NCBI RefSeq assembly: GCF_004118375.1 | Contig: NZ_SDHX01000002.1 | Coordinates: 62,001 to 126,000 of the forward strand | DNA length: 64,000 nucleotides | Direction: 5' to 3' | Source of the DNA: Oleiharenicola lentus | Lineage (GTDB): Bacteria; Verrucomicrobiota; Verrucomicrobiia; Opitutales; Opitutaceae | Part shown: piece after piece, positions 1 to 64,000 of the stretch | Position numbering within the stretch: the stretch's first letter is position 1 | Layout of the letters: every line of letters begins with the position of its first letter | Notes under the pieces: model-generated | Told to the model about the DNA's origin: nothing | Database searches by the model: none | What the model saw: only the letters and a program-made list of their open reading frames with translations | Translations under genes and position numbers: made by a program

Positions 1-598
1 CGGCGCGACGGAAGTCTCCGCTCTGCGAGTCGATGATCTTCAGGCCGGGGTATTTCGCAATGGCATCGCCGAAGGCACGGCGACGTTCGTTGGCCGGCGC
101 GGAGCCCGGAGTGCCTTGCAGTTCGACTATGCTGCCGGTCCCGTTGACTTTCTTGGCCAGCCAGTCGGCGGCCATGCGGCCTTCTTCGTAGAAGTCCGAT
201 CCGATGAAGCAGGCGTAAAGCGACTCATCGGCCGTCTGGATGGTGCGGTCGATCAGCACGACCGGTATGCCCGCACGCTTGGCCTCGCGGAGCACCGGGT
301 CCCAGCCCGTCTCGACGATCGGCGCGAGCACGATGGCGTCAACGCGCTGCGCAATGAAGGAGCGGATGGCGCGGATCTGGTTCTCCTGTTTGCCTTGGCC
401 GTCGGCAAACTTGAAGTCGATGCCTCGTTTGGCCGCCTCGTTCTTCATCGAGTTGGAGTTGGCCGTGCGCCAGGCGCTTTCGGCACCCGTCTGGGCAAAG
501 CCCACTTTCAGGGGCTTGTCGGCGGCGGACAGAACCGAGGCCGTGAGCAGGGCGAACGCGCAGCTGACTGCGCGAAGGAACAAGGAGTGTAGTTTCAT
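1..598 (-). CDS. Sugar ABC transporter substrate-binding protein, YtfQ-like (C-terminus cut by window edge)
   Basis: Open frame from ATG at 598 running off the left edge; about 199 residues are visible. The first ~26 residues are a typical signal peptide (MKLHSLF..., hydrophobic core, cleavage near LSAA), so the product is exported to the periplasm. The mature part reads like the periplasmic sugar-binding fold: KVGFAQTGAESAWR at the first strand, then KQENQIRAIRSFIAQ, DAIVLAPIVETGWDPVL, IPVVLIDRTI and VELQGTPGSAPANERR. This closely follows the E. coli galactofuranose-binding protein YtfQ, including the Trp/Arg of the sugar pocket. The family delivers monosaccharides to an ABC permease, which would lie beyond the window. 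The exact sugar is inferred only from similarity. No Shine-Dalgarno motif precedes the ATG. Confidence 0.85.
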   Translation of the reverse strand, partial: MKLHSLFLRAVSCAFALLTASVLSAADKPLKVGFAQTGAESAWRTANSNSMKNEAAKRGIDFKFADGQGKQENQIRAIRSFIAQRVDAIVLAPIVETGWDPVLREAKRAGIPVVLIDRTIQTADESLYACFIGSDFYEEGRMAADWLAKKVNGTGSIVELQGTPGSAPANERRRAFGDAIAKYPGLKIIDSQSGDFRRA

Positions 599-763
599 GG
601 GGTAAAAGGGCGGTTGAGCTAAGTCTCCGGGACCGAGCCTCGACTGTCAGGCCACAAAACACCCCGAATTTTCGAGGTCAATGCTCCCAGCCGGCTGGTT
701 TCCATGACGGTCAAGGACGCCCACGCGCACCCGGATGTTCCGTCCATCGCGCCGTCCCCAAAG

Positions 764-795
764 AAAAACCCGAACGGGATGCCGTTCGGGTTTTT
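764..795 (-). terminator. Strong rho-independent terminator after tRNA-Asp
   Basis: Perfect 14-bp inverted repeat (764-777 and 782-795) with a 4-nt loop. The arms end in A5 and T5, so it works on both strands. It lies 4 bp past the 3' end of tRNA-Asp on the minus strand, and could also insulate the sugar-binding-protein gene from upstream transcription. Confidence 0.9.
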
Positions 796-799
796 AAAC

Positions 800-876
800 T
801 GGCGGGATGGACGGGACTCGAACCCGCGGCCTTCTGCGTGACAGGCAGACGCTCTAACCAACTGAGCTACCACCCC
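800..876 (-). tRNA. tRNA-Asp (anticodon GTC)
   Basis: The reverse complement folds as a 77-nt cloverleaf. The acceptor GGGGTGG pairs with CCATCCC, the D-loop contains AGCTCAGTTGGTTAGAG, and the anticodon stem TCTGC/GCAGA encloses loop CTGTCAC with anticodon GTC. The T-arm contains GGTTCGAGTCC. The discriminator is G and the CCA end is encoded. It is followed by a strong terminator and preceded by its own promoter-like hexamers, so it may be expressed alone or with ribF readthrough. Confidence 0.97.
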
Positions 877-897
877 AAAACTTGGGAAAGAGGCCGA

Positions 898-925
898 ACC
901 GTAGGTTTGCGGTATACCCTGTCAA
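898..925 (-). promoter_or_regulatory. Putative sigma-70 promoter of tRNA-Asp
   Basis: On the minus strand a consensus -35 TTGACA (925-920) is followed after 16 bp by TACGGT (903-898). The predicted start, near 891, is about 15 nt upstream of the mature tRNA end. It sits in the 63-bp gap between ribF and the tRNA. Confidence 0.5.
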
Positions 926-939
926 GCGTCGTTTGGAAA

Positions 940-1890
940 TTAACTCCCCGCTGATTTGGCGAAGAAGTCCAAGGCCGACCGACGGTCCTTTTCAATCTGC
1001 TTGCGAAGCTCGTCCAAGCTGCCGAACTTGCTCTCGGGCCGGAGGAAATGCAGCCAGTTGACGGTCACTTTGTCGCCATAAGCAAGCGGCGAGGCCTCCA
1101 ACAAATGCACTTCCAGCAACGGCCTGGATGTCTGCGCCACGGTCGGCCTGAGCCCGTAGTTGGCGACCGCCTTAACCGGGCGATTTTGACCGGCCAAAAC
1201 CTCGACCGCATAGACCCCGAAGCGCGGCGGCAATTCGGGCTCCCACGCCACATTCAGGGTCGGGAAGCCGATCGTCCGTCCGAGCTGGCGGCCGCGCTCC
1301 ACCACCCCGTCGGTGAAATAGGTATAGCCGAGCATGGCATTCACGGCGGTAATTTCACCCTTGGTGAGCAGTTCGCGGATGCGCGAGCTGCTGATGGCGG
1401 CACCATTGTGATTGAGCCTCGGGGCGCTGAAAACCGACAGACCAACTTTTTGCGCCTCCGCCACGAGCAGGGCGACATCACCCGTGCGACCGCGTCCGAA
1501 GCGCCAATTTTCGCCGACGTAGATGGCCGCCAAATTCGGCAAATGATTCCGCAGATGCGGCACAAACTCATCCGCGGATACGGCTGAGTAGGCCGGGGTG
1601 AAGGGGTGCTCAATGAGCACATCCACGCCCAGCCGAGCCAGCACGGTCCGCTTCATCGCCGGCGGCATGAGCAGGCGCGTGGGGCTTTCGGGCCGCAGCA
1701 ACACACTGGGATGCGGCGAGAACGTCAGCACGCCGGCCAGTCCGCCGCACCGCCGCGCCGAATGGATCGCCGCTTCAATCACAGATTGATGGCCGAGGTG
1801 GAGCCCGTCAAAAATACCGATGGCCAGATGCAGGGGCTTGGCCGGCAGGTGCGCCGCCTCCAAGCCGTCACACTGGAGCAAGCCGCTCAC
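940..1890 (-). CDS. ribF: Bifunctional riboflavin kinase / FAD synthetase RibF
   Basis: 316-residue cytoplasmic enzyme that phosphorylates riboflavin to FMN and adenylates FMN to FAD. The N-terminal half is the nucleotidyltransferase domain, with [13 protein letters not shown] as the HxGH-type ATP site and [10 protein letters not shown]. The C-terminal half is the flavokinase domain, with [10 protein letters not shown] and the conserved NYGLRPTV segment. I chose the GTG at 1890 because it forms a GTGA overlap with the truB stop codon; a longer reading would invade truB and has no family similarity. It is the last protein gene of the nusA operon. The truB-ribF order is common in bacteria. Coupled translation from truB is likely. 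Confidence 0.95.
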
Positions 1891-2615
1891 TGGGCCACGC
1901 GCGGCGCCGCTTCGTAAACGGGAATCAGCCGCTTTTCTATCTCCGGCAAAGGCAAAGCCTCGATCTCGTCGAGCGTCAGGCACTGGGCGATGCCGAACTT
2001 GCCGCTCGCCGTGCGCCGCAGCGCCGAGAGGTGCGCGCCGCAACCGAGCTTCTGGCCGAGATCGTGGGCGACGGTGCGCACGTAGGTGCCCTTGGTGCAG
2101 AGCAGGCGGAAGGTCAGTTTGGGCGGGGTGAATGTGAGCAGCTCGAACGCCATCACGCGGATGAAGCGCGGCTCGCGTTCGATCTCCTCGCCCTTGCGCG
2201 CCATTTTGTAGAGCGGCACGCCGTCGACCTTGATGGCCGAATGCATGGGCGGAATCTGGTATTGGTCGCCGAGAAATCCCTTCATGACCTCGCGGACCTG
2301 CGCCTCGGTGAGCGGCGGCACGGGCACCGTGGTCAGGACCTCGCCCTCGGCGTCCTGCGAATCAGTGACCACCCCGAACGTGGCCTCGCCCTCGTAAGCC
2401 TTGTCCACGCTCATCAGGTATTGCGAGATGCGCGTGGCCTTGCCGATGAGCATGATCAGCACGCCGGTCGCCATGGGATCAAGCGTGCCGGCATGCCCGA
2501 TTTTCTTCATCGAGAGCTTGCGCCGCAGCCGATAAACGACGTCGTGCGAGGTCAGCCCCTGCGGCTTGTCCACGAGGAGAACGCCCTCCATTTCCTTGAC
2601 GGGAGCGAAGCTCAT
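1887..2615 (-). CDS. truB: tRNA pseudouridine(55) synthase TruB
   Basis: 242 residues. Makes pseudouridine 55 in the T-loop of tRNAs. The catalytic motif [14 protein letters not shown] is present, with the nucleophilic aspartate at about residue 46, preceded by the family start [30 protein letters not shown] and the motif around [14 protein letters not shown] also match. The length is that of the short TruB form without a large PUA extension. The start ATG at 2615 overlaps the nrnA stop as ATGA, and the 3' end overlaps ribF as GTGA, so three genes are translationally linked. Confidence 0.96.
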
Positions 2616-3610
2616 TGCAGGGCGGCGTCCACCTCGTTGAGGCGCTGGGTGAGGGCGGCGATGAGGCGCGGATAAAATTCGGCGAGCGAGCCGGGCCAGT
2701 TGAGTCCGGCGGCGTTGGCGTGACCGCCCCCGCCGAACTGGGCTGCAATGGTGTCCATGCGATAAACGCTCTGCATGCCGCGGAGGCTGGCCTTGATCGT
2801 GCCCGTGCGCTCCTCGATAAGCACGCCGATCTCCACGCCCTCGATGCTGCGGGCGTAGTCTACCAAACCTTCGGTGTCCTCCACGCTGGCGCCAATGCTG
2901 TCGAAAATGCCCTGCGGCAGCACCCCGATGCAGACCCGGCCGCCACACTCCATCTTCAACGAGCCGAGGAAATGCTGCAGCAGCTTGAGTTTGCCGAAGG
3001 ATTCGCGTTCATAGAGCTCGGCCCCGGCCAGCGCCGGGTCGGCTCCCCGGGCGACGAGCTCGGCGCAAAGCCGGAAAACCCGCTCGGAGGTCGAGGCAAA
3101 CCTGAATTGGCCGGTGTCGGTCATGATGCCGGTGTAGAGCGCCTGGGCGGTTACCCGGTCGATCTCCAGATCGGCATCGAGAAAAAGTCCCGTGAGCACC
3201 TCAGCGGTGGCGGAGGAAGCGGTGTCCACAAAATCAAAGCGGGCAAATCCTTGGTTTGAAATGTGGTGGTCAAAGCAGGCGATCGGCGCGGGGTACATCT
3301 CGCGGACTTTATCCCCCGCCCGGCCATGGTCGGCGCAGTCGGTAAAAACCGCCAAGCGACCCTGCGGAGCGATTTCATCCCGCATGAAAAAGGGCGTATC
3401 ACCCACCAGAAACTTGATGCGCCGCGGCACCTTGTCGGGATTCACGCACACGGCGTCGACCCCGTTGGTCCGCAAGACCCGGCAGACCGCCACCTGCGAG
3501 CCGATACAATCCGCATCCGGACGCTGGTGCCCGATCACGGTCACCTGCTTGCCCCGCAGTTCGGAGACCAGCACGGCGAACCGGGCGGCGAATCGCGGGT
3601 AATGGATCAC
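2612..3610 (-). CDS. nrnA: DHH/DHHA1 phosphoesterase, NrnA-like nanoRNase / pAp phosphatase
   Basis: 332 residues. The DHH domain has [12 protein letters not shown] (residues 27-38), a conserved TDCADHG region and DHH at 114-116, all expected Mn2+ ligands. The C-terminal DHHA1 domain ends with [10 protein letters not shown], which binds substrate. NrnA enzymes degrade 2-5 nt RNAs and dephosphorylate 3'-phosphoadenosine 5'-phosphate. The gene sits between rbfA and truB, the position seen in Firmicutes and several other phyla, which supports this subfamily over RecJ or GdpP. Start is GTG, overlapping the rbfA stop as GTGA. Exact substrate preference cannot be read from sequence. Confidence 0.88.
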
Positions 3611-3957
3611 GGCTGCTTCTCCTTGCGATCAATCTCCGACAGCAGCTGCTCGATGCGCAGCGCCCGGGGGGCGGCGTTATCGTGGACGAAAGTCAGCAAC
3701 GGCACGTGCCGCATGACAACGGACTTGGCGACCATCTCACGGATCTCGCGCAGCTTGCCGCGCAACCACTTGCCCTTGCGCTCGGCCTCCGCCTCATCAC
3801 CCGCCACGGCGTAGTAAACCTTCGCCTCGCGCAGATCGCCCGTCACATCGACACCGGTGATGGTGACGGCCACGGACTCGCTGGTGTAGCGCTTGCGCAG
3901 GTAGGCGCTGATTTCGCGCTTCATCAGCTCATTGACGCGGAGGAGTCGGTTGCTCAT
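3607..3957 (-). CDS. rbfA: 30S ribosome-binding factor RbfA
   Basis: 116 residues, normal length. Small KH-type protein that binds immature 30S subunits and helps 16S 5'-end processing and cold adaptation. Family signatures include the N-terminal RVNELMKREISAYL helix, TITGVDVTGDLREAKVYY strands and the helix ending in LRGKLREIREMVAKS, followed by RHVPLLTFVHD. I start at ATG 3957 (MSNRLLRV); an in-frame extension further upstream overlaps infB and is not RbfA-like. Gap to infB is 43 bp; the 3' end overlaps nrnA by 4 nt. Confidence 0.95.
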   Translation of the reverse strand: MSNRLLRVNELMKREISAYLRKRYTSESVAVTITGVDVTGDLREAKVYYAVAGDEAEAERKGKWLRGKLREIREMVAKSVVMRHVPLLTFVHDNAAPRALRIEQLLSEIDRKEKQP

Positions 3958-4000
3958 GGCGGAACGGAATGGAACCGTGGCCCAGGAAGTCAGGGAGGAA

Positions 4001-6460
4001 TCAGAGCGAAGCCCTGACCTTTTGGATCTCGTAACACTCGATGCGATCGCCCGGCTGATAGCCGTCGTAGCCGTCGAGGCGAATACCGCATTCGAGTCCG
4101 GCGCGGACCTCGTTGGCATCGTCCTTGAAGCGGCGGAGCGTGCCGACCTTGCCTTCGAACATGATTTCCTTGCCGCGACGAACGCGCGCGGTGATACCAC
4201 GGTTGACCTTGCCCTCGGTGACAAGGCAGCCGGCGACAAAACCCTTGGCGACGGGGAAGACCTGACGGACCTCGGCACCACCGAGCTTGTTCTCCTTAAG
4301 ATCCGGTTCGAGCAGATCGGCCATCATCTCGCGCACACGATCCCCGAGTTCGTAGATGATCTCGAAGCTTTCAATGGTGACACCGTGGTGCTTGGCCAAG
4401 GCGGTCACGCCGTTTTCCTGCTTGGTGTTGAAGCCAATGATAGTCGCCTTGGAGGGCGCGGCCATCAGCACGTCATTCTTGGTAATGATGCCGACTTCGG
4501 CGGACACAACCTCCAGCGAAACCTTGGCGCTCTTGATGCCTTCGAGCACATTGCGCACAGCCTCCACGGAGCCGTAAACATCCGACTTGAGGACGACCTT
4601 GAGCGTCTTGGCCTGCACGGCCGCGATGTTGGCGAACAGTGCATCGAGCGAGGTATCCTTCGGCGCCGCAGCAGCGGAGACAGCCTCCTTTTTCTGGCGG
4701 TGCTCCTCTTCCTCGGCCAGATTTTCAGCCTCGCGAGCATTCTTCACGGCCATGAACTTGGAGCCGGAGTCAGGCGAACTGGACCAGCCGATGACGCGAA
4801 CGGGCATCGACGGCGGGGCTTCCTTTATGTTCTGGCCCTTGTCGTCAAACATCGCACGGACCTTGGCCCAATGCGGACCGCAGACGATGGCATCGCCCAC
4901 GCGAAGCGTGCCGCGTTGGACGATGACCGTGGCCAGCGGCCCGCGACCAACATCCACCTCGGACTCCACGACCACGCCACTGGCTTCCGCCTTGGGGTTG
5001 GCCTTGAGTTCGAGCACGTCAGCCTGCAGGAGGATCATTTCGAGCAGTTCGGTGATGCCCTGCCCCTTGATGGCGGCTACCGGCACCGTGACAATCTCGC
5101 CGCCCCAGTCTTCGGGTGTGATTTGGCGTTCCTGCATCTGCTGCTTAACGCGATCAAGGTTGGCGCCCTTCACATCCATCTTGTTGACGGCGACCATAAG
5201 CGCGACCTTGGCGTCCTGGGCGTGCTTCAGCGCTTCATCGGTCTGCGGCATGAAGCCGTCGTCCGCCGCGACCACGAGCACCGCGATGTCGGTGACCGAG
5301 GCGCCGCGGGCGCGCATCTTGGTGAAAGCCGCGTGACCGGGGGTGTCGAGAAAGGTGATCTTTCGATTGTTGTGCTCGATCTGATATGCGCCGATGTGCT
5401 GCGTGATGCCACCGGCCTCGCCGGCGGCAACATTGGCCTTGCGGATGGCATCGAGCAACGAGGTCTTGCCGTGGTCCACGTGCCCCATGATGACGACAAC
5501 GGGAGGACGCGGAGCGAGATTCTTGAGGTCTTCCTCGCGGGCTTTTTCCTCCTTGGTCTGTTTGACCTTTTCGGGAGTGGGGGCCGGCGCCTGCGTCTCG
5601 CCACGGTGCTTGATGTCGAGCAGGAAGCCGTGTTTCTCGGCCAGCTTGTTGGCCACGGCCTCGTCGATGGATTGGTTCATCGACGCAAAGATGCTCATCT
5701 CCATCAGCTCAGAGATCAGCTTGAAGGGCTTGAGCCCCAGCGCGACGGCGAAGTCACGAACGATGATCGGCGGCTTGAGATGGATGATTTTGACGCCACC
5801 CTCTTCGGTAACCGTCATCGAACTGGCAGCCGGCGCGGTCGGAGAAGGCTGAACAAAAGAAGTGGGCTTCGCCCCGGGAGACGGCGGCGGAACGAACGGA
5901 CGAGCAGCGGGGACCGGAGGGGGTGCGACCGGAGCTTTGGCCATCGGGGCCGGCGCAACCGGTGGACGCATCATCGGGGCGGGGGCGGGCTTGGCAACCT
6001 GAGCGGGCGCGGGCGCGAACCGGGGAGCGCTGACCGGGGGCGGAGGCAGCGGAGCGGACTTCACCATGGGGGCAGGTGCCGGCATCGGCTTCGGCACCAC
6101 GACCGGCGGAGCCGAGACCACGGTGGCACTGGCCGCAGCTCGAGCCGCGGCGGCGGCCTTAGCCGCCTCGTCCTTCTCGCGCTGGATGTCCTGCGCAGAT
6201 TTGACGAAAACGCCGGCCGGCAATTTCACCCTGGCCGGTTCCACGACAGCGGCGGGCGCGGCGGGCTCCGGAGTCACTTCGACGGGAGCCGGCTCGGGCT
6301 TGGCGAACTGCTTCGCGATCTCGTCGTAGTAGATTTTGCTGACCGTGCTTGAAACCGACTTGGTGTCCGCTGCGACAAAGCCCTGCTGCTTGAGCCAGGA
6401 AAGCATCTCCTTGGGCTCAATGTTGTATTGCTTGGCGATCTCGTGGATACGGGCACTCAT
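4001..6460 (-). CDS. infB: Translation initiation factor IF-2
   Basis: 819 residues. GTPase that places initiator tRNA on the 30S subunit. The N-terminal IF2_N helix motif ([20 protein letters not shown]) is followed by a long Pro/Ala/Val-rich linker (about residues 60-215), typical of high-GC bacteria. A second IF2_N module then precedes the G domain. [13 protein letters not shown] (G1, near residue 325), DTPGHAAF (G3) and NKMDV (G4) are intact, and domains II-IV follow to a canonical C-terminus. It is second gene of the nusA operon, 48 bp after nusA. The repetitive linker produces long open frames on the other strand that are not genes. Confidence 0.98.
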
Positions 6461-6508
6461 TCAGGGTTGGTCGCGTGGGTCGGTTGGAGGGTTTGACTTG
6501 GTGTTGTT

Positions 6509-7735
6509 TCAGCTGCCGGAAACCTTGGCAAAAATGCCGGCGGCTTCCTGTTCATTAAAGCCCATGCCGACAAGATCGCCGGCCTCGACGCCTTCGAAGG
6601 CGGCGGGAGAATTGATGCCATTGGCCACGAGACGCTCGGCGATGGAGTTCTCGAAACCAAAGGTGCTGACGAGCAACCCGATGGCCTGCGCGCGCGGATC
6701 CGCGGCGGTGGTCTTGAACTCCTCGATGTCGAGCCGCCAGCCCACAAGACGGGAGGTCAGTCGGGCATTCTGGCCCTTGCGGCCGATGGCGACGGCGAGG
6801 TCGTCGTTCACCACGCGCACGAGGATGCGCTTGTTTTTCTCGTCGAGGTGGATTTCACGCGGGACGGCCGGCTTGAGCGCCTCGATGAGCATTTCCTTCG
6901 TGTCAGCGTGATAGGGAATGATGTCGATCTTCTCGCCGCCGAGTTCGCGCACGATGCTCTTCACCCGGGCGCCACGGGCGCCCACGCACGCACCCACCGG
7001 GTCCACTTTGGCGTCGGTGCTGGTCACGGCAATCTTGGTGCGATAGCCGGGCTCGCGCGCGAAAGCCTCAATTTTGACGGTGCCGTCGGCGATCTCAGTG
7101 ACCTCGAGTTCAAACAAGCGGCGAACAAATTTCGGACTCGCGCGGCTGAGGATGATTTCGGGGCCACGGCTGCTGTTCTCAATCTCCAGCAGGAGACAGC
7201 GGATGCGTTCGCCGGGGGCATACTCCTCACCGGGAACCTGTTCCTTGCCGGGCATGATGGCCTCGGCCTTGCCGAGGTCGATGTAGAGATCGTTGCGCTC
7301 CCGGCGGCGGACGGTGCCGCTCACGATGTCGCCCACGGAGTCCTTGAAGTCGTCATAAATGCGCTCTTTCTCAAAGGCGCGAAGACGCTGCATGATGGCC
7401 TGACGGGCGGTCTGGGCTGCAATGCGGCCAAGATAGGAAGGATCGATTTCCTTCTCGATGGTGTCGCCAACGATCACCCCGGCCTTGAAGACCTGGGCTT
7501 TCTCCACATGGATCTGGAGCTTGGGATCCGAAACGGAGTCCACAACCTTGAGCAGGGACCAAGCCTTGAGCTGGCCGTTCTTGGGATTGATCTCGATCTT
7601 CAGCTCCTGGCCGGAATTCACGCCTTTCAGGGCGGCCGTCTTGATCGCATTGACGATCGTGGAGATCATGTCGGCACGGGGAATGCCTTTCTCCTTCTCC
7701 ATGTATTCGAGGACGGACAGGATTTCGCTGCTCAT
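6509..7735 (-). CDS. nusA: Transcription termination/antitermination factor NusA
   Basis: 408 residues. Binds RNA polymerase, promoting pausing, intrinsic termination and antitermination. Order seen: N-terminal polymerase-binding domain, an S1 domain (around [24 protein letters not shown]), two KH domains (including [21 protein letters not shown] and [13 protein letters not shown]), and a short helix-hairpin-helix tail. The acidic repeats of the gammaproteobacterial protein are absent. No rimP precedes it, although rimP-nusA-infB is the usual order. The operon begins here: upstream is a promoter-like sequence and a leader hairpin that could act as an attenuator. Confidence 0.97.
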
Positions 7736-7755
7736 GATGTGTTTGGATTAATGGG

Positions 7756-7796
7756 AAAAAAAAAGCGGACCCGAGGGCCCACTTTTCGGAAAGTGA
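7756..7796 (-). promoter_or_regulatory. Leader terminator/anti-terminator hairpins upstream of nusA
   Basis: Minus-strand arm AAAAGTGGGCCC (7786-7775) pairs with GGGTCCGCTTTT (7772-7761), with two G-T pairs, and is followed by a run of T residues. This is an intrinsic terminator 20-50 nt before the nusA ATG. Just upstream, CACTTT (7795-7790) can pair with AAAGTG (7785-7780), using the same bases as the left arm of the terminator. The two helices are therefore mutually exclusive, as in an attenuator. The T-run could also simply end the upstream DUF2851 transcript. Confidence 0.6.
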
Positions 7797-7814
7797 ACTA
7801 GTTGTAGGGGGTGA

Positions 7815-7844
7815 AAACTACCCAACCGCGCAAACTCTTGTCAA
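7815..7844 (-). promoter_or_regulatory. Putative promoter of the nusA operon
   Basis: Minus strand: consensus TTGACA (7844-7839), 18-bp spacer, TAGTTT (7820-7815). The expected transcript start is near 7807, so the leader would contain the hairpin pair before nusA. Confidence 0.45.
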
Positions 7845-7866
7845 GCCCCGGCAAGGGGTTTGCCAG

Positions 7867-9072
7867 TCAGCCACTTGCAAGAGCATCGCGATCGAGAATC
7901 CAACCGAGCAAACCTTGGGCCCAACCGTGACATCGCGGACCGGCATCCGCTCCCGCGAGCCCGAGGGCGACAAGCCCTTGTCGGACCTCCGCCGGCACAT
8001 CCCCGACAAACCAATTGAACCAGAGCGGCCAAAAGTCGCTCTCGGCCCTGGCCGCCAGCAATGGCAGCAAGCCATCGCATACCAGATTGTCCAACCGGGT
8101 GCCCCCCACGGCCTGACCCATCAGTTCCATGGCTATTCGCTCCCGGCAGCGGGCGAGTCCAAGCTTTTTGCGGCACTCGCCCACCCCCGCCAATGCAGAA
8201 AACGGGGCTGGATCCGCAAACCCACTGATCAAGCGCTGCGGCCAATCTGGCACCTGCCCGGTCCATGCGGCATATTGCCGCAGGCGCCGCAGCGGATGGT
8301 TGGCCGGACGAACACCTTGGGTCTGCCAAGCATCGGGTGTCTCGGCATAAATTTGCTCAGCCGTGAGACCGTGCCGCCAGACCGACAACGGGTGGCGGGT
8401 CGCAACCGAAAGCATGGGCGCCCGATTCTGGCGGTAGCCAAGAATTTCGAGCGCGGCGTGATGCGCGGCCTCACTCCAGCCGAGTTTGGCCATACGCACG
8501 GAAACAAAGTGCACCTTTTGTTGCCAACGTCCGCGCGCCCGCTTGAGCAAATGTCCGCGCAGTTCCTTCGCCGGCAACTCTGCCAGTTCGGCCAGTTTTT
8601 CTGCGGCATCGCGCGCCGTGAGATTTTCCAAGGCGTCATCTGATGCGTATTCCTCCAGTCCGCGGTTGAGCAGCGGCAACAACACCAGCGTGGGCAAGGG
8701 TTCACCGCGCCGCGACCGAGCGACAGTCTGGTTATCGGCTGGCGGAAACATCACCACGTGCAGGCGCACGTTGTCGTATGCCGGATCGCCATCATGGCCG
8801 TGAGCCCGCCAGTCGCCTGCCCGAAAATGAACTTCCACGTCTCCCGTTAGCTCGCTGCCGTCGATGCGTAGCCGGGCCCCGCGAAAATCCGGACCTGCGA
8901 GTAGATTCCACGCACCGGCTCTCAGGATGGACAAAGTCCTCCCATCGATCAGCCGCAGATCATGGGTCGCGAAGTCCTGCCGCAACCAGATTTTCTGCAC
9001 GACTCGCTCGGCCAGGGTAAAAGGCCCATAGAGCCCCTGCATTTCGTGAACTTGGTCGGAGGTGGTGGCCAT
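7867..9072 (-). CDS. DUF2851 family protein
   Basis: 401 residues from ATG 9072. It matches the DUF2851 family in pattern: an N-terminal [19 protein letters not shown] block, then [42 protein letters not shown] and [12 protein letters not shown]. The C-terminal part has repeated helical segments and [22 protein letters not shown]. No signal peptide or membrane segment is evident. The biochemical function of the family is not established. An upstream ATG at 9123 is in frame and would add 17 residues without family similarity. Ends about 130 bp before nusA on the same strand. Confidence 0.8.
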
Positions 9073-9176
9073 GGTGCTTTTGCATGCCGCATGGCCCTGC
9101 GACGAAGTTTGCGGACTCGACACAGCGGTAAATTTGCCAAGGCTGCGAGTCGAAACTGTTCGCCTGAAACGACTCC

Positions 9177-9264
9177 GGAAGGGTGGCAGAGTGGTCTATT
9201 GCGGCGGTCTTGAAAACCGCTGAACCGCAAGGTTCCGGGGGTTCGAATCCCTCCCCTTCCGCCA
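9177..9264 (+). tRNA. tRNA-Ser (anticodon TGA)
   Basis: 88-nt class II tRNA with encoded CCA. Acceptor GGAAGGG pairs with CCCTTCC, and the anticodon stem GCGGT/ACCGC encloses CTTGAAA with anticodon TGA. There is a long variable arm (AACCGCAAGGTT) and the T-loop GGTTCGAATCC; discriminator G. It is divergent from the DUF2851 gene and convergent with the zinc peptidase gene. Confidence 0.97.
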
Positions 9265-9294
9265 AACAAAAACGCCAGCCCGAAGGCTGGCGTT
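9265..9294 (-). terminator. Terminator between tRNA-Ser and the zinc peptidase gene
   Basis: Perfect 10-bp stem AACGCCAGCC/GGCTGGCGTT (9271-9280, 9285-9294) with loop CGAA. A T-rich tail follows only on the minus strand, so it chiefly ends the peptidase transcript. The hairpin may also end tRNA-Ser transcription. Confidence 0.8.
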
Positions 9295-9317
9295 GAGACA
9301 CCCAGTAGAGCCCCGGA

Positions 9318-10010
9318 TCATTCCTCGCGCCGGCTGCCCAACAGCATGAGCAAAATGTGCAGCAAGCTGCCGAGGGAGGCCACAAAGGCGGCCACGTAGG
9401 TCAACGCGGCGGCATCAAGCGTCTCTCTCACACCGGGCATCTCATCGCGATCGAGGATGCCGAGGTTCACGAGCTGCGCCTTGGCGCGGTTGCTGGCGTC
9501 GAACTCCACCGGCAGGGTGACCAGCTGGAAGAAACAGATGACCGTGAGCGCCACGGCGCCCAGCATGAGAAACATGCCACCGAGCTTGGAGGCGCCGAGC
9601 AGAATGCCGGCAATAATCAGAAACTGCGAAGCACCGGCCGAAATCTGCGTGGCGGGCACGAGCACCTGACGAACCTTCATCATCGAGTAGCCTACCTTGT
9701 GCTGAATGGCGTGGCCGGCCTCGTGGGCGGCAACACCAAGCGCGGCGAGACTGGTACCGTGGTAGTTGTGCTCGGACAGCGCCAGGCGTTTGTTCATGGG
9801 ATCGTAGTGATCGGTCAGCTGTCCGGGCACCTGCACAATTTCCACGTCGTGAATGCCCGCGCTTTGCATCACGGCAGCGGCGGCCTCTCGGCCGGTGATC
9901 CGTCCACGCGATGGAAGACGGACGTTTTTGTTATAGGCGCTGGACACGCGGAACTGCGCATACAGGCCGAACAGCATGGGTATGGCGATGAGTAGGATCC
10001 AGAGCATCAT
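9318..10010 (-). CDS. YugP-type zinc-dependent membrane metallopeptidase
   Basis: 230 residues. The zinc motif HEAGH (in [17 protein letters not shown]) lies in the middle. Hydrophobic segments are at residues 2-17, around 125-160 (with a break) and at the C-terminus. The region after [18 protein letters not shown] and the [14 protein letters not shown] segment match the Zn_peptidase_2 (YugP) family, small membrane proteases of unknown physiological substrate. Two in-frame ATGs (10010 and 10007) begin the gene; the first is used. It is a single gene, with a terminator at its 3' end and about 100 bp upstream to prlC. Confidence 0.85.
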
Positions 10011-10114
10011 GGTTTAAATGGGTTTATGGGCGGAATAGATTATCATCGAGGAGCCGATTTCCAGTGAAATCGACCCCGTTGGAAAACGGCGGGATCCGTT
10101 GTAATCGCTGCCAC

Positions 10115-12172
10115 TCAAACCAGCCCGGCACGCAAGAGTAGCGCCTGCAGGTCGGGCGGGCGGCCCATGAAGGCCTTGAATAATTCCATGGGCTCGGCGC
10201 TGTTCCCGCGGCTCAGCACATGGTTCACGAAATCGCGGCCCACCGCAGGGTTAAACAAACCCTCGCGCTTAAATCGCGTAAAGGCGTCGGCATCGAGCAC
10301 CTCGGCCCACTTGTAGGAATAGTAACCAGCTGCGTAACCCACCGGATCGGCGAACAGATGGGTGAAACGGTTTTCCATGGTCGGCGAAGCCGGCTCCGTT
10401 GGCGTCAGGTATCCCTGCAGGCGTCCCCGGATCCAGGCCGCCAGATCCGACCCCATCTCCTCGACCGGGTGCAGGTGCAGGTCGAGGTCCATGCGGGCAA
10501 ATGCGAGCTGGCGCATCGTGAACGACGCGCTGCGGAAGTTCTTAGCCGCGATCATCCGGCGAAACAGTTCCTCCGGGATCGTCGCGCCGGTCTCGTGATG
10601 CCGCGCGAAGAGATCCAAACTCTCACGCTCCCAACACCAGTTTTCCATGATCTGCGAGGGTAGTTCGACGAAGTCCCAGGCCACGTTCACGCCGTTGAGC
10701 GACTTGATGCCAACCTCACCCAACAGATGATGCAGCAGATGGCCAAACTCGTGGAAAATCGTCTCCACCTCGTTGTGCGTCAACAGGGCGGGCCGGTCGC
10801 CCGCGGGCGGCGTGAGGTTGCCGCAAATGAGCCCGAGATGGGGCGCGCGCCGGCCATCGGGCTGCGGCCCGCCGGTGATCAGGTAGTTCATCCACGCCCC
10901 ACCCCGCTTCGACTCGCGTGGGTGCCAGTCGGCGTAGAACGAACCCACGTGCCGGCCCGCGGCGTCGTGCATGTCGTAGAACTTCACCTCGGGGTGCCAG
11001 GTCTCGGCCGCCGCGGCCGGCAGCTCCGTCACCCGCAGACCGAAGACCCGCCGCGCGATCTCAAACATGCCGGCGACCACGCCCGGCAACGGAAAATAGG
11101 GCCGCAGCTGCTCCTCGTCGAAATCGTAGCGGGCCTTGCGCAGCTTCTCCGCCCAGAAACCCGTTTCCCAAGGGGCGAGCCGTGATACTGGTTGCCCAGT
11201 CTGCTGCGCCTTGAATTCCTCCAGTTCGCGACTCTCCCGGGCAAATGCCGCCTGCACCCGCGAGTGCAAATCCTTGATGAAAGCCAGCGCCTGGGCGCCG
11301 TTTCTGGCCATGCGCCGCTCCAATACTAAATCGGCGAAGTGCGGCTGCCCGAGCAAAGCGGCTTTTTCCTGACGAAGCGCCAGAATCTTCCGGACCAGCT
11401 CCTGATTGGCATGTGGAACCTGCGTGCCGACCACGACCGCTGCAGTCCAGATTTCACGGCGCAGAGATTCGTCTTCGGCGTAGAGCATGGCCGGCTCCTG
11501 CGAGGGCATGTGCAGCGTGAAACGCCACGCCGGGTTCTCTTCGCTGCCCAGGCCCTTCTTAGCGGCGCTCTGACGCGCGGACTCCAAGGCATGCGCCGGC
11601 AGCCCGCGCAAGCGCTCGACATCGGTCACTATGAGCTCCCATGCATTGGTGGCATCGAGGACATTTTCAGAATACTTCTGCGTGAGCTGGGCGAGGTGGG
11701 CCTGCAGCGCTTCAAGCCGCGCCTTCTTCTCCTTGGGCAGATCGGCTCCTTGCTGACGGAATTCAGCCAGCGTCTCGGCCAGGAAGCGACGGTGTTCGCC
11801 CTCCAAGGCCTGCGCCGCAGGACGCAGGGACGCCGCCTTGAGCCGGATCCACAGGGGCTCGTTCAAAGGGATCTTGGCTTGGAACGCCGATACCTTTGGC
11901 AGTGCGGCGTTGTGCGCTTCCCGCAGTGCGGGCGAATCTGCCACGCTGGTCAGATGGGTGACCTTCGCCCAGGTTTCATTCAGCAACTCGGTGGCCTGCT
12001 CGAGTGCGAGGAATGTGTTGGCGTAGTCCGCCGCCTCGGGGCCTTGCGCCGTGATGGTGGCGATTCTCGATTCGGCATCCGCCAAGGCGGCATCCACGGC
12101 GGAGACGACAAGATCAGGCGTAAGTTGCGACCAGCGGATGTGAAACGAGCGCAGGAGAAACGGGTTTTCCAT
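10115..12172 (-). CDS. prlC: M3 family oligopeptidase (oligopeptidase A type)
   Basis: 685 residues, the usual length for oligopeptidase A / dipeptidyl carboxypeptidase. It contains the gluzincin motif HEFGHLLHHLL near residue 470, preceded by LLTHNEVETIF, with the third metal ligand in the following VELPSQIMENW segment. FYADWHPRESKRGGAWM and the C-terminal YSYKWAEVLDADAF are also M3 signatures. No signal peptide is seen, so it is cytoplasmic and probably degrades short peptides, including cleaved signal peptides. A consensus TTGACA lies 37 nt upstream of the ATG, so the transcript may be nearly leaderless. Confidence 0.93.
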   Translation of the reverse strand: MENPFLLRSFHIRWSQLTPDLVVSAVDAALADAESRIATITAQGPEAADYANTFLALEQATELLNETWAKVTHLTSVADSPALREAHNAALPKVSAFQAKIPLNEPLWIRLKAASLRPAAQALEGEHRRFLAETLAEFRQQGADLPKEKKARLEALQAHLAQLTQKYSENVLDATNAWELIVTDVERLRGLPAHALESARQSAAKKGLGSEENPAWRFTLHMPSQEPAMLYAEDESLRREIWTAAVVVGTQVPHANQELVRKILALRQEKAALLGQPHFADLVLERRMARNGAQALAFIKDLHSRVQAAFARESRELEEFKAQQTGQPVSRLAPWETGFWAEKLRKARYDFDEEQLRPYFPLPGVVAGMFEIARRVFGLRVTELPAAAAETWHPEVKFYDMHDAAGRHVGSFYADWHPRESKRGGAWMNYLITGGPQPDGRRAPHLGLICGNLTPPAGDRPALLTHNEVETIFHEFGHLLHHLLGEVGIKSLNGVNVAWDFVELPSQIMENWCWERESLDLFARHHETGATIPEELFRRMIAAKNFRSASFTMRQLAFARMDLDLHLHPVEEMGSDLAAWIRGRLQGYLTPTEPASPTMENRFTHLFADPVGYAAGYYSYKWAEVLDADAFTRFKREGLFNPAVGRDFVNHVLSRGNSAEPMELFKAFMGRPPDLQALLLRAGLV

Positions 12173-12180
12173 CGGCCCGA

Positions 12181-12209
12181 ACAGACCGGGCGCGTCCCGC
12201 CACTGTCAA
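12181..12209 (-). promoter_or_regulatory. Putative promoter of prlC
   Basis: TTGACA at 12209-12204 on the minus strand. The weak -10 position, 17 bp downstream (GTCTGT), ends 9 bp before the ATG. Spacing predicts a start very close to the initiation codon. Confidence 0.35.
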
Positions 12210-12228
12210 CCGAATTGACCGCGACGGA

Positions 12229-14073
12229 TCACCAGTGCCAAGTGACGCCTCCGGCGAACTGGCGGTGCGCCGCCGGCACAGCCGGCACTTCCTGAAAGTC
12301 GTCATCCCAGAGATTGTCCACGCGCAGCGAGATTTCGAGACCGCGCACCGACGCAGGCAACCAATACAATCCGGCCGAAGTCAGAACGGCTTCATCGCCG
12401 CCAGCCGTGCGCAGCAGGTTTTCTTCCTGCACACGGTATTCGTTGTCCAATCGCAGCTCGAATCCCCGGCCCAGTCGGGCGACCAGCGCTGCGGTGAGCC
12501 GGTGCCGTGGAAAGTTCAGCGCATAGAAACTGGCATCCACGGTGGCCGCTCCGTAATGCGCATCCTTTTTCAGGCAGGCGTAGCTGAGGATCAGGTCGTA
12601 GCGCTGCGTGTTGTAGATCGCGACAAGTTCCAGGCCGGTCGTGTCGATGTCCACCGCATTGGCCGTGCGGGCGGTCACGCCTTGGCGAAAGGTCCAGTCC
12701 ACGAGATCGTCGTCCTGCCGGTGAAAAATCGCCGCCTGCACCGTCCAGCCAGCACGGGCGAACTCCACGCCCGCTTCGAGATTGCGGCTGGATTCGCGCC
12801 CGAGGTTTTGGTTGCCGCGGAAGAGTCCGGCGGCGGGATTGGATTTGAGGGCGGTATAAGTCGCGACCTGGCTGCTTTCAGCATATTGCGCATAGTAGCG
12901 AACACCGGACGAACCTCGCAGGGCTGCCTCCAATACCGGGGAGAGGGCCGAGTCGTCACGATCGGTGTCATCATAGGCGGCTCCAGCCCGGAGGGTCAGT
13001 CGACCATTATCAGTGTCGGTCGCGATCTCCGGCACGACTGAGATTTTGAAGTAGTCGCGGGTGCGATAAGGCCCGAAGGTCAGTGAGGTGGATTCGATGC
13101 TGTCGCGCAGGAACTGGACATTGTAAGCAAGCGCCCATCCTGCAAATTCCTGCCGGCCGTCAGCCGCCAGCGCGCGGACCCTGGTGGTGTGGATGAAGGG
13201 ATTGGACGCACCTGGCACCGCGCGGTTGAACTCATAGTCGTCGTAGTTGCGCCGGTAGTAGGCGCCAACTTGCCAGTAGTTTTCCGGCGAGGTCCAGGCG
13301 CGGTGGTTGAATGCGTAGAGCTCGGTCTTCAGAAATTCCGTCTCATTGAAACCGAAGGGCGTGTAGAGATTGGGCCAACCGAAGAACTTTTCCTGCCAAC
13401 CGGCGAAAAGGTCAGTCTGACTCCCCTCACCCGCCAGCTGCACGCGCCCGGCGATGCGTTTGAACATATGATCGCCGAACGGCACGGAGCCGTCCGACTG
13501 GGAGCGGGCAAGGTCCACGTCGGCCGCGAGGGTCCGGCCGGCCACTTTATCCGCCGCCACAAAACCCTGGTAGAAACTCTGGCGGTGCAAATCATCGCTG
13601 CCGGCTGCGAGTGAGAGTTCTCCCCGCGCCGAAATCGGGCGCCAACCGTAGGCAACAGACCCGACCTGGGCATTGAAGCCCCCGGCGGCATTGTCGGCCC
13701 CAGTCAGCACCCTAGGGGTGGTGAGCATGGCCGGTGCGACCGGAAGCTCGGCAAAGTAATGTCCGGTCTGCGGATCGTGCAGACCGAGCGCGCCGAGTTT
13801 GAAACCCGTATTTTCAAAAATTCCGCCACGGATCGCGACGTCGGCCTGGCCTTCGGCCAGGTTACGTGCCTGCACGTCCACGCGTGGCTCGAATTGCAAC
13901 CCGGAGACCGGCATCGCAAACGTGGCCACTGGGGTCTGGTTGGCGACTTGAACGGAATAGACCGAGAGTTTCGGCAGTTCGTAAGTCTCGTCTGGAATCT
14001 GCGCCCAAAGCGGATGAGCGGCCGTCAGCAGGACGGCAACTATGATGCGGAGAATCAAGCCAACCATGTTCAT
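12229..14073 (-). CDS. TonB-dependent outer-membrane receptor
   Basis: 614 residues. A signal peptide (about residues 1-24, ending PLWA) is followed by a short leader with YELPKLSVYSVQVA and a plug domain containing VQARNLAEGQADVAIRGGIFENTGFKLGALGLHDPQTGHY. Alternating amphipathic strands of a 22-strand beta-barrel fill the rest, ending in aromatic residues (TWHW), as outer-membrane barrels do. The size is close to vitamin B12 receptor BtuB rather than the large SusC type. The receptor takes up a substrate using TonB energy; ligand unknown. I looked for a cobalamin riboswitch in the short 93-bp upstream gap and saw none. An alternative start is ATG 14067. Confidence 0.85.
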   Translation of the reverse strand: MNMVGLILRIIVAVLLTAAHPLWAQIPDETYELPKLSVYSVQVANQTPVATFAMPVSGLQFEPRVDVQARNLAEGQADVAIRGGIFENTGFKLGALGLHDPQTGHYFAELPVAPAMLTTPRVLTGADNAAGGFNAQVGSVAYGWRPISARGELSLAAGSDDLHRQSFYQGFVAADKVAGRTLAADVDLARSQSDGSVPFGDHMFKRIAGRVQLAGEGSQTDLFAGWQEKFFGWPNLYTPFGFNETEFLKTELYAFNHRAWTSPENYWQVGAYYRRNYDDYEFNRAVPGASNPFIHTTRVRALAADGRQEFAGWALAYNVQFLRDSIESTSLTFGPYRTRDYFKISVVPEIATDTDNGRLTLRAGAAYDDTDRDDSALSPVLEAALRGSSGVRYYAQYAESSQVATYTALKSNPAAGLFRGNQNLGRESSRNLEAGVEFARAGWTVQAAIFHRQDDDLVDWTFRQGVTARTANAVDIDTTGLELVAIYNTQRYDLILSYACLKKDAHYGAATVDASFYALNFPRHRLTAALVARLGRGFELRLDNEYRVQEENLLRTAGGDEAVLTSAGLYWLPASVRGLEISLRVDNLWDDDFQEVPAVPAAHRQFAGGVTWHW

Positions 14074-14111
14074 TGAGTTAAAATAAAAATACTAAATGCT
14101 TAACCAGCGAG

Positions 14112-14140
14112 AGAAAACAAAAGCCGCCCCATGGCGGCTT
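14112..14140 (-). terminator. Terminator of the ferredoxin gene
   Basis: 8-bp stem AAGCCGCC/GGCGGCTT (14121-14128, 14133-14140) with a 4-nt loop. On the minus strand it is followed by TTTTGTTTT. It lies 27 bp after the ferredoxin stop. Confidence 0.85.
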
Positions 14141-14166
14141 GAAATGAAGGAGCGTGCCGCTCCAAG

Positions 14167-14403
14167 TTATTGATCGCCGTCGTTGCCGATGGCCTCAACC
14201 GGACAGCCTTCGAGGGCTTCCATGCACTGCTGGACCTCTTCCTCGGTCGTGGGCTGATTGTGCACGAAGGAGTAGCCGCCCTCCTCCTGACGTTTGAAGA
14301 AAGCCGGAGCCGTCTCACGGCAGAGGTCGCAGTCGATGCACTGCTGGTCCACGTAAAACTTACCTGCGGCGTTGTCTTTCCACTTGTCTGCTTTGTTGGC
14401 CAT
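14167..14403 (-). CDS. Small single-cluster ferredoxin ([4Fe-4S] or [3Fe-4S])
   Basis: 78 residues, acidic. The cluster motif is C22-x2-C25-x2-C28 in CIDCDLCRETAP, with the distal C67-P68. An extra C60 could form a disulfide or be free. This is the monocluster arrangement of Bacillus/Thermotoga-type ferredoxins, soluble one-electron carriers. The redox partner is not shown by neighbours: a TonB receptor lies downstream and a divergent rhomboid gene upstream. TTGACA 38 nt before the ATG suggests a very short or absent leader; a terminator follows the gene. Confidence 0.9.
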   Translation of the reverse strand: MANKADKWKDNAAGKFYVDQQCIDCDLCRETAPAFFKRQEEGGYSFVHNQPTTEEEVQQCMEALEGCPVEAIGNDGDQ

Positions 14404-14412
14404 GGTTCGCGT

Positions 14413-14441
14413 GAATCAAGGGGAATTCGGAGGACTGTCAA
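14413..14441 (-). promoter_or_regulatory. Putative promoter of the ferredoxin gene
   Basis: TTGACA (14441-14436) with a 17-bp spacer to a weak TGATTC (14418-14413). The predicted start falls within a few bases of the ATG at 14403. Confidence 0.4.
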
Positions 14442-14522
14442 GCGGGAGCATGGCAAAACCGCGGGCGGCTCCGTCCTGCGCGCGGGCTTGTATTGCTACC
14501 CTTCGCAAGTAAGTTGGCCCCG

Positions 14523-15413
14523 ATGCCCTCCGACCGCTTTTACACGCGCAGCGACTATCCCCGGCCGCGCACGACGGCTTTGGTGTGGATGGTCGCGGCC
14601 ATGGTCGCGGTCTTCGTGCTTCAATCCCTGCTGTTGCTGCCGTGGTTTGGGGCGAGTCACACGATGCCCGATGCGCTGCGCCTGACCGTGCGCAGCCTGG
14701 AACAGGCCCAAGTCTGGACCTTGCTCACGCACGGCCTGCTGCACAGCACCGGATTTCCTCTGCACATCATTTTCAGTCTTTTGATGCTGATTCTTCTGGG
14801 ACGTGAACTGGAGCCACAACTCGAAGCCCGCCGCTTCGTGCTCCTCTTCGCCGCGGCGTTGGTGGTTGGCGGCATGGCTTGGCTGGCGGTCCACTGGAAC
14901 CAAGGCGGTACACACATCGGTCCGAGCGCCGGACTCATGGCTCTTCTCGTGGTGCTAGCCCGGCTTTACGAGGATCAGCGTATGAGTTTCATGCCGTTCT
15001 TTCTGTTCACCCTGACCGTTCGTCCGATGCAGCTCGTCTATGGCCTGGCCGTGATTGACACGCTGTTGCTGCTGTTTGTCGAACTTCCGGGCTCGGATTT
15101 GCTCATGGGCTATGCCGCCTCGGCCCATTTGGGTGGCATGGCCACCGGCTGGCTCTATTTCCGTTTCTTCCACGCCAACAACGGTTGGGATCGAGCCCCG
15201 GGGTTTTCACTGCCCGCTTGGATCAAAAACGCCGGCAAAGCCCGGCCGGCCCCGTCCGAACCCGCTGTTTCCCGCCCCGCCCGCGATCCCTATGCCCTCA
15301 AGGCCGACGTGGACCGGATCCTCGACAAGATCAACAGCGTGGGCTTTGCCGCTCTCACGGATGAGGAGAAGCAAACGCTCGACGACGCCAAGGATCTGCT
15401 GAGCAAAAGATAG
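14523..15413 (+). CDS. Rhomboid-family intramembrane protease
   Basis: 296 residues. At least six hydrophobic segments lie between about residues 18 and 212. The catalytic serine is in GPSAGLMAL (Ser ~135) and the histidine in AASAHLGGMATGW (His ~202); both occur in membrane helices as in rhomboids. The loop sequence LTHGLLHSTGFPLHIIFS and the GRELE after helix 2 also fit, although the usual Asn in helix 2 is Ser here. The soluble C-terminal tail (~75 residues) contains AxxDPYALKADVDRILDKINSxG, common in rhomboid-like proteins with a short cytosolic helical domain. Start is ATG 14523; a TTG 30 bp earlier is also in frame. Confidence 0.85.
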   Translation: MPSDRFYTRSDYPRPRTTALVWMVAAMVAVFVLQSLLLLPWFGASHTMPDALRLTVRSLEQAQVWTLLTHGLLHSTGFPLHIIFSLLMLILLGRELEPQLEARRFVLLFAAALVVGGMAWLAVHWNQGGTHIGPSAGLMALLVVLARLYEDQRMSFMPFFLFTLTVRPMQLVYGLAVIDTLLLLFVELPGSDLLMGYAASAHLGGMATGWLYFRFFHANNGWDRAPGFSLPAWIKNAGKARPAPSEPAVSRPARDPYALKADVDRILDKINSVGFAALTDEEKQTLDDAKDLLSKR

Positions 15414-15509
15414 GCGTCCGCCCACCCTCCAGAGACCGATCATCACAATTTCCGAAACATTTCCTCCCGCTTCGCTACTAATTTTCAGTCACCGTTCCCC
15501 ACAAAGCCC

Positions 15510-17708
15510 GTGAATCCACGCCTTCGCTCCTTTCTGACCAGCACCTTCCTTGTCTTCTCGCTCACCGCCATCCTGTCGGCGGCCCCGGATCGCGAGCTCA
15601 AGACCACCCCGCTGATGCGTCTCGAGACCCGCACTCTCGTGCAGATGCTCGAGCATTTTCACTACAACAAGGACGGGGTCAGCCCAACCGAATATGCGGA
15701 CATCGTGACGCGCTACATGGAGGAACTCGATCCACAGCGACTTTTTTTCCTGCAAACCGACGAGCAGGCCTTCCGCCGTCAATACGGCCCGCGCCTCGAG
15801 ACCGATCTGGCCTACCTTGGCAATATCGACGCGGCCTTCGACATCTACAAGGTCTATGAACAGCGCGTTCAGGCCCGGATTTCCTGGATCTTCGAGCAGC
15901 TGCCCGGAAGCTTCGAGTTCACCGCCGACGAATCCTACACGCCCGACCGCAGCAAGAGCCCTTTCCCGGCCAGCGCCGCTGACGCTGATGACCTGTGGCG
16001 CAAGCGCCTGAAATACGAAATGCTCCACGACGTGGTTGCCAAGAAGACCGTGGACGAGGCCAAGACCACCCTGCGCAAGCGCTATGAGCGCATGCTGAAA
16101 AACATGGGCGACACCGAGACCTCTGACATTCAGGAGACCTTTCTCACCAGCCTCACGCGGATGTATGATCCGCACTCCGACTATTTCTCTGCCGATACTT
16201 ACCAGGACTTCAGCATCCAGATGAAGCTCTCGCTCGTCGGCATCGGTGCCGTGCTCGGCATCGAGGAAGACGGCTACTGCATCGTCCGCGAGGTGGTCGC
16301 CGGCGGCCCCGCTTTCACCAGCGGCCAGATCAAGGTCAACGACAAGATCGTTGCCGTGCAGCAGGAGGGCGCCGAGCCCATTGAGGTCATCGGCATGAAG
16401 CTTCGCCGCATCGTGGACATGATCCGCGGAGCCAAGGGCACCAAAGTTACCCTGACCGTCCTCCCTCGCGATGCATCCGACGCCTCGCAAACCAAGCAGG
16501 TCCACATCGTGCGCGACGTGATCAAGCTCAACTCCGCCCGCGCCAGCGCCACCATCTACGAACTGCCCGGCGCCAACACCGGCGAAACCATCCCCGTCGG
16601 CGTCATCGCGCTGCACTCGTTTTACGACGGTTCGCCCGAGGACGCTGCGCCCGAGGACGTGCGCAACACCGCCTCGCAGGATGTCGCCGAACTGGTCGCC
16701 AAACTGAAGACCGAGGGGATCAAAGCCCTCGTCATCGACCTGCGCCGCAACGGCGGCGGCCTCCTGACCGAGGCGGTCAACCTCACCGGTCTGTTCATCA
16801 AGACCGGCCCCGTCGTGCAGGAACGCGACTTCCAGGGACAGGTATCCGTGGACAGCGACACCGACAGCAACATTGCCTACGACGGCCCGCTCGCCGTGCT
16901 GACCTCGCGCTTCAGCGCTTCCGCCTCCGAAATCTTCGCCGGCGCACTGCAAAACTACGGCCGTGCCGTCATCATCGGCGACAGCTCCACACACGGCAAG
17001 GGCACCGTCCAGGCCGTGCTGGAAATGAAGAATTTCCTGCCCCGCTTGAGCCAGGATGTAGGCAACACCGGCGCAGCGAAGCTGACCGTGCGCAAGTTCT
17101 ACCTGCCCAACGGCGCCTCCACGCAGAAGAAAGGCGTGACCCCCGACATCACCCTGCCCTCGATCGACGACTTCCTCCCCATCGGCGAAGGCACCCTGCC
17201 CCGCGCCCTCGTGTGGGATGAGATCAGCCCGAGCGCCTTTACGGGCAAGGCCCTTGACCAGACCTTTGTGCAGCCCCTGCTCGAGGCCAGCCGCGGCCGC
17301 CAGGATTCGCTGGAGGAATTCGTCTACCTCAAGAAGAACATCGACTGGTTCCGCGAGAAGCAGGAACAGAAGACCGTCTCGCTCAACCTCGACCAACGCC
17401 TCGCCACCAAGCAGGCCGACGAGGAGTTCAAGAAAGCCATGAAGGCCGAGGCCGAGCGCCTGGCGCAGAACAACTACGTCTCGCGTGAAATCAAACTCGA
17501 CTCCGTGATCAAGGCCGAGGCCGCCGGTCTCGCGCCCGCACCCAATCTCGACGAGGGCGACACCGACGCAGAGGAAGACGATGCCCGCGCCAAGTTCGAC
17601 GTGCATCTGCGCGAGACGCTGCGCGTCGTGGGCGATGCCCTGAGGCTGGACAGCGGCTCGCTGATCTCGGCCGAGACGCCTTCGCCGGTTGCCTTACACA
17701 AAGGCTAA
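15510..17708 (+). CDS. prc: Carboxy-terminal processing protease, Prc/Tsp type
   Basis: 732 residues with an N-terminal signal peptide (cleavage near ILSAAP), hence periplasmic. The N-terminal helical domain typical of Prc is present (LDPQRLFFLQTDEQAF). A PDZ domain (about 235-320, GIGAVLGIEEDGYCIVREVV) and the S41 protease domain follow. The Ser-Lys dyad is Ser471 in SASASEIFAGAL and Lys497 in HGKGTVQ. The C-terminal DUF3340-like helical region is present. Family members trim proteins at hydrophobic C-termini, including cell-wall enzymes and ssrA-tagged proteins. Start is GTG. The 3' end overlaps convergent prmC by 15 bp. Confidence 0.94.
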   Translation: MNPRLRSFLTSTFLVFSLTAILSAAPDRELKTTPLMRLETRTLVQMLEHFHYNKDGVSPTEYADIVTRYMEELDPQRLFFLQTDEQAFRRQYGPRLETDLAYLGNIDAAFDIYKVYEQRVQARISWIFEQLPGSFEFTADESYTPDRSKSPFPASAADADDLWRKRLKYEMLHDVVAKKTVDEAKTTLRKRYERMLKNMGDTETSDIQETFLTSLTRMYDPHSDYFSADTYQDFSIQMKLSLVGIGAVLGIEEDGYCIVREVVAGGPAFTSGQIKVNDKIVAVQQEGAEPIEVIGMKLRRIVDMIRGAKGTKVTLTVLPRDASDASQTKQVHIVRDVIKLNSARASATIYELPGANTGETIPVGVIALHSFYDGSPEDAAPEDVRNTASQDVAELVAKLKTEGIKALVIDLRRNGGGLLTEAVNLTGLFIKTGPVVQERDFQGQVSVDSDTDSNIAYDGPLAVLTSRFSASASEIFAGALQNYGRAVIIGDSSTHGKGTVQAVLEMKNFLPRLSQDVGNTGAAKLTVRKFYLPNGASTQKKGVTPDITLPSIDDFLPIGEGTLPRALVWDEISPSAFTGKALDQTFVQPLLEASRGRQDSLEEFVYLKKNIDWFREKQEQKTVSLNLDQRLATKQADEEFKKAMKAEAERLAQNNYVSREIKLDSVIKAEAAGLAPAPNLDEGDTDAEEDDARAKFDVHLRETLRVVGDALRLDSGSLISAETPSPVALHKG

Positions 17709-18554
17709 CAGGTAGCGGTCCCGTCCGGTCAGGTCGCGCAACGACTCCGTGCGCGCATAGCCGCACTCCCTCGCCACGGCGGCCAGACGCGCATGCTGTG
17801 CGATGCCCGTCTCGCAGGCCAGCAGGCCGCCGGCATTGAGAAAGCCGCGCGCCTGATGGAAAATGCGCTCCAGGTCCGCCCTCCCCTCCTCCGCCGCCAC
17901 GAGGGCGGCACGCGGCTCATGCTCGCGCACCTCGGGCGTGGCTTCCGCCACTTCGGCATCGGTCAGGTAGGGAGGATTCGCCACAATCAGGTCGAATTTC
18001 TCCGCAGCCACCAGGGCGGAAAACCAATCCGAAGCCAGCAGACGCACGCGTGCGGCGAGCCCAAGGGCTTGGGTGTTTTCGCCCGCCAAGGTCAGCGCCT
18101 CGGCGCTATTGTCCACGGCCGTGACGCAAGAAGCCGGGTATTTGACCGCCAACGCCAGCGCCAGCGCCCCCGTGCCGGTGCCCAGATCAAGAACCGCCTT
18201 GGGCGCTGTAGTCAGTTTTTCACCCACTAACTCGACAAGATACTCCGTCTCCGGTCGCGGAATGAGCGCGCGCCGGTCCACCTTAAGTTTCAGGCCGCAG
18301 AACTCCGTCGCGCCGAGAATGTATTGGAGCGGCTCGCGTGCGCCACGCCTTTTCACGAGTGGGCGGATCAGCTCCAGCTCGGCCTCGGTCAGCGGCCGTT
18401 CGAACTGCAGGTAAAGCTGCATGCGTTTCAGCCCCAGCGCATGCCCGATGAGCAACTCGGCATTCAGGCGCGCGCTCTCCACACCGCGTTTGTCGAAAAA
18501 CTCGGTCGTGCGCTTGATGATTTCGAGGACGGACAGCATCGGCTCAGTCGTCAT
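17694..18554 (-). CDS. prmC: Release factor glutamine N5-methyltransferase PrmC
   Basis: 286 residues. SAM-dependent enzyme that methylates the Gln of the GGQ motif of release factors. Seen: helical N-terminal domain, the linker RREPLQYILG-like segment (GAREPLQYILGATEF), SAM loop DLGTGTGALALALA and the catalytic NPPYLTDAEV. The gene directly follows prfA, its substrate, and its ATG overlaps the prfA stop by 11 bp, the classical prfA-prmC arrangement. A second ATG at 18539 could be used instead. The 3' end overlaps the Prc gene on the other strand. Confidence 0.95.
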   Translation of the reverse strand: MTTEPMLSVLEIIKRTTEFFDKRGVESARLNAELLIGHALGLKRMQLYLQFERPLTEAELELIRPLVKRRGAREPLQYILGATEFCGLKLKVDRRALIPRPETEYLVELVGEKLTTAPKAVLDLGTGTGALALALAVKYPASCVTAVDNSAEALTLAGENTQALGLAARVRLLASDWFSALVAAEKFDLIVANPPYLTDAEVAEATPEVREHEPRAALVAAEEGRADLERIFHQARGFLNAGGLLACETGIAQHARLAAVARECGYARTESLRDLTGRDRYLLAFV

Positions 18555-19665
18555 CGCCGCCGGCGCGCACGCGGGAAGGCACGGGGCCGCCCGTGAGTTC
18601 GGCCAGCTTTTCCTCGAAGTCGGCCCGCTGCAACGCCTCGATCACCGGATCAAGATTGCCCTCCATCACCGAGGGCAGGCTGTAAAGAGTGAGCCCGATG
18701 CGGTGGTCCGTCACGCGGTTCTGCGGAAAATTGTAGGTGCGGATGCGCTCGCTGCGCCCGCCCGTGCCGATCTGGTTGCGGCGCTGCGCGGCATACTTGG
18801 CCTGCTCCTCCTCCTCCTTCTGCTTGAGGAGCCGCGAACGCAGCACGGCCATTGCCTGCGCCTTGTTCTTCTGCTGCGAGCGGCCGTCGGCGCAATAGAC
18901 CATCAGCCCCGTCGGCTTGTGCACGATGCGCACCGCCGAGTCCGTCGTGTTCACCCCCTGGCCGCCGGGTCCGCTGGCCCGCATCACGCTGATCTCGATA
19001 TCCTGCGGATCGATCTGCACGTCCACCTCCTCGGCCTCCGGCAGCACGGCTACCGTGATCGTGGAGGTGTGGATGCGACCGTTGGCCTCGGTGACGGGAA
19101 TCCGCTGCACCCGATGCACGCCGCTCTCGTATTTCAGCTGCTTGTAAACCTGCTGGCCGGTGATGAGGAAAATGACCTCCTTCAATCCGCCACGCTCAGA
19201 CGGGCTCGAACTCATCGGCTGGATTCTCCAGCCGCGTCCTTCGGCGTATTTTGTGTAGAGGCGGTAGAGTTCGGCGGCAAACAAACTGGCTTCATCCCCG
19301 CCGGTGCCGGCGCGGATCTCGAAGACCGTATTGCGCGAGTCCGATGGCTCCGGCGGAATCATCGCCAGCAGCACCGCCTGCCGGAGTGCGTCACGCCGGT
19401 TCTCCATCTCAGGGATTTCCTGCTCCGCCAGTGCCCGCAGCTCGGGATCAGCCTTGGGGTCCTTGATCAGACGGGCGTGTTCCGCCAAATCCGCCCCCAG
19501 CCGCTCATGCGTGCGGTAGTTTTCCACCAACTGCCGCAATGCCTGTTGCTCGCGCGTGATGTCGGCGGCTTTCCGCGAGTTGGTGTAGAAGGTAGGCTCC
19601 GCCATCTGCGCATCGAGTTCATCGAGGCGGCGCTGAAACGGAGTGATCGAAGGAAGCTGATCCAT
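18544..19665 (-). CDS. prfA: Peptide chain release factor 1
   Basis: 373 residues. Recognises UAA/UAG. The peptidyl-hydrolysis motif GGQ sits in ASGPGGQGVNTTDSAV. The codon-reading tripeptide is PVT (in RVQRIPVTEANGRIHTS), matching the RF1 PxT consensus and not the SPF of RF2. No programmed frameshift is present. ATG 19665 (MDQLPSIT) is the best start; a GTG 39 bp upstream is in frame but adds unconserved residues. Upstream and divergent is a HAD hydrolase, with two small palindromes between them. Confidence 0.95.
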   Translation of the reverse strand: MDQLPSITPFQRRLDELDAQMAEPTFYTNSRKAADITREQQALRQLVENYRTHERLGADLAEHARLIKDPKADPELRALAEQEIPEMENRRDALRQAVLLAMIPPEPSDSRNTVFEIRAGTGGDEASLFAAELYRLYTKYAEGRGWRIQPMSSSPSERGGLKEVIFLITGQQVYKQLKYESGVHRVQRIPVTEANGRIHTSTITVAVLPEAEEVDVQIDPQDIEISVMRASGPGGQGVNTTDSAVRIVHKPTGLMVYCADGRSQQKNKAQAMAVLRSRLLKQKEEEEQAKYAAQRRNQIGTGGRSERIRTYNFPQNRVTDHRIGLTLYSLPSVMEGNLDPVIEALQRADFEEKLAELTGGPVPSRVRAGGDDD

Positions 19666-19704
19666 GCGGACGAAGGGAGACGGAGGGGAAATTGCGAATT
19701 GCAC

Positions 19705-19757
19705 AAGCCGCGAGCGGCGGCTTTATCAACGGCCAATCAAGCCGGCGTAACGCCGGC
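19705..19757. repeat. Two short palindromes between prfA and the HAD gene
   Basis: AAGCCGC/GCGGCTT (19705-19711, 19717-19723) and GCCGGCG/CGCCGGC (19741-19747, 19751-19757), each with a 3-5 nt loop. They lie between divergent genes, so they are not obvious terminators. They may be degenerate copies of the palindromic repeats seen elsewhere in the window. Confidence 0.5.
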
Positions 19758-19775
19758 TAATGGAAAACCTCTTTG

Positions 19776-20789
19776 ATGGCCTCGACCCTCTTCACTCAGA
19801 ACATCATCGCCTGTGTCTGGGACTTTGACAAGACTTTGATCCCGGCCTACATGCAGGCGCCGCTGTTCCGGCGTTATGGCATAGATGAAGCCACATTCTG
19901 GACTGAGACCAATGCGCTCGCGGGCAACTACAAGAAACGCGGCTACAATATCTCGCCCGAAATCAGCTACCTCAACCACCTGTTGACCTACGTGCTGTCT
20001 GGCAAGATGGCCGGACTAAACAATCAGGTGCTGCGTGACTGCGGCCGTGAGATTGAGTTCTACCCCGGCCTGCCAAAGTTCTTCGAGTCATCCCGCGCCT
20101 GGGTGAAGGCCAAGCCGGAATACGCGAAGCACGAGCTCCAACTCGAGCACTACGTGGTGAGCACCGGCCTCGCCGAGATGATCCGCGGCAGCGCATTGGC
20201 GCCCTACATCGACGCCGTGTGGGCCTGCGAATTCATCGAAAATCCGCTGCAACCGGGTTTCCTCAAACAGAAGGAACTCGGCCTCGAGGCTGCCGCCGAG
20301 ATCGCGCAGATCGGCGTGATGATCGACAATACGACCAAGACGCGCGCCATTTTCGAGATCAACAAGGGTACCAACCGCAATCCCGCGATTGACGTGAACG
20401 CCAAGGTCACCCCCGAGGACCGCCGCATTCCGATCCAAAACATGATCTACATCGCGGATGGCCCCAGCGATGTGCCGAGCTTTTCCGTCGTCAAAAAGGG
20501 AGGCGGCAAGACCTACGCCGTTTACAATCCCGCCGTTCGCGCCGAATTCGAGCAGAACGACCGTCTGCGCCAAACCGGCCGCATCGACCATTACGGGCCG
20601 GCTGACTACTCCGAAAACAGTCCGACCACCCACTGGCTGCATCTCCAGATTGAGAAGATTTGCGAACGCATCGTCGCCGACCGCGAAGCTGCCGTCGCCT
20701 CCCGCGTCGCCAAACCGCCACGCCACCTCAGCACGCCGCCGATGCCCGAGGGCGGCAAGGCGCCGAAGCAGACCTCGTTTCTGGAGTAG
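19776..20789 (+). CDS. HAD superfamily hydrolase
   Basis: 337 residues. Motif I is WDFDKTLIP (DxDxT, with nucleophile Asp) near the N-terminus, and motif IV is YIADGPSDVPSF. A Thr/Ser strand (EHYVVSTGLAEMI) stands where motif II should be. These identify a haloacid-dehalogenase-like phosphatase; the large insertion after motif I is an alpha-helical cap (GYNISPEISYLNHLLTYV). The substrate is unknown. The C-terminal 40 residues are basic/proline-rich and probably disordered. A TTG immediately precedes the ATG in frame; I use the ATG. It ends at a bidirectional terminator shared with the lysozyme-like gene. Confidence 0.85.
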   Translation: MASTLFTQNIIACVWDFDKTLIPAYMQAPLFRRYGIDEATFWTETNALAGNYKKRGYNISPEISYLNHLLTYVLSGKMAGLNNQVLRDCGREIEFYPGLPKFFESSRAWVKAKPEYAKHELQLEHYVVSTGLAEMIRGSALAPYIDAVWACEFIENPLQPGFLKQKELGLEAAAEIAQIGVMIDNTTKTRAIFEINKGTNRNPAIDVNAKVTPEDRRIPIQNMIYIADGPSDVPSFSVVKKGGGKTYAVYNPAVRAEFEQNDRLRQTGRIDHYGPADYSENSPTTHWLHLQIEKICERIVADREAAVASRVAKPPRHLSTPPMPEGGKAPKQTSFLE

Positions 20790-20816
20790 TGCTGCAAAAG
20801 CCAAGACCTTGAAAGC

Positions 20817-20844
20817 AAAACGCCGCCCCGGAGGGCGGCGTTTT
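20817..20844. terminator. Bidirectional terminator between convergent genes
   Basis: Perfect 12-bp stem AAAACGCCGCCC/GGGCGGCGTTTT with a 4-nt loop. T-tracts follow on both strands, and the hairpin lies 27 bp after the HAD gene and 24 bp after the lysozyme-like gene. Confidence 0.9.
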
Positions 20845-20868
20845 GTCTATGGCGAGCGTTTGTGACGC

Positions 20869-21549
20869 TCAAAGGCTGAAACGCGGGGTCAGCGTGGCCG
20901 CGGTGGTGAAACTGAAGACGTGAACCGGTTCATTGACGGCCACGGCCGCAGGCTCCCGCTCGGTGTAAACCACGGGCACCTCGGGCTCCACTGGCAGCAC
21001 CAACTCGAATCTCGGAGAATTGTGCGCCACCGCAAAATTGACGGTCGCATTCTCCAGGGAGATCGCCGCCAGCTTGGGCTGCTGCTGTTTAGGAGCCAGG
21101 GACGACGCCACGGCCGTATCGGCCCGATGCTTGAAGGTCTGCACCAGATTCGTGACCCGGGTGGCGTAGTCGTAGCTCACCGTCGGCACGCGGCCCTTGA
21201 GCACGTTGTTCACGCCGCTGTTCCAAGCCATCGCGATGTTGAAAGGGGAAGCATCCACGCCCGCCCTCTCCAAGTTGCCCTTGATCCACTCGTAGTGTTT
21301 CACGGCCACCTCATCCGCCGCCTCGCGTTGAACCGCTTGGCTGAACGGCCGCTTGGTGTGCATGCGCCAAGTGGTAGGACGGAATTGATAGGGTCCGAGT
21401 TCACCAAAACGACCGGTTCGCGTATGGTTGGTCGGATTCTCCACCCAGTTGATGGCGCGGAGGGTTTCCCAACGGTCGTCCGCCGCGGCCTTGATTGTAA
21501 AACCAAGGACGAAGCCCAGAAGGAGAAGTCGTGTGAAGAGTCGTTTCAT
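20869..21549 (-). CDS. Exported lysozyme-like (SLT-type) protein
   Basis: 226 residues from ATG 21549, beginning with a signal peptide (KRLFTRLLLLGFVLGF, cleavage near AAAD). The central region resembles lysozyme-like transglycosylase domains: a glutamate in RAINWVENPTN, then GRFGELGPYQFRPTTWRMHT, a helix of AVKHYEWIKGNLERAG, and FNIAMAWNSGVNNV. This suggests peptidoglycan cleavage in the periplasm, but the catalytic role is inferred from the pattern. The C-terminal ~70 residues show no family. An ATG 45 bp upstream is in frame but would place residues in front of the signal peptide. Confidence 0.65.
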   Translation of the reverse strand: MKRLFTRLLLLGFVLGFTIKAAADDRWETLRAINWVENPTNHTRTGRFGELGPYQFRPTTWRMHTKRPFSQAVQREAADEVAVKHYEWIKGNLERAGVDASPFNIAMAWNSGVNNVLKGRVPTVSYDYATRVTNLVQTFKHRADTAVASSLAPKQQQPKLAAISLENATVNFAVAHNSPRFELVLPVEPEVPVVYTEREPAAVAVNEPVHVFSFTTAATLTPRFSL

Positions 21550-21757
21550 GTCGCAGGTGAGCCCGCAAAAAGGCCAACGCCACGACTCCGACAAGTCGCA
21601 TTTTTCCCTGTAAAAACGACTTTGCGACGGGGTGTCCCGCTTTTGACGACTCGTTTCCCTAAGTCACGAAACAGGTTGGTTTTTACGCGCCTTTCTTGCC
21701 CAAGAATTTTTCCACTTGGCTGTAAAAAATGGCCCTGTTTTCAGTTCAGCAAAGCAA

Positions 21758-22489
21758 TCACAATAAGGCTTCGAGACTCTTCCGGCCGGACCGGCTGACC
21801 ACGAGCACCACATGGTCATTATCGGCCCAAGCCGCCAAGCTGGCGCGACCGTGATCCGTGATCGTTGGGGTCGATCCAGAAGCCAAGCCCGGGAAGTCGC
21901 TTTTTCGGACAATGTAGGCGTGAAACCACACCCCGTCGCGCTGGAAGCACAGCTCCAGCACCTCGTGTCCACGGCAGTTCACCGTGCGGCAACCTGTTTC
22001 CAGCAGGTTGGCAAACTGGATGGGCAGTTTCTGCCCCAGGCGCGTGGTGGGATCGTTCAGCACCCTCTGCAACTGATTGTTTTCGTGCCCATGGCCACCG
22101 TGCATCGCACTGATCCGGGCGTCGGCCAGGGCAAAGTCGGTCAAAGCCTCGGCCCGGTTTGGCCACAGGGCAACGCCCACCGCGAGGAACATGGCCACAC
22201 TAGCGGCCGCGGCCATCCAGGCCGGATGCCGCCACCAGGGCCGCGCGGCTTGCATAGCAGCGGTGACCGCTCCGCCCGCCAGGATGGAGGCGCGGAGGTC
22301 CGCCGGCGGGTCAATCTGCGTGAGTTTGGCCGACACAGCCGCATCAAAGGCCTGCATTTTGGCCAACCATTCGGCCAAGGCCGGATCTTTACGTGCCTGC
22401 TCCAAGGCGGCGCTGAAGGTCGCATCACTGGCGTCCGTACCATTCGGCCGGTAACCCTGTAGGATGAATTTTGCCTCCTCGTTGTTCAT
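21758..22489 (-). CDS. Membrane-anchored anti-sigma factor (putative)
   Basis: 243 residues. Cytoplasmic N-terminal ~90 residues, one transmembrane helix (about 91-110, WMAAAASVAMFLAVGVALW) and a ~130-residue exterior domain. The gene overlaps the ECF sigma gene by ATGA, which is the main reason for the call. No zinc-binding ZAS motif (HxxxCxxC) is visible. The exterior domain has an unusual His cluster (MHGGHGHENN) and three cysteines (CRTVNC and LELC), which might sense metal or redox. Nothing downstream on this strand until the lysozyme-like gene, 208 bp away. Confidence 0.75.
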   Translation of the reverse strand: MNNEEAKFILQGYRPNGTDASDATFSAALEQARKDPALAEWLAKMQAFDAAVSAKLTQIDPPADLRASILAGGAVTAAMQAARPWWRHPAWMAAAASVAMFLAVGVALWPNRAEALTDFALADARISAMHGGHGHENNQLQRVLNDPTTRLGQKLPIQFANLLETGCRTVNCRGHEVLELCFQRDGVWFHAYIVRKSDFPGLASGSTPTITDHGRASLAAWADNDHVVLVVSRSGRKSLEALL

Positions 22490-23037
22490 GAGAGTTTCCT
22501 CGCTTCGGGGTTGCTGAACGAGACCACCTTGCCGCGTGTACCCGCATCCTTGCGGGCCAAAGCGGCGCGAAGCTGCGCCTTGCCGCGGGAGAGGCGCGAC
22601 ATGACCGTGCCGATCGGCACTGCCACCAGCTCCGCGATCTCCTTGTAGGAAAGGTCCTGCATGTAGAAAAGTGTCAGCGGCACGCGGTAGGTCTCGTCCA
22701 CCTCCTGCAAAGCCTCAACCACGAGCCCGGCATCCATGCCCGTGACCACATCGACTTCCGGTGCCGGTGGATCGGCCTCGACCGGTCCGAGATCTTCCAA
22801 CGCACTCATCCGGCCCGACCGACGGCGCCCGCGCAGGAACTCCCGGTAGAGCGTGGTGAACAGCCAGGACTTCGCCTTGTCCACCTCACGCAACGCATGA
22901 CCCTGCTTGGCCCAGATGAAAAATGTCTGCTGCGTGAGGTCACCTGCATCCGACGGGCTTTTCGTCAGGCTCAGGGCAAAGCGGTAGAGCGGCGTGTAGT
23001 GCGCATCCACCAACTGCGTGAACATCTCGCTGGGCAT
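22486..23037 (-). CDS. ECF RNA polymerase sigma factor
   Basis: 183 residues. Region 2 includes LYRFALSLTKSPSDAGDLTQQTFFIW with the -10 recognition helix; region 4 includes LSYKEIAELVAVPIGTVMSRLSRGK with the -35 recognition helix. Regions 1 and 3 are absent, as in group 4 sigma factors. It is paired with a putative membrane anti-sigma factor (4-nt overlap), so it probably responds to an envelope signal. Regulated genes cannot be named. 167 bp upstream lies the end of the GT-C-like gene, with no clear terminator. Confidence 0.93.
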   Translation of the reverse strand: MPSEMFTQLVDAHYTPLYRFALSLTKSPSDAGDLTQQTFFIWAKQGHALREVDKAKSWLFTTLYREFLRGRRRSGRMSALEDLGPVEADPPAPEVDVVTGMDAGLVVEALQEVDETYRVPLTLFYMQDLSYKEIAELVAVPIGTVMSRLSRGKAQLRAALARKDAGTRGKVVSFSNPEARKLS

Positions 23038-23204
23038 GTGTGGTGATGGGAGGCGCCAGTCCGCTGATTATTCCCGCAAACAACGCGGCGTTCGCGCGAA
23101 GCGGTCCGAGTGACCGCAGGTAAACCCAACTATCCGCCCCTTGGACAGGAAAAACACGGACGGGCTGCGCAGATCGTTCGACACCACCAGCCGCGGCCAC
23201 CGCT

Positions 23205-24998
23205 TCAGTTCTGATCACGCCGGCGCCAGATCTCAAACGGGTAGATGGTTTGCTCGAGCTCGTAATGACGCTGCACGGTCTCGTTGAGCGGGTAATTGTT
23301 GTAATTCATTCGCGGTGCCGTCGCCCAGTCCGCTTCGGACACATCGATCAGGGCGCGAATCGCATAGCGCGGCAGCGGGCCGGCCTTGAGCTCGTCATTG
23401 AGCCGCCCGAGCGTCGCCTCACTCTGGCCCCGCCGCACCGCCCAAGCCAGCCCGTAGGCTGGCCGCGCGTCGAACAGGTAATAGATCAACGGACAGTCGT
23501 CGAAAGCCAGCAGGGCGTCACCCGGGCGTAGGCGCGGTGCCAAGGTGCGGTGCAAGGCTTCAATCGCCTGCACCCGTTCCGGCGTGGACCGGATGTGACG
23601 GAGCTTAGACAGCGAGAAGACCGCCGTCAACCGAGGCCGCGGCGCATCACGATAGATGGCCAGGCGATGTTCGGAGTAGGCACAGAAGAGCAGAAGCATG
23701 GCCGCGACGGACAGCCCGATCGGCAGCACCCCGGGCCACCCTTTGCTTCGCCCGGCCAAGATCGTTAAACCGGCCCCGAAGGCGAACGGCAGACCGAGCA
23801 GACCGGACAGCCAGGATCGTTCAAAGGTGTAGAAATAGGTCAGACTCGCATAGGTTATGGCCGCTAGCATCGAAGCGAGGAGCAGTGCCCGGATATTTTC
23901 GTGGCCGGCCTCAGCCGGTTCGCGGGGAAAAGCGCAGGCGAACCCGCCGGCCAGTAGTCCCGCGGCCGTGAATCCTAGAGGCAATCCCGCGGTGCCGTAG
24001 GCGAACACATAGATCGGGAGCATGAGAATGCCCGTCGCCAACATCACACGTCCACCGCCCATATTCCCGCTTTTCTTCCTCCCCAGCGTGATCACGACTG
24101 CACCTGCACCCACCAGCAACAAGCTCCCAACCACCATCCCCAGGCTGTGGCTGAATGGATAAAGCAGCAGGTGGCCGAAGAACTCGCCGGCATTGCCGTG
24201 GTCAGGCAGCGGCGCCCGGCTCATCGCCATGCGTTCGCGCCAAGTTTCGAGGGTTCCATCCCACCAGCATGAAACGCCGTATGCCAGCCATGCCGCTGAC
24301 CACACCAGCAGGCCGAGACCCTGCCCGGTCAACTTCCGGCCGCTGCCTCCTGGGTTGAGCACCTGCCGGCCTGCCTCGTACATGGTCAAGGCACCGGCCA
24401 CCAGAGCCAGCCCGGGATGAGCCATCGTCGCCACAAACATTGCCAAACCGCCCAGTGCGCCCCAGAGCCGCCCGCCCACTCCCGGTCGGGCGGACAGCCC
24501 CCAGCTGGCCAGAGCAACCAGGAGAAAGTCGGCCGACAGATTGTTGTAGGAGGGAGTCGCCAAGCCGAGCATATGGCAGACAAACAACGGCACCGCGGCC
24601 AGGAGCAGGCTGCGCAGTGGTGCCCCCGACAGCCGGAACAGCATTTCGGCGAACAGCAGGTATGCCGCGATATGCACGCCCCACCCCAGCAACCGGAATT
24701 GGTAGAGGGACATCTCCGGGCTCAACCGATACAACCCGGCGAGATAAACCTCCACGGGCCGGACCAAATTCATGAGCTCCCCGGCGAACGGCTTTTCCCC
24801 GAGGTAGATCCGCAGCGGCCATACGAGGTGCGCGCCTTCGTCGGTGAAATCCACGCCAAAGCGGAAGCGATCCAGCCCGTACACTGTCATCGCCATGACG
24901 AACAAAACCATCCCTGCCAGAAATATTCCCCTCGGATTGCGCATGCGATAACGACGTTCGGATGCTCCGGTTTCGCCGATTTCAACAGGGAGGCTCAT
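23205..24998 (-). CDS. Polytopic membrane protein, GT-C glycosyltransferase-like
   Basis: 597 residues with roughly 11-13 hydrophobic helices. The first extracytoplasmic loop has an acidic pair in FGVDFTDEGAHLVWPLRIYLGE, as in GT-C enzymes that use lipid-linked sugars, and the C-terminal ~140 residues are soluble. No clear named family. GT-C fold and envelope glycan modification are inferences from topology and the DE motif only. It starts 50 bp after the histidine-kinase gene on the same strand. ATG 24998 is used; ATG 24944 (MRNPRG) would give a start nearer the first helix. Confidence 0.55.
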   Translation of the reverse strand: MSLPVEIGETGASERRYRMRNPRGIFLAGMVLFVMAMTVYGLDRFRFGVDFTDEGAHLVWPLRIYLGEKPFAGELMNLVRPVEVYLAGLYRLSPEMSLYQFRLLGWGVHIAAYLLFAEMLFRLSGAPLRSLLLAAVPLFVCHMLGLATPSYNNLSADFLLVALASWGLSARPGVGGRLWGALGGLAMFVATMAHPGLALVAGALTMYEAGRQVLNPGGSGRKLTGQGLGLLVWSAAWLAYGVSCWWDGTLETWRERMAMSRAPLPDHGNAGEFFGHLLLYPFSHSLGMVVGSLLLVGAGAVVITLGRKKSGNMGGGRVMLATGILMLPIYVFAYGTAGLPLGFTAAGLLAGGFACAFPREPAEAGHENIRALLLASMLAAITYASLTYFYTFERSWLSGLLGLPFAFGAGLTILAGRSKGWPGVLPIGLSVAAMLLLFCAYSEHRLAIYRDAPRPRLTAVFSLSKLRHIRSTPERVQAIEALHRTLAPRLRPGDALLAFDDCPLIYYLFDARPAYGLAWAVRRGQSEATLGRLNDELKAGPLPRYAIRALIDVSEADWATAPRMNYNNYPLNETVQRHYELEQTIYPFEIWRRRDQN

Positions 24999-25048
24999 GC
25001 CCGAAATGGGCGCAGGCCGGTGGAAGGGGGTTCCAACAGCACGAGCAT

Positions 25049-26206
25049 TTATCCTCCCGCCAGCATCCGCACGCGGCGGTGTTTTTGGGGAAATTGCAGC
25101 GTCACAACCGTGCCGACACCCTCCTTGCTTTCGATGCCGACGTGGCCGCCGTGGTCACGCAGGATGCGCTGCACGATCATGAGCCCGAGACCGTGGCCGC
25201 TGACCTTGGTGGTGTGGTAGGGCTGGAAGAGTTTGGCGAGATCCTCCGTCTTGATGCCGCTACCGGTATCGGCGAGCGCCACATAGACGGAATCGTCGTC
25301 GGCCCGCAGCTTGAGGCTCAGCCGGCCGCCGGGCTGCATTGCCTCCATGGCGTTCTTGATGAGATTGAAGAATACCTGCTTCAACTGATCGCGGTCGGCC
25401 ATGATCATTGGCGTGCCGGCGGGCATCTCGCCCTCGACTTTGATGCCGCGGTCCGCGAGCTCGCGCGCCTGGAAGTGCAGCACTTCCTCGATCAGATCGG
25501 GCAGGTAGAGCTCCGCGAGGTCGGGCGGACGCGGACGGATGGCCTCGAGGAAGTTTTTGATGATGCCGTCGAGGCGTGTGACCTCGTCGCGGCAAACCTT
25601 GATCGAATCTTCCAGCGACCGCGTCTCCTTGGAGGCCTTCAGCTTCTTGAGTTTCCGGTCGATCAGCTGGAGGTGAATCGTAAGCGAGTTGAGCGGATTG
25701 CCCAGCTCATGCGCCACGCCGGCGGCCAGCAGGAGGATGGAGGAGATTTTCTCGTTCTCGATGAGCTCGGCGGTGGATTTCCGCTCGGCAGTGATGTCGG
25801 AGAGGATGATCGCCCGGCGCGGCCCGTGCTCACCGTCGGCGAAGGGCACCATGTAAAGCCGCACCAGCCGCGGCGACGGATAAGCCAGCTCAAACTCGCG
25901 CGTGACGAGTGGCGCGTCGCTATCCGCTCCGGCCAGCGAGTCGTGCAAGCCGGGCACGAGCCGCCACAAGCTGCCGCCCGCCGCCGGCTCCTTCAGCCCT
26001 ATGAGCCGAGCAGCCGCTTCGTTGGCGTAGTCGATCAGTCCGCCGACATCAATCACCAGCACGCCTTCCTGCAGGGTGTTGAACACCGCCTCCAGCATCG
26101 CGCGTTCGCGGGCGAGGCGCTGCACAAGGTTGTGCAGGTTGGGCTCGTCGAGCTGGTCGAGCCGGCCGAGCACCTTGTCGAGCGAGCTGTGCTTTTTGAC
26201 CGCCAT
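25049..26206 (-). CDS. Cytoplasmic PAS-domain sensor histidine kinase
   Basis: 385 residues, no membrane segment. An N-terminal coiled region is followed by a PAS domain (about 55-150, [22 protein letters not shown]). The HisKA domain has the phospho-acceptor His166 in [13 protein letters not shown]. The HATPase domain has N-box [12 protein letters not shown], then DTGSGI and GHGLGLMIV. The cognate response regulator is not adjacent. Start is uncertain: ATG 26206 is used, but a TTG at 26245 forms a TTGA overlap with rnhB and would add 13 residues. It probably shares a transcript with rnhB. Confidence 0.88.
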
Positions 26207-26241
26207 GGGGAATTCGAAGGAAGCGGGAAGCCGCGGCGCGT

Positions 26242-27000
26242 TCAACCAAACAACGTGAGCTGCCCCTCGAGGTCACGCGGCTGGGCGAAGAGCTTGCGCA
26301 GGAAACTGTCGCGATGGACCGGGCTGCGCCCGCGCTTGAGGATCGCGTCGCGGTGCTCCTCAGTGCCGTAGCCTTTGTGCTGGGCGAAGCCGTAGCCGGG
26401 GTGCTGTCTGTCGAGCTCATCCATCATCCGGTCGCGCGTAACCTTGGCGACGATCGAAGCCATCGCGATGCACAGCGAGCGGGCGTCACCGCTGACCACA
26501 CCTTCGTGGGGATACGGGAAATTCCGCAACGGCAGCCCGTCGATCAACACGCGGCACAAGACCGTCGGCTGGAACGCCGCCTTCTCCTCCTCGCTGGCAA
26601 ACAAGTCGGGCTCGGTCTTGAGCTCGAAGGCCGAGGGCGGATAAATGCCACCGAGGGCGCGCCGCATCGCCAGCTTGGTGGCGCCGAGGATATTGACGGT
26701 CTCGATCTCGGCCACGGTCGCGACCCCGTAGTTGGCATGGATCTGCCCTTGGGCGACGAGTTCCTCGAACTCGGTCCACAACTCTTCGCGCTCTTTCGCC
26801 GTGAGCTGCTTCGAATCGTTGACCCGGCCGGATTTCGACACCGCCCAACGCCCTTCCAGAAATTCCGGTGAGACCAGCACCGCGCCCGCCACCACCGGGC
26901 CGGCCAGGGCGCCGCGTCCGGCCTCATCCACCCCGATCAAGCCGGTCACGCCCTGAATCTGCTTCAGGTCGTATCCGCGGAGCTGGCGGCGTTTGGGCAT
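26242..27000 (-). CDS. rnhB: Ribonuclease HII
   Basis: 252 residues. Cleaves RNA in RNA-DNA hybrids and removes single ribonucleotides from DNA. Active-site motif [19 protein letters not shown] begins near residue 22; the further acidic ligands are in RVLIDGLP and the [19 protein letters not shown] block, and [12 protein letters not shown] follows. Starts at ATG 27000 (MPKRRQLRG). An RNase HIII gene lies only 650 bp further along, also beginning MPKRR. Confidence 0.95.
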
Positions 27001-27154
27001 GGGAGGGTTGTAAGGCCGGCCAGTCCGCAGGCAAGCGGGGAGGCGCCAATTCTCCGAACCGCCCAAATCGAAACCCACCAGAGGCTTCCGCCCGTTCCTC
27101 AATTGTTACCTGGCAGCGGCTGGCCTCGGTCCGGATCCTCGCTTCATTGTTGTC

Positions 27155-27634
27155 ATGAGCCTCCTCGAAACCCTCGAAATGCTGAGCTATCTCGTGACCA
27201 TCGTGGGCCTGCCCCTCGCGATCCTCACTTTCGTCTGGGAGCAGCGGAAGGAGCGGCGCAACGAGGAGGAGGAAATCTTTCAGCGCCTGTCCGACGAATA
27301 CCGGGAATTCCTCAAGCTCGTCCTCGATAACGCCGACCTGCACCTGCTCCGCCGCGAAGGCGCCCAGACGGAGCTGACCGACGAACAGAAGGAGCGGCGC
27401 CTCGCTATCTTCGGCATCCTGATCTCCCTCTTCGAGCGCGCCTACCTGCTGGTTTATGAGGACGAAATGGACAAGCAGACCCGCCGCATGTGGCAGTCAT
27501 GGGAGGACTATATGCGCGAATGGGTCCGCCGCGCCGACTTCCGCGATGCACTCCCCGGCCTGCTGGAGGGCGAGGACGAGGAGTTCACTCACTACATCAG
27601 CCAGCTGATGAACGAGGAGCAGAAGGTGCCGTGA
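27155..27634 (+). CDS. Small membrane-anchored hypothetical protein
   Basis: 159 residues. One N-terminal transmembrane helix (residues ~8-27, MLSYLVTIVGLPLAILTFVW), then a charged, helix-rich cytoplasmic domain rich in Glu/Arg with a likely coiled coil (EQRKERRNEEEEIFQRLSDE). I do not recognise a family with confidence; it has the look of widely distributed single-helix proteins annotated as hypothetical. It stands alone between rnhB and rnhC, on the opposite strand. Coding potential is supported by codon-usage consistency and clear hydrophobic topology. Confidence 0.7.
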   Translation: MSLLETLEMLSYLVTIVGLPLAILTFVWEQRKERRNEEEEIFQRLSDEYREFLKLVLDNADLHLLRREGAQTELTDEQKERRLAIFGILISLFERAYLLVYEDEMDKQTRRMWQSWEDYMREWVRRADFRDALPGLLEGEDEEFTHYISQLMNEEQKVP

Positions 27635-27653
27635 CCGTGCGACGCGACTTCCC

Positions 27654-28664
27654 TCACCGCTTCCACTCCGTCTTTTCCTTCGGCATCTTCAGCGGCAGCT
27701 CGTCGAGTTTGCCGGCCGCCGATACGACTTCGTAACTTGTGCGGAAGTGCAGCTTGGCGAAGCGTCCGAGCGCCTTGGCGCCGAAACGCTCGATGATCTG
27801 CGCCGCCTGCGCCTTGGCGTCGGCCCCGGCGCCAAACCGGAGCTTCTCGCCAAACTCACGCGCGAGTTCGCGCATCTGGCGCACGAACTCCGCGCGGGCC
27901 ACGACCGATGCCGCGGCCACGACCGGATCGGATTCCGCCTTCGTGCGCATCTCGAGGTTGAACCGCTCCAGCCCGCGCTTCTTCAGCTCGCGCTGCACCA
28001 GCGGTTCCTTGGAAAACTGGTCGAGCAGGCCGCGGCCGACCCACTTCTTCTGCAGGGCCGCCTCCAGCGCCCGCGCGTGCTGCCAGGCGAGCAGGCGGTT
28101 CAGGTTCGCCTGCGGCTTGAGCATCAGCTCGTTGTATTTCGCCATCCCACAGTAGACCACCTCGACCACCACGCCGGGTGTGTTGCGGATGACCTCGTCG
28201 AGCTTCAGGATCTGCGAATCCTCGATGCTCTTGCTGTCGCGCACACCGGCCGCGCGCCAGGCGTCGATGGCGGGCTTCTCGGCGATGACGGTCGCCGCCA
28301 CAACCGGGCCGAACAAGTCGCCCTTGCCGCTCTCGTCGAGCCCGGCATGCGGCTCGAACCACTCGGGATTGTGCACCTCGTCGTAGCCAAGCTTGGGTGT
28401 GCCCGTCACCTCAGCCTCGATGATGTTCTGCACGAAGTCCTCGGTCTCTTTGCCGGCGACTAGCACCTTGCCGCTGGTGTAGGCGGTCACGTTGACCTTG
28501 GGCCCCTTGAACGCAAAGCGCGCATACGGCACCTCGACTTCCTCCCAATATTTGGCCGCCACGACGGCGCGCAGTTTCTCCATCTGGGAGTCGTCCAGCT
28601 TGATGGTGTAGGTGGTGAGCGCCTTCGGTTTCTCTTCCTCGGCTTCGTCTCTCCGTTTGGGCAT
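27654..28664 (-). CDS. rnhC: Ribonuclease HIII
   Basis: 336 residues. The N-terminal ~90 residues form the TBP-like substrate-binding domain of RNase HIII, and the catalytic domain has GLDESGKGDLFGPVVAATV with the D-E pair. AESDPVVAAASVVARAEF carries further ligands. RNase HIII cleaves RNA-DNA hybrids longer than a few ribonucleotides. ATG 28664 (MPKRRDE) is chosen. An extension starting at 28700 would read into an inverted-repeat element. It is divergent from mutY with an AT-rich repeat between. Confidence 0.93.
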   Translation of the reverse strand: MPKRRDEAEEEKPKALTTYTIKLDDSQMEKLRAVVAAKYWEEVEVPYARFAFKGPKVNVTAYTSGKVLVAGKETEDFVQNIIEAEVTGTPKLGYDEVHNPEWFEPHAGLDESGKGDLFGPVVAATVIAEKPAIDAWRAAGVRDSKSIEDSQILKLDEVIRNTPGVVVEVVYCGMAKYNELMLKPQANLNRLLAWQHARALEAALQKKWVGRGLLDQFSKEPLVQRELKKRGLERFNLEMRTKAESDPVVAAASVVARAEFVRQMRELAREFGEKLRFGAGADAKAQAAQIIERFGAKALGRFAKLHFRTSYEVVSAAGKLDELPLKMPKEKTEWKR

Positions 28665-28674
28665 AGAACCAGAT

Positions 28675-28761
28675 GGCCACAAAAAGGCCCAAAAACACAC
28701 AAAAAATTGCCGAGTCTTTCGTTGCCCTGTTTTTCGTGTCTTTTAGTGCCTTTTTGTGGCC
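28675..28761. repeat. AT-rich imperfect inverted repeat between rnhC and mutY
   Basis: GGCCACAAAAAGGC (28675-28688) is exactly complementary to GCCTTTTTGTGGCC (28748-28761). The inner arms, rich in CACA/AAAA and TTTT/GTGT, continue the pairing imperfectly. The region is much richer in A/T than its surroundings. It looks like a small mobile or slippage-derived element, and its right arm carries the GTG that is the annotated mutY start. Confidence 0.7.
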
Positions 28762-29799
28762 CAAACCTCCCCGGCATCCTTGGTCAATTCCCGCGCCGCC
28801 TTTCAGTGCGCCCTTCACGGTTGGTATGCCCTGCATCAGCGCAGGCTCCCGTGGCGCGACTCGCCCTCGCTCTACAAAACGGTCGTGTCGGAATTCATGC
28901 TGCAACAGACGCAGGTGGTTACTGTTCTGCCCTATTTTGACCGCTGGCTGCGCGCACTGCCCGATTTCGCCGCGCTCGCCGCGGCCCCGGAGGCGAAGGT
29001 CATGAAACTCTGGGAAGGCCTCGGCTACTACTCCCGCGCCCGCAACTTGCACAAACTCGCCCAAGCCTGGGTGGCCGCGCCCGCCAAACCCCGCACGCCC
29101 GCCGAGTGGCGCGAGCTGCCCGGCATCGGCCCCTACACCGCCGCCGCCATCACGAGCATCAGCTTTGACGAATCCGCCGCCGTCGTGGACGGCAACGTCG
29201 TGCGCATCCTCGCCCGCCTCACGAACGAGCATCGCCAGTTCCGCGACGGCACGGAGGCCGTGAAGCACTTTACTCCACTAGCCGACGAACTCATCCCCGG
29301 CGCGCATCCCGGCACGCACAACCAGGCCATGATGGAACTCGGCGCGACCGTCTGCTTTCGCCAGAAACCGCTCTGCCTCACCTGCCCCGTTGCCGAATTT
29401 TGCGCCGCCCGCCGCTGCGGCGACCCCGAGACCCTGCCCCGACTCAAACCCAAGCAGATCGAGGCAAAGTTCGTAATACGAACTTTCTGCCTGGACCGAG
29501 ACCGTCTCCTGCTCCGCCGCGGACACGCCTCCGCCAAACTCCTTGTCGGGCTGCACGAACTGCCCGAGGCCTCCGACCTCGGCGTGAAACCTACCGCCGC
29601 CACGCTGGTCGCCACCAAGCGCCGCGCGATCACACGCTTCGCCATCACCGAGGCCATCCACGCCGTGAAACCCACCGCAGCGCTGCGCGCCACAATCTCC
29701 CGGTCCGACTCGCTGGAATGGATCCCCCTGGATCAGCTCGATCGCATCACCCTCTCCGGCCCTCACCGCCGCTGGATCCAAGAGTTGCTCAAGCGCTAG
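28756..29799 (+). CDS. mutY: A/G-specific adenine glycosylase MutY
   Basis: 347 residues. Removes adenine mispaired with 8-oxoguanine. The HhH-GPD domain has catalytic Glu in SEFMLQQTQV, the HhH motif ELPGIGPYTAAAI and catalytic Asp in VVDGNVVRIL. The [4Fe-4S] loop is C-x6-C-x2-C-x5-C (CFRQKPLC, LTC, PVAEFC). The C-terminal NUDIX-like domain that recognises 8-oxoG follows (FCLDRDRLLLRRG...). The start is GTG within an inverted repeat, so the first ten residues may not be ancestral; TTG at 28780 is an alternative. Confidence 0.93.
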   Translation: MAQTSPASLVNSRAAFQCALHGWYALHQRRLPWRDSPSLYKTVVSEFMLQQTQVVTVLPYFDRWLRALPDFAALAAAPEAKVMKLWEGLGYYSRARNLHKLAQAWVAAPAKPRTPAEWRELPGIGPYTAAAITSISFDESAAVVDGNVVRILARLTNEHRQFRDGTEAVKHFTPLADELIPGAHPGTHNQAMMELGATVCFRQKPLCLTCPVAEFCAARRCGDPETLPRLKPKQIEAKFVIRTFCLDRDRLLLRRGHASAKLLVGLHELPEASDLGVKPTAATLVATKRRAITRFAITEAIHAVKPTAALRATISRSDSLEWIPLDQLDRITLSGPHRRWIQELLKR

Positions 29800-29814
29800 C
29801 TCCAGAGCCGGCGC

Positions 29815-29900
29815 AAGCCATGCGCTGGCTTCGTCAATAACCGCTGAGCCGCCGGCGCGCTTTGCCGGCATCATAGAGCGGTCGGACTCCGTCCGCCGGC
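29815..29900. repeat. Cluster of GC-rich palindromes between mutY and the gltD-like gene
   Basis: GCCGGC (around 29852-29870) flanks a short GCGCTTT spacer. A second element, AGAGCGGTCGGACTCCGTCC (from 29875), has nested inverted arms GGTCGGAC and GTCCGCC, ending about 10 bp before the gltD-like ATG. The element style resembles the GTAG-headed repeats elsewhere. It may serve as a terminator for mutY, but lacks a T-run. Confidence 0.5.
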
Positions 29901-29909
29901 TGCCACGCC

Positions 29910-31331
29910 ATGTCCTCACCCGCCGACCAACAATCGAAGTTCGCCTGGTCGCTGATCAACCGGGCCACTCCGCCCAAACGTCCGGCGGCGGAGCGGATCG
30001 CGGATTTCCGCGAGATCTACCGTGAGTTCGACGAGGCGACGGCCCTGGCCCAGGCCGCCCGATGCATCCAGTGTCCGGACGCGCTTTGCATGAAGGGCTG
30101 CCCGCTAGCCAACCGCATCCCGGAGTGGCTGGCGCTCACCGCCCAGGGCGCATTCCTTGAGGCTGCGGCCGCGTCGCGGGCGACCAGCAACATGCCCGAA
30201 ATTTGCTCGCGCGTCTGCCCGCAGGAACGGCTGTGCGAAGGCGCTTGCATCCTCAACACGCGCTCTGAGCCGGTCGCCATTGGCGCCATCGAGCGGTTCA
30301 TCAACGAATACGCCTTTCAGCGCGGCGATGTGGACTTCGGACGCGCCCCGGCCAACGGCCGCAAGGTCGCCGTCATCGGCTCCGGCCCGGGCGGTCTCGC
30401 CTGCGCCGACGAGCTCGCGAAGCTCGGCTACGCGGTCACGGTCTTCGAGGCGCAACCCGTGCCCGGCGGCCTGCTGGTCAATGGCATCCCGGCCTTTAAG
30501 CTGGAGAAGTCCGTCGTCGAGCGACGTATCGACGTGCTGGCGCGCCGTGGCGTCGAATTCCGCCTCGGCGTGCGCATCGGCTGGGACGTCTCCCTGGCCG
30601 GCCTCCGCGACAAGTTCGACGCCGTCTTTCTCGGCATTGGCGCGCAGAAGCCGAAGCCGCTCGACGTCCCCGGCGCAAACTTCTCGGGCATCGTTGAAGC
30701 CCTGTCGTTTCTGATTCAGAAAAATGTGGACTCCCCGCTGATGGCGGGAACGCCCATAGAGGTGACCGGCAAATGCGTGGCCGTGCTCGGGGGCGGCGAC
30801 ACCGCCATGGATTGCTTGCGCACGGCGGTGCGCAGCGGTGCGCGCCGGGCGGTTTGTCTCTATCGCCGCGACCTCGCCAACATGCCCGGCAGCCGCAAGG
30901 AATACGCCAACGCCCTCGAGGAAGGCGCGCAGTTCCAGTTCCTCACCAACCCAGTCGAGTTGGTGGGCGACGCAGCCGGCCAGGTGGCCGCCGTGCGTTG
31001 CGTGCGCATGGAGCTCGGTGCACCCGACGCCACGGGCCGTCGCTCGCCGCGGCCGGTGGTGGGTTCTGAATTCGAAGTGCCCGCCGACCTCGTGATCGTG
31101 GCCTATGGTTTCGACCCGATGCCCTTCCCCGGGGATAGCGATCTGGCGCAGGTCGCCACCGACAAATGGGGCGGCTTCAAGGTGGACGAAAACCAGATGA
31201 CCAGCTTCCCGGGCGTGTTTGCCGGTGGCGATTCTGTGCGTGGACCGAGTCTCGTCGTGCATGCCGTGTGCGACGCCCGCCGTGCGGCCCAAGGCATTCA
31301 CCGCTGGCTCGAATCTCGGCAACCCGCCTGA
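29910..31331 (+). CDS. GltD-like NADPH-dependent flavoprotein (glutamate synthase small subunit family)
   Basis: 473 residues. N-terminal [4Fe-4S] domain with CIQCPDALCMKGCP and a second Cys group in CSRVCPQERLCEGAC. An FAD-binding motif (GSGPGGLACADELAKLG) and an NADP(H) motif (VLGGGDTAMDCLRTA) follow, and the C-terminal FAD segment ends FAGGDSVRGPSLVV. In glutamate synthase this subunit passes NADPH electrons to GltB, but no gltB is nearby; stand-alone relatives act as ferredoxin-NADP+ oxidoreductases or pyrimidine dehydrogenase-like partners. Function beyond NADPH-flavin electron transfer is therefore open. Confidence 0.8.
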   Translation: MSSPADQQSKFAWSLINRATPPKRPAAERIADFREIYREFDEATALAQAARCIQCPDALCMKGCPLANRIPEWLALTAQGAFLEAAAASRATSNMPEICSRVCPQERLCEGACILNTRSEPVAIGAIERFINEYAFQRGDVDFGRAPANGRKVAVIGSGPGGLACADELAKLGYAVTVFEAQPVPGGLLVNGIPAFKLEKSVVERRIDVLARRGVEFRLGVRIGWDVSLAGLRDKFDAVFLGIGAQKPKPLDVPGANFSGIVEALSFLIQKNVDSPLMAGTPIEVTGKCVAVLGGGDTAMDCLRTAVRSGARRAVCLYRRDLANMPGSRKEYANALEEGAQFQFLTNPVELVGDAAGQVAAVRCVRMELGAPDATGRRSPRPVVGSEFEVPADLVIVAYGFDPMPFPGDSDLAQVATDKWGGFKVDENQMTSFPGVFAGGDSVRGPSLVVHAVCDARRAAQGIHRWLESRQPA

Positions 31332-31344
31332 CGCCGAACGGCGC

Positions 31345-31647
31345 TCACGCCGCCGGCTGGCGCAGCAGTTTCGCGTCCACGACGAACGGCCCGGCCGGCA
31401 GCAGACTCGCGAGCAGCACGAGACCCGTGCGCTTCCAGTTCCAGCTGTGTTCCAGCGCGGCTTTGATCGCCGCCCAGACGTAGAGCATGAAGAGCAGGCC
31501 GTGCGCCATGCCGACCACGCGCACCGCACCGGGCTCGCCCCAGACATATTTCAACGGCATGGCGATGCCGAGGAGCACCAGGAAGGATACCCCTTCCCAG
31601 AAGCCGATCACGCGAAGCCGTCCGATGCTGGTCTTGAGCCATGCCAT
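31345..31647 (-). CDS. DUF3817 family membrane protein
   Basis: 100 residues, about three transmembrane helices. Sequence features match DUF3817: RVIGFWEGVSFLVLLGIAMPLKY, then VGMAHGLLFMLYVWAAIKAAL, and a final helix LLASLLPAGPFVVDAKLL. Members are small integral membrane proteins, often near transporters; function unknown. It is convergent with gltD-like gene (13 bp apart). A TTGACG hexamer starts 37 nt before its ATG, the same distance as for prlC and ferredoxin. Confidence 0.85.
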   Translation of the reverse strand: MAWLKTSIGRLRVIGFWEGVSFLVLLGIAMPLKYVWGEPGAVRVVGMAHGLLFMLYVWAAIKAALEHSWNWKRTGLVLLASLLPAGPFVVDAKLLRQPAA

Positions 31648-31655
31648 AGGCCGCC

Positions 31656-31684
31656 CAAGCCATCCACGAAACGACCTTCGTCAA
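31656..31684 (-). promoter_or_regulatory. Possible promoter of the DUF3817 gene
   Basis: TTGACG (31684-31679), 17-bp spacer, poor -10 (GGCTTG, 31661-31656). The case rests on spacing: the start codon would lie at about the transcript start. Confidence 0.25.
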
Positions 31685-31695
31685 GCGCGGGAACA

Positions 31696-31768
31696 GTAGG
31701 GCCGGTCTTTGACCGGTCTATCGCGATGCCGTAACGTATTCAGCGTCCGGACTCAGACCGGACCTACT
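31696..31768. repeat. GTAG-type palindromic pair (REP-like) overlapping the epimerase stop
   Basis: Left arm GTAGGGCCGGTCTTTGACCG starts at 31696. The right arm, read on the minus strand, begins GTAGGTCCGGTCTGAGTCCG from 31767. The arms are imperfect complements, each a small palindrome headed by GTAG, separated by about 28 nt. The TAG stop of the epimerase gene (31766-31764) is part of the right-hand head. Confidence 0.6.
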
Positions 31769-32717
31769 TCCCGAACCGTTTCGCCAGCAGTTCCTCGACC
31801 CGCGCCTTAGAGGCCAGCACCTGCTCGGTCGTCAAGCGCGGGCTGAACTCCAGCACGAGTGTGTGCTCGGGGCGCCAAAAACTGCTGATCATCTCGAAAT
31901 CAATCTTGCCCGAGCCGATCGGCTGATGGTCGCGGCCCTCGGCGCTGACGTCGTGCAGGTGGAAGCCGATGAGATTGGTTGCGTTCTTCTCCAGATGCTC
32001 GCGGTGGTTGAGCAGCCCCATGTCCTGCTTGATCTGCGCGTGGCCGGCATCGTGCCAGTAGCCGCATGCGTTGGGCTTCGCCAGCGCCGTAATCAAGTCG
32101 GGATGGTCGGCGTCGAGCGGCAGTTCGTCGAAGGCCTCGCGGTTCTCGAAGCCCAGCAGCACGCCCTTCTCCTCGGCATAGGGCAGGAGCTGCGTGAGAC
32201 CAGCCTTGGTGTTCTCCCAATAGGGCGGCATCCGGTCGCGCATTTTCTTCAGGGATTTTGCGAGCAGCTTCTGGTAGGTCGCATCGTTCGTGAGATCGGC
32301 CCCTGCCTGCGCCTCAAGGTAGGCGTCGAGTTTTCCGGAGGGATTGAACCAGAAGAACTCCACCGAACCGAGGTGCAGGACGACCTTCCGGGCCTTCACC
32401 TGCGCGGCGAAGTCGATGGTCCGCTTGCTCTGGCGCAACCACTGGTCGCGCTCGCGCGCATCGGCCGCCGAAGGCCGGTAGAGATTCGGCGCCGCGTGGT
32501 TCACCCCGGCGGGCAGCGGACAAAAGTTGTGGCACGAGGCGACCTTGATCACGCCCTCTTCCACCGCCCGAAGCACCCCGGGCACGAGCGGAATCTTGAT
32601 CCCGTGGCTCAGCTCAACCCACTCAAAGCCCAGGTCGGCGATCTCCCGCAGCATCGCGTAACCATCCTGATGGCGCTGGGAACACCAGCAGCTGGAGAGG
32701 GCGACGATGGGCTTCAT
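31764..32717 (-). CDS. Sugar-phosphate isomerase/epimerase-like TIM barrel protein
   Basis: 317 residues. AP endonuclease 2/xylose-isomerase-like TIM barrel: LREIADLGFEWVELSHGIK, VVLHLGSVEFF, GVLLGFENREAFDELP, CGYWHDAGHAQIK, and IGFHLHDVSAEGRDH, with the Glu, Asp/His and His that bind the divalent metal. Family members isomerise or epimerise sugars or act on inositol derivatives. The substrate is unknown, and the neighbours (rpsU upstream, DUF3817 downstream) do not help. ATG 32717 is used; the in-frame TTG 12 bp upstream is less likely. The C-terminal end is bounded by a REP-like palindrome. Confidence 0.8.
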   Translation of the reverse strand: MKPIVALSSCWCSQRHQDGYAMLREIADLGFEWVELSHGIKIPLVPGVLRAVEEGVIKVASCHNFCPLPAGVNHAAPNLYRPSAADARERDQWLRQSKRTIDFAAQVKARKVVLHLGSVEFFWFNPSGKLDAYLEAQAGADLTNDATYQKLLAKSLKKMRDRMPPYWENTKAGLTQLLPYAEEKGVLLGFENREAFDELPLDADHPDLITALAKPNACGYWHDAGHAQIKQDMGLLNHREHLEKNATNLIGFHLHDVSAEGRDHQPIGSGKIDFEMISSFWRPEHTLVLEFSPRLTTEQVLASKARVEELLAKRFGK

Positions 32718-32783
32718 GCAGGGGCGCAACCACTAGGACACGGCCCTTCCCCGGAATCAAGCCGCACGCCACCCGACCCCGAC

Positions 32784-32822
32784 AAAAGCAAAACGACCGG
32801 CACCCGTTGGGATGCCGGTCGT
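32784..32822 (-). terminator. Terminator of rpsU
   Basis: ACGACCGGCA/TGCCGGTCGT (32793-32802, 32813-32822), with an inner CCC/GGG extension interrupted by a bulge. On the minus strand TTTTGCTTTTG follows. Located 22 bp after the rpsU stop. Confidence 0.85.
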
Positions 32823-32844
32823 AGAAAGGCAATCGGACAGGAAC

Positions 32845-33042
32845 TTACTCCGCGTATTTGCGGCGGAGCATGGCGGTGAAGGCCATCACCTTCTCCTTGC
32901 GGCGGCGGCGCTCGCAGGGCTTCTCGTTGTAGCGCTTCATGCGCACGTCCTTGATGATGTTCTCACGCTCGAGCTTCTTCTTCATGCGGCGCAGCGCACG
33001 GTCGATCGGCTCATTCTTACGCATTTTGATCTCGATGGGCAT
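32845..33042 (-). CDS. rpsU: 30S ribosomal protein S21
   Basis: 65 residues, the usual length. Very basic, with family signature IDRALRRMKKKLERENIIKD, followed by the Arg/Lys-rich PCERRRRKEK and a C-terminal RRKYAE. ATG 33042 (MPIEIKMRK) is the family start; a longer reading adds unrelated residues. S21 is needed for initiation on canonical mRNAs; it pairs near the anti-Shine-Dalgarno region. Single-gene unit, ended by a strong terminator. Confidence 0.96.
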   Translation of the reverse strand: MPIEIKMRKNEPIDRALRRMKKKLERENIIKDVRMKRYNEKPCERRRRKEKVMAFTAMLRRKYAE

Positions 33043-33254
33043 GGTGAAAGGGAGGGATTTGTCGTTGGAAAAGGTCACAAAGAGCCAGCCGCTTCGCCGA
33101 CCGTCAACCCCTATTTTTTAGGAATGGAGGCCAGCCAAACAGTCACGCGACCCTGTAGCCACAGGCTGATGCCGCGAGGGCGGACAGCCCAGACGCTCTC
33201 TGCGCCCGATTAGTTCTTGCCCGCACCTAACCCGCTGATTCCCATACACGAACC

Positions 33255-36200
33255 TTGGCTGCGTCCGACTCCAACTTCGTCCATCTCCACGTTCATTCCG
33301 ACTACTCCCTGCTGGACGGTGCCTGTCGGATCGACCGCCTGATGGACCGGGCCACCGCCCTCGGCATGAAGGCCCTTGCCCTCACCGACCACGGCAATCT
33401 CTACGGCGCGATCGATTTCTATAACACCGCCAAGGCCAAGGGCATCAAGCCGCTGGTCGGCTGCGAACTCTACCTCGCCGCCGGCTCCCGGCTCGAACGC
33501 ACCGGCCGGTCCGACGAGGGCAAGTCCATCTACCACCTCGGCCTGCTCTGCCGCGACCTCACCGGTTACCAGAACCTCCTGAAGCTCGTCTCCGACGCCC
33601 ATCTCAAGGGTTTCTATTACAAGCCGCGCACCGACCTCGAGACGCTGGCCAAGCACTCAAAGGGTCTCATCGGTTTCACCGGATGTCTGGCCTCGCTCGT
33701 GCCGCAACACCTGCTCCACGACAACTACCCCGAGGCGCGCAAGGCCTGCGCGCATTTCGTCGAGATCTTCGGCCGGGAAAACTATTTCGTCGAGATCCAG
33801 GACCACGGCATTGCCGAGCAGCGCAAAATCATTCCCGGCCTCCTCAAGCTGGGCGAGGAATTCAACCTGAAGGTCATCTGCTCGAACGACGTTCATTATG
33901 TGAACGCGACCGACGCCGGCCCGCACGACACGCTGCTCTGCATCCAGACTGGCGCCAAGATCGCCGAGGAAAACCGGATGAAGTTCGACGGCACGCAATT
34001 CTACCTCAAGTCGCGCGAGGAGATGTCCAAGGTCTTCGGCGAGGTGCCCGATTCCCTCACCAACACCCAGCTCGTCGCCGAGATGTGCGACCTCGCCATC
34101 CCCTTCCCGAAGGGTTCCGAGCGCTACCCGAAATACCCGCTGCCGCCCGAGGTGAAGAGCAAGCTCTCGCCTTCGGAGTATCTGCACCAGCTCTGCGTCG
34201 AGGGGCTGAAGCGCCGCTACGGCGCCGACTTTGAGGTGGTCGCCAAACGCCCGGTCGTCGCCGAGCGTCTCGCGAGGCTCACCAACCTGCCCGCCGGCCA
34301 GAAACCCACCGCCCCCGACTACTCCGGCCTCGCGCTCGAGGAGGAACTGGCCGTGCGCATGGGCTTCGAACTCGCGATCATCAACGTCACGGGCTTCATC
34401 GACTACTTCCTCGTCGTTTGGGATTTCATCCACTGGGCCAAGCAAAAGGGGATCCCCGTCGGGCCGGGCCGCGGCTCGGGCGCCGGCTGCCTCGTCGCCT
34501 ACCTGCTCGGCATCACCAACCTCGACCCGATCCGCTTCAAGCTCCTGTTCGAGCGCTTTCTCAACCCCGAGCGCGTGTCGCCGCCCGACTTCGACATCGA
34601 CTTCTGCATGCGCCGCCGCGGCGAGGTCATCGACTACGTCCGCCAGAAATACGGCAACGACTGCGTCGCCAACATCATCACCTACGGCACCCTCGGCGCC
34701 AAGATGGTCGTGCGCGACGTCTCCCGCGTGCACGACCTGCCCTTCGTCGAGGCCGACCGCCTGGCCAAGATGATCCCCGACGAGCTCAACATCGAGCTCA
34801 AGGCCGCCATCGAGAAATCCGCGGAACTGCGCAACGAATACGAGAAAAACCCCGTCGCGCGGAAAATCCTCGACCAGGGCCTCGTGCTTGAGGGCATGGT
34901 CCGCAACACCGGCAAGCACGCCGCGGGCATCATCATCACCGACAAGCCGCTCGACGAGTTTGTCCCGCTCACCCTGCAGGAAGGCGACGTCACCGTGCAG
35001 TTCGACATGAACGCGGTGGGCAAGCTTGGTCTGCTCAAGATGGACTTCCTCGGGCTCAAGACGCTGACGGTCATCGCCGACGCCGTGGACAACGTCCGGC
35101 ACACCGCCGATCCTAAGTTCGACATCGAGACCATCCCCCTCGACGACCCGAAGACCTACCCCATCCTCAACGCCGGCAAGACCGTTGGTGTGTTCCAGCT
35201 GGAATCCGGCGGCATGCAGTCGGCGTGCAAACAGGTCGGCGTGACGGACATCAACGACATCAACGCCATCTGCGCCCTGTACCGCCCGGGTCCGATGCAG
35301 TTCATTCCCGACTACGCGCGCGGCAAACGCGACCCCGCCTCCGTCTCCTACCCGCACAAGCTCCTCGAGCAGTCGCTGCAGGAAACCTACGGCATCATCG
35401 TTTACCAGGAGCAGGTGATGGAGTGCGCCAAGATCATCGCCGGCTACACGCTGGGCGGCGCCGACATGCTTCGCCGCGCCATGGGCAAGAAGGATGCCGA
35501 CGCCATGGCCAAGGAGCGCATCAAGTTCGTCGAGGGCGCCAAGCGGGTGAACAACATCCCCGAAAAGCAGGCCAACGAAATCTTCGACCTGCTCAACAAG
35601 TTCGCGAACTACGGCTTCAACAAGTCGCACTCCGCCTCCTACGCGCTCGTCAGCTACCAGACCGCCTACCTGAAGGCCAACTACCCCGTGCAGTTCATGG
35701 CCGCCGTGCTCACCTCGGAGCTCGGCAACGCCGAAAAGGTCGCCCACTTCATCGCCGAGTGCGAAGCCATGGGCATCACCGTCCTCGGCCCCGACGTGAA
35801 CGAGTCGCGCGCGAACTTCACCCCTGTCGGCGACAAGATCCGCTTCGGACTCGCCGGCATCAAGGGTGTCGGCGAGCAGGCCGCGCAGAAAATCCTCGAG
35901 GAGCGCGAAGCCCACGGCCCGTTCAAGGACTTCGCCGACTTCACCGCCCGCGTGGACGCCCGCGCCCTCAACAAGCGAGTGCTCGAGCATCTGGTGAAGA
36001 CCGGCGCCTTCGACTTCAGCGGCTCGCCCCGCAAGCCGCTCTTCGACGGCATTGATGCCGCCATCGCCGGCGCCGCCGCCCACGCCCGCGACAAGGCCGC
36101 CGGCCAGAACACCTTCCTCGACATGTTCGCCGAGGAGAAGCCCAAGAAAAACGGCGCCGCTGCCCGCTCTCCGAACTCCGATCTCTCCTCACCGTCCGCC

Positions 36201-36899
36201 GCGGATTTCTCCGCAACGGAACGCCTCCAGTTCGAGAAGGAACTCCTGGGCTTCTACGTCTCCGGCCACCCGCTCAACGCCTACACCGGCCTCGCCGAAG
36301 CGCTCTGCACGCACACCGAGGAGACCGTCATGCTCGAGGGCGACCGCGTCGAATACCGCCTCGCCGGCCTGATGAGCGGCATCAACAAGAAGCTCTCGAA
36401 AAAGGACAACCGCCCCTGGGCCTTCTTCACGCTCTCCAGCAAACGCGGCACCCTCTCGGTCAACATGTATGCCGACGCCTACGAGACCTACAGCAAGCAT
36501 CTCGCCGAAAACGCGCCGGTCGTGATCCTTGGCACCGTGATGAAGGGCAACGATGGCACGCGCCTGAACGTCAAGGAACTCTACCCGCTCGACGCCTACC
36601 TCCAGAACAACATCCGCAAGGTCACCTGGCTCGTGCAACCGGAGCACCCGCAGCTGCCCGACTTCCTCCGCCTCCTTCGCAAGACCCTCGATGCCGCCGG
36701 CGGTGAAACCAAGGTCGAGCTCGCCTTCCTTTTCGAGGGCCGCGTCGCCCCGATCGCCGAGACCTCAACTGCGCTCAAGTGGCGCATCATGCCCGACACC
36801 TTCCAGCGCCTCCGCGCCCACCCCGCCTGCGCCGGTATCCTCGCCGAAGCTCGCAGCCTCGAGCTCAAGGAAGTGAAGCGCTGGGGGAAAAAGTTCTAA
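33255..36899 (+). CDS. dnaE: DNA polymerase III alpha subunit
   Basis: 1214 residues, full-length replicative DnaE. N-terminal PHP domain (HLHVHSDYSLLDGA). The polymerase domain has catalytic Asp motif PDFDIDF (about residue 445), the fingers segment YQEQVME...LRRAMGKK, and a helix-hairpin-helix plus OB region at the C-terminus. Start is TTG at 33255, 2 codons before the conserved start, as no ATG/GTG exists in reasonable reach. A probably flexible linker (KKNGAAARSPNSDLSSPSAA) precedes the C-terminal domain. No intein. Confidence 0.97.
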   Translation: MAASDSNFVHLHVHSDYSLLDGACRIDRLMDRATALGMKALALTDHGNLYGAIDFYNTAKAKGIKPLVGCELYLAAGSRLERTGRSDEGKSIYHLGLLCRDLTGYQNLLKLVSDAHLKGFYYKPRTDLETLAKHSKGLIGFTGCLASLVPQHLLHDNYPEARKACAHFVEIFGRENYFVEIQDHGIAEQRKIIPGLLKLGEEFNLKVICSNDVHYVNATDAGPHDTLLCIQTGAKIAEENRMKFDGTQFYLKSREEMSKVFGEVPDSLTNTQLVAEMCDLAIPFPKGSERYPKYPLPPEVKSKLSPSEYLHQLCVEGLKRRYGADFEVVAKRPVVAERLARLTNLPAGQKPTAPDYSGLALEEELAVRMGFELAIINVTGFIDYFLVVWDFIHWAKQKGIPVGPGRGSGAGCLVAYLLGITNLDPIRFKLLFERFLNPERVSPPDFDIDFCMRRRGEVIDYVRQKYGNDCVANIITYGTLGAKMVVRDVSRVHDLPFVEADRLAKMIPDELNIELKAAIEKSAELRNEYEKNPVARKILDQGLVLEGMVRNTGKHAAGIIITDKPLDEFVPLTLQEGDVTVQFDMNAVGKLGLLKMDFLGLKTLTVIADAVDNVRHTADPKFDIETIPLDDPKTYPILNAGKTVGVFQLESGGMQSACKQVGVTDINDINAICALYRPGPMQFIPDYARGKRDPASVSYPHKLLEQSLQETYGIIVYQEQVMECAKIIAGYTLGGADMLRRAMGKKDADAMAKERIKFVEGAKRVNNIPEKQANEIFDLLNKFANYGFNKSHSASYALVSYQTAYLKANYPVQFMAAVLTSELGNAEKVAHFIAECEAMGITVLGPDVNESRANFTPVGDKIRFGLAGIKGVGEQAAQKILEEREAHGPFKDFADFTARVDARALNKRVLEHLVKTGAFDFSGSPRKPLFDGIDAAIAGAAAHARDKAAGQNTFLDMFAEEKPKKNGAAARSPNSDLSSPSAADFSATERLQFEKELLGFYVSGHPLNAYTGLAEALCTHTEETVMLEGDRVEYRLAGLMSGINKKLSKKDNRPWAFFTLSSKRGTLSVNMYADAYETYSKHLAENAPVVILGTVMKGNDGTRLNVKELYPLDAYLQNNIRKVTWLVQPEHPQLPDFLRLLRKTLDAAGGETKVELAFLFEGRVAPIAETSTALKWRIMPDTFQRLRAHPACAGILAEARSLELKEVKRWGKKF

Positions 36900-37228
36900 G
36901 TCCCCTGGGCGGACTAATCGCCCGCGCTATCGGAGCGCGCCCGTCGGCCCTCGGAATACCCCGGTTCCGAGCACCCTGCGCGGCCAAATCCGCCCCCGAA
37001 ATCCCTTAAAGCGAGGCGCTTCGGGGCCGATGACAGGGTGATGAACCAGCGTCAGTCGTGTCCCGATGGCTCCGTCCACGCCCACCGGCCAGGGTGCGCG
37101 TCCGCATTTTCCCGTATGGAAAGGTGCACGATCACGGCTCTGCTGATCTCCCGGCTCCAGCCGGCCAGTTCTTCGGCCTCTTGCTCCGCCCGCCGCGGAC
37201 ACATCGGCGAAGCCCCGCTCGGCATCCG
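36900..37228. other. 329-bp intergenic region between dnaE and the kinase operon
   Basis: GC-rich and featureless to inspection. Contains small inverted repeats (GGGCG...CGCCC just after dnaE, CCGGCT/GCCGG near 37155) without T-runs. It likely holds the dnaE 3' end and the promoter of the kinase operon, but no consensus promoter is visible. Frames here, including the upstream extension of the first kinase, have no recognisable protein. Confidence 0.5.
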
Positions 37229-38868
37229 ATGATTCTCCATCGCCTCGACCTCCGGCTTCGCGAATGGCTCGGCACGAAATCCGTGCGGGAAAAGCTCGGC
37301 TTTATCACCATCGCGGCCGTCACCTGCGCGACCCTCGCCGCGTCAGCCACGCTGCTGGTCTGGCGGCTTGTGGAACAACGGGCCACCCACACGGCCGATA
37401 CGCTCGCCCTCACCCGTATCGTCGCCGAAAACGCCACCGTCTCGGTCAGCTTTCAGGACACGGGATCCGCCGACTCGGTGCTCGAAACCCTCCGCTCCAA
37501 ACCGAACATCCGCGGCGCCGTCATCGACATTCCCACCCGTCTGAACTTCGCCACCTACGGCGACCCCCCACCCCCGTCGTTCAGGCTCAGCGACGGCCGC
37601 ACCGTTGCCTACGCCGGCTGGTGGCTGCTCACGTCCGCTCCCATTGAAAACCACGAGGTCCGCATCGGCACCGTCCACCTCTGGACCGATTTGCGGCCCA
37701 TCCTCTGGTCGGCCCTGGGCGCTGCTTTCGCCGGGCTCGTGCTGGCGCTGGCCCTGGCGCTGATGCTCAGCCTTTTCGTGCTCTCCCGACTGCGCGGCCT
37801 GATCCTCAACCCCATCGGCAACCTCCACGCCGCCACCCGGCATGTGACCGAACACCGGGATTACGCGCACCGCGTGCCGGTCATCAGTCATGACGAACTC
37901 GGCGAACTCACCACCGCGTTCAACCGCATGCTCGCCCGCATCCAGGCCAACAAGGAGGAACTGCGCGCCGCCAACACGCTTCTCAGCGACGAAATGGAGG
38001 AGCGCCGCCGGCTGGAGACCAAGCTCCTCGAAACCTCCCGCCAGGCCGGCATGGCCCAGGTCGCCACCGGCGTGCTGCACAACGTCGGCAACGTCCTCAA
38101 CAGCGTCAACATCTCGGCCAACATCCTCCGCGAGGCCATCAGCAGCAATCCGCGGCTCAAGCTCCTTAAACAGACCACCGACCTCATGCGCGCGCAGGGC
38201 GACAACCTGCCCCGTTTTCTCGCGGAGGACCCGCGGGGCCGCCTCGTGCCCAAGCTCCTCATCGAGGTGGCCGACCAGCTGATCGCCGCCCGCGGCGAAA
38301 AGATCCGCGAACTGGAGGAGCTGACCCAGAACGTGGAGCACATCAAACAGATCGTCGCCATGCAGCAAAGCTTTGCCAAGGCCGGCGGCGTCGTGCAGGC
38401 GCTCAAGCCCGCCAGCCTTTTCGAGGAAGCCTGCTGCCTCGCCCAGGCCTCGGTCAACCGCCACGGCGTGCGCATCAACACGCACCTGGTCGAAACGCCT
38501 CAGATCGAAACCGACCGCCATCAGGTTCTCCAGATTCTCGTCAACTTCATCACCAATGCCGTGCAAGCTGTGAAGGTCCGGCCTGATGGTGATCGTCGCA
38601 TCGGGCTGCACCTCACCCTTGTCGATCAGCGCATCCGTTTTGCCGTTGAGGACAACGGCATGGGCATCCCGCCGGAAAATCTGCAGAAAATCTTTCAGCA
38701 CGGCTTCACCACCCGCAAGGACGGCCACGGCTTCGGGCTCCATTCCGGCGCCCTCGCCGCCAGCAACCTCGGCGGCAGCGTCCATGTCCACAGCGACGGC
38801 GCGGGGCTCGGCGCTCGCTTCACGCTCGAACTTCCGCTCCGGCTTCCCGCCAACATAGCCCGCGCCGC

Positions 38869-38872
<4 letters not shown>
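37229..38872 (+). CDS. Membrane sensor histidine kinase with HN-type H-box
   Basis: 547 residues from ATG 37229 ([10 protein letters not shown]). Two transmembrane helices (about 26-45 and 165-192) flank a periplasmic sensor region of about 120 residues, followed by a HAMP region ([19 protein letters not shown]) and a coiled helix. The H-box reads [14 protein letters not shown] with His284 and Asn285 where most kinases have Glu/Asp. The HATPase domain has [13 protein letters not shown] and [11 protein letters not shown]. This atypical kinase group is often encoded with response-regulator hybrids. Overlaps the next kinase by ATGA. An upstream start at 37058 is in frame but adds unstructured sequence. 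Confidence 0.88.
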
Positions 38873-41012
<2,140 letters not shown>

Positions 41013-41016
<4 letters not shown>

Positions 41017-43100
41017 GCTCCCACGCCTCCCGCTTTCGAATCCTCGTCATCGACGACACCCCGGCCATCCACGAGGATTTCCGGAAGATCCTCACGCCGG
41101 GCACGAATTCCGCCCCGCAGCTGGAAACGCTCGCCGCCACCATCTTCGGTCAAAGCAGCCCCGCCGCCGCGCCCGTGTGCTTCGAGATGGACACCGCGGT
41201 GCAGGGCCAGACCGGCCTCGCGCTGGTGCAGGACGCCGTCGGCGAGGGCCGGCCCTATGCACTCGCCTTCGTGGACATGCGCATGCCGCCCGGCTGGGAC
41301 GGCCTCGAGACCATCCGCCACCTCTGGGCCGCCGACCCCAACCTGCAGGTCGTGATCTGCACCGCCTACTCGGACCACAGCTGGTCCACGATTACCGAAC
41401 GGCTCGGACACTCGGACAACCTGCTCATTCTCAAGAAACCCTTCGATCACGTCGAGGTCCTCCAGCTCACCCACGCGCTCACCCGCAAATGGCGGCTCGC
41501 CCGCGACGTGGAGGCCAACGTCGCCCAGCTCGACGAACTGCTCCGCCACCGCACCGAAGCCCTCCGCGGCGCCGAGGAGGGTTTTACCGCGGCGTTCGAC
41601 GCCAGCCCGCACGCGCAGGCCATCGTGACCCTCGACCAGCCCGAGGTGCTGGCCGTGAACAACGCCTTCGAGCGCATCATGGGCCTGCCCCGCTCCGCCG
41701 TGCTCGGCCTGACTCCGGAGAACTTCGGCCGTGGCTTCGATCCCGGCCGCTGGCACGCGCTGCTCGGGCGCCTGGGTTCCGGCATGCCGGTGGACGACCA
41801 CGCCTGCCTCTACCAACCCGACGCCAAGACCCGGCGCGAGCTTCGTTGCTCGGCCCGCCCGCTCACCATCCGCGGCCGGCGCTGCTCCATCTGGGTGCTG
41901 CGCGACGTGACCGAGCAGGTAGAAACCGAGCGCCAGCTGCGCCAGGCGCAAAAGATGGAGGCCATCGGCCAGCTCGCGGCCGGCGTGGCCCACGATTTCA
42001 ACAACCTGCTCACGATCATTCAGGGCTACACATCCGAGGTGCTCGCCCTGCACCCGGCCGGCGAGACGCGCCAGATGCTCGAGCCGGTGCAGGCGGCCGC
42101 CATCCGTGCGGCCAATCTCACGCGGCAGCTGCTGATTTTCAGCCGCAAGGAAGTGGTCCAGCCGCAGGAACTCGACCTCGTCGGCGTGCTCGGCGAACTC
42201 CGTCCGCTGCTGCGCCGCCTCATCGGCCCGCACATCGTCTTCAAGTGTACCCTCCCCGCCCGCCTCGCTCCCGTGATGGCCGACCCGGCCAATGTCGAGC
42301 AGGTGATTGTCAACCTCGTCGTGAACGCCCGCGATGCCATGCCGCAGGGCGGTCGCATTGAGGTCTCCGCGCGCGCGTTGCATCTCGCCCCCGGCTCCGC
42401 CCAACTCCAGTCCGGCTCCGCCGCCGGCGACTATATCGAAATCGCCGTGTCCGACACCGGCACCGGCATCAGTCCCGAGGTTTTGCCCCGCATCTTCGAA
42501 CCGTTCTTCACGACCAAAGAGGCCGGCAAGGGCACCGGGCTTGGCCTCTCCACCGTCTATTCCATCGTGCGTCAGCAGGGTGGTTGGATCCGCGTGGACA
42601 GCACGGTCGGCCAGGGCACGACCTTTTTCATCTACCAGCCGGTGGCCGTGGCGCCCGCCGTCCCGGAGGGCTCCGTCGAAACCGTGCCGGGCTGCACCGC
42701 CCCCGCCACCGAGGGACCGCGCCATGTGCTCGTGGTCGAGGACGACCCCGCCGTGAAATCGCTGCTCTCCGGCATCCTGCGCCGCCGCGGCATCCCGCAC
42801 ACGCTCGCCGACGACGGCGTCATCGCTCTCCAGATCTGGCGCAGCACGCTCCTGCCCTTCGATTTGGTCGTCTCCGACATCCTCATGCCCAACGGCGTGA
42901 ACGGCATCGAACTCGCCCGTAAGCTGCGCGAACAGAACCCGCAGCTCAGCATCATCCTCACCTCCGGTTTCAGTGAGCTGCTCGCCGACCCGGCCAACCT
43001 GAACCTGCCCGGTGGCCCGCCCAAGGTGCTGCTGAAACCCTTCGCGCCCGAGGAACTGGTGTCCGCCATGCTGGAAGCCTGCGCCACGCCCGTGGCCTGA
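41013..43100 (+). CDS. Hybrid histidine kinase: REC-PAS-HisKA-HATPase-REC
   Basis: 695 residues, soluble. Its N-terminal receiver is closely related to that of the preceding gene ([17 protein letters not shown] and [17 protein letters not shown]), so the pair arose by duplication. A PAS-like segment ([17 protein letters not shown]) follows, then HisKA with His327 in [17 protein letters not shown], the NtrB/PleC-like subtype, and HATPase. The last receiver has [14 protein letters not shown] palindromic element with T5 just downstream likely ends the operon. Confidence 0.9.
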
Positions 43101-43120
43101 CGCCGCAACGCGTGACTGTT

Positions 43121-43195
43121 GTAGCGGCGGTCTATGACCGCCGTCGATCATCTCACCATGCCCCACGGTGGTCATAGACCGCCGCTACAGTTTTT
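43121..43195 (+). terminator. GTAG-headed palindromic pair acting as terminator of the kinase operon
   Basis: GTAGCGGCGGTCTATGACCG... (43121-43144) and its complement (43165-43188) match at 23 of 24 positions, separated by 20 nt. Each arm contains its own small palindrome GGCGGTC-TAT-GACCGCC. TTTTT follows at 43191-43195, giving a hairpin-plus-T-run on the plus strand, 20 bp after the last kinase. One arm recurs at 50926. Confidence 0.75.
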
Positions 43196-43281
43196 CGATT
43201 TCCCCGCGAGTGCCTTCGGGCAGAGCCCGCAAATCCCTTCTTCCCCTGCTCCGTGTGTTCCGTGTATTCCGTGGTCACACC

Positions 43282-44421
43282 ATGTCCTCCCCCGTCCTCA
43301 ACCAGGCCGCTCGCATCCTGAAGCTCGTGCAGGCCGGCACGCCCGCCGACCAGGCGCTGCGCGAGTCGCTCACTCAGGATCGCCACTTCACCGATCCGGC
43401 CGGCCGCCGCGCCGTGAGTCGTGCGGTCTTCGTGTACTTCCGTTGGTGGCACTGGCTCAACCCGAAGGACTCGCTCCAAAAACAGACCGAAGCCGCACTG
43501 ACCTTGCAGGACCGCTTCGACAAAAACCCCGCCAGCATCAAGGCCGAAGCCCTCGCCGCCCGCGCTGTGCCCGACTGGCTGAAGAACGAGATCGTCCTGC
43601 CGGTTGAAACCCTGCGCCAGTTCCAGCGCGACCCCGTCCTCTGGATCCGCACCCGCTCCGGCTCCGGCGAATCCGTCGCCCAGCGCCTCGGCCACTGCAC
43701 GCCGGCAAATCTTCCGGCCTTCAGGTTTCAGGTCTCAGGTTTCAGGTATTCTGGCCTGAAGGACCTCTACCGCACCCCCGAATTCCAAGGCGGTGAGTTC
43801 GAGATCCAGGACCTCGCCTCGCAGCTCGTCGGCCACGCCTGCGCCCCCCAGCCCGGCGAAACCTGGTGGGATGCTTGCGCCGGCGAGGGTGGCAAGACGA
43901 TGCACCTCTCCGATCTCCTGCAGGGCAAGGGCATGATCTGGGCCACCGACCGCTCCGCCCGCCGCCTCGCCAAGCTCAAGGAGCGTGCCGCCCGAGCCAA
44001 AGCCTTCAATTACCGCACTGCCGAATGGGATGGCGGCGCCAAGCTCCCCACCAAGTCCAAGTTCGACGGCATCCTCGTGGACGCCCCGTGCAGCGGCGTC
44101 GGCACCTGGCAGCGCAACCCGCACGCCCGCTGGACGACCCAGCCGCACGACGTGCAGGAACTCGCCGTTGTGCAGGCCAACCTGCTCAACCATGTTGCCG
44201 CCGCCCTCAAGCCCGGCGGGCGCCTGATCTATTCGGTCTGCACCCTCACGCGCGCCGAAACCACCGTCATCGCCGACGCCTTCACGTCCGCCCACCCCGA
44301 CTTCGAGCCGATTCCGGTTCTGGGCACTCCGCCCTCCGCCCCCAGTGCTCAACTCTGCTTGTGGCCCCACGAGCTGAACGCCAACGGCATGTTCATCGCT
44401 GCCTGGCGTTGCCGACGCTGA
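43282..44421 (+). CDS. RsmB-like RNA m5C methyltransferase (NOL1/NOP2/Sun family)
   Basis: 379 residues. The N-terminal NusB-like helical domain (RRAVSRAVFVYFRWW) is followed by a Rossmann-fold SAM domain. Signature motifs are WDACAGEGGKTMHL, DAPCSGVGTWQRNP and the catalytic YSVCTLTRAE; both catalytic cysteines are present. Members methylate C5 of cytosines in 16S rRNA or tRNA. ATG 43282 (MSSPVL) is chosen. Residues ~146-158 (AFRFQVSGFRYSG) look like an in-frame insertion of a short repeat (TCAGGTTTCAGG...) between the N-terminal and catalytic domains. Confidence 0.85.
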   Translation: MSSPVLNQAARILKLVQAGTPADQALRESLTQDRHFTDPAGRRAVSRAVFVYFRWWHWLNPKDSLQKQTEAALTLQDRFDKNPASIKAEALAARAVPDWLKNEIVLPVETLRQFQRDPVLWIRTRSGSGESVAQRLGHCTPANLPAFRFQVSGFRYSGLKDLYRTPEFQGGEFEIQDLASQLVGHACAPQPGETWWDACAGEGGKTMHLSDLLQGKGMIWATDRSARRLAKLKERAARAKAFNYRTAEWDGGAKLPTKSKFDGILVDAPCSGVGTWQRNPHARWTTQPHDVQELAVVQANLLNHVAAALKPGGRLIYSVCTLTRAETTVIADAFTSAHPDFEPIPVLGTPPSAPSAQLCLWPHELNANGMFIAAWRCRR

Positions 44422-44514
44422 CCGCGATTCATTTTTCCGCCGTGGACACCCGGTGGCGGTTTGCTAGAGCTGAAAACCAGTCGCCCAACCGGGCGGCCCA
44501 CCCTGTTTTCATCC

Positions 44515-46446
44515 ATGAAATCATCCCTCCTCGCTGTAATCATGGCGTGTCTGGGCGCCACCGCCACCCTGAGCACCGCTGAGACTGCGCCAACCTTTGC
44601 TGACTTTGCCCGCTGGCCGGAAATCGGCCGGGTCCGGCTTTCCGAGGACGGCCGGTATGCGGCTTTCCTGACCCCAAGCAAAATCCGCTTCTTCGATCTC
44701 AATCTCTACGACCTGCAGACGCGGGAATCCAAAAAGATCGACCTCGGGGGCGACGACCTCGTGGATTTCACCTGGATTGACGGCAACCGGATGATCATCA
44801 CCACGGAAAACCGTCCGGACTACCGCGGACGCCGGCAGGTCTTCGACGCCCGGCAAAACAAGATCACCGCGAACATCACCTACCAACGCCAGTTTTTCTC
44901 GCTCGTGAGTTTTCTGCGGCGCGATCCCAACCTGTTTGTCGCCCGCTTTTATGAAGATGGCCAGGGCTCGGCCGGACTGGCGGTCATCAACACCAAGCTC
45001 CGGCCCAAGACCATGGCCGGCCAGAACAACGCCCGTTTCAACGTCCAGTCCTGGGTGGAAATTCCCAAGGGCGAACATCGCGGCACGCTTACCGACCAGG
45101 AAGGCGAGGTGCGGTTTGTCTCGGTCTACGCGGACAAGCGCCTGAACTTCTACTATCGTCCGAACGCGGGGGCCGCCTGGATCAGCCTGCCCTTCGACTA
45201 CGAGAAAACCTCCGTGATCGGCTTCTCCAATGATCCGGACTACCTGTATGTCGCGCACTACACCGACGAGGCCAAAAGCAGCCGCCTCCATCGCTACCGG
45301 GTCAGCACAGGGGAGTTTGGTCCGTCGCTGTTTGAGGATCCGGTCTATTCCCTGAGCGAGGCCTCGCTCCTTCAGGTTCGCAAAGCGGATGGCAGCCTGC
45401 ACTCGCTCGCGCTGGCCTATGACCGTGACATGCCGGTCCAGCTCCCGCTGGATCCCCTCTTCCGGGAGGTGCAGGCGGCGGTGAACGCCAAGCTGCCCGG
45501 CCGGCTGAACCTGATCGAGGACTGCGACCAATCGCTCTCCACTTTCGTCGTGGCCTCGATGAGCGGCCGCGAACCCGCCCGCTACGTCATCTATAACCAC
45601 GGCACCAAGCAATTCCTGCCCCTGCCGGCCCCGACGCCGTGGTTCAATCCCGGGCAGATGAGCGTGCAACGGCCGATAAAGTTCAAGGCCCGTGACGGCC
45701 TGGAGCTCGAAGGCTATCTCTCCCTGCCGGCCGCCCGTCCCGATGGCGCCAAGCCGCCGCTCGTGGTCTATGCCCACGGCGGACCCTGGGCCCGCGACAC
45801 TTGGGGCTACAATCCCGACGTCCAGTTGCTGACCACCCGCGGCTATGCCGTGTTTCAGCCCAACTACCGTGGCTCCACGGGCTATTCCAAGGCGGTCTCG
45901 AAGGACGACGACTTTGCCTTCCGCATAATGCACGACGACGTCACCGACGGGGTGAAGCATCTCGTGGCCGGGGGCCTGGTGGATGGCAATCGCCTCGCCA
46001 TCTACGGCGGCAGTTTTGGCGGCTACCTGGCCGTCGCCGGTGCCGCCTTCGAGCCCGGCCTCTACAAGTGCGCCATCACGTTTGCCGGCGTCTTCGACTG
46101 GAAGCAGCTCATCCGCCAATCCTGGGCGCAGAGCGACGACGACCAGTTCAACTACGACCGGCTGCTCCAGCGCATGGGCGACCCCGCCACGCAGCAGGAG
46201 CGTTTCGAAAACATCTCCCCCATCACCCAGATCGCCGCGGTGCGCTGCCCGGTGTTCGTGATCCACGGCAAGCTCGATACGACCGTGGACTACCGCCAGT
46301 CGACCAAGCTGCTGAGCGAACTCGCGGCCCACGGCGTGCCGCATGAAAAGCTGTTCTTCGAGACCGAATTTCACGGCTTCTCGGAGCGGGCCAACTACCA
46401 GCGGCACCTCGAGGCGGTGGCTGCTTTTCTCGCCAAAAACCTGTGA
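44515..46446 (+). CDS. Exported S9 family peptidase (prolyl oligopeptidase-like)
   Basis: 643 residues with an N-terminal signal peptide (KSSLLAVIMACLGATATLSTA). A beta-propeller region (about residues 30-370) precedes the alpha/beta-hydrolase domain. The nucleophile motif is YGGSFGGYLA, the acid is in IHGKLDTTVDY, and the histidine is in ETEFHGFSE. S9 enzymes cleave short peptides, often after proline or acylated residues; this one would act in the periplasm. ATG 44515 is chosen. It overlaps the next gene as GTGA. Confidence 0.92.
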   Translation: MKSSLLAVIMACLGATATLSTAETAPTFADFARWPEIGRVRLSEDGRYAAFLTPSKIRFFDLNLYDLQTRESKKIDLGGDDLVDFTWIDGNRMIITTENRPDYRGRRQVFDARQNKITANITYQRQFFSLVSFLRRDPNLFVARFYEDGQGSAGLAVINTKLRPKTMAGQNNARFNVQSWVEIPKGEHRGTLTDQEGEVRFVSVYADKRLNFYYRPNAGAAWISLPFDYEKTSVIGFSNDPDYLYVAHYTDEAKSSRLHRYRVSTGEFGPSLFEDPVYSLSEASLLQVRKADGSLHSLALAYDRDMPVQLPLDPLFREVQAAVNAKLPGRLNLIEDCDQSLSTFVVASMSGREPARYVIYNHGTKQFLPLPAPTPWFNPGQMSVQRPIKFKARDGLELEGYLSLPAARPDGAKPPLVVYAHGGPWARDTWGYNPDVQLLTTRGYAVFQPNYRGSTGYSKAVSKDDDFAFRIMHDDVTDGVKHLVAGGLVDGNRLAIYGGSFGGYLAVAGAAFEPGLYKCAITFAGVFDWKQLIRQSWAQSDDDQFNYDRLLQRMGDPATQQERFENISPITQIAAVRCPVFVIHGKLDTTVDYRQSTKLLSELAAHGVPHEKLFFETEFHGFSERANYQRHLEAVAAFLAKNL

Positions 46447-47255
46447 GCGCCCCCGGCAACTCCAAGGTGAGCGGCGACACCGTGCGCGATGACTTCAACG
46501 CCATCAGCACGGTCATCCACTACACCAAGGCCGCGCACGACCTCGGGCTGTGGAAGTCGGAACTGGTCCTGATCCGTGAGTATTTCCCCGACAAGGAGGC
46601 CCACCTGCTTGAAGCCGGTTGCGGTGCCGGTCGCGTGGCCGTCGGTCTTTGGCAGCACGGCTACCGTCGGATCACGGCCTTTGACTTCGCCGCCGAGCTC
46701 GTGGACCAGGCCGTGAGCCTCGCCGAAGAACGCCAAGCCACCGGCCTCACCTTTCTGCAGGCCGACGCCACCCAGCCGCTCCTACCCCTTTTGTATTTCC
46801 CAGATCCCAGCCCCCAGGAACAAGACCCCGGGCGCTTGGCGCCCTTCGATGGCGTGCTCTTCATGTTCAACGGCCTGATGCAGATCCCCGGTCGTGAGAA
46901 CCGGCGGCGGGCCTTGCGCAACCTGCAAGGGGTCAGTCGGCCGGGGGCGCCGTTGCTGTTCACCACCCACGACCGCGACGATCCCAAGGAAGCGAAGGAA
47001 TGGGCCAAGGAGGCCGAGCGCTGGGCCCGCGGGGAGCAGAACCCCCGGCTGCTCGAGTTTGGCGACCGCTACTTCACCGACGACACGGGCAACACCTTCA
47101 TGCACCTGCCCGACCGCCGGGAGATTCTCGAGGACCTCGCCGCCACGGGCTGGACTCCTGTCCACGACCGCATGCGGGATGAACTCGCCAGCGAGACACC
47201 CCGTGTCCGCAACTTCTCCGACAACTGCCGCTTCTGGGTTGCGCGCCGCGGCTGA
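46443..47255 (+). CDS. Class I SAM-dependent methyltransferase
   Basis: 270 residues. Motif I is LLEAGCGAGRVAVGLW, post-I AFDFAAELVDQA, and motif IV FDGVLFMFNGLMQIPG. It is a small-molecule type methyltransferase; substrate unknown. Start is GTG overlapping the S9 peptidase stop (GTGA), hinting at co-expression. The stretch LLPLLYFPDPSPQEQDPG between motifs reads as a proline-rich loop and contains a DNA palindrome (GGGCGC-TTG-GCGCCC), possibly an inserted repeat. Confidence 0.85.
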   Translation: MSAPGNSKVSGDTVRDDFNAISTVIHYTKAAHDLGLWKSELVLIREYFPDKEAHLLEAGCGAGRVAVGLWQHGYRRITAFDFAAELVDQAVSLAEERQATGLTFLQADATQPLLPLLYFPDPSPQEQDPGRLAPFDGVLFMFNGLMQIPGRENRRRALRNLQGVSRPGAPLLFTTHDRDDPKEAKEWAKEAERWARGEQNPRLLEFGDRYFTDDTGNTFMHLPDRREILEDLAATGWTPVHDRMRDELASETPRVRNFSDNCRFWVARRG

Positions 47256-47329
47256 ACTTCAGCCGTCACACTTTCGCACAAACTATCAAGCCCACGGATC
47301 GCCTGCTCTGCTAAGCTGCCGCCGACTCC

Positions 47330-48184
47330 ATGCACTCCGGTTTCCAGCACCTGCAGACTCCCGATCCGGTCTTCGGTGGCTCCATTCCGGCCGTCGTCCA
47401 ATACCCCACCGACCAGGCCGCCGCGGGCGTGACTGTTGGCCCGTTTCGCTGGGAGGCCTCCCTGAATGCCCCGCTGCCATCCGGCCGCCACCCCCTCGGC
47501 TTAATCTCCCACGGCGCAGGTGGCTCGCACCTGCTCTATCGCGAACTGGCCACCCACCTCGCCTGCTCCGGCTGGATCGTGCTCTGTGCCGAGGCACCGC
47601 GCGACAATCGCAACGACAACTCCCTCTCCTATACCGACGAATCCGTGACCAACCGATGCCGTCACCTGTCGGCGACGCTCGATCACCTGCTCGCCCACGG
47701 GCAGTTTGGGCCGGCGATTGACCATGGCCGGGTGGGCCTCGTCGGACACTCCCTCGGCGGCTGCGCCGCGCTGGCCCTGGCCGGCGCCCAACCGTGGTCG
47801 CGCAAGCGCACGCCGATTCCGGTGACACCCGACCCGCGTTTCCGCGCCGCCGTGCTGATGGCTCCGGCGACCGGCTACTACCGCGGACCGGATGCGCTGG
47901 CCGGCGTCACCGGCAAATTTCTCGTGCTCGCCGGCGAGAAGGACAACGTTACGCCCGCCGAGGATATCCGGCGCGACCTGCGCGGTCTGCCGCCCGCGGT
48001 CGCCAGCGAGTTCGTGGTGATCAAGGACGCCGGACATTTCTCTTTCCTCAGCCCCTTTCCCGAGATGATGCGGACGCCGGATTTTCCACCCGCGCAAGAC
48101 CCGCCGGGTTTTGATCGCGCGCGCTTCCACCGGGAGCTGCCCGGCATCGTCGAGAGCTTCTTGGCCAAGGCGCTGCCCGCATGA
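47330..48184 (+). CDS. Alpha/beta-hydrolase (dienelactone hydrolase-like)
   Basis: 284 residues, no signal peptide. Nucleophile elbow VGHSLGGCAALAL; acid in LAGEKDNVTP; histidine in KDAGHFSF. The oxyanion region LISHGAGGSHLLY follows the pattern of dienelactone-hydrolase-like and PHB-type esterases. The substrate is unknown. Overlaps the AraC-type regulator by ATGA and lies 74 bp after the methyltransferase gene. Confidence 0.85.
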   Translation: MHSGFQHLQTPDPVFGGSIPAVVQYPTDQAAAGVTVGPFRWEASLNAPLPSGRHPLGLISHGAGGSHLLYRELATHLACSGWIVLCAEAPRDNRNDNSLSYTDESVTNRCRHLSATLDHLLAHGQFGPAIDHGRVGLVGHSLGGCAALALAGAQPWSRKRTPIPVTPDPRFRAAVLMAPATGYYRGPDALAGVTGKFLVLAGEKDNVTPAEDIRRDLRGLPPAVASEFVVIKDAGHFSFLSPFPEMMRTPDFPPAQDPPGFDRARFHRELPGIVESFLAKALPA

Positions 48185-49071
48185 CGCACTACCGGCAGGC
48201 CGTGTTGCGCAGCCTCGATGTGATCGAGCAGCACCTGAAATGTCCGCTGGCGCTCCACGCGCTCGCGCGGCGGGCGGGCTTTTCCCTCTGGCACTTCCAC
48301 CGTGTCTTTACTGAACACACGGGCGACACCCTCGGCTGCTATCTTCGCAAGCGCCGCCTCACGGCCGCCGCGGAGGAGCTGGCGCGCACCGACCGCACTG
48401 TTCTGGCGATCGCGCTCGACTACCAGTTCGAGTCGCACGAGGCCTTCACCCGCGCCTTCAAGGTCGCCTTCGGCTCCACCCCGCGCGAGTTCCGGCGCAC
48501 CGGCCAGCTCGCGTGGCTCCGCACCCGGCCCGAGCTCACGCCCGCCCGGCTGCAGGCCCTGCCGGTCCGCACCACCATGAAACCCGCCCTCATCGAACTG
48601 CCCGCCCTTCACCTCCTCGGTCTGTCCGTGCGCTTCATGCCGCCGATGTCACCGACGGCCGACAACCTTCAGGTGATCCCGGACCTTTACCACCGCTTCT
48701 GTCCTCTGATTCCCACCCTGCCGCCGATGCTGGACAAGTTTATCTACGGCGCCGCCCGCTATCCGGCTGACGGCGACCGTCCGCAACCCGACGAGCGTGA
48801 ATACCTCGCCTCAATCCGGGTTTCTCCCGGCACCAAGGCAAAGCCCCCGCTGAGCGTTTGGAAAATTCCCGCCGGCACCTACGCCTGCTTCACGCACCGC
48901 GGGCCCATGGCCCAGTTCGGCGAGACGATGAACTACGCCTTTGGCACGTGGTTGCCCCGCTCGAAATACACCCACGCCGACACCCCCAACCTCGACCGCC
49001 AGGACGAACGCTTCGGCGACGGCGGCAAAGAGTGCGAATTTGACTTCCTGATGCCGGTGCGGCCGAAGTGA
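48181..49071 (+). CDS. AraC-family regulator with GyrI-like ligand-binding domain
   Basis: 296 residues. The N-terminal ~110 residues form the AraC DNA-binding domain with two helix-turn-helix motifs (LARRAGFSLWHFHRVF and FESHEAFTRAFKVAFG...PREFR). The C-terminal ~165 residues match the GyrI-like/effector-binding fold (LLGLSVRF, IPAGTYACFTHRGPMAQFGETM). This is the arrangement of Rob/BltR-like regulators that sense hydrophobic compounds. It overlaps the upstream hydrolase (ATGA), suggesting that it controls the hydrolase locus. Confidence 0.9.
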   Translation: MTHYRQAVLRSLDVIEQHLKCPLALHALARRAGFSLWHFHRVFTEHTGDTLGCYLRKRRLTAAAEELARTDRTVLAIALDYQFESHEAFTRAFKVAFGSTPREFRRTGQLAWLRTRPELTPARLQALPVRTTMKPALIELPALHLLGLSVRFMPPMSPTADNLQVIPDLYHRFCPLIPTLPPMLDKFIYGAARYPADGDRPQPDEREYLASIRVSPGTKAKPPLSVWKIPAGTYACFTHRGPMAQFGETMNYAFGTWLPRSKYTHADTPNLDRQDERFGDGGKECEFDFLMPVRPK

Positions 49072-49130
49072 GACCGGTACCCGCCGAACCACGCGCGTTT
49101 TGCAGGTCGCGGCTTGCGGGGATCTCGCGC

Positions 49131-49190
49131 GCTAGGTCGGCGCAAGCGCCAACCCTACAACGGAAAATCCGGCCGGTGCGGAGACCGGCC
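49131..49190. repeat. GTAG-headed palindrome and neighbouring GGCCGGT palindrome
   Basis: On the minus strand GTAGGGTTGGCGCTTGCGCC (from 49158) folds as GGCGC-TT-GCGCC within TAGG/CCTA ends. Next to it GGCCGGT (49171-49177) pairs with ACCGGCC (49184-49190). They lie between convergent araC and beta-helix genes, where they may also stop transcription. Confidence 0.55.
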
Positions 49191-49200
49191 CACGGCGAAA

Positions 49201-50235
49201 TCAATTCTCCCGCGGCCGCACGATCTCCAGCTGGCCGAAATCGGCAAGGCTCACATCCTCGAGCCGGTTGCCCCTCACCAGCGAATCCTCGATCGTGTTG
49301 GGGTTGCACGAGCGGTCATTGATGCGGATGCCCTGCGTGCGGTTGCCGGTGACGGTGACCTTGCTGAAGCGGTTGTAGCGGCAGGCCGTGCCGGGCAGTT
49401 CACGGGTCTCCGCCATGAAAATCCCCTGCTCCCCGTTGTTGTTCAGGGTGAGGCGCTCGAACACGTTCCAGATCGAGTCACGCATGAAGATGCCCTGGCT
49501 GCCGTTGTCGCTGGCGTTGCAGTCGGTGACGCGGTTGCGGTTGAAGCGCCAGTCGAAGGAGAAACCCGCGCTGCGGTTGCGGTGCAGGTTCAGTGCGGTG
49601 AACTCGCTGTCCTCGGTCTCGTAGGCGGCCACGCCGTCGAACTCGTTCTCATAGGCCTCGACGCGTGCCAGCCGGATGCGGCGGCAGTGCTTCTCCAGCA
49701 CGATGCCGCCCGAACGGGCGTGCACCGTCGACACATCTTCCACCAACACATCTTCCGCGCCGCGGATGGTGATGCCGTTGTTGCGGATCGCCGTGCGTCC
49801 CTGCTCGTCGCAAGGACCGCCCCAGCATTCGAATTCCTGCTCCGCCCGATTGCCGTCGATGAACAGCAGGCGCACTGTCACGCGCCGCACCAGCCGGTCG
49901 GGCCGCGTGCCCTCGCGCCCGATGATCACCACGGGGCAGTTCGCCTTGGGGCCCAGCACGAGCTTGGTCTCCACCCCCTGTCCGCGCAGCTCCACCCCAT
50001 CCCGGTCGAGAATGATCGGATGCGTGATGCGGAACGTGCCGGCGCCGAGTTCGACGATTCCGCCCTCCGGGGGCAATGCGGCCAAGGCCGCATGAACCGC
50101 CGGCTCCCCCTCCGCCGCCATCACGAGCCGGCGAGCCCTTTCCGTCGCGGTAACGTCCAACAGCAGGAGCAGGCAACCGGCGAAGAACCCAAGGAGACGG
50201 CGGCACCAGCCCGACGGTAGAAAGGGAAAGCTCAT
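49201..50235 (-). CDS. Exported right-handed parallel beta-helix protein
   Basis: 344 residues from ATG 50235 with a signal peptide (CRRLLGFFAGCLLLLLDVTA). The remainder has repeated coils with the pattern N-G-ITI-RG-A-EDVLVEDVS, NEFDGVAAYETEDS, GSQGIFMRDS and EQGIFMAETR, typical of right-handed beta-helices such as NosD/PbH1 and pectate lyases. The function could be polysaccharide binding or degradation, but no catalytic triad is evident. Longer in-frame extensions to 50427 carry no family match. Follows GNAT gene by 49 bp. Confidence 0.8.
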   Translation of the reverse strand: MSFPFLPSGWCRRLLGFFAGCLLLLLDVTATERARRLVMAAEGEPAVHAALAALPPEGGIVELGAGTFRITHPIILDRDGVELRGQGVETKLVLGPKANCPVVIIGREGTRPDRLVRRVTVRLLFIDGNRAEQEFECWGGPCDEQGRTAIRNNGITIRGAEDVLVEDVSTVHARSGGIVLEKHCRRIRLARVEAYENEFDGVAAYETEDSEFTALNLHRNRSAGFSFDWRFNRNRVTDCNASDNGSQGIFMRDSIWNVFERLTLNNNGEQGIFMAETRELPGTACRYNRFSKVTVTGNRTQGIRINDRSCNPNTIEDSLVRGNRLEDVSLADFGQLEIVRPREN

Positions 50236-50284
50236 GCGAACACCTTCAGCAAGATGCGACCTGCGCCGGAGCGCCATCCATAAA

Positions 50285-50878
50285 TCACCGGTCCAGTTTA
50301 GCCTCGAGCCCCGCCTTGGCCGCCGACCACTCCTCACGGATGAGGCTGAACATCGCGGTGTCACGCTCGTAGCCGTCATGGGGCCGGAGCATCTGCTTGC
50401 GCAGGATGCCCTCGAACTTGGCGCCAAGGCGTTCGATGGCCGCGCGCGACTGGGCGTTGTTGGCGTCGGTCTTCAGTTGCACGCGCAGCGCGCCCCACTC
50501 CTCGAAGGCGTGGCGGAGCATCAGGTATTTCGCCTCGGTATTGATCGCGGTGCGCTGGGCCGTGGGCGTGAGCCACGTCCAGCCTATCTCCAGCCCCCGG
50601 TGCGGGCGGCGGATGTCGATGAACCGCGTCGAACCCACCACCTGGTTGTCCGTGCGCCGCACGGTGGCGTAGGCCACCTCGCTTCCAGCCGCCTGCGCCG
50701 CCAGGGCGTCGGCCACGTATTTTTCCGCGTCGGCCACCGCCGCAAAAGGCGCGATGATGAGGTAGCGGAATACCGCCGGGACCGCCGCCGCGAACAAACC
50801 GGGCGCATGCGCGAGGGTGAGCGGTTCGAGCCGCACATGGCGGCCCTCAAGGAGGACGGGGCGTGGATCGAAACTCAT
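50285..50878 (-). CDS. GNAT family N-acetyltransferase (RimJ/RimL-like)
   Basis: 197 residues from ATG 50878. Segments LEGRHVRLEPLTLAHAPGLF, VAYATVRRTDNQVVGSTRFID, GLEIGWTWLTPTAQRTAIN, ALRVQLKTDANNAQSRAAIERLGAKFEG and LRPHDGYERDTAMFSL correspond to the acetyl-CoA fold of RimJ/RimL-type enzymes; the CoA-binding motif region is around TAQRTAINTEAKYLML. The target (protein N-terminus or small molecule) is unknown. Probably co-transcribed with the beta-helix gene; divergent from ccsA. Confidence 0.85.
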   Translation of the reverse strand: MSFDPRPVLLEGRHVRLEPLTLAHAPGLFAAAVPAVFRYLIIAPFAAVADAEKYVADALAAQAAGSEVAYATVRRTDNQVVGSTRFIDIRRPHRGLEIGWTWLTPTAQRTAINTEAKYLMLRHAFEEWGALRVQLKTDANNAQSRAAIERLGAKFEGILRKQMLRPHDGYERDTAMFSLIREEWSAAKAGLEAKLDR

Positions 50879-50925
50879 GCGCCCAGCCTGCATTTTGGCA
50901 ACAGACACCCAAGCCTGTTCGGGCT

Positions 50926-50949
50926 GTAGCGGTGGTCGATGACCGCCGT
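50926..50949. repeat. Single GTAG-headed palindromic element
   Basis: GTAGCGGTGGTCGATGACCG CCGT is a close variant of the 43121 arm. Inner palindrome GGTGGTC-GAT-GACCGCC. Sits between divergent GNAT and ccsA genes. Confidence 0.6.
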
Positions 50950-51064
50950 TGTCCCGCAGCCAGCCGGACGCGCGGGACTGATAGGCCCGCCTCCATTCCC
51001 TGATAAACGCTCCGAAACATCCGCCGCGCTTGCCCGGCTGCGTCCGTCCTGCCAAGTTGGCGGC

Positions 51065-51913
51065 ATGTTCTCGCTGCCCACCGACCGCGCCTTCCTGTGG
51101 CTCGGCGCCCTGCTTTACCTCGCCGGCTTCCTGACCGGCCTGCTGGCGCTGCTCAGACGGTCCGACGCCCAGGGCCCGCGCACCTGGCTCAACATCCTGT
51201 TGGTCGCCGGCTGGGCCTGCCAGTGGGGCGGCCTCTACGTGCGCGGCATGGCTGTGGGCGGCTGCCCGTTGGGCAACACCTTTGAGCTGGTGCAGTTCGT
51301 CGCGTGGTCCGCGATGGTGGTCTATTTCTTCGTGGGCACGGCGTTTCGCGTCAGTCTGCTGGGCCTCTTCACCGCCGGCTACGCCGCTGCCCTGGCGCTG
51401 ATCTCCTTGATCATCCCGGTGTGGGACGCCGGGCGTGGACAGAAAATCTTCGGCACCAACCCCTGGATCGAGCTCCACGCCGCGCTGGCGGTCTTCAGCT
51501 ACGGCGTCTTCGGCCTGCTGGCGCTCACCGCCGTGATGCACCTGCTGCAAAACTGGAGCCTGAAGCACAAGCGCCTCAACGGCCTCTTCTGGTTCCTGCC
51601 CTCCGTGGTCCAGCTCGACCAGATCAACACCCGCATGCTGGGCCTGGGCGTGCTGCTGCTGACGTTTTCGCTCGGGGTCGGCGCGGCCTGGTGGACGCGA
51701 AACACCGACACCGTGGATCTGGCCAAGCTGCTCGTGACGGTCGCCGTCTGGTTCGCCTACCTGGTGGTGCTGGGATTGCGCTGGCGGGCCCGGCTCGTCT
51801 CGGTGCGTTTCTCATGGGTGTGCCTCGTGATGTTCATGCTGGCCCTGATTTCGCTCGGGCCGGTGAACTCCAGCCGCCACCACAAGGTCATTCTCACCCC
51901 CACCGAACGCTGA
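51065..51913 (+). CDS. CcsA/HemX-type cytochrome c assembly family membrane protein
   Basis: 282 residues, about 8 transmembrane helices. Matches the CcmC/CcsA/HemX family: MAVGGCPLGNTFELVQFVAW, then IPVWDAGRG...IELHAALAVFSYGVFGLLA with conserved His, and AAWWTRNTDTVDLAKLLV as the Trp-rich segment. The gene is 2 bp upstream of hemA, as hemX is in many bacteria, so HemX (regulator of glutamyl-tRNA reductase level) is the likelier label than CcsA. A haem-delivery role cannot be excluded. Starts at ATG 51065. Confidence 0.85.
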   Translation: MFSLPTDRAFLWLGALLYLAGFLTGLLALLRRSDAQGPRTWLNILLVAGWACQWGGLYVRGMAVGGCPLGNTFELVQFVAWSAMVVYFFVGTAFRVSLLGLFTAGYAAALALISLIIPVWDAGRGQKIFGTNPWIELHAALAVFSYGVFGLLALTAVMHLLQNWSLKHKRLNGLFWFLPSVVQLDQINTRMLGLGVLLLTFSLGVGAAWWTRNTDTVDLAKLLVTVAVWFAYLVVLGLRWRARLVSVRFSWVCLVMFMLALISLGPVNSSRHHKVILTPTER

Positions 51914-51915
51914 AG

Positions 51916-52962
51916 ATGGAGCCCACGCCGCCTGTCCTCTTCTTCCTCGGTGCCACGCACCACACCGCCCCGCTCGCCGTGCGCGAGAAGCTGGCGCTCG
52001 ACGAGGCCCGCACCGCGGCCCTCGCGGCCAAGCTCCAGACCACGCCCGGGGTGAAGGAGTTCGCCTTCGTCAACACCTGCAACCGCGTCGAGCTTTACGG
52101 CGTGGGCGACGCCGGGGTGTTCACCGGCTTCACCGGCACGCTGGCGGAAGTCACCGGCTGCTCCCACGACGAGATCAGCGCCGTGGTGAAGACCCATACC
52201 GGCCACCATGCCATCGAGCACCTCTTCAGCGTGGCCGCCGGCCTCGACTCACAGATTGTCGGCGAAACCGAGATTCTCGGACAGGTGAAGAACGCTTACG
52301 ACAAGGCGCTCGCCTGCCACTGGACCGGCCCCGTGCTGAATCGCGTCTTCCAGAAAACCTTTCAGGCCGCGAAGCACATCCGCACCCACACCCGCATCGG
52401 CGAGGGCCAGGTGAGCGTCGCCAGCGTGGCGGTGGACCTCGCCGGCAAAATTTTTGGCGACCTCGCACCCGTCAAGGTGCTGGTGGTCGGAGCCGGCGAC
52501 ATCGGCCTCAAGACCGCGCAGGCCTTCCAGAGCCGCGGAGCCAAGGCCATCACCGTGGCCAGCCGCACCCTGTCGCGCGCCGAGGAGACCGCCGCCGCCA
52601 CCGGCGGCTGGGCCGCGAGCCTGGCCGAGTTGCCCGAGCTGGTGACCGGCGCCGACATTGTTGCCAGCTCCACCTCGGCCCCGGGCCTGGTGCTTCCGCG
52701 CGACCTCGTGGCCGCGGCCATGAAACGCCGCGCCGGCCGCCCGCTCTTCCTCATCGACCTCGCCCTGCCGCGCGACATCGACCCCGCCGCCGCCGAGCTG
52801 GCCAACGTTTTCCTCTACAACCTGGACGACCTCGCCAAGATCGCGGAGGAAAACATTGCCCATCGCGAAGCCGAGGTCGCCCGCTGCCGCGCCATCCTCG
52901 CCGAGCGCACCGCCGCCCTGTGGCCGCAGGTGGCGCGAAGCCTGGTGTCAGGCGGGTCGTGA
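51916..52962 (+). CDS. hemA: Glutamyl-tRNA reductase
   Basis: 348 residues. First committed enzyme of C5 haem/tetrapyrrole synthesis: reduces glutamyl-tRNA to glutamate-1-semialdehyde with NADPH. Active-site Cys55 in VNTCNRVELYG. GLDSQIVGETEILGQVKNAY and GEGQVSVASVAVDLA are signatures. The NADPH motif is VVGAGDIGLKTAQAF. Slightly shorter than typical (~400) because the C-terminal dimerisation helix is short. ATG 51916 follows the upstream stop by 2 bp, so a two-gene operon is likely. Confidence 0.94.
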   Translation: MEPTPPVLFFLGATHHTAPLAVREKLALDEARTAALAAKLQTTPGVKEFAFVNTCNRVELYGVGDAGVFTGFTGTLAEVTGCSHDEISAVVKTHTGHHAIEHLFSVAAGLDSQIVGETEILGQVKNAYDKALACHWTGPVLNRVFQKTFQAAKHIRTHTRIGEGQVSVASVAVDLAGKIFGDLAPVKVLVVGAGDIGLKTAQAFQSRGAKAITVASRTLSRAEETAAATGGWAASLAELPELVTGADIVASSTSAPGLVLPRDLVAAAMKRRAGRPLFLIDLALPRDIDPAAAELANVFLYNLDDLAKIAEENIAHREAEVARCRAILAERTAALWPQVARSLVSGGS

Positions 52963-52966
52963 CCGT

Positions 52967-52990
52967 GGAGGCGGGGTGCCGCCACCCCGC
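52967..52990. repeat. GGAG-headed palindrome between hemA and the hybrid kinase
   Basis: GGAG followed by GCGGGGTG (52971-52978), a 4-nt loop CCGC, and CACCCCGC (52983-52990). Convergent-gene spacer without a T-run. Head and layout resemble the GTAG-headed elements, so it may be a REP family member and also a weak terminator. Confidence 0.55.
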
Positions 52991-53011
52991 GCCCGCTTCA
53001 ATAGCGCAAAC

Positions 53012-55114
<2,103 letters not shown>

Positions 55115-55164
55115 GTTGGCTTCCTAGGTCCATCGGCACTTATTAGGAAAATCCTTAGCCTTTT

Positions 55165-56322
55165 TTACACATCGGCGAGGTGCCGCTGCATCCACTCCAC
55201 CACCGAGTGATCAGTGGGTTGGCTCAATAAATCACGCAATTTGCGGGCCTGCGCCGCCGTCCGTTCGCGTCGGGCCGGGTTTTCCAGGCAATCCTTCAAC
55301 TCCGCGGCAAAGACCTCCGCCTGTGCGGCGCCTTGGATGTATTCGGGATACATCGGCTCATTGAGCAGCAAATTCGCGATACCTAGATGCTCAACCTTCA
55401 CCAGCAGGCGGCCGATAAGGTAGGTGAGCGGGTCCGCCCGGTAGGTCACCACCCCCGGGATGCCCGCCAAGGCACAATGCATGGACATCGTGCCGCTCGA
55501 GGTCAGCACGGCCGAGGCGGCGACGGCGGAGCGTTCACCGGTGCGCTGCAAACGGACCCGGGCCGGTGGCTGGGCGGCCTTGAGCGCGGCGAGAATCTCA
55601 TCGCTCGGGTAAAGCACGACGGCCTCTTTTTCGCCGCCCCACGTTTGGTAGCCGGCGAGCAGGGCCGGGAAAATCCGCGCCACCGCCCCGCGCCGGCTGC
55701 CCGGCAGCAGCAGGATCGGCCCGGCCGGATCATATCTGACCGGCGCGGTGTAATCTGGCGCCACAAAAGGATGGCCGACAAACTCCACGGGCAGCGTCGT
55801 GTCGGCATAGACCTTGGGCTCGAAGGGGAAGATCGCCGCGAGGCCGTCGAGGTGTTTCGCCATCGCGAAGCGCCGGCCGGCGCGCGAGGCCCAGATCTGC
55901 GGGCTGATGTAGTAGAGCGCCTTGGTCGGACCGCCGGCCTTGCGCGAATAACCCCGCTCAAAGAGCCCCCGGGCGATGCGCAGGTTCAATCCGGAGGAGT
56001 CCACGAAACAGATGGCGCGCGGCCGGTGTTGTCCGGTCCAGCTGACGACCGCCGCGATGAGCGCGCGGTAATAGGAAATCTTGGCGATGACCGCAAAGCC
56101 GAGCGCCGACTGCCCCGTGAGGTCGCGCAGCAGCTGTGCGCCGGCTGCTTCGAGGTGTTTCCCGCCCAATGCGCAGACCTTGAGGGCCGGCTGTTTCGCA
56201 AGGAGACCCCGCACCAGGCGCGCCGCGTGCTCGTCACCCGAGTGCTCCGCCGCGACGATGAGCAGATCCACCGAGCCGTGCAGTGGAGCCGGCAGGCCGT
56301 CTTGAAGGGCGAAATTACTCAT
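55165..56322 (-). CDS. lpxB: Lipid-A-disaccharide synthase
   Basis: 385 residues. GT19 family enzyme joining UDP-diacylglucosamine and lipid X to form the beta-1,6 lipid A core. The conserved N-terminal element is AEHSGDEHAARLV, then FVDSSGLNLRIARGL, YYISPQIWASRAGR, ILLLPGSRRGAV and TSSGTMSMHCALAGIPGVVTYRA, all LpxB landmarks. Shows that the organism makes lipid A. A Shine-Dalgarno-like GAGAGGAAGG precedes the ATG, one of the few clear cases here. It follows the Gfo/Idh gene with an inverted-repeat element in between. Confidence 0.94.
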   Translation of the reverse strand: MSNFALQDGLPAPLHGSVDLLIVAAEHSGDEHAARLVRGLLAKQPALKVCALGGKHLEAAGAQLLRDLTGQSALGFAVIAKISYYRALIAAVVSWTGQHRPRAICFVDSSGLNLRIARGLFERGYSRKAGGPTKALYYISPQIWASRAGRRFAMAKHLDGLAAIFPFEPKVYADTTLPVEFVGHPFVAPDYTAPVRYDPAGPILLLPGSRRGAVARIFPALLAGYQTWGGEKEAVVLYPSDEILAALKAAQPPARVRLQRTGERSAVAASAVLTSSGTMSMHCALAGIPGVVTYRADPLTYLIGRLLVKVEHLGIANLLLNEPMYPEYIQGAAQAEVFAAELKDCLENPARRERTAAQARKLRDLLSQPTDHSVVEWMQRHLADV

Positions 56323-56335
56323 GACCTTCCTCTCC

Positions 56336-56419
56336 TGTCATTCTGAGCGAAGCGAAGAATCCAGCAACGCAACCGACAGCGAACAACGCCCTGGATCCTT
56401 CGCTCCGCTCAGGATGACA
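56336..56419. repeat. Dispersed inverted repeat TCATTCTGAGCGAAGC type
   Basis: A 29-nt arm (56336-56364, containing TCATTCTGAGCGAAGCGAAG) and its imperfect complement (56391-56419) differ at 3 positions, all compatible with G-U pairing, with a 26-nt spacer. Sequences of this type recur in the genomes of several bacterial phyla. It lies between two co-directional genes and would be transcribed as a long hairpin in the lpxB leader. Confidence 0.7.
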
Positions 56420-56457
56420 CGCTTCGGGAATCATTTTCGTGTGTTTCGTGGCGCCCA

Positions 56458-57438
56458 TCAGCTCTGCTTCCGCCTGATCTCCTCCGTGATCGCGATCGCC
56501 ACCTCCAGGGCCGATTTGCCGAGCGCGGCGCCGACCTTGGGCTCCTTGGCTTCCTTCACGCTCTCGAGAAAATGCGCCAGCTCGATGGCGAGCGGTTCAC
56601 CTTTCTCGATGGGAATCTCATGCACCGGCACCTTGTCCTCACCGGCCTTGGCCAGGCCGACCTTGAGCTTCAGGCCGTAGGCGATGATGTCGCTCTTCTT
56701 CACGAGGTGGCCCTTCTGGTTCATGAAATCGAGCGACAGGTAGGCGTTGTCCTGGAAGACGCGGATTTCGCGGTTCTTCTTCAGGCTCATGCGCGAAGCA
56801 CTCAGGTTGGCCACACAGCCGTTCTCGAACTCGATGCGCGCGTTGGCGATGTCTTCGGTCTTGGAGAGCACGTTGATGCCGACGGAATCGATCTTGCGGA
56901 TGGGCGACTTCACCAGCGCGAGCACGATGCCGATGTCGTGGATCATGAGGTCGAGCACCACGCCCACCTCCGTGCCGCGCGTCTGGTAGGGAGCGAGGCG
57001 CTCGGTGGTGATGTATTGGGGGCGCCCGGTGTGCTTCTCGAGGTAGCTCATCACCGGGTTGAAATGCTCGATGTGGCCGACCTGCACGATGCGGCGGGCC
57101 TTCTGGGCGGCGGCGAGCACATGGGCGGCCTCCTCCAGCGTGGCGCAGAGCGGCTTCTCGATCAGCAGGTGACATCCCTGCGCCAGCAGCGGCAGGGCGA
57201 CGATCTCATGCTTGTCCGTCGGCACCACGACGCTGACCGCCTCGCAGGCGGCGCCCAGCTCTTCGAGCGTGGTGAAGCGGCGGCAGTTGAACTTCGCGCA
57301 AATCTCGGCGGCCCGCGCGTCACTGGTCTCGAAGATGCCGGCCAGTTCGGCGCCCGGCAGCGAGGCGTAGATGCGGGCATGGTGCTGCCCGAGTGAACCT
57401 ACGCCGACGACGCCGCACTTGATCCTGGATTTGGCCAT
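56458..57438 (-). CDS. Gfo/Idh/MocA family oxidoreductase
   Basis: 326 residues. N-terminal NAD(P)-binding fold with GVVGVGSLGQHHARIY, then EKPLCATLEEAAHV (Lys catalytic) and GHIEHFNPVMSYLEK, followed by the alpha/beta substrate domain with HDIGIVLALV. Position directly before lpxB suggests sugar-nucleotide chemistry for lipid A; GnnA of this family makes UDP-3-keto-GlcNAc for diamino-lipid A, but no GnnB aminotransferase is nearby, so that assignment is only a possibility. Confidence 0.8.
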   Translation of the reverse strand: MAKSRIKCGVVGVGSLGQHHARIYASLPGAELAGIFETSDARAAEICAKFNCRRFTTLEELGAACEAVSVVVPTDKHEIVALPLLAQGCHLLIEKPLCATLEEAAHVLAAAQKARRIVQVGHIEHFNPVMSYLEKHTGRPQYITTERLAPYQTRGTEVGVVLDLMIHDIGIVLALVKSPIRKIDSVGINVLSKTEDIANARIEFENGCVANLSASRMSLKKNREIRVFQDNAYLSLDFMNQKGHLVKKSDIIAYGLKLKVGLAKAGEDKVPVHEIPIEKGEPLAIELAHFLESVKEAKEPKVGAALGKSALEVAIAITEEIRRKQS

Positions 57439-57491
57439 GCGGGCGAGATTTCAGGATTAATTCCGGCGAGGCAATCCTCGCGTGGCGGGCC

Positions 57492-58853
57492 TCAGGCCGC
57501 CGGCAGGCGCACCACCACGCGCAGGCCGCTCCGGTCGGAACGGTTCTCGGCGTGGATGCTGCCGCCATGCAGGTCCACAATTCCGCGGCAGATGGCCAGG
57601 CCCAGCCCGGTGCCCAACCTGCCCTCCGGGCGGCTGGCACCCTCGTAACGGGCAAACCGCTCAAAGACGCGCTCCAGCTGGTTTGCCGGCAAACCGGGGC
57701 CCTCGTCGCTCACGGTCAGATGCCAGCCCTCCGGCGTGCGCCGCGACTCGAGCGCAACCGCTCCGCCGCGAGCCGAGAACGCCAGCGCGTTGCTCAGCAG
57801 GTTGAGCAACAATTGGCGCAACAGGCCCGCATCCGCGCGGACTGTGCCGGCCTCATTGGCCGCGAGCACGAAGCCCACGCCGGCGTCCTCCGCGAGCGCG
57901 GCGGCGTCATCGGCGAAATCAGTCACCAACGCGGCGAGATCGAGTTCACGCCGGGGCAACTGCATGGCCCCGCCCTCGGTCTTGGCCAGGAAAAGCAGGC
58001 TCTCGATGATGCGGTTGAGCCGCGCAATCTCGTCGAGTATCTCAGCCACGAGGCCCTCGGACTCGGGGTCGGCGGCCACCCTCGCCTGGAGTTTCTCGGC
58101 ATTGAGGCGGGCCAGCGCGAGCGGAGTCTTCAGCTCGTGCGACGCCTCGGCGGTGAAACGCTGCACCTGTTCGAAGGAACGTTGCAGACGGTCAAAGGTG
58201 CCGTTGAGCAGGTTGATGAGGGCGGTGAGTTCCCCGTGACCGGCGGATTCGGGAATGCGTTCGCTGAGGTTGTCGGCCCGGATGCGGCGGGCGGTGGCCT
58301 CAATCGCGCGCACCGGCTGCAGGGTGGCCCGGCTGAACTGGTAGCCGAGCGCAATGCTGAGCAGCGCAGCCCCGCCGAGCAGCAGGCCGCTTACCCGGGC
58401 GTAATCGCGCAGCATGCGCTCTGTCGGTTCCAGCCGGCTCGCCACCTGGAGGTGCCAGGCTCCGTGCTTGGTGTCCGAGATCAGCACGCGGCCCGCGCCG
58501 GGCAACTCCACCACGCGGTCGCCTTCCATGCCGGCGAGCACCGGCAGCAGTGTCGGACCGAGATTGGCCGAACGGAAAACCACATCCCCGCGCTCGTCGC
58601 GCACCTGGATGTAGAAGAGGGCGATGTCGCTGTCGGCTTCCTCCTTGATCTGATGCCCCACGTCGGCGGCGCTGCGGACGGCCGCCTCGAGGATTTCGCC
58701 GAGCTCCTCGCTCTCCAGCTCGTGCAAATCAACCAGGCTCGTCATGGCCTGCCGGTGCAGCAGCCAGCCGCCGGCCGCGAGCACCGCGGCGGTGGTCAGG
58801 GTGACCAGCACGGCGAACCGCACCGTCAGCCGCAGCGTGAAAGAGTGTCTCAT
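57492..58853 (-). CDS. Membrane sensor histidine kinase (CusS-like)
   Basis: 453 residues. Two transmembrane helices (about 10-30 and 152-170) bracket a periplasmic sensor of ~120 residues. HAMP, HisKA with His239 in EASHELKTPLALARL, and HATPase ([28 protein letters not shown]) follow. The layout is that of heavy-metal/CusS-type kinases. It overlaps the response regulator by ATGA and ends the redox operon. Periplasmic metal or redox sensing is inferred. Confidence 0.9.
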   Translation of the reverse strand: MRHSFTLRLTVRFAVLVTLTTAAVLAAGGWLLHRQAMTSLVDLHELESEELGEILEAAVRSAADVGHQIKEEADSDIALFYIQVRDERGDVVFRSANLGPTLLPVLAGMEGDRVVELPGAGRVLISDTKHGAWHLQVASRLEPTERMLRDYARVSGLLLGGAALLSIALGYQFSRATLQPVRAIEATARRIRADNLSERIPESAGHGELTALINLLNGTFDRLQRSFEQVQRFTAEASHELKTPLALARLNAEKLQARVAADPESEGLVAEILDEIARLNRIIESLLFLAKTEGGAMQLPRRELDLAALVTDFADDAAALAEDAGVGFVLAANEAGTVRADAGLLRQLLLNLLSNALAFSARGGAVALESRRTPEGWHLTVSDEGPGLPANQLERVFERFARYEGASRPEGRLGTGLGLAICRGIVDLHGGSIHAENRSDRSGLRVVVRLPAA

Positions 58854-59521
58854 GCGAGCTGGTAACCGGTACCGCGGATGGTCCGGATGAACGGCTCGGC
58901 CCCCGGCGGCTCGAGCTTGCGGCGCAAGCGGCGCACATAGACGTCAATCAGGTTGGTCTCCATGTCGTAGGAAGCCTCCCAGACCTTCTCGGCGATCAGG
59001 GTGCGCGTGAGCACCCGGTTCGGGTTTTGCAGGAAGAGTTCCAGCAGGGCCAGTTCGCGGCCGGTGAATTCAATCCGCTCGCCCTCGCGGGTGACCGTGC
59101 GCGCCAGCAGGTCCAGGCGCACGCCCCGGTGCTCCAGCACGGTCGTGGCGCGGGCGCCGCTGCCCCGCCGCCGCAGCAACGAACGCAGGCGAGCCAGCAG
59201 CTCCTCCACACTGAAGGGTTTGGGCAGATAATCGTCGGCGCCGAGATTCAACCCGCGGATGCGATCCTGCACGGCGTCACGCGCACTGAGGATCAGCACC
59301 GGCTCGTCAAACCCGCTCGCGCGCCACTCGCGCAGCAGGTCCAGGCCGTCTCCGTCCGGCAACCCGAGGTCGAGTACCACGGCGTCGTAGGGCGACTCGG
59401 CCAGCGCGTCGCGCGCCTCCGCGCAATTGCCGGCCAGCCGAGCGGTGTAGGCCTGCTCGGTCAGGGCACGTTCCACAAACTGGCCGACCTTGCGCTCGTT
59501 TTCGACAATGAGGATTTTCAT
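58850..59521 (-). CDS. OmpR/CusR-type response regulator
   Basis: 223 residues. Receiver domain with phospho-acceptor Asp51 in VVLDLGLPDGDG, Lys in YLPKPFSVEELLARL; C-terminal winged helix (TGRELALLELFLQNPNRVLTRTLI and DVYVRRLRRKLEPPG). Lies 9 bp after the MFS-cytochrome gene and overlaps its kinase, so it is part of the same operon and probably controls it. Copper or another envelope metal would fit the family pattern but is not shown. Confidence 0.92.
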   Translation of the reverse strand: MKILIVENERKVGQFVERALTEQAYTARLAGNCAEARDALAESPYDAVVLDLGLPDGDGLDLLREWRASGFDEPVLILSARDAVQDRIRGLNLGADDYLPKPFSVEELLARLRSLLRRRGSGARATTVLEHRGVRLDLLARTVTREGERIEFTGRELALLELFLQNPNRVLTRTLIAEKVWEASYDMETNLIDVYVRRLRRKLEPPGAEPFIRTIRGTGYQLA

Positions 59522-59530
59522 CGGGCGCCT

Positions 59531-61342
59531 TCACTTGTGCAGCATCTTCACATGCCGGGCGAGTCCAACAATTTCGTCATCGGCCCAGGCCTCGTGTCCG
59601 GCCATCGCCGTGCCGGGCGACCCGAACTTGATCACCCGCGCCAGCCCGGCCTCGTCGCCGTCCGGCACCCGGCGCCAGGCCTCGCTGGTCCAGTCGGGCG
59701 GCGGCACGAGAAAACGCGCCGCCAGCGGCCCGTCCCCCCGTCCTTGCGGTCCGTGGCACTGGGCGCAGTTTTGCGCGAAGAGCTTGGCCGCCTGCACGGC
59801 GGTGACGGCCCCGGCCTGGTTGGGCGGCCGCCAGGTCAGCGCTGTTTCCCAATGTTCGCCGGCGGTGCCTTCGCCCAGAGAGGCCAGGTAGGCGACCAAG
59901 GCCTCGCCCCGACCATCCGCGGAGGTGAAGAGATGCCGGTAGGAGGGCATGCGGGAACCCGGTGACACCGTGCGCGGCGCCTGAAGATGCAGCCGGTTCC
60001 ACTCGGCTGAACGCCGGTTGCCCACGTTGGTCAGGTCCGGTCCCTGCCGGCGATTCCCCGGCAAGGGCGGGGCCCCGCGCAGCAATTCCGTCAGCGGATG
60101 CGCCGGCCCCCACCGCTCAACATCCGATTTCACCCCGGGCCGCACATACTGCGAGTGGCAGTGCATGCAGCCCTCCGCGATATAGACCGCTCGGCCTCGC
60201 GCGACGAGCGGGTCGCCCTCTTCCGCCCGCACCGGCCGGACCCAAGCGAGCAGGGCCAACGCCACGAGCCCGGACCTACGCCACGGCTGCAACGCGAGGA
60301 CCAGCCCGGCGCCGCTGGCGAGAACGAACTCTACCGGCACGCGGTGCAAGTCCTGGGCGAGGCCGATGCCGAGCGCAGATCCCACCCAGCCTGCCACGGC
60401 AAAAACAGCCGCCGCCACCCAGGGCCGGCCATCGCGCGCCGCGAAAGCGACCAGCGCGGTCGAATAAATGGACACTCCGCCCGCATACAAAAACCCCGTG
60501 CCCCCGCCGGACCGATTAGCCCCAAGCGCGAAACACGCGCCCGCCAGGGCCACCCAGGCCACGCCGACCAGCCCCCGCGACCAGCCCCGATCCCAGCACC
60601 AGCCCGCCAGCAGCGCCGCGCCCAGATGCACCATGGCGTTGCCCCACAACCGGCTCTCCCCGGCCCAGGTCGCCTCGCGCAGACCCGACGTCTGCTGGAT
60701 GATGTAGAATGCCGCCGAATCGAGCCACACCAGCGCCAGAAAAACGCCAACCCAACGCCACACAGAAACGCGCGACACAGTCGGCCCGCGAAACCATCCG
60801 GGTTCCATACGCCACAACCCCACCGCCGCCGCCAGCACCAGGCCCGCACTGATCCCGGCCTGCCCCGCCGGACCTGCGGTGAAGATCACCGGCACATTGC
60901 AAAACGCATAAGCGGCCCCCGTGCCGAGGCCGATGCCCCACCCCAGCCGCTCCGGACGCACCAGCGCCCGCAGCCCCGAGGCCAGCGTCACGGTGTTCCA
61001 GCCGAGGGCCAAGCCAATGCCCGCTGCGGTCAGGGTGAGCCCGATCAGCCCGCTCGCCGCGAGCGAGATCACCGCCATCGCCGCGCAGGCGAGATAGGAC
61101 CAGGACAGTTCCCGGACGAAACGCTCCGGCCGAAACCGGCCCCACGCCAGCAGGCTGCCACCGACGCCGCCCGCCCCCAGGCCGGCCATCACGCCGCGCA
61201 GGCCGCGACCCTCGCCGAGCAGCTCCCGCACCTGCGACAGAAAGGAGAATTCCGCAAAAAGCAGAAAATACCCGTAGGTCGCCGCGACCGCCAGCGCCGC
61301 CAGGCCCAGATTGTCACCGCGGGTTGGGCCGGCTTCATTCAT
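59531..61342 (-). CDS. Fusion of MFS-like membrane domain with two cytochrome c domains
   Basis: 603 residues. Residues ~12-365 hold about 11-12 hydrophobic helices with an MFS-like look (two halves, ALAVAATYGYFLLFAEFSFL at the start). Then a cytochrome c domain resembling CcoO of cbb3 oxidase: C392MHC395H396SQYVRPG, GPDLTNVG, and SRMPSYRHLF with the axial Met. A second domain follows with C526AQC529H530GPQGRGDG and an AMAGHE-type Met ligand. The protein would anchor two haem c groups on the periplasmic side. Such a fusion is not one I know from the standard oxidase families. Overlaps the upstream small membrane gene by 8 bp. Confidence 0.8.
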   Translation of the reverse strand: MNEAGPTRGDNLGLAALAVAATYGYFLLFAEFSFLSQVRELLGEGRGLRGVMAGLGAGGVGGSLLAWGRFRPERFVRELSWSYLACAAMAVISLAASGLIGLTLTAAGIGLALGWNTVTLASGLRALVRPERLGWGIGLGTGAAYAFCNVPVIFTAGPAGQAGISAGLVLAAAVGLWRMEPGWFRGPTVSRVSVWRWVGVFLALVWLDSAAFYIIQQTSGLREATWAGESRLWGNAMVHLGAALLAGWCWDRGWSRGLVGVAWVALAGACFALGANRSGGGTGFLYAGGVSIYSTALVAFAARDGRPWVAAAVFAVAGWVGSALGIGLAQDLHRVPVEFVLASGAGLVLALQPWRRSGLVALALLAWVRPVRAEEGDPLVARGRAVYIAEGCMHCHSQYVRPGVKSDVERWGPAHPLTELLRGAPPLPGNRRQGPDLTNVGNRRSAEWNRLHLQAPRTVSPGSRMPSYRHLFTSADGRGEALVAYLASLGEGTAGEHWETALTWRPPNQAGAVTAVQAAKLFAQNCAQCHGPQGRGDGPLAARFLVPPPDWTSEAWRRVPDGDEAGLARVIKFGSPGTAMAGHEAWADDEIVGLARHVKMLHK

Positions 61343-61733
61343 CGCGATACCTCGCCAGCAACACGCTTTGGACCACGACCAGCCCCAGATCGGCGACCGT
61401 AACCGCCAGCCAGGCCGGTGACCAGCCGCCGGCCACAACCATCACGGCGGTGAACGACCCCGCTCCTGCGCGGAAAATCCGCGAAAAATCAAAAACCGCC
61501 CGCAACGACCGGTCCTCGCCCCGCCAGCCGGCCACCAGGTAACTGAGTCCCACCGCTCCGACGAACACGCCCACGAATCGCACAAATTCCAACGCCTCCG
61601 CGCCGGGCGGCGTCACCCCCATTTGCCGCAGTGTCCAGTCCGGTAGCACGACCAGTCCGAGGCCGGTAGCGGCATCCATCGCTCCGGCCGCCAGGGCCAG
61701 CAGGTGACTCCAGCGGGGCAAAGGGTGGTTCAT
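61335..61733 (-). CDS. Small integral membrane protein of the redox operon
   Basis: 132 residues, four probable transmembrane helices (starting LLALAAGAMDAATGLGLVV and ending VADLGLVVVQSVLLARY). I do not recognise a named family. ATG 61733 overlaps the oxidase-like gene stop as ATGA; the 3' end overlaps the MFS-cytochrome gene by 8 bp (ATGAATGA). Operon position suggests an accessory subunit of the same complex. Confidence 0.75.
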   Translation of the reverse strand: MNHPLPRWSHLLALAAGAMDAATGLGLVVLPDWTLRQMGVTPPGAEALEFVRFVGVFVGAVGLSYLVAGWRGEDRSLRAVFDFSRIFRAGAGSFTAVMVVAGGWSPAWLAVTVADLGLVVVQSVLLARYRDE

Positions 61734-62956
61734 CGCCAAGCCTCCTTGAGCCAAAGCGCCGAGGCCGCCGCCATGGCCAGTCCCGCGGCGAGCCGGCCGC
61801 CGTAGATGGCCTGCGTCCACGCTTCGCTGCGGAAGAGTGCGCCGGCCGTGGCGTTTTCCACCCAACCCAGCGCCAGCAGCAAGCCCACCTGCACCGCGCA
61901 GCCCAGCTGCCAGAGCCAAAACGCGGGGCGGCGCGACAGCCCGCCGCCTAGCGTGTGCAGCACGAGCGCGTTCACCGCCGTGACCAGTCCCGCCATCGCG
62001 AGATGCGCGTGGGCGACGAGTCCGTTGGTGAACTTCAACCGCTCCGAGATCCCGGGAAGAAAGGTCAGCCACCCCGTCACCACCAGGAGCAGCCACCACG
62101 CCCACGCGGCCCACAGCCAGCGGCCCGAGTCCGCGCTCCAGTCGAAGCGCCGCCAATACAGCGGCAGAAGCGGCACCCAGGCCAGCAGCAGGCCAAGACC
62201 GATGATCTGCCCTGGCACATGGTGGGAAACCGAACCATGGCGCATGCCGGCGAACATGCCCCAGGACGCAACCAGCGCGACCCAGAACCAGCCCGCGGGT
62301 TTTGTGCGCCGCCGCCCCAGCATAAACGGCAGCAACCCGAAAAGCGTCACAATACCGAGCGTGGACCCGAGCAAGGCCGCCCCGGTGGCACCGCCGCTGT
62401 CCGGATTCACCGCCGGGTAGTAGTCGCGTCCGGTGGACACATAAAGCAGAGGCGGCACCGCGAGCAACCCGACGAGCGGAATGCCGCGAACCAGCCGTTC
62501 GCTTCGTCCCATGCTCCCGCGCCGCCGCCAAGTGTGTGCGGCCAACACGGCCCACAGGCCAACCATCGCGGCCGGCAGCACGCCCCGCGTCCAGCCGTGC
62601 CAGTCGAGAAACAGCTTGCCGCTCGTGTCACCCGCCAGCCACGCGACCCCGCCGAGCAGAAGCGCAAGCGACCAGCCGCCGAGCGCGAACCGGGCCTGCG
62701 TCACCACCCGCGGATCAGCCGCGTCGAGATACCAGTGGAGCAAAGCCGCCACCAGCGGAAGCGCGCACCAGCCGTAAAGCTGCCAGTTGAGATGCAGGGG
62801 CATCCACCGCCCGTAGGTCAGTGGCGCAACAAGGTCGCCCAACTCCGGCCAAAGCAGGCTGGCCGCCAGCCACAGGCCCACGGCATTGGCCGCAGCCAGC
62901 CAGATCAGGCTGTGCCGCGTCGCCACCTGCGCGATGGTGATCCGGGCCGTGTTCAT
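61730..62956 (-). CDS. Diverged haem-copper oxidase subunit I-like (CcoN-like) protein
   Basis: 408 residues, about 12 transmembrane helices. His55 in MPLHLNWQLYGW corresponds to the low-spin haem ligand of helix II, and H326-A-H328 in NGLVAHAHLAMAG corresponds to the HxH haem ligands of helix X. In the helix VI region (NPDSGGATGAALLGSTLG) the CuB-binding His is replaced. In the helix VII region AGMRHGSVSHH only one or two His lie near the expected site. It is shorter than CcoN. This suggests a haem-binding, probably non-copper membrane protein; alignment is by eye. It overlaps the ATPase and small membrane genes. Confidence 0.7.
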   Translation of the reverse strand: MNTARITIAQVATRHSLIWLAAANAVGLWLAASLLWPELGDLVAPLTYGRWMPLHLNWQLYGWCALPLVAALLHWYLDAADPRVVTQARFALGGWSLALLLGGVAWLAGDTSGKLFLDWHGWTRGVLPAAMVGLWAVLAAHTWRRRGSMGRSERLVRGIPLVGLLAVPPLLYVSTGRDYYPAVNPDSGGATGAALLGSTLGIVTLFGLLPFMLGRRRTKPAGWFWVALVASWGMFAGMRHGSVSHHVPGQIIGLGLLLAWVPLLPLYWRRFDWSADSGRWLWAAWAWWLLLVVTGWLTFLPGISERLKFTNGLVAHAHLAMAGLVTAVNALVLHTLGGGLSRRPAFWLWQLGCAVQVGLLLALGWVENATAGALFRSEAWTQAIYGGRLAAGLAMAAASALWLKEAWR

Positions 62957-63627
62957 GTCTCCGCGAGCCGCCCGTTGCGCATCCGCACGAGGCGGTGACA
63001 GGCTTCCGCGAAGCGGCGTTCGTGCGTCGCGATCACGACGGCGATGCCATCGCGCTCGGCAAGATCCTTGAGCAGGGCGAAAACCGCGCTGCCGGTCTCC
63101 TCGTCGAGCGAGCCGGTCGGCTCATCGGCGAGCAGCAGCCGCGGCGAGTTCATCAGCGCCCGGCAGATGGCCGTGCGCTGGCGCTCACCGCCGGAAAGAT
63201 CCTGGATGCGGTGGCCCAGCCGGTGGGCCAGCCCGAGTTGCTCGGCCAGCAACCGGATCCGCTGCGTGCGCTGGGCCGATGATACTCCCGTGGCCAGGGC
63301 CGGCACGGCGATGTTCTCCTCCATCGTCAAATCGGGGATCAGGTTGTGCAGTTGGAAAACAAAGCCGAGGTGCCGGCGCCGCAGTTCGATGCGGGCAGCT
63401 TCGTCGCGGGGATCGAGTCCGCAGACGCTCAGTTCGCCCCGGTCCGGCACGTCGAGACCGCCGAGCAGGTGCAACAGCGTGCTCTTGCCGGAGCCGGACG
63501 CGCCCCACAGCGCGACGATTTCACCCGGGCGCACTTGCAGGGACACCTCATGCAGCACGGGCAAGCGGCCGCCGTCATAACTCTTGGCGAGGTGCGTCGC
63601 GCGAACCGGCAGGACAGTCTCACTCAT
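62953..63627 (-). CDS. LolD/MacB-type ABC transporter ATPase
   Basis: 224 residues. Walker A GASGSGKSTLLHLLGG, Q-loop VFQLHNLIPDLTMEEN, signature LSGGERQRTAICRAL, Walker B LLLADEPTGSLDEETG and switch His in ATHERRFAEACH. Size and Q-loop match the LolD/MacB/FtsE group, which partners FtsX-like permeases. ATG 63627 overlaps the permease stop by 8 bp (ATGAGTGA); the 3' end overlaps the oxidase-like gene by 4 nt. May export or reorganise a lipoprotein or metal-loading factor for the complex. Confidence 0.92.
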   Translation of the reverse strand: MSETVLPVRATHLAKSYDGGRLPVLHEVSLQVRPGEIVALWGASGSGKSTLLHLLGGLDVPDRGELSVCGLDPRDEAARIELRRRHLGFVFQLHNLIPDLTMEENIAVPALATGVSSAQRTQRIRLLAEQLGLAHRLGHRIQDLSGGERQRTAICRALMNSPRLLLADEPTGSLDEETGSAVFALLKDLAERDGIAVVIATHERRFAEACHRLVRMRNGRLAET

Positions 63628-64000
63628 AACGCAGGGCCTCCGCCGGTTGAATGCGCGACGCAAAGCGCGCCGGATAAATCGCCCCGAGCACCGCGGTCGC
63701 CAGGGCGGTCACCACGATGCCCACGAGCACGAGCGGCTGGATGGCGGCCTGCACGTAGCCGTTGAATTGCGGCAGGCGCTCGACCACGGCCAAGACCGCA
63801 AATCCGAGTCCCAGCCCGGTAACGATGCCGAGTGCCGCGACCGACGCCGCCTCGGCGAAGATCAGGCCGGCCACCTGCGGGCTGGAGAATCCGCATACGC
63901 GGAGCACCGCGATTTCCCGGATGCGGCTGAAAACTGACAAGAGCATCGTGTTGGCGACGCCCAGTCCGCCGAGTGCGAACGCACACAGGCCGACGGCCCA
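63620..64000 (-). CDS. FtsX-like ABC permease (5' part beyond window)
   Basis: Partial: the frame is open to the right edge and about 126 residues are visible, ending ARFASRIQPAEALRYE. NTMLLSVFSRIREIAVLRVCG and PQVAGLIFAEAASV match the final membrane part of FtsX/MacB permeases, with three hydrophobic helices and the typical C-terminal ...ARFASRIQPAEALRYE. Partner of the overlapping LolD-type ATPase. Confidence 0.88.
   Translation of the reverse strand, partial: WAVGLCAFALGGLGVANTMLLSVFSRIREIAVLRVCGFSSPQVAGLIFAEAASVAALGIVTGLGLGFAVLAVVERLPQFNGYVQAAIQPLVLVGIVVTALATAVLGAIYPARFASRIQPAEALRYE

Follow-up and report, generated by a model that had tools for sequence, protein, structure and literature searches.

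A possible envelope-lipid redox operon with a CcoN-like protein lacking the three-His CuB set in Oleiharenicola lentus

The stretch of the Oleiharenicola lentus genome analyzed here (64,000 nucleotides, referred to as the window) carries on its minus strand part of a run of nine co-directional genes, in which adjoining genes overlap or are separated by at most 9 bp. In the 5' to 3' direction, the run encodes a YceI-family protein, a prenyl-diphosphate synthase, a LolE/F-like permease, a LolD-like ATPase, a CcoN-like protein, a small membrane protein, an MFS-CcoO-cytochrome c fusion, a CopR-type regulator, and a CusS-like kinase (Table 1). The preliminary description of this DNA had noted the tight one-strand arrangement for seven genes; these seven, within the window, have overlaps of 4-8 bp or spacings of 8-9 bp between neighbors, with start codons of our own choice. 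The flanking genome to the right of the window adds the prenyl-diphosphate synthase and yceI genes to the same tight run, and the isoprenoid half of the operon as well as the regulator box are located outside the window.

Table 1. Features of the nine-gene run. Positions are those of the window; those prefixed L002 lie outside it (window position = L002 position + 49999).
Feature	Position	Strand	Evidence or remark
Regulator box	L002:16218-16255		outside window
yceI	L002:15635-16195	-	outside window; same tight run
Prenyl-diphosphate synthase	L002:14742-15638	-	outside window; same tight run
LolE/LolF/MacB-type permease (370 aa), C-terminal part in window	63620..64000	-	MacB_PCD and FtsX; start L002:14733, outside window
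LolD-type ATPase, 224 aa	62953..63627	-	ABC_tran E 1.7e-34; TIGR02211 223.5 bits, below cut-off of 307.75
CcoN-like haem-copper-superfamily protein without three-His CuB set, 408 aa	61730..62956	-	
His55 codon, presumed low-spin haem ligand (TM2)	62792..62794	-	His in 35/35; aligns with CcoN TM2 His
His316 and His318 codons, presumed haem ligands (TM10 HxH)	62003..62011	-	His in 35/35; aligns with CcoN GHVHAG
Small membrane protein, 132 aa, weakly DUF4345-like	61335..61733	-	PF14248 E 0.021, below gathering; family alignment of 8
MFS-CcoO-cytochrome c fusion, 603 aa	59531..61342	-	domain matches, fold matches, motif conservation
MFS-fold membrane part of fusion, residues about 11-355	60278..61312	-	fold match
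CcoO/FixO monohaem cytochrome c domain of fusion, residues 378-474	59921..60211	-	PF02433 E 2.2e-28
Second monohaem cytochrome c domain of fusion, residues 514-602	59537..59803	-	PF00034/PF13442
OmpR/PhoB-type response regulator, 223 aa	58850..59521	-	Response_reg and Trans_reg_C; TIGR01387 211 bits, below cut-off of 279.2
CusS/CopS-like sensor histidine kinase, 453 aa, last gene of run	57492..58853	-	HisKA, HAMP, HATPase_c; TIGR01386 235 bits, below cut-off of 292.55

The composition of the fusion protein, as previously described, is borne out by the fold match of its predicted MFS part (Foldseek probability 1.00; VIA-align Z up to 29.2) and by its FixO/CcoO and cytochrome c (E 1e-12) domains. 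The MFS part of the window protein alone had no match to MFS_1, which was matched by 3 of 14 homologs; in some genomes this part is free-standing. The CcoO domain matches the solved cbb3 CcoO (E 1.3e-20), the second cytochrome c domain is recognized by PF13442 and also hits the CcoP model weakly (24 bits against a cut-off of 179.95), and both CxxCH motifs together with Met465 and Met580 are invariant in the 10 sequences compared.

The CcoN-like protein of the window alone had no Pfam match at E 1, while COX1 was matched by 9 of 22 members of its family. Its predicted fold is that of CcoN/NorB (AlphaFold pLDDT 82.7, pTM 0.85), with the 12-helix arrangement of subunit I in the haem-copper oxidase superfamily, and the model aligned to CcoN with a Foldseek E of 3.9e-7 and a VIA-align Z of 25.5 over 379 residues (3.8 A). 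With the single protein as query, an NDH subunit was the one match among solved structures, and a weak one (E 0.0049). The haem-ligating positions His55 (TM2) and His316/His318 (TM10 HxH) are kept in all 35 sequences of the family. The CuB positions were placed by two alignments, which disagree over the TM6 register; in the main register the three-His CuB/FeB set (TM6 and the TM7 pair) is complete in none of the 35, two of the histidines being present in 2 sequences, one in 20, and none in 13, and in the alternative register all three are present in one sequence. The TM6 His is missing in 33 of the 35, and one of the two members keeping it is the one with the full set in the alternative register. 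In that same register, an HH pair (245/246), which is placed in a predicted loop and could bind a metal, is kept in 28 of 35. The earlier remark that this oxidase-subunit-I-like protein lacks most CuB ligands holds. Because the three-His set is not kept, an ordinary oxidase, the cbb3 type included, is unlikely. Nor did any curated family above its own cut-off name the protein as an oxidase or NO-reductase subunit, an assignment that would have refuted the preliminary interpretation. In a tree computed without NorB, the family forms a separate long branch beside CcoN, the order of this family, degenerate CcoN, and CcoN not being settled (supports 62 and 76). The conserved residues support a putative electron-transfer module that relies on haem and is without the usual CuB ligands. 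Elsewhere in the same genome, other COX1-family proteins are encoded at four places, one of them degenerate.

The closest solved structure to the permease is LolE (7arh_E, E 3.7e-14), with LolF among the next, and the curated Lol cut-offs are missed by both the ATPase (Table 1) and the permease (LolC/E, 97.1 of 362.45 bits). A separate LolD-like and LolC/E-like pair is located about 1.4 kb upstream. The prenyl synthases of the operon type differ from the other prenyl synthases encoded in these genomes. Their first Asp-rich motif is retained in 28 of 28 sequences and the second in 27 of 27, the remaining sequence being truncated. At the fifth residue ahead of the first of these motifs they have Ala (27) or Ser (1), where E. 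coli FPP synthase, used as a ruler, has Tyr; in the first substrate motif, the synthase of this operon has Ser, as do 9 of the 28, and Lys is found in 15 of the 28 and in the E. coli ruler. The yceI product matches PF04264 (E 9e-17), and a YceI-family protein is here encoded together with a membrane protein whose b haem is deduced from the conserved His. The run showed neither a quinone-head or prenyltransferase gene nor a cyclase or other tailoring gene.

Around the CcoN-like gene, this set was found again in 34 loci, for the most part in the same order, with YceI in 32, the CcoO domain in 30 (the other four at contig ends), FtsX and LolD in 29, and the prenyl synthase and the MFS domain in 28 each; this recurrence rules out chance neighbors, and the break in synteny that would have separated the genes was not found. 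In a set of 387 genomes, all 20 that have the CcoN-like protein also have the MFS domain, versus 3 of the 367 that lack the CcoN-like protein, a comparison among related genomes whose p-value is therefore optimistic; relatedness is likewise ignored by the Fisher values and the mirror correlations (stops in match ranges written X). The set is not uniform. Since three genomes keep the CcoN-like protein without an operon-type prenyl synthase (G009, G013, and G326) and two have no YceI beside it (G009 and G259), the isoprenoid link is not universal. A LolD/permease-type transporter is absent beside the CcoN-like gene in four loci (L084, L085, L087, and L093), and one genome (G018) has the permease orthologue and the MFS gene without the CcoN-like gene. 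The preliminary description had proposed a haem-based electron-transfer or sensing complex assembled with its own ABC transporter; the electron-transfer module linked to a two-component system stays plausible, but the evidence, these loci included, does not support assembly by the transporter. A role of the transporter in lipid extraction is likelier, because the permease is nearest to LolE/LolF and adjoins the isoprenoid synthase and the YceI carrier. A scan of genome contigs with a single protein, reaching close relatives only, found 14 loci, all in Verrucomicrobiota, and the CcoN-like and MFS queries had no match in 72,556 plasmids. Among the papers listed by searches of an open-licence library, none was recognized as describing the operon, part of the queries having used 'Verrucomicrobia' and so missing 'Verrucomicrobiota'.

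Upstream of the operon lies a box of four half-sites with an 11-bp period (ATGAA-N6-TTMAT-N6-TTMAn-N6-TTMAT), which 19 of 35 loci have at a distance of 21-23 bp from the yceI start; these 19 match model R1 by construction, which does not apply to the ten other boxes examined. One shuffle keeping the single-base composition (456,640 bases) contained no box at score 15 or more, and the 64-kb window itself has no box at score 14 or more. The regulator orthologue (E 1e-60) is present in 14 of 22 genomes searched, the best copies in the 13 others being 69-84% identical, and the 11-bp-period repeats co-occur with this OmpR/PhoB-type regulator: the box is present in 17 of 20 cases with the orthologue versus none of the 6 testable cases without it, from which one locus cut before the yceI start (L031) is excluded. 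Three genomes with the regulator have no box before yceI, and two loci (L026 and L029) have the box in genomes outside the regulator search. Because neither the regulator nor the box was found in loci outside family f1, this regulation is not common to all carriers. Nine of the ten further boxes precede genes for sulfatase-family membrane enzymes (six, one of them YejM/PbgA-like), PAP2, IPP isomerase, or a second YceI. The box before the IPP isomerase gene was seen in one genome (G141); contrary to prediction, it was absent before the IPP isomerase genes of all five other genomes tested, and six weaker NUDIX controls had no upstream box either.

These observations suggest that an oxidase scaffold has been reused for redox chemistry on envelope lipids and not for respiration. 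Here it is tentatively proposed that the run is a regulated envelope-lipid redox operon, that is, a two-component-controlled system for an envelope isoprenoid lipid, similar to BcnA-LcoA and equipped with a CuB-less CcoN/CcoO module; this reading is quite possible, somewhat short of an even chance. As part of it, an envelope or oxidant signal would activate the CusS/CopR-like pair, and the regulator, presumably binding the four-half-site box, would drive a nine-gene transcript that is probably leaderless. The prenyl-diphosphate synthase would supply the isoprenoid, the LolD/LolF-like transporter may lift the resulting lipid from the inner membrane to the periplasmic carrier YceI, and the CcoN-like protein with the CcoO and cytochrome c domains would pass electrons, in one direction or the other, between the cytochrome c or quinone pool and the carried lipid. 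The YceI-carried isoprenoid would then, as its putative physiological role, serve the outer envelope by mediating redox reactions or quenching radicals. According to PMC9113575, a YceI lipocalin and the b-type cytochrome LcoA serve in defense against lipid-peroxyl radicals, most solved YceI structures hold an isoprenoid, and the receipt or donation of electrons by YceI-family periplasmic isoprenoid carriers is said by the authors to have had no direct examination so far. A broader and more doubtful idea is that the CuB-less, haem-bearing CcoN-type protein and CcoO-type haems act as an electron wire, which would link the respiratory cytochrome/quinone pool to an isoprenoid lipid that the operon itself produces and YceI takes through the periplasm, under a dedicated envelope-lipid regulon. 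This would be a third use of the haem-copper oxidase scaffold, and a branch of electron transport would end on envelope lipids and not on O2 or NO.

A biosynthetic and not protective role would also fit the joint presence in the run of the prenyl synthase, YceI, the LolD/LolF-like transporter, and the MFS part, together with the box before an IPP isomerase gene; here the CcoN-like/CcoO complex would oxidize or reduce an isoprenoid to yield a lipid that is secreted or placed in the outer membrane, with the transporter and the MFS part serving for export. This is unlikely, as the run shows no tailoring gene and the majority of the other boxes precede families of envelope-modifying enzymes. An accessory complex III, with quinol electrons passing via b haems on the CcoN scaffold to CcoO and cytochrome c, would account for b-haem ligands and two c-haem motifs in one gene set and for bc1-type cytochrome b (PF00033) not being found in 10 of 18 genomes searched; it leaves YceI, the prenyl synthase, and the other boxes unexplained, though, and with a patchy distribution (20 of 387 genomes) it appears rather unlikely. 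Inspection of sequences also placed ActC/ActD-like genes of alternative complex III in the same genome, and replacement of complex III was considered and lowered on that account.

Catalysis after all, in which the high-spin haem would reduce O2, NO, or some other small molecule with an unusual second metal at His245/His246 or without one, has NO dismutase as a comparison. Both TM10 histidines, the HH pair, the two members with a TM6 His, and a fold equally near to NorB and CcoN agree with such an activity, but the near-general loss of the TM6 His, the loop position of the HH pair, and the other COX1-family proteins of the genome make it improbable. NO reductase itself is disfavored by the CcoO-type partner. 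The adjoining kinase, of a heavy-metal sensor subfamily (with a score below its cut-off), and the likeness of the MFS and CcoO parts to CcoA and cbb3 biogenesis would suit a redox or copper sensor that informs the kinase about the state of the cytochrome pool, or a cbb3 assembly factor; this is very improbable, given that kinase and regulator are adjacent in just 14 of 34 loci and unlinked in three genomes (G003, G023, and G424), and that none of the five carriers searched outside family f1 has a regulator orthologue at E 1e-60.

If the proposed envelope-lipid operon is correct, a respiratory oxidase subunit can lose its O2-reducing metal and still persist, with its haem ligands kept, for another redox task. 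The gene set, promoter box, and regulon offer a concrete means to test the electron exchange of YceI-family carriers. Additionally, 'cbb3 subunit I' calls in Verrucomicrobiota may refer to non-catalytic proteins.

Among known systems, NorB is matched in fold by the CcoN-like protein (Z 25.5, tied with CcoN); however, the partner in the operon is CcoO-like, no NorC was among the matches listed, and the three-His set is missing. The cbb3 oxidase CcoN-CcoO-CcoP shares the CcoN-like fold, the haem histidines, and a CcoO domain that the operon's own domain matches, whereas the operon protein is without the CuB ligand set and has 408 aa compared with 463-471 residues in solved CcoN chains, and its CcoO is joined to the MFS part and not to its own anchor. 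The degenerate CcoN-like protein of the same phylum whose gene lies close to those for alternative complex III (L117, L124, and L133-L136) also has CcoO-like neighbors, and the operon profile matches it slightly better (E 4.5e-6) than CcoN (E 2.9e-5), but it has lost the TM10 HxH in 5 of 5 sequences, which the protein of the operon keeps. As in LolDF/LolCDE lipoprotein release, the operon has a LolD-type ATPase and a permease nearest to LolE/LolF, although both score under the Lol cut-offs and are linked to YceI, not LolA. BcnA (YceI lipocalin)-LcoA (cytochrome b561), described in PMC9113575, similarly pairs the gene for a YceI-family carrier with that for a b-haem membrane protein and relates to envelope lipid chemistry; the membrane partner in the operon is derived from CcoN and not from b561, and the operon adds c-type haems, a prenyl synthase, and a LolD/LolF-like transporter, as well as a two-component system of its own in many carriers.

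The Oleiharenicola lentus genome (4.71 Mb, 2 contigs) contains an unbroken run of nine minus-strand genes. Within the window these are a sensor kinase, a response regulator, the MFS-CcoO-cytochrome c fusion, a small membrane protein, the CcoN-like protein, a LolD-type ATPase and an FtsX-type permease that runs past the window edge; the sequence to the right (locus L002) yields the remainder of the permease, a prenyl-diphosphate synthase and a YceI-family protein (table). Adjacent genes overlap by 4-8 bp or are spaced by 8-9 bp, which bears out the tight one-strand redox run of the preliminary description, with nine genes and not seven. Ahead of yceI, a 92-bp gap separates the operon from a gene that matches DUF885 only weakly (below gathering). 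A second LolD-like ATPase and a LolC/E-like permease lie ~1.4 kb upstream of the operon and, judging from sequence, are probably housekeeping Lol genes. For the operon permease, LolE and LolF rank ahead of MacB as matches.

Features located outside the window
Feature	Location	Strand	Details
Prenyl-diphosphate synthase	outside window, L002	minus	298 aa; polyprenyl_synt E 5.3e-33
YceI-family protein	outside window, L002	minus	186 aa; E 9e-17
LolD-like ATPase and LolC/E-like permease	L002:17579-19487
Degenerate CcoN-like protein (O. lentus, contig C1)	L124:4178-5635
Multihaem cytochrome c gene (genome G018)	L126:13118-15364
Further box before a sulfatase-family gene (O. lentus)	C1:171417

Strong CcoN-like profile matches (at least 339 bits) were found in 20 of 387 Verrucomicrobiota genomes, and 18 had weak matches only (at most 38 bits). 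The MFS domain was present in 23 genomes, including all 20 with a strong match, and also in shorter frames of 372-455 codons (e.g. G013, G018 and G373). The operon proteins co-occur in other genomes, the gene set recurring across 34 CcoN-like loci with YceI in 32, FtsX and LolD in 29, prenyl synthase and the MFS domain each in 28, the small membrane protein, as detected, in 24, and the regulator and kinase in 14; the CcoO domain was found in 30, the remaining four being at contig ends. Gene order largely follows that in the window, with L027 and L030 rearranged. The carriers are Opitutaceae, a Chthoniobacteraceae MAG, Methylacidiphilaceae and members of two further families (f23, f44), and two genomes (G213, G225) have a reduced version with yceI, prenyl synthase, CcoN-like, CcoO-cytochrome c, regulator and kinase, without the transporter and the MFS part. 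Pairwise identities of the operon proteins correlate (rho 0.45-0.90, uncorrected for relatedness), as co-inheritance of the genes as one unit would predict. Neither membership in a known oxidase or nitrogen-oxide reductase nor a break in synteny, both named beforehand as evidence against such a complex, was found.

An MBL-fold hydrolase, which we take to be NAPE-PLD-like, adjoins the cluster in nine of the 34 loci (L018, L027, L030, L031, L081, L087, L088, L091, L092) and is PF12706 in all four of these that were scanned; it may belong to the operon's system and act on lipids. In G013 (L076, L077) a lone CcoO domain comes after the CcoN-like gene, and the MFS protein is encoded next to hisG at a distance of ~17 kb. 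The search of G018 (L126) gave no CcoN-like gene; there, FtsX-LolD and the MFS gene persist, flanking his genes on either side, and a multihaem cytochrome c gene directly upstream of the orthologous pair would be a different redox partner of the same transporter.

Taken alone, the CcoN-like protein of the window matches no Pfam family and a single NCBIfam model, weakly (CcoN/O, E 0.0013); COX1 is matched by 9 of 22 family members. Across the whole PDB, CcoN is the best solved relative of the family profile, but at an E of only 0.66; in genomes, the profile also picks other frames of 437-811 codons (E down to 1.5e-9). Profile-profile comparison gave E 2.9e-5 with CcoN across 370 columns and 4.5e-6 with one degenerate CcoN-like sequence, with aa3 at 0.39, the B-type set at 0.75 and an MFS set, used as negative control, at 0.2. 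The predicted model (mean pLDDT 82.7) has cbb3 CcoN as top match (E 3.9e-7), and VIA-align gave a tie between CcoN and NorB (Z 25.5). In the tree, with aa3 and B-type outgroups, the family forms its own long branch within a group (support 100) that also holds CcoN and the degenerate form.

In an alignment with ten CcoN proteins, the TM2 His and the two His of the TM10 HxH are retained by all 35 members; L027 was excluded from residue counts because its record reads N across the HxH region (about position 5100). The full set of three CuB His occurs in none of the 35, two occur in 2, one in 20 and none in 13, and the TM6 position is without His in 33, in line with the shortage of CuB ligands noticed earlier. 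By this test, membership among the catalytic oxidases was rejected. Because 28 of 35 members have, in a predicted loop shortly after the CuB positions, an HH pair (245/246) that would give one (L014) all three His if taken as the TM7 pair, it is the canonical CuB site that is judged missing, and binding of a second metal is still conceivable. In the CcoO and cytochrome c parts, CxxCH and Met are conserved (10/10).

A second, degenerate CcoN-like protein of the phylum was found in O. lentus and at L133, L134, L135 and L136, and, where neighbours were read (three genomes), inspection places its gene close to alternative-complex-III-like genes. It has lost the TM10 HxH in 5/5 and the TM2 His in 4/5, which shows that CcoN was stripped of metals more than once or stepwise, two courses between which the tree does not choose. 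According to a review (PMC8498564), a C-type oxidase beside alternative complex III occurs only in verrucomicrobial methanotrophs and Opitutaceae; that oxidase may be non-catalytic.

The operon prenyl synthases are clearly distinct from the others of the same genomes and keep the first (28/28) and second (27/27) Asp-rich motifs. The position five residues before the first motif holds Ala in 27 and Ser in 1, and presumably Tyr in the E. coli FPP synthase; in this family, Ala or Ser at that position points to products longer than C15, and such a product is therefore suggested here. The first substrate motif residue is Lys in 15, Ser in 9 (window included), Arg in 3 and Gly in 1 (n=28). Most solved YceI structures contain an isoprenoid (PMC9113575).

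Upstream of yceI there is a fixed element, ATGAA-N6-TTMAT-N6-TTMAn-N6-TTMAT, followed by the start codon, with TAnnnT between them in 15/19. At a score of at least 16 of 20, this candidate regulator box has 21 sites across 19 of 35 loci, all with a start codon 21-23 bp past the box, and none in one shuffle of the searched sequence. Direct repeats of this kind, 11 bp in period and near a -10 element, are the usual OmpR/PhoB-type regulator site. The box precedes yceI in 17 of 20 carriers with a regulator orthologue and in 0 of 6 without one, a seventh (L031) being left out as its sequence ends before yceI. The three regulator carriers without it are G024 and G188, whose box stands ahead of a sulfatase-family gene ~3.3-3.7 kb farther upstream and is separated from yceI by a PAP2 gene, and G013, with a weaker box elsewhere.

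Further boxes were sought in the same genomes with a sequence-only model, and ten of the sites found were inspected; several of the rest score 30-36 bits. Six precede sulfatase-family membrane proteins, one of which has DUF3413 and scores 108 bits as YejM/PbgA-like, against a cut-off of 825; the gene behind the O. lentus box has only a weak lipoteichoic-acid-synthase match (31 bits). The other four precede a PAP2 gene (lipid A phosphatase match of 138.6 bits, cut-off 275), an IPP isomerase above cut-off in G141, the second yceI of G003, which is upstream of the regulator, and a gene without family. The IPP-isomerase box is local to G141, being absent in five other genomes with a true IPP isomerase (0/5).

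Three strands come together in the evidence: a CcoN relative with haem ligands but no normal CuB, a set of genes for supplying and carrying an isoprenoid, and an envelope-lipid regulon. Besides ActC/ActD-like genes, O. lentus has COX1-family sequences at four other places (one degenerate), and respiration is therefore served by its own enzymes. Among experimentally studied systems, BcnA-LcoA is the nearest one found: there a YceI lipocalin and a cytochrome b561 shield the envelope against lipid peroxyl radicals, and the authors suggest, though they did not test it directly, that the cytochrome reduces the carried quinone again (PMC9113575). By analogy, the operon would work in the same way, with the CcoN-CcoO module supplying electrons; its membrane redox protein, unlike that of BcnA-LcoA, is not of the b561 family.
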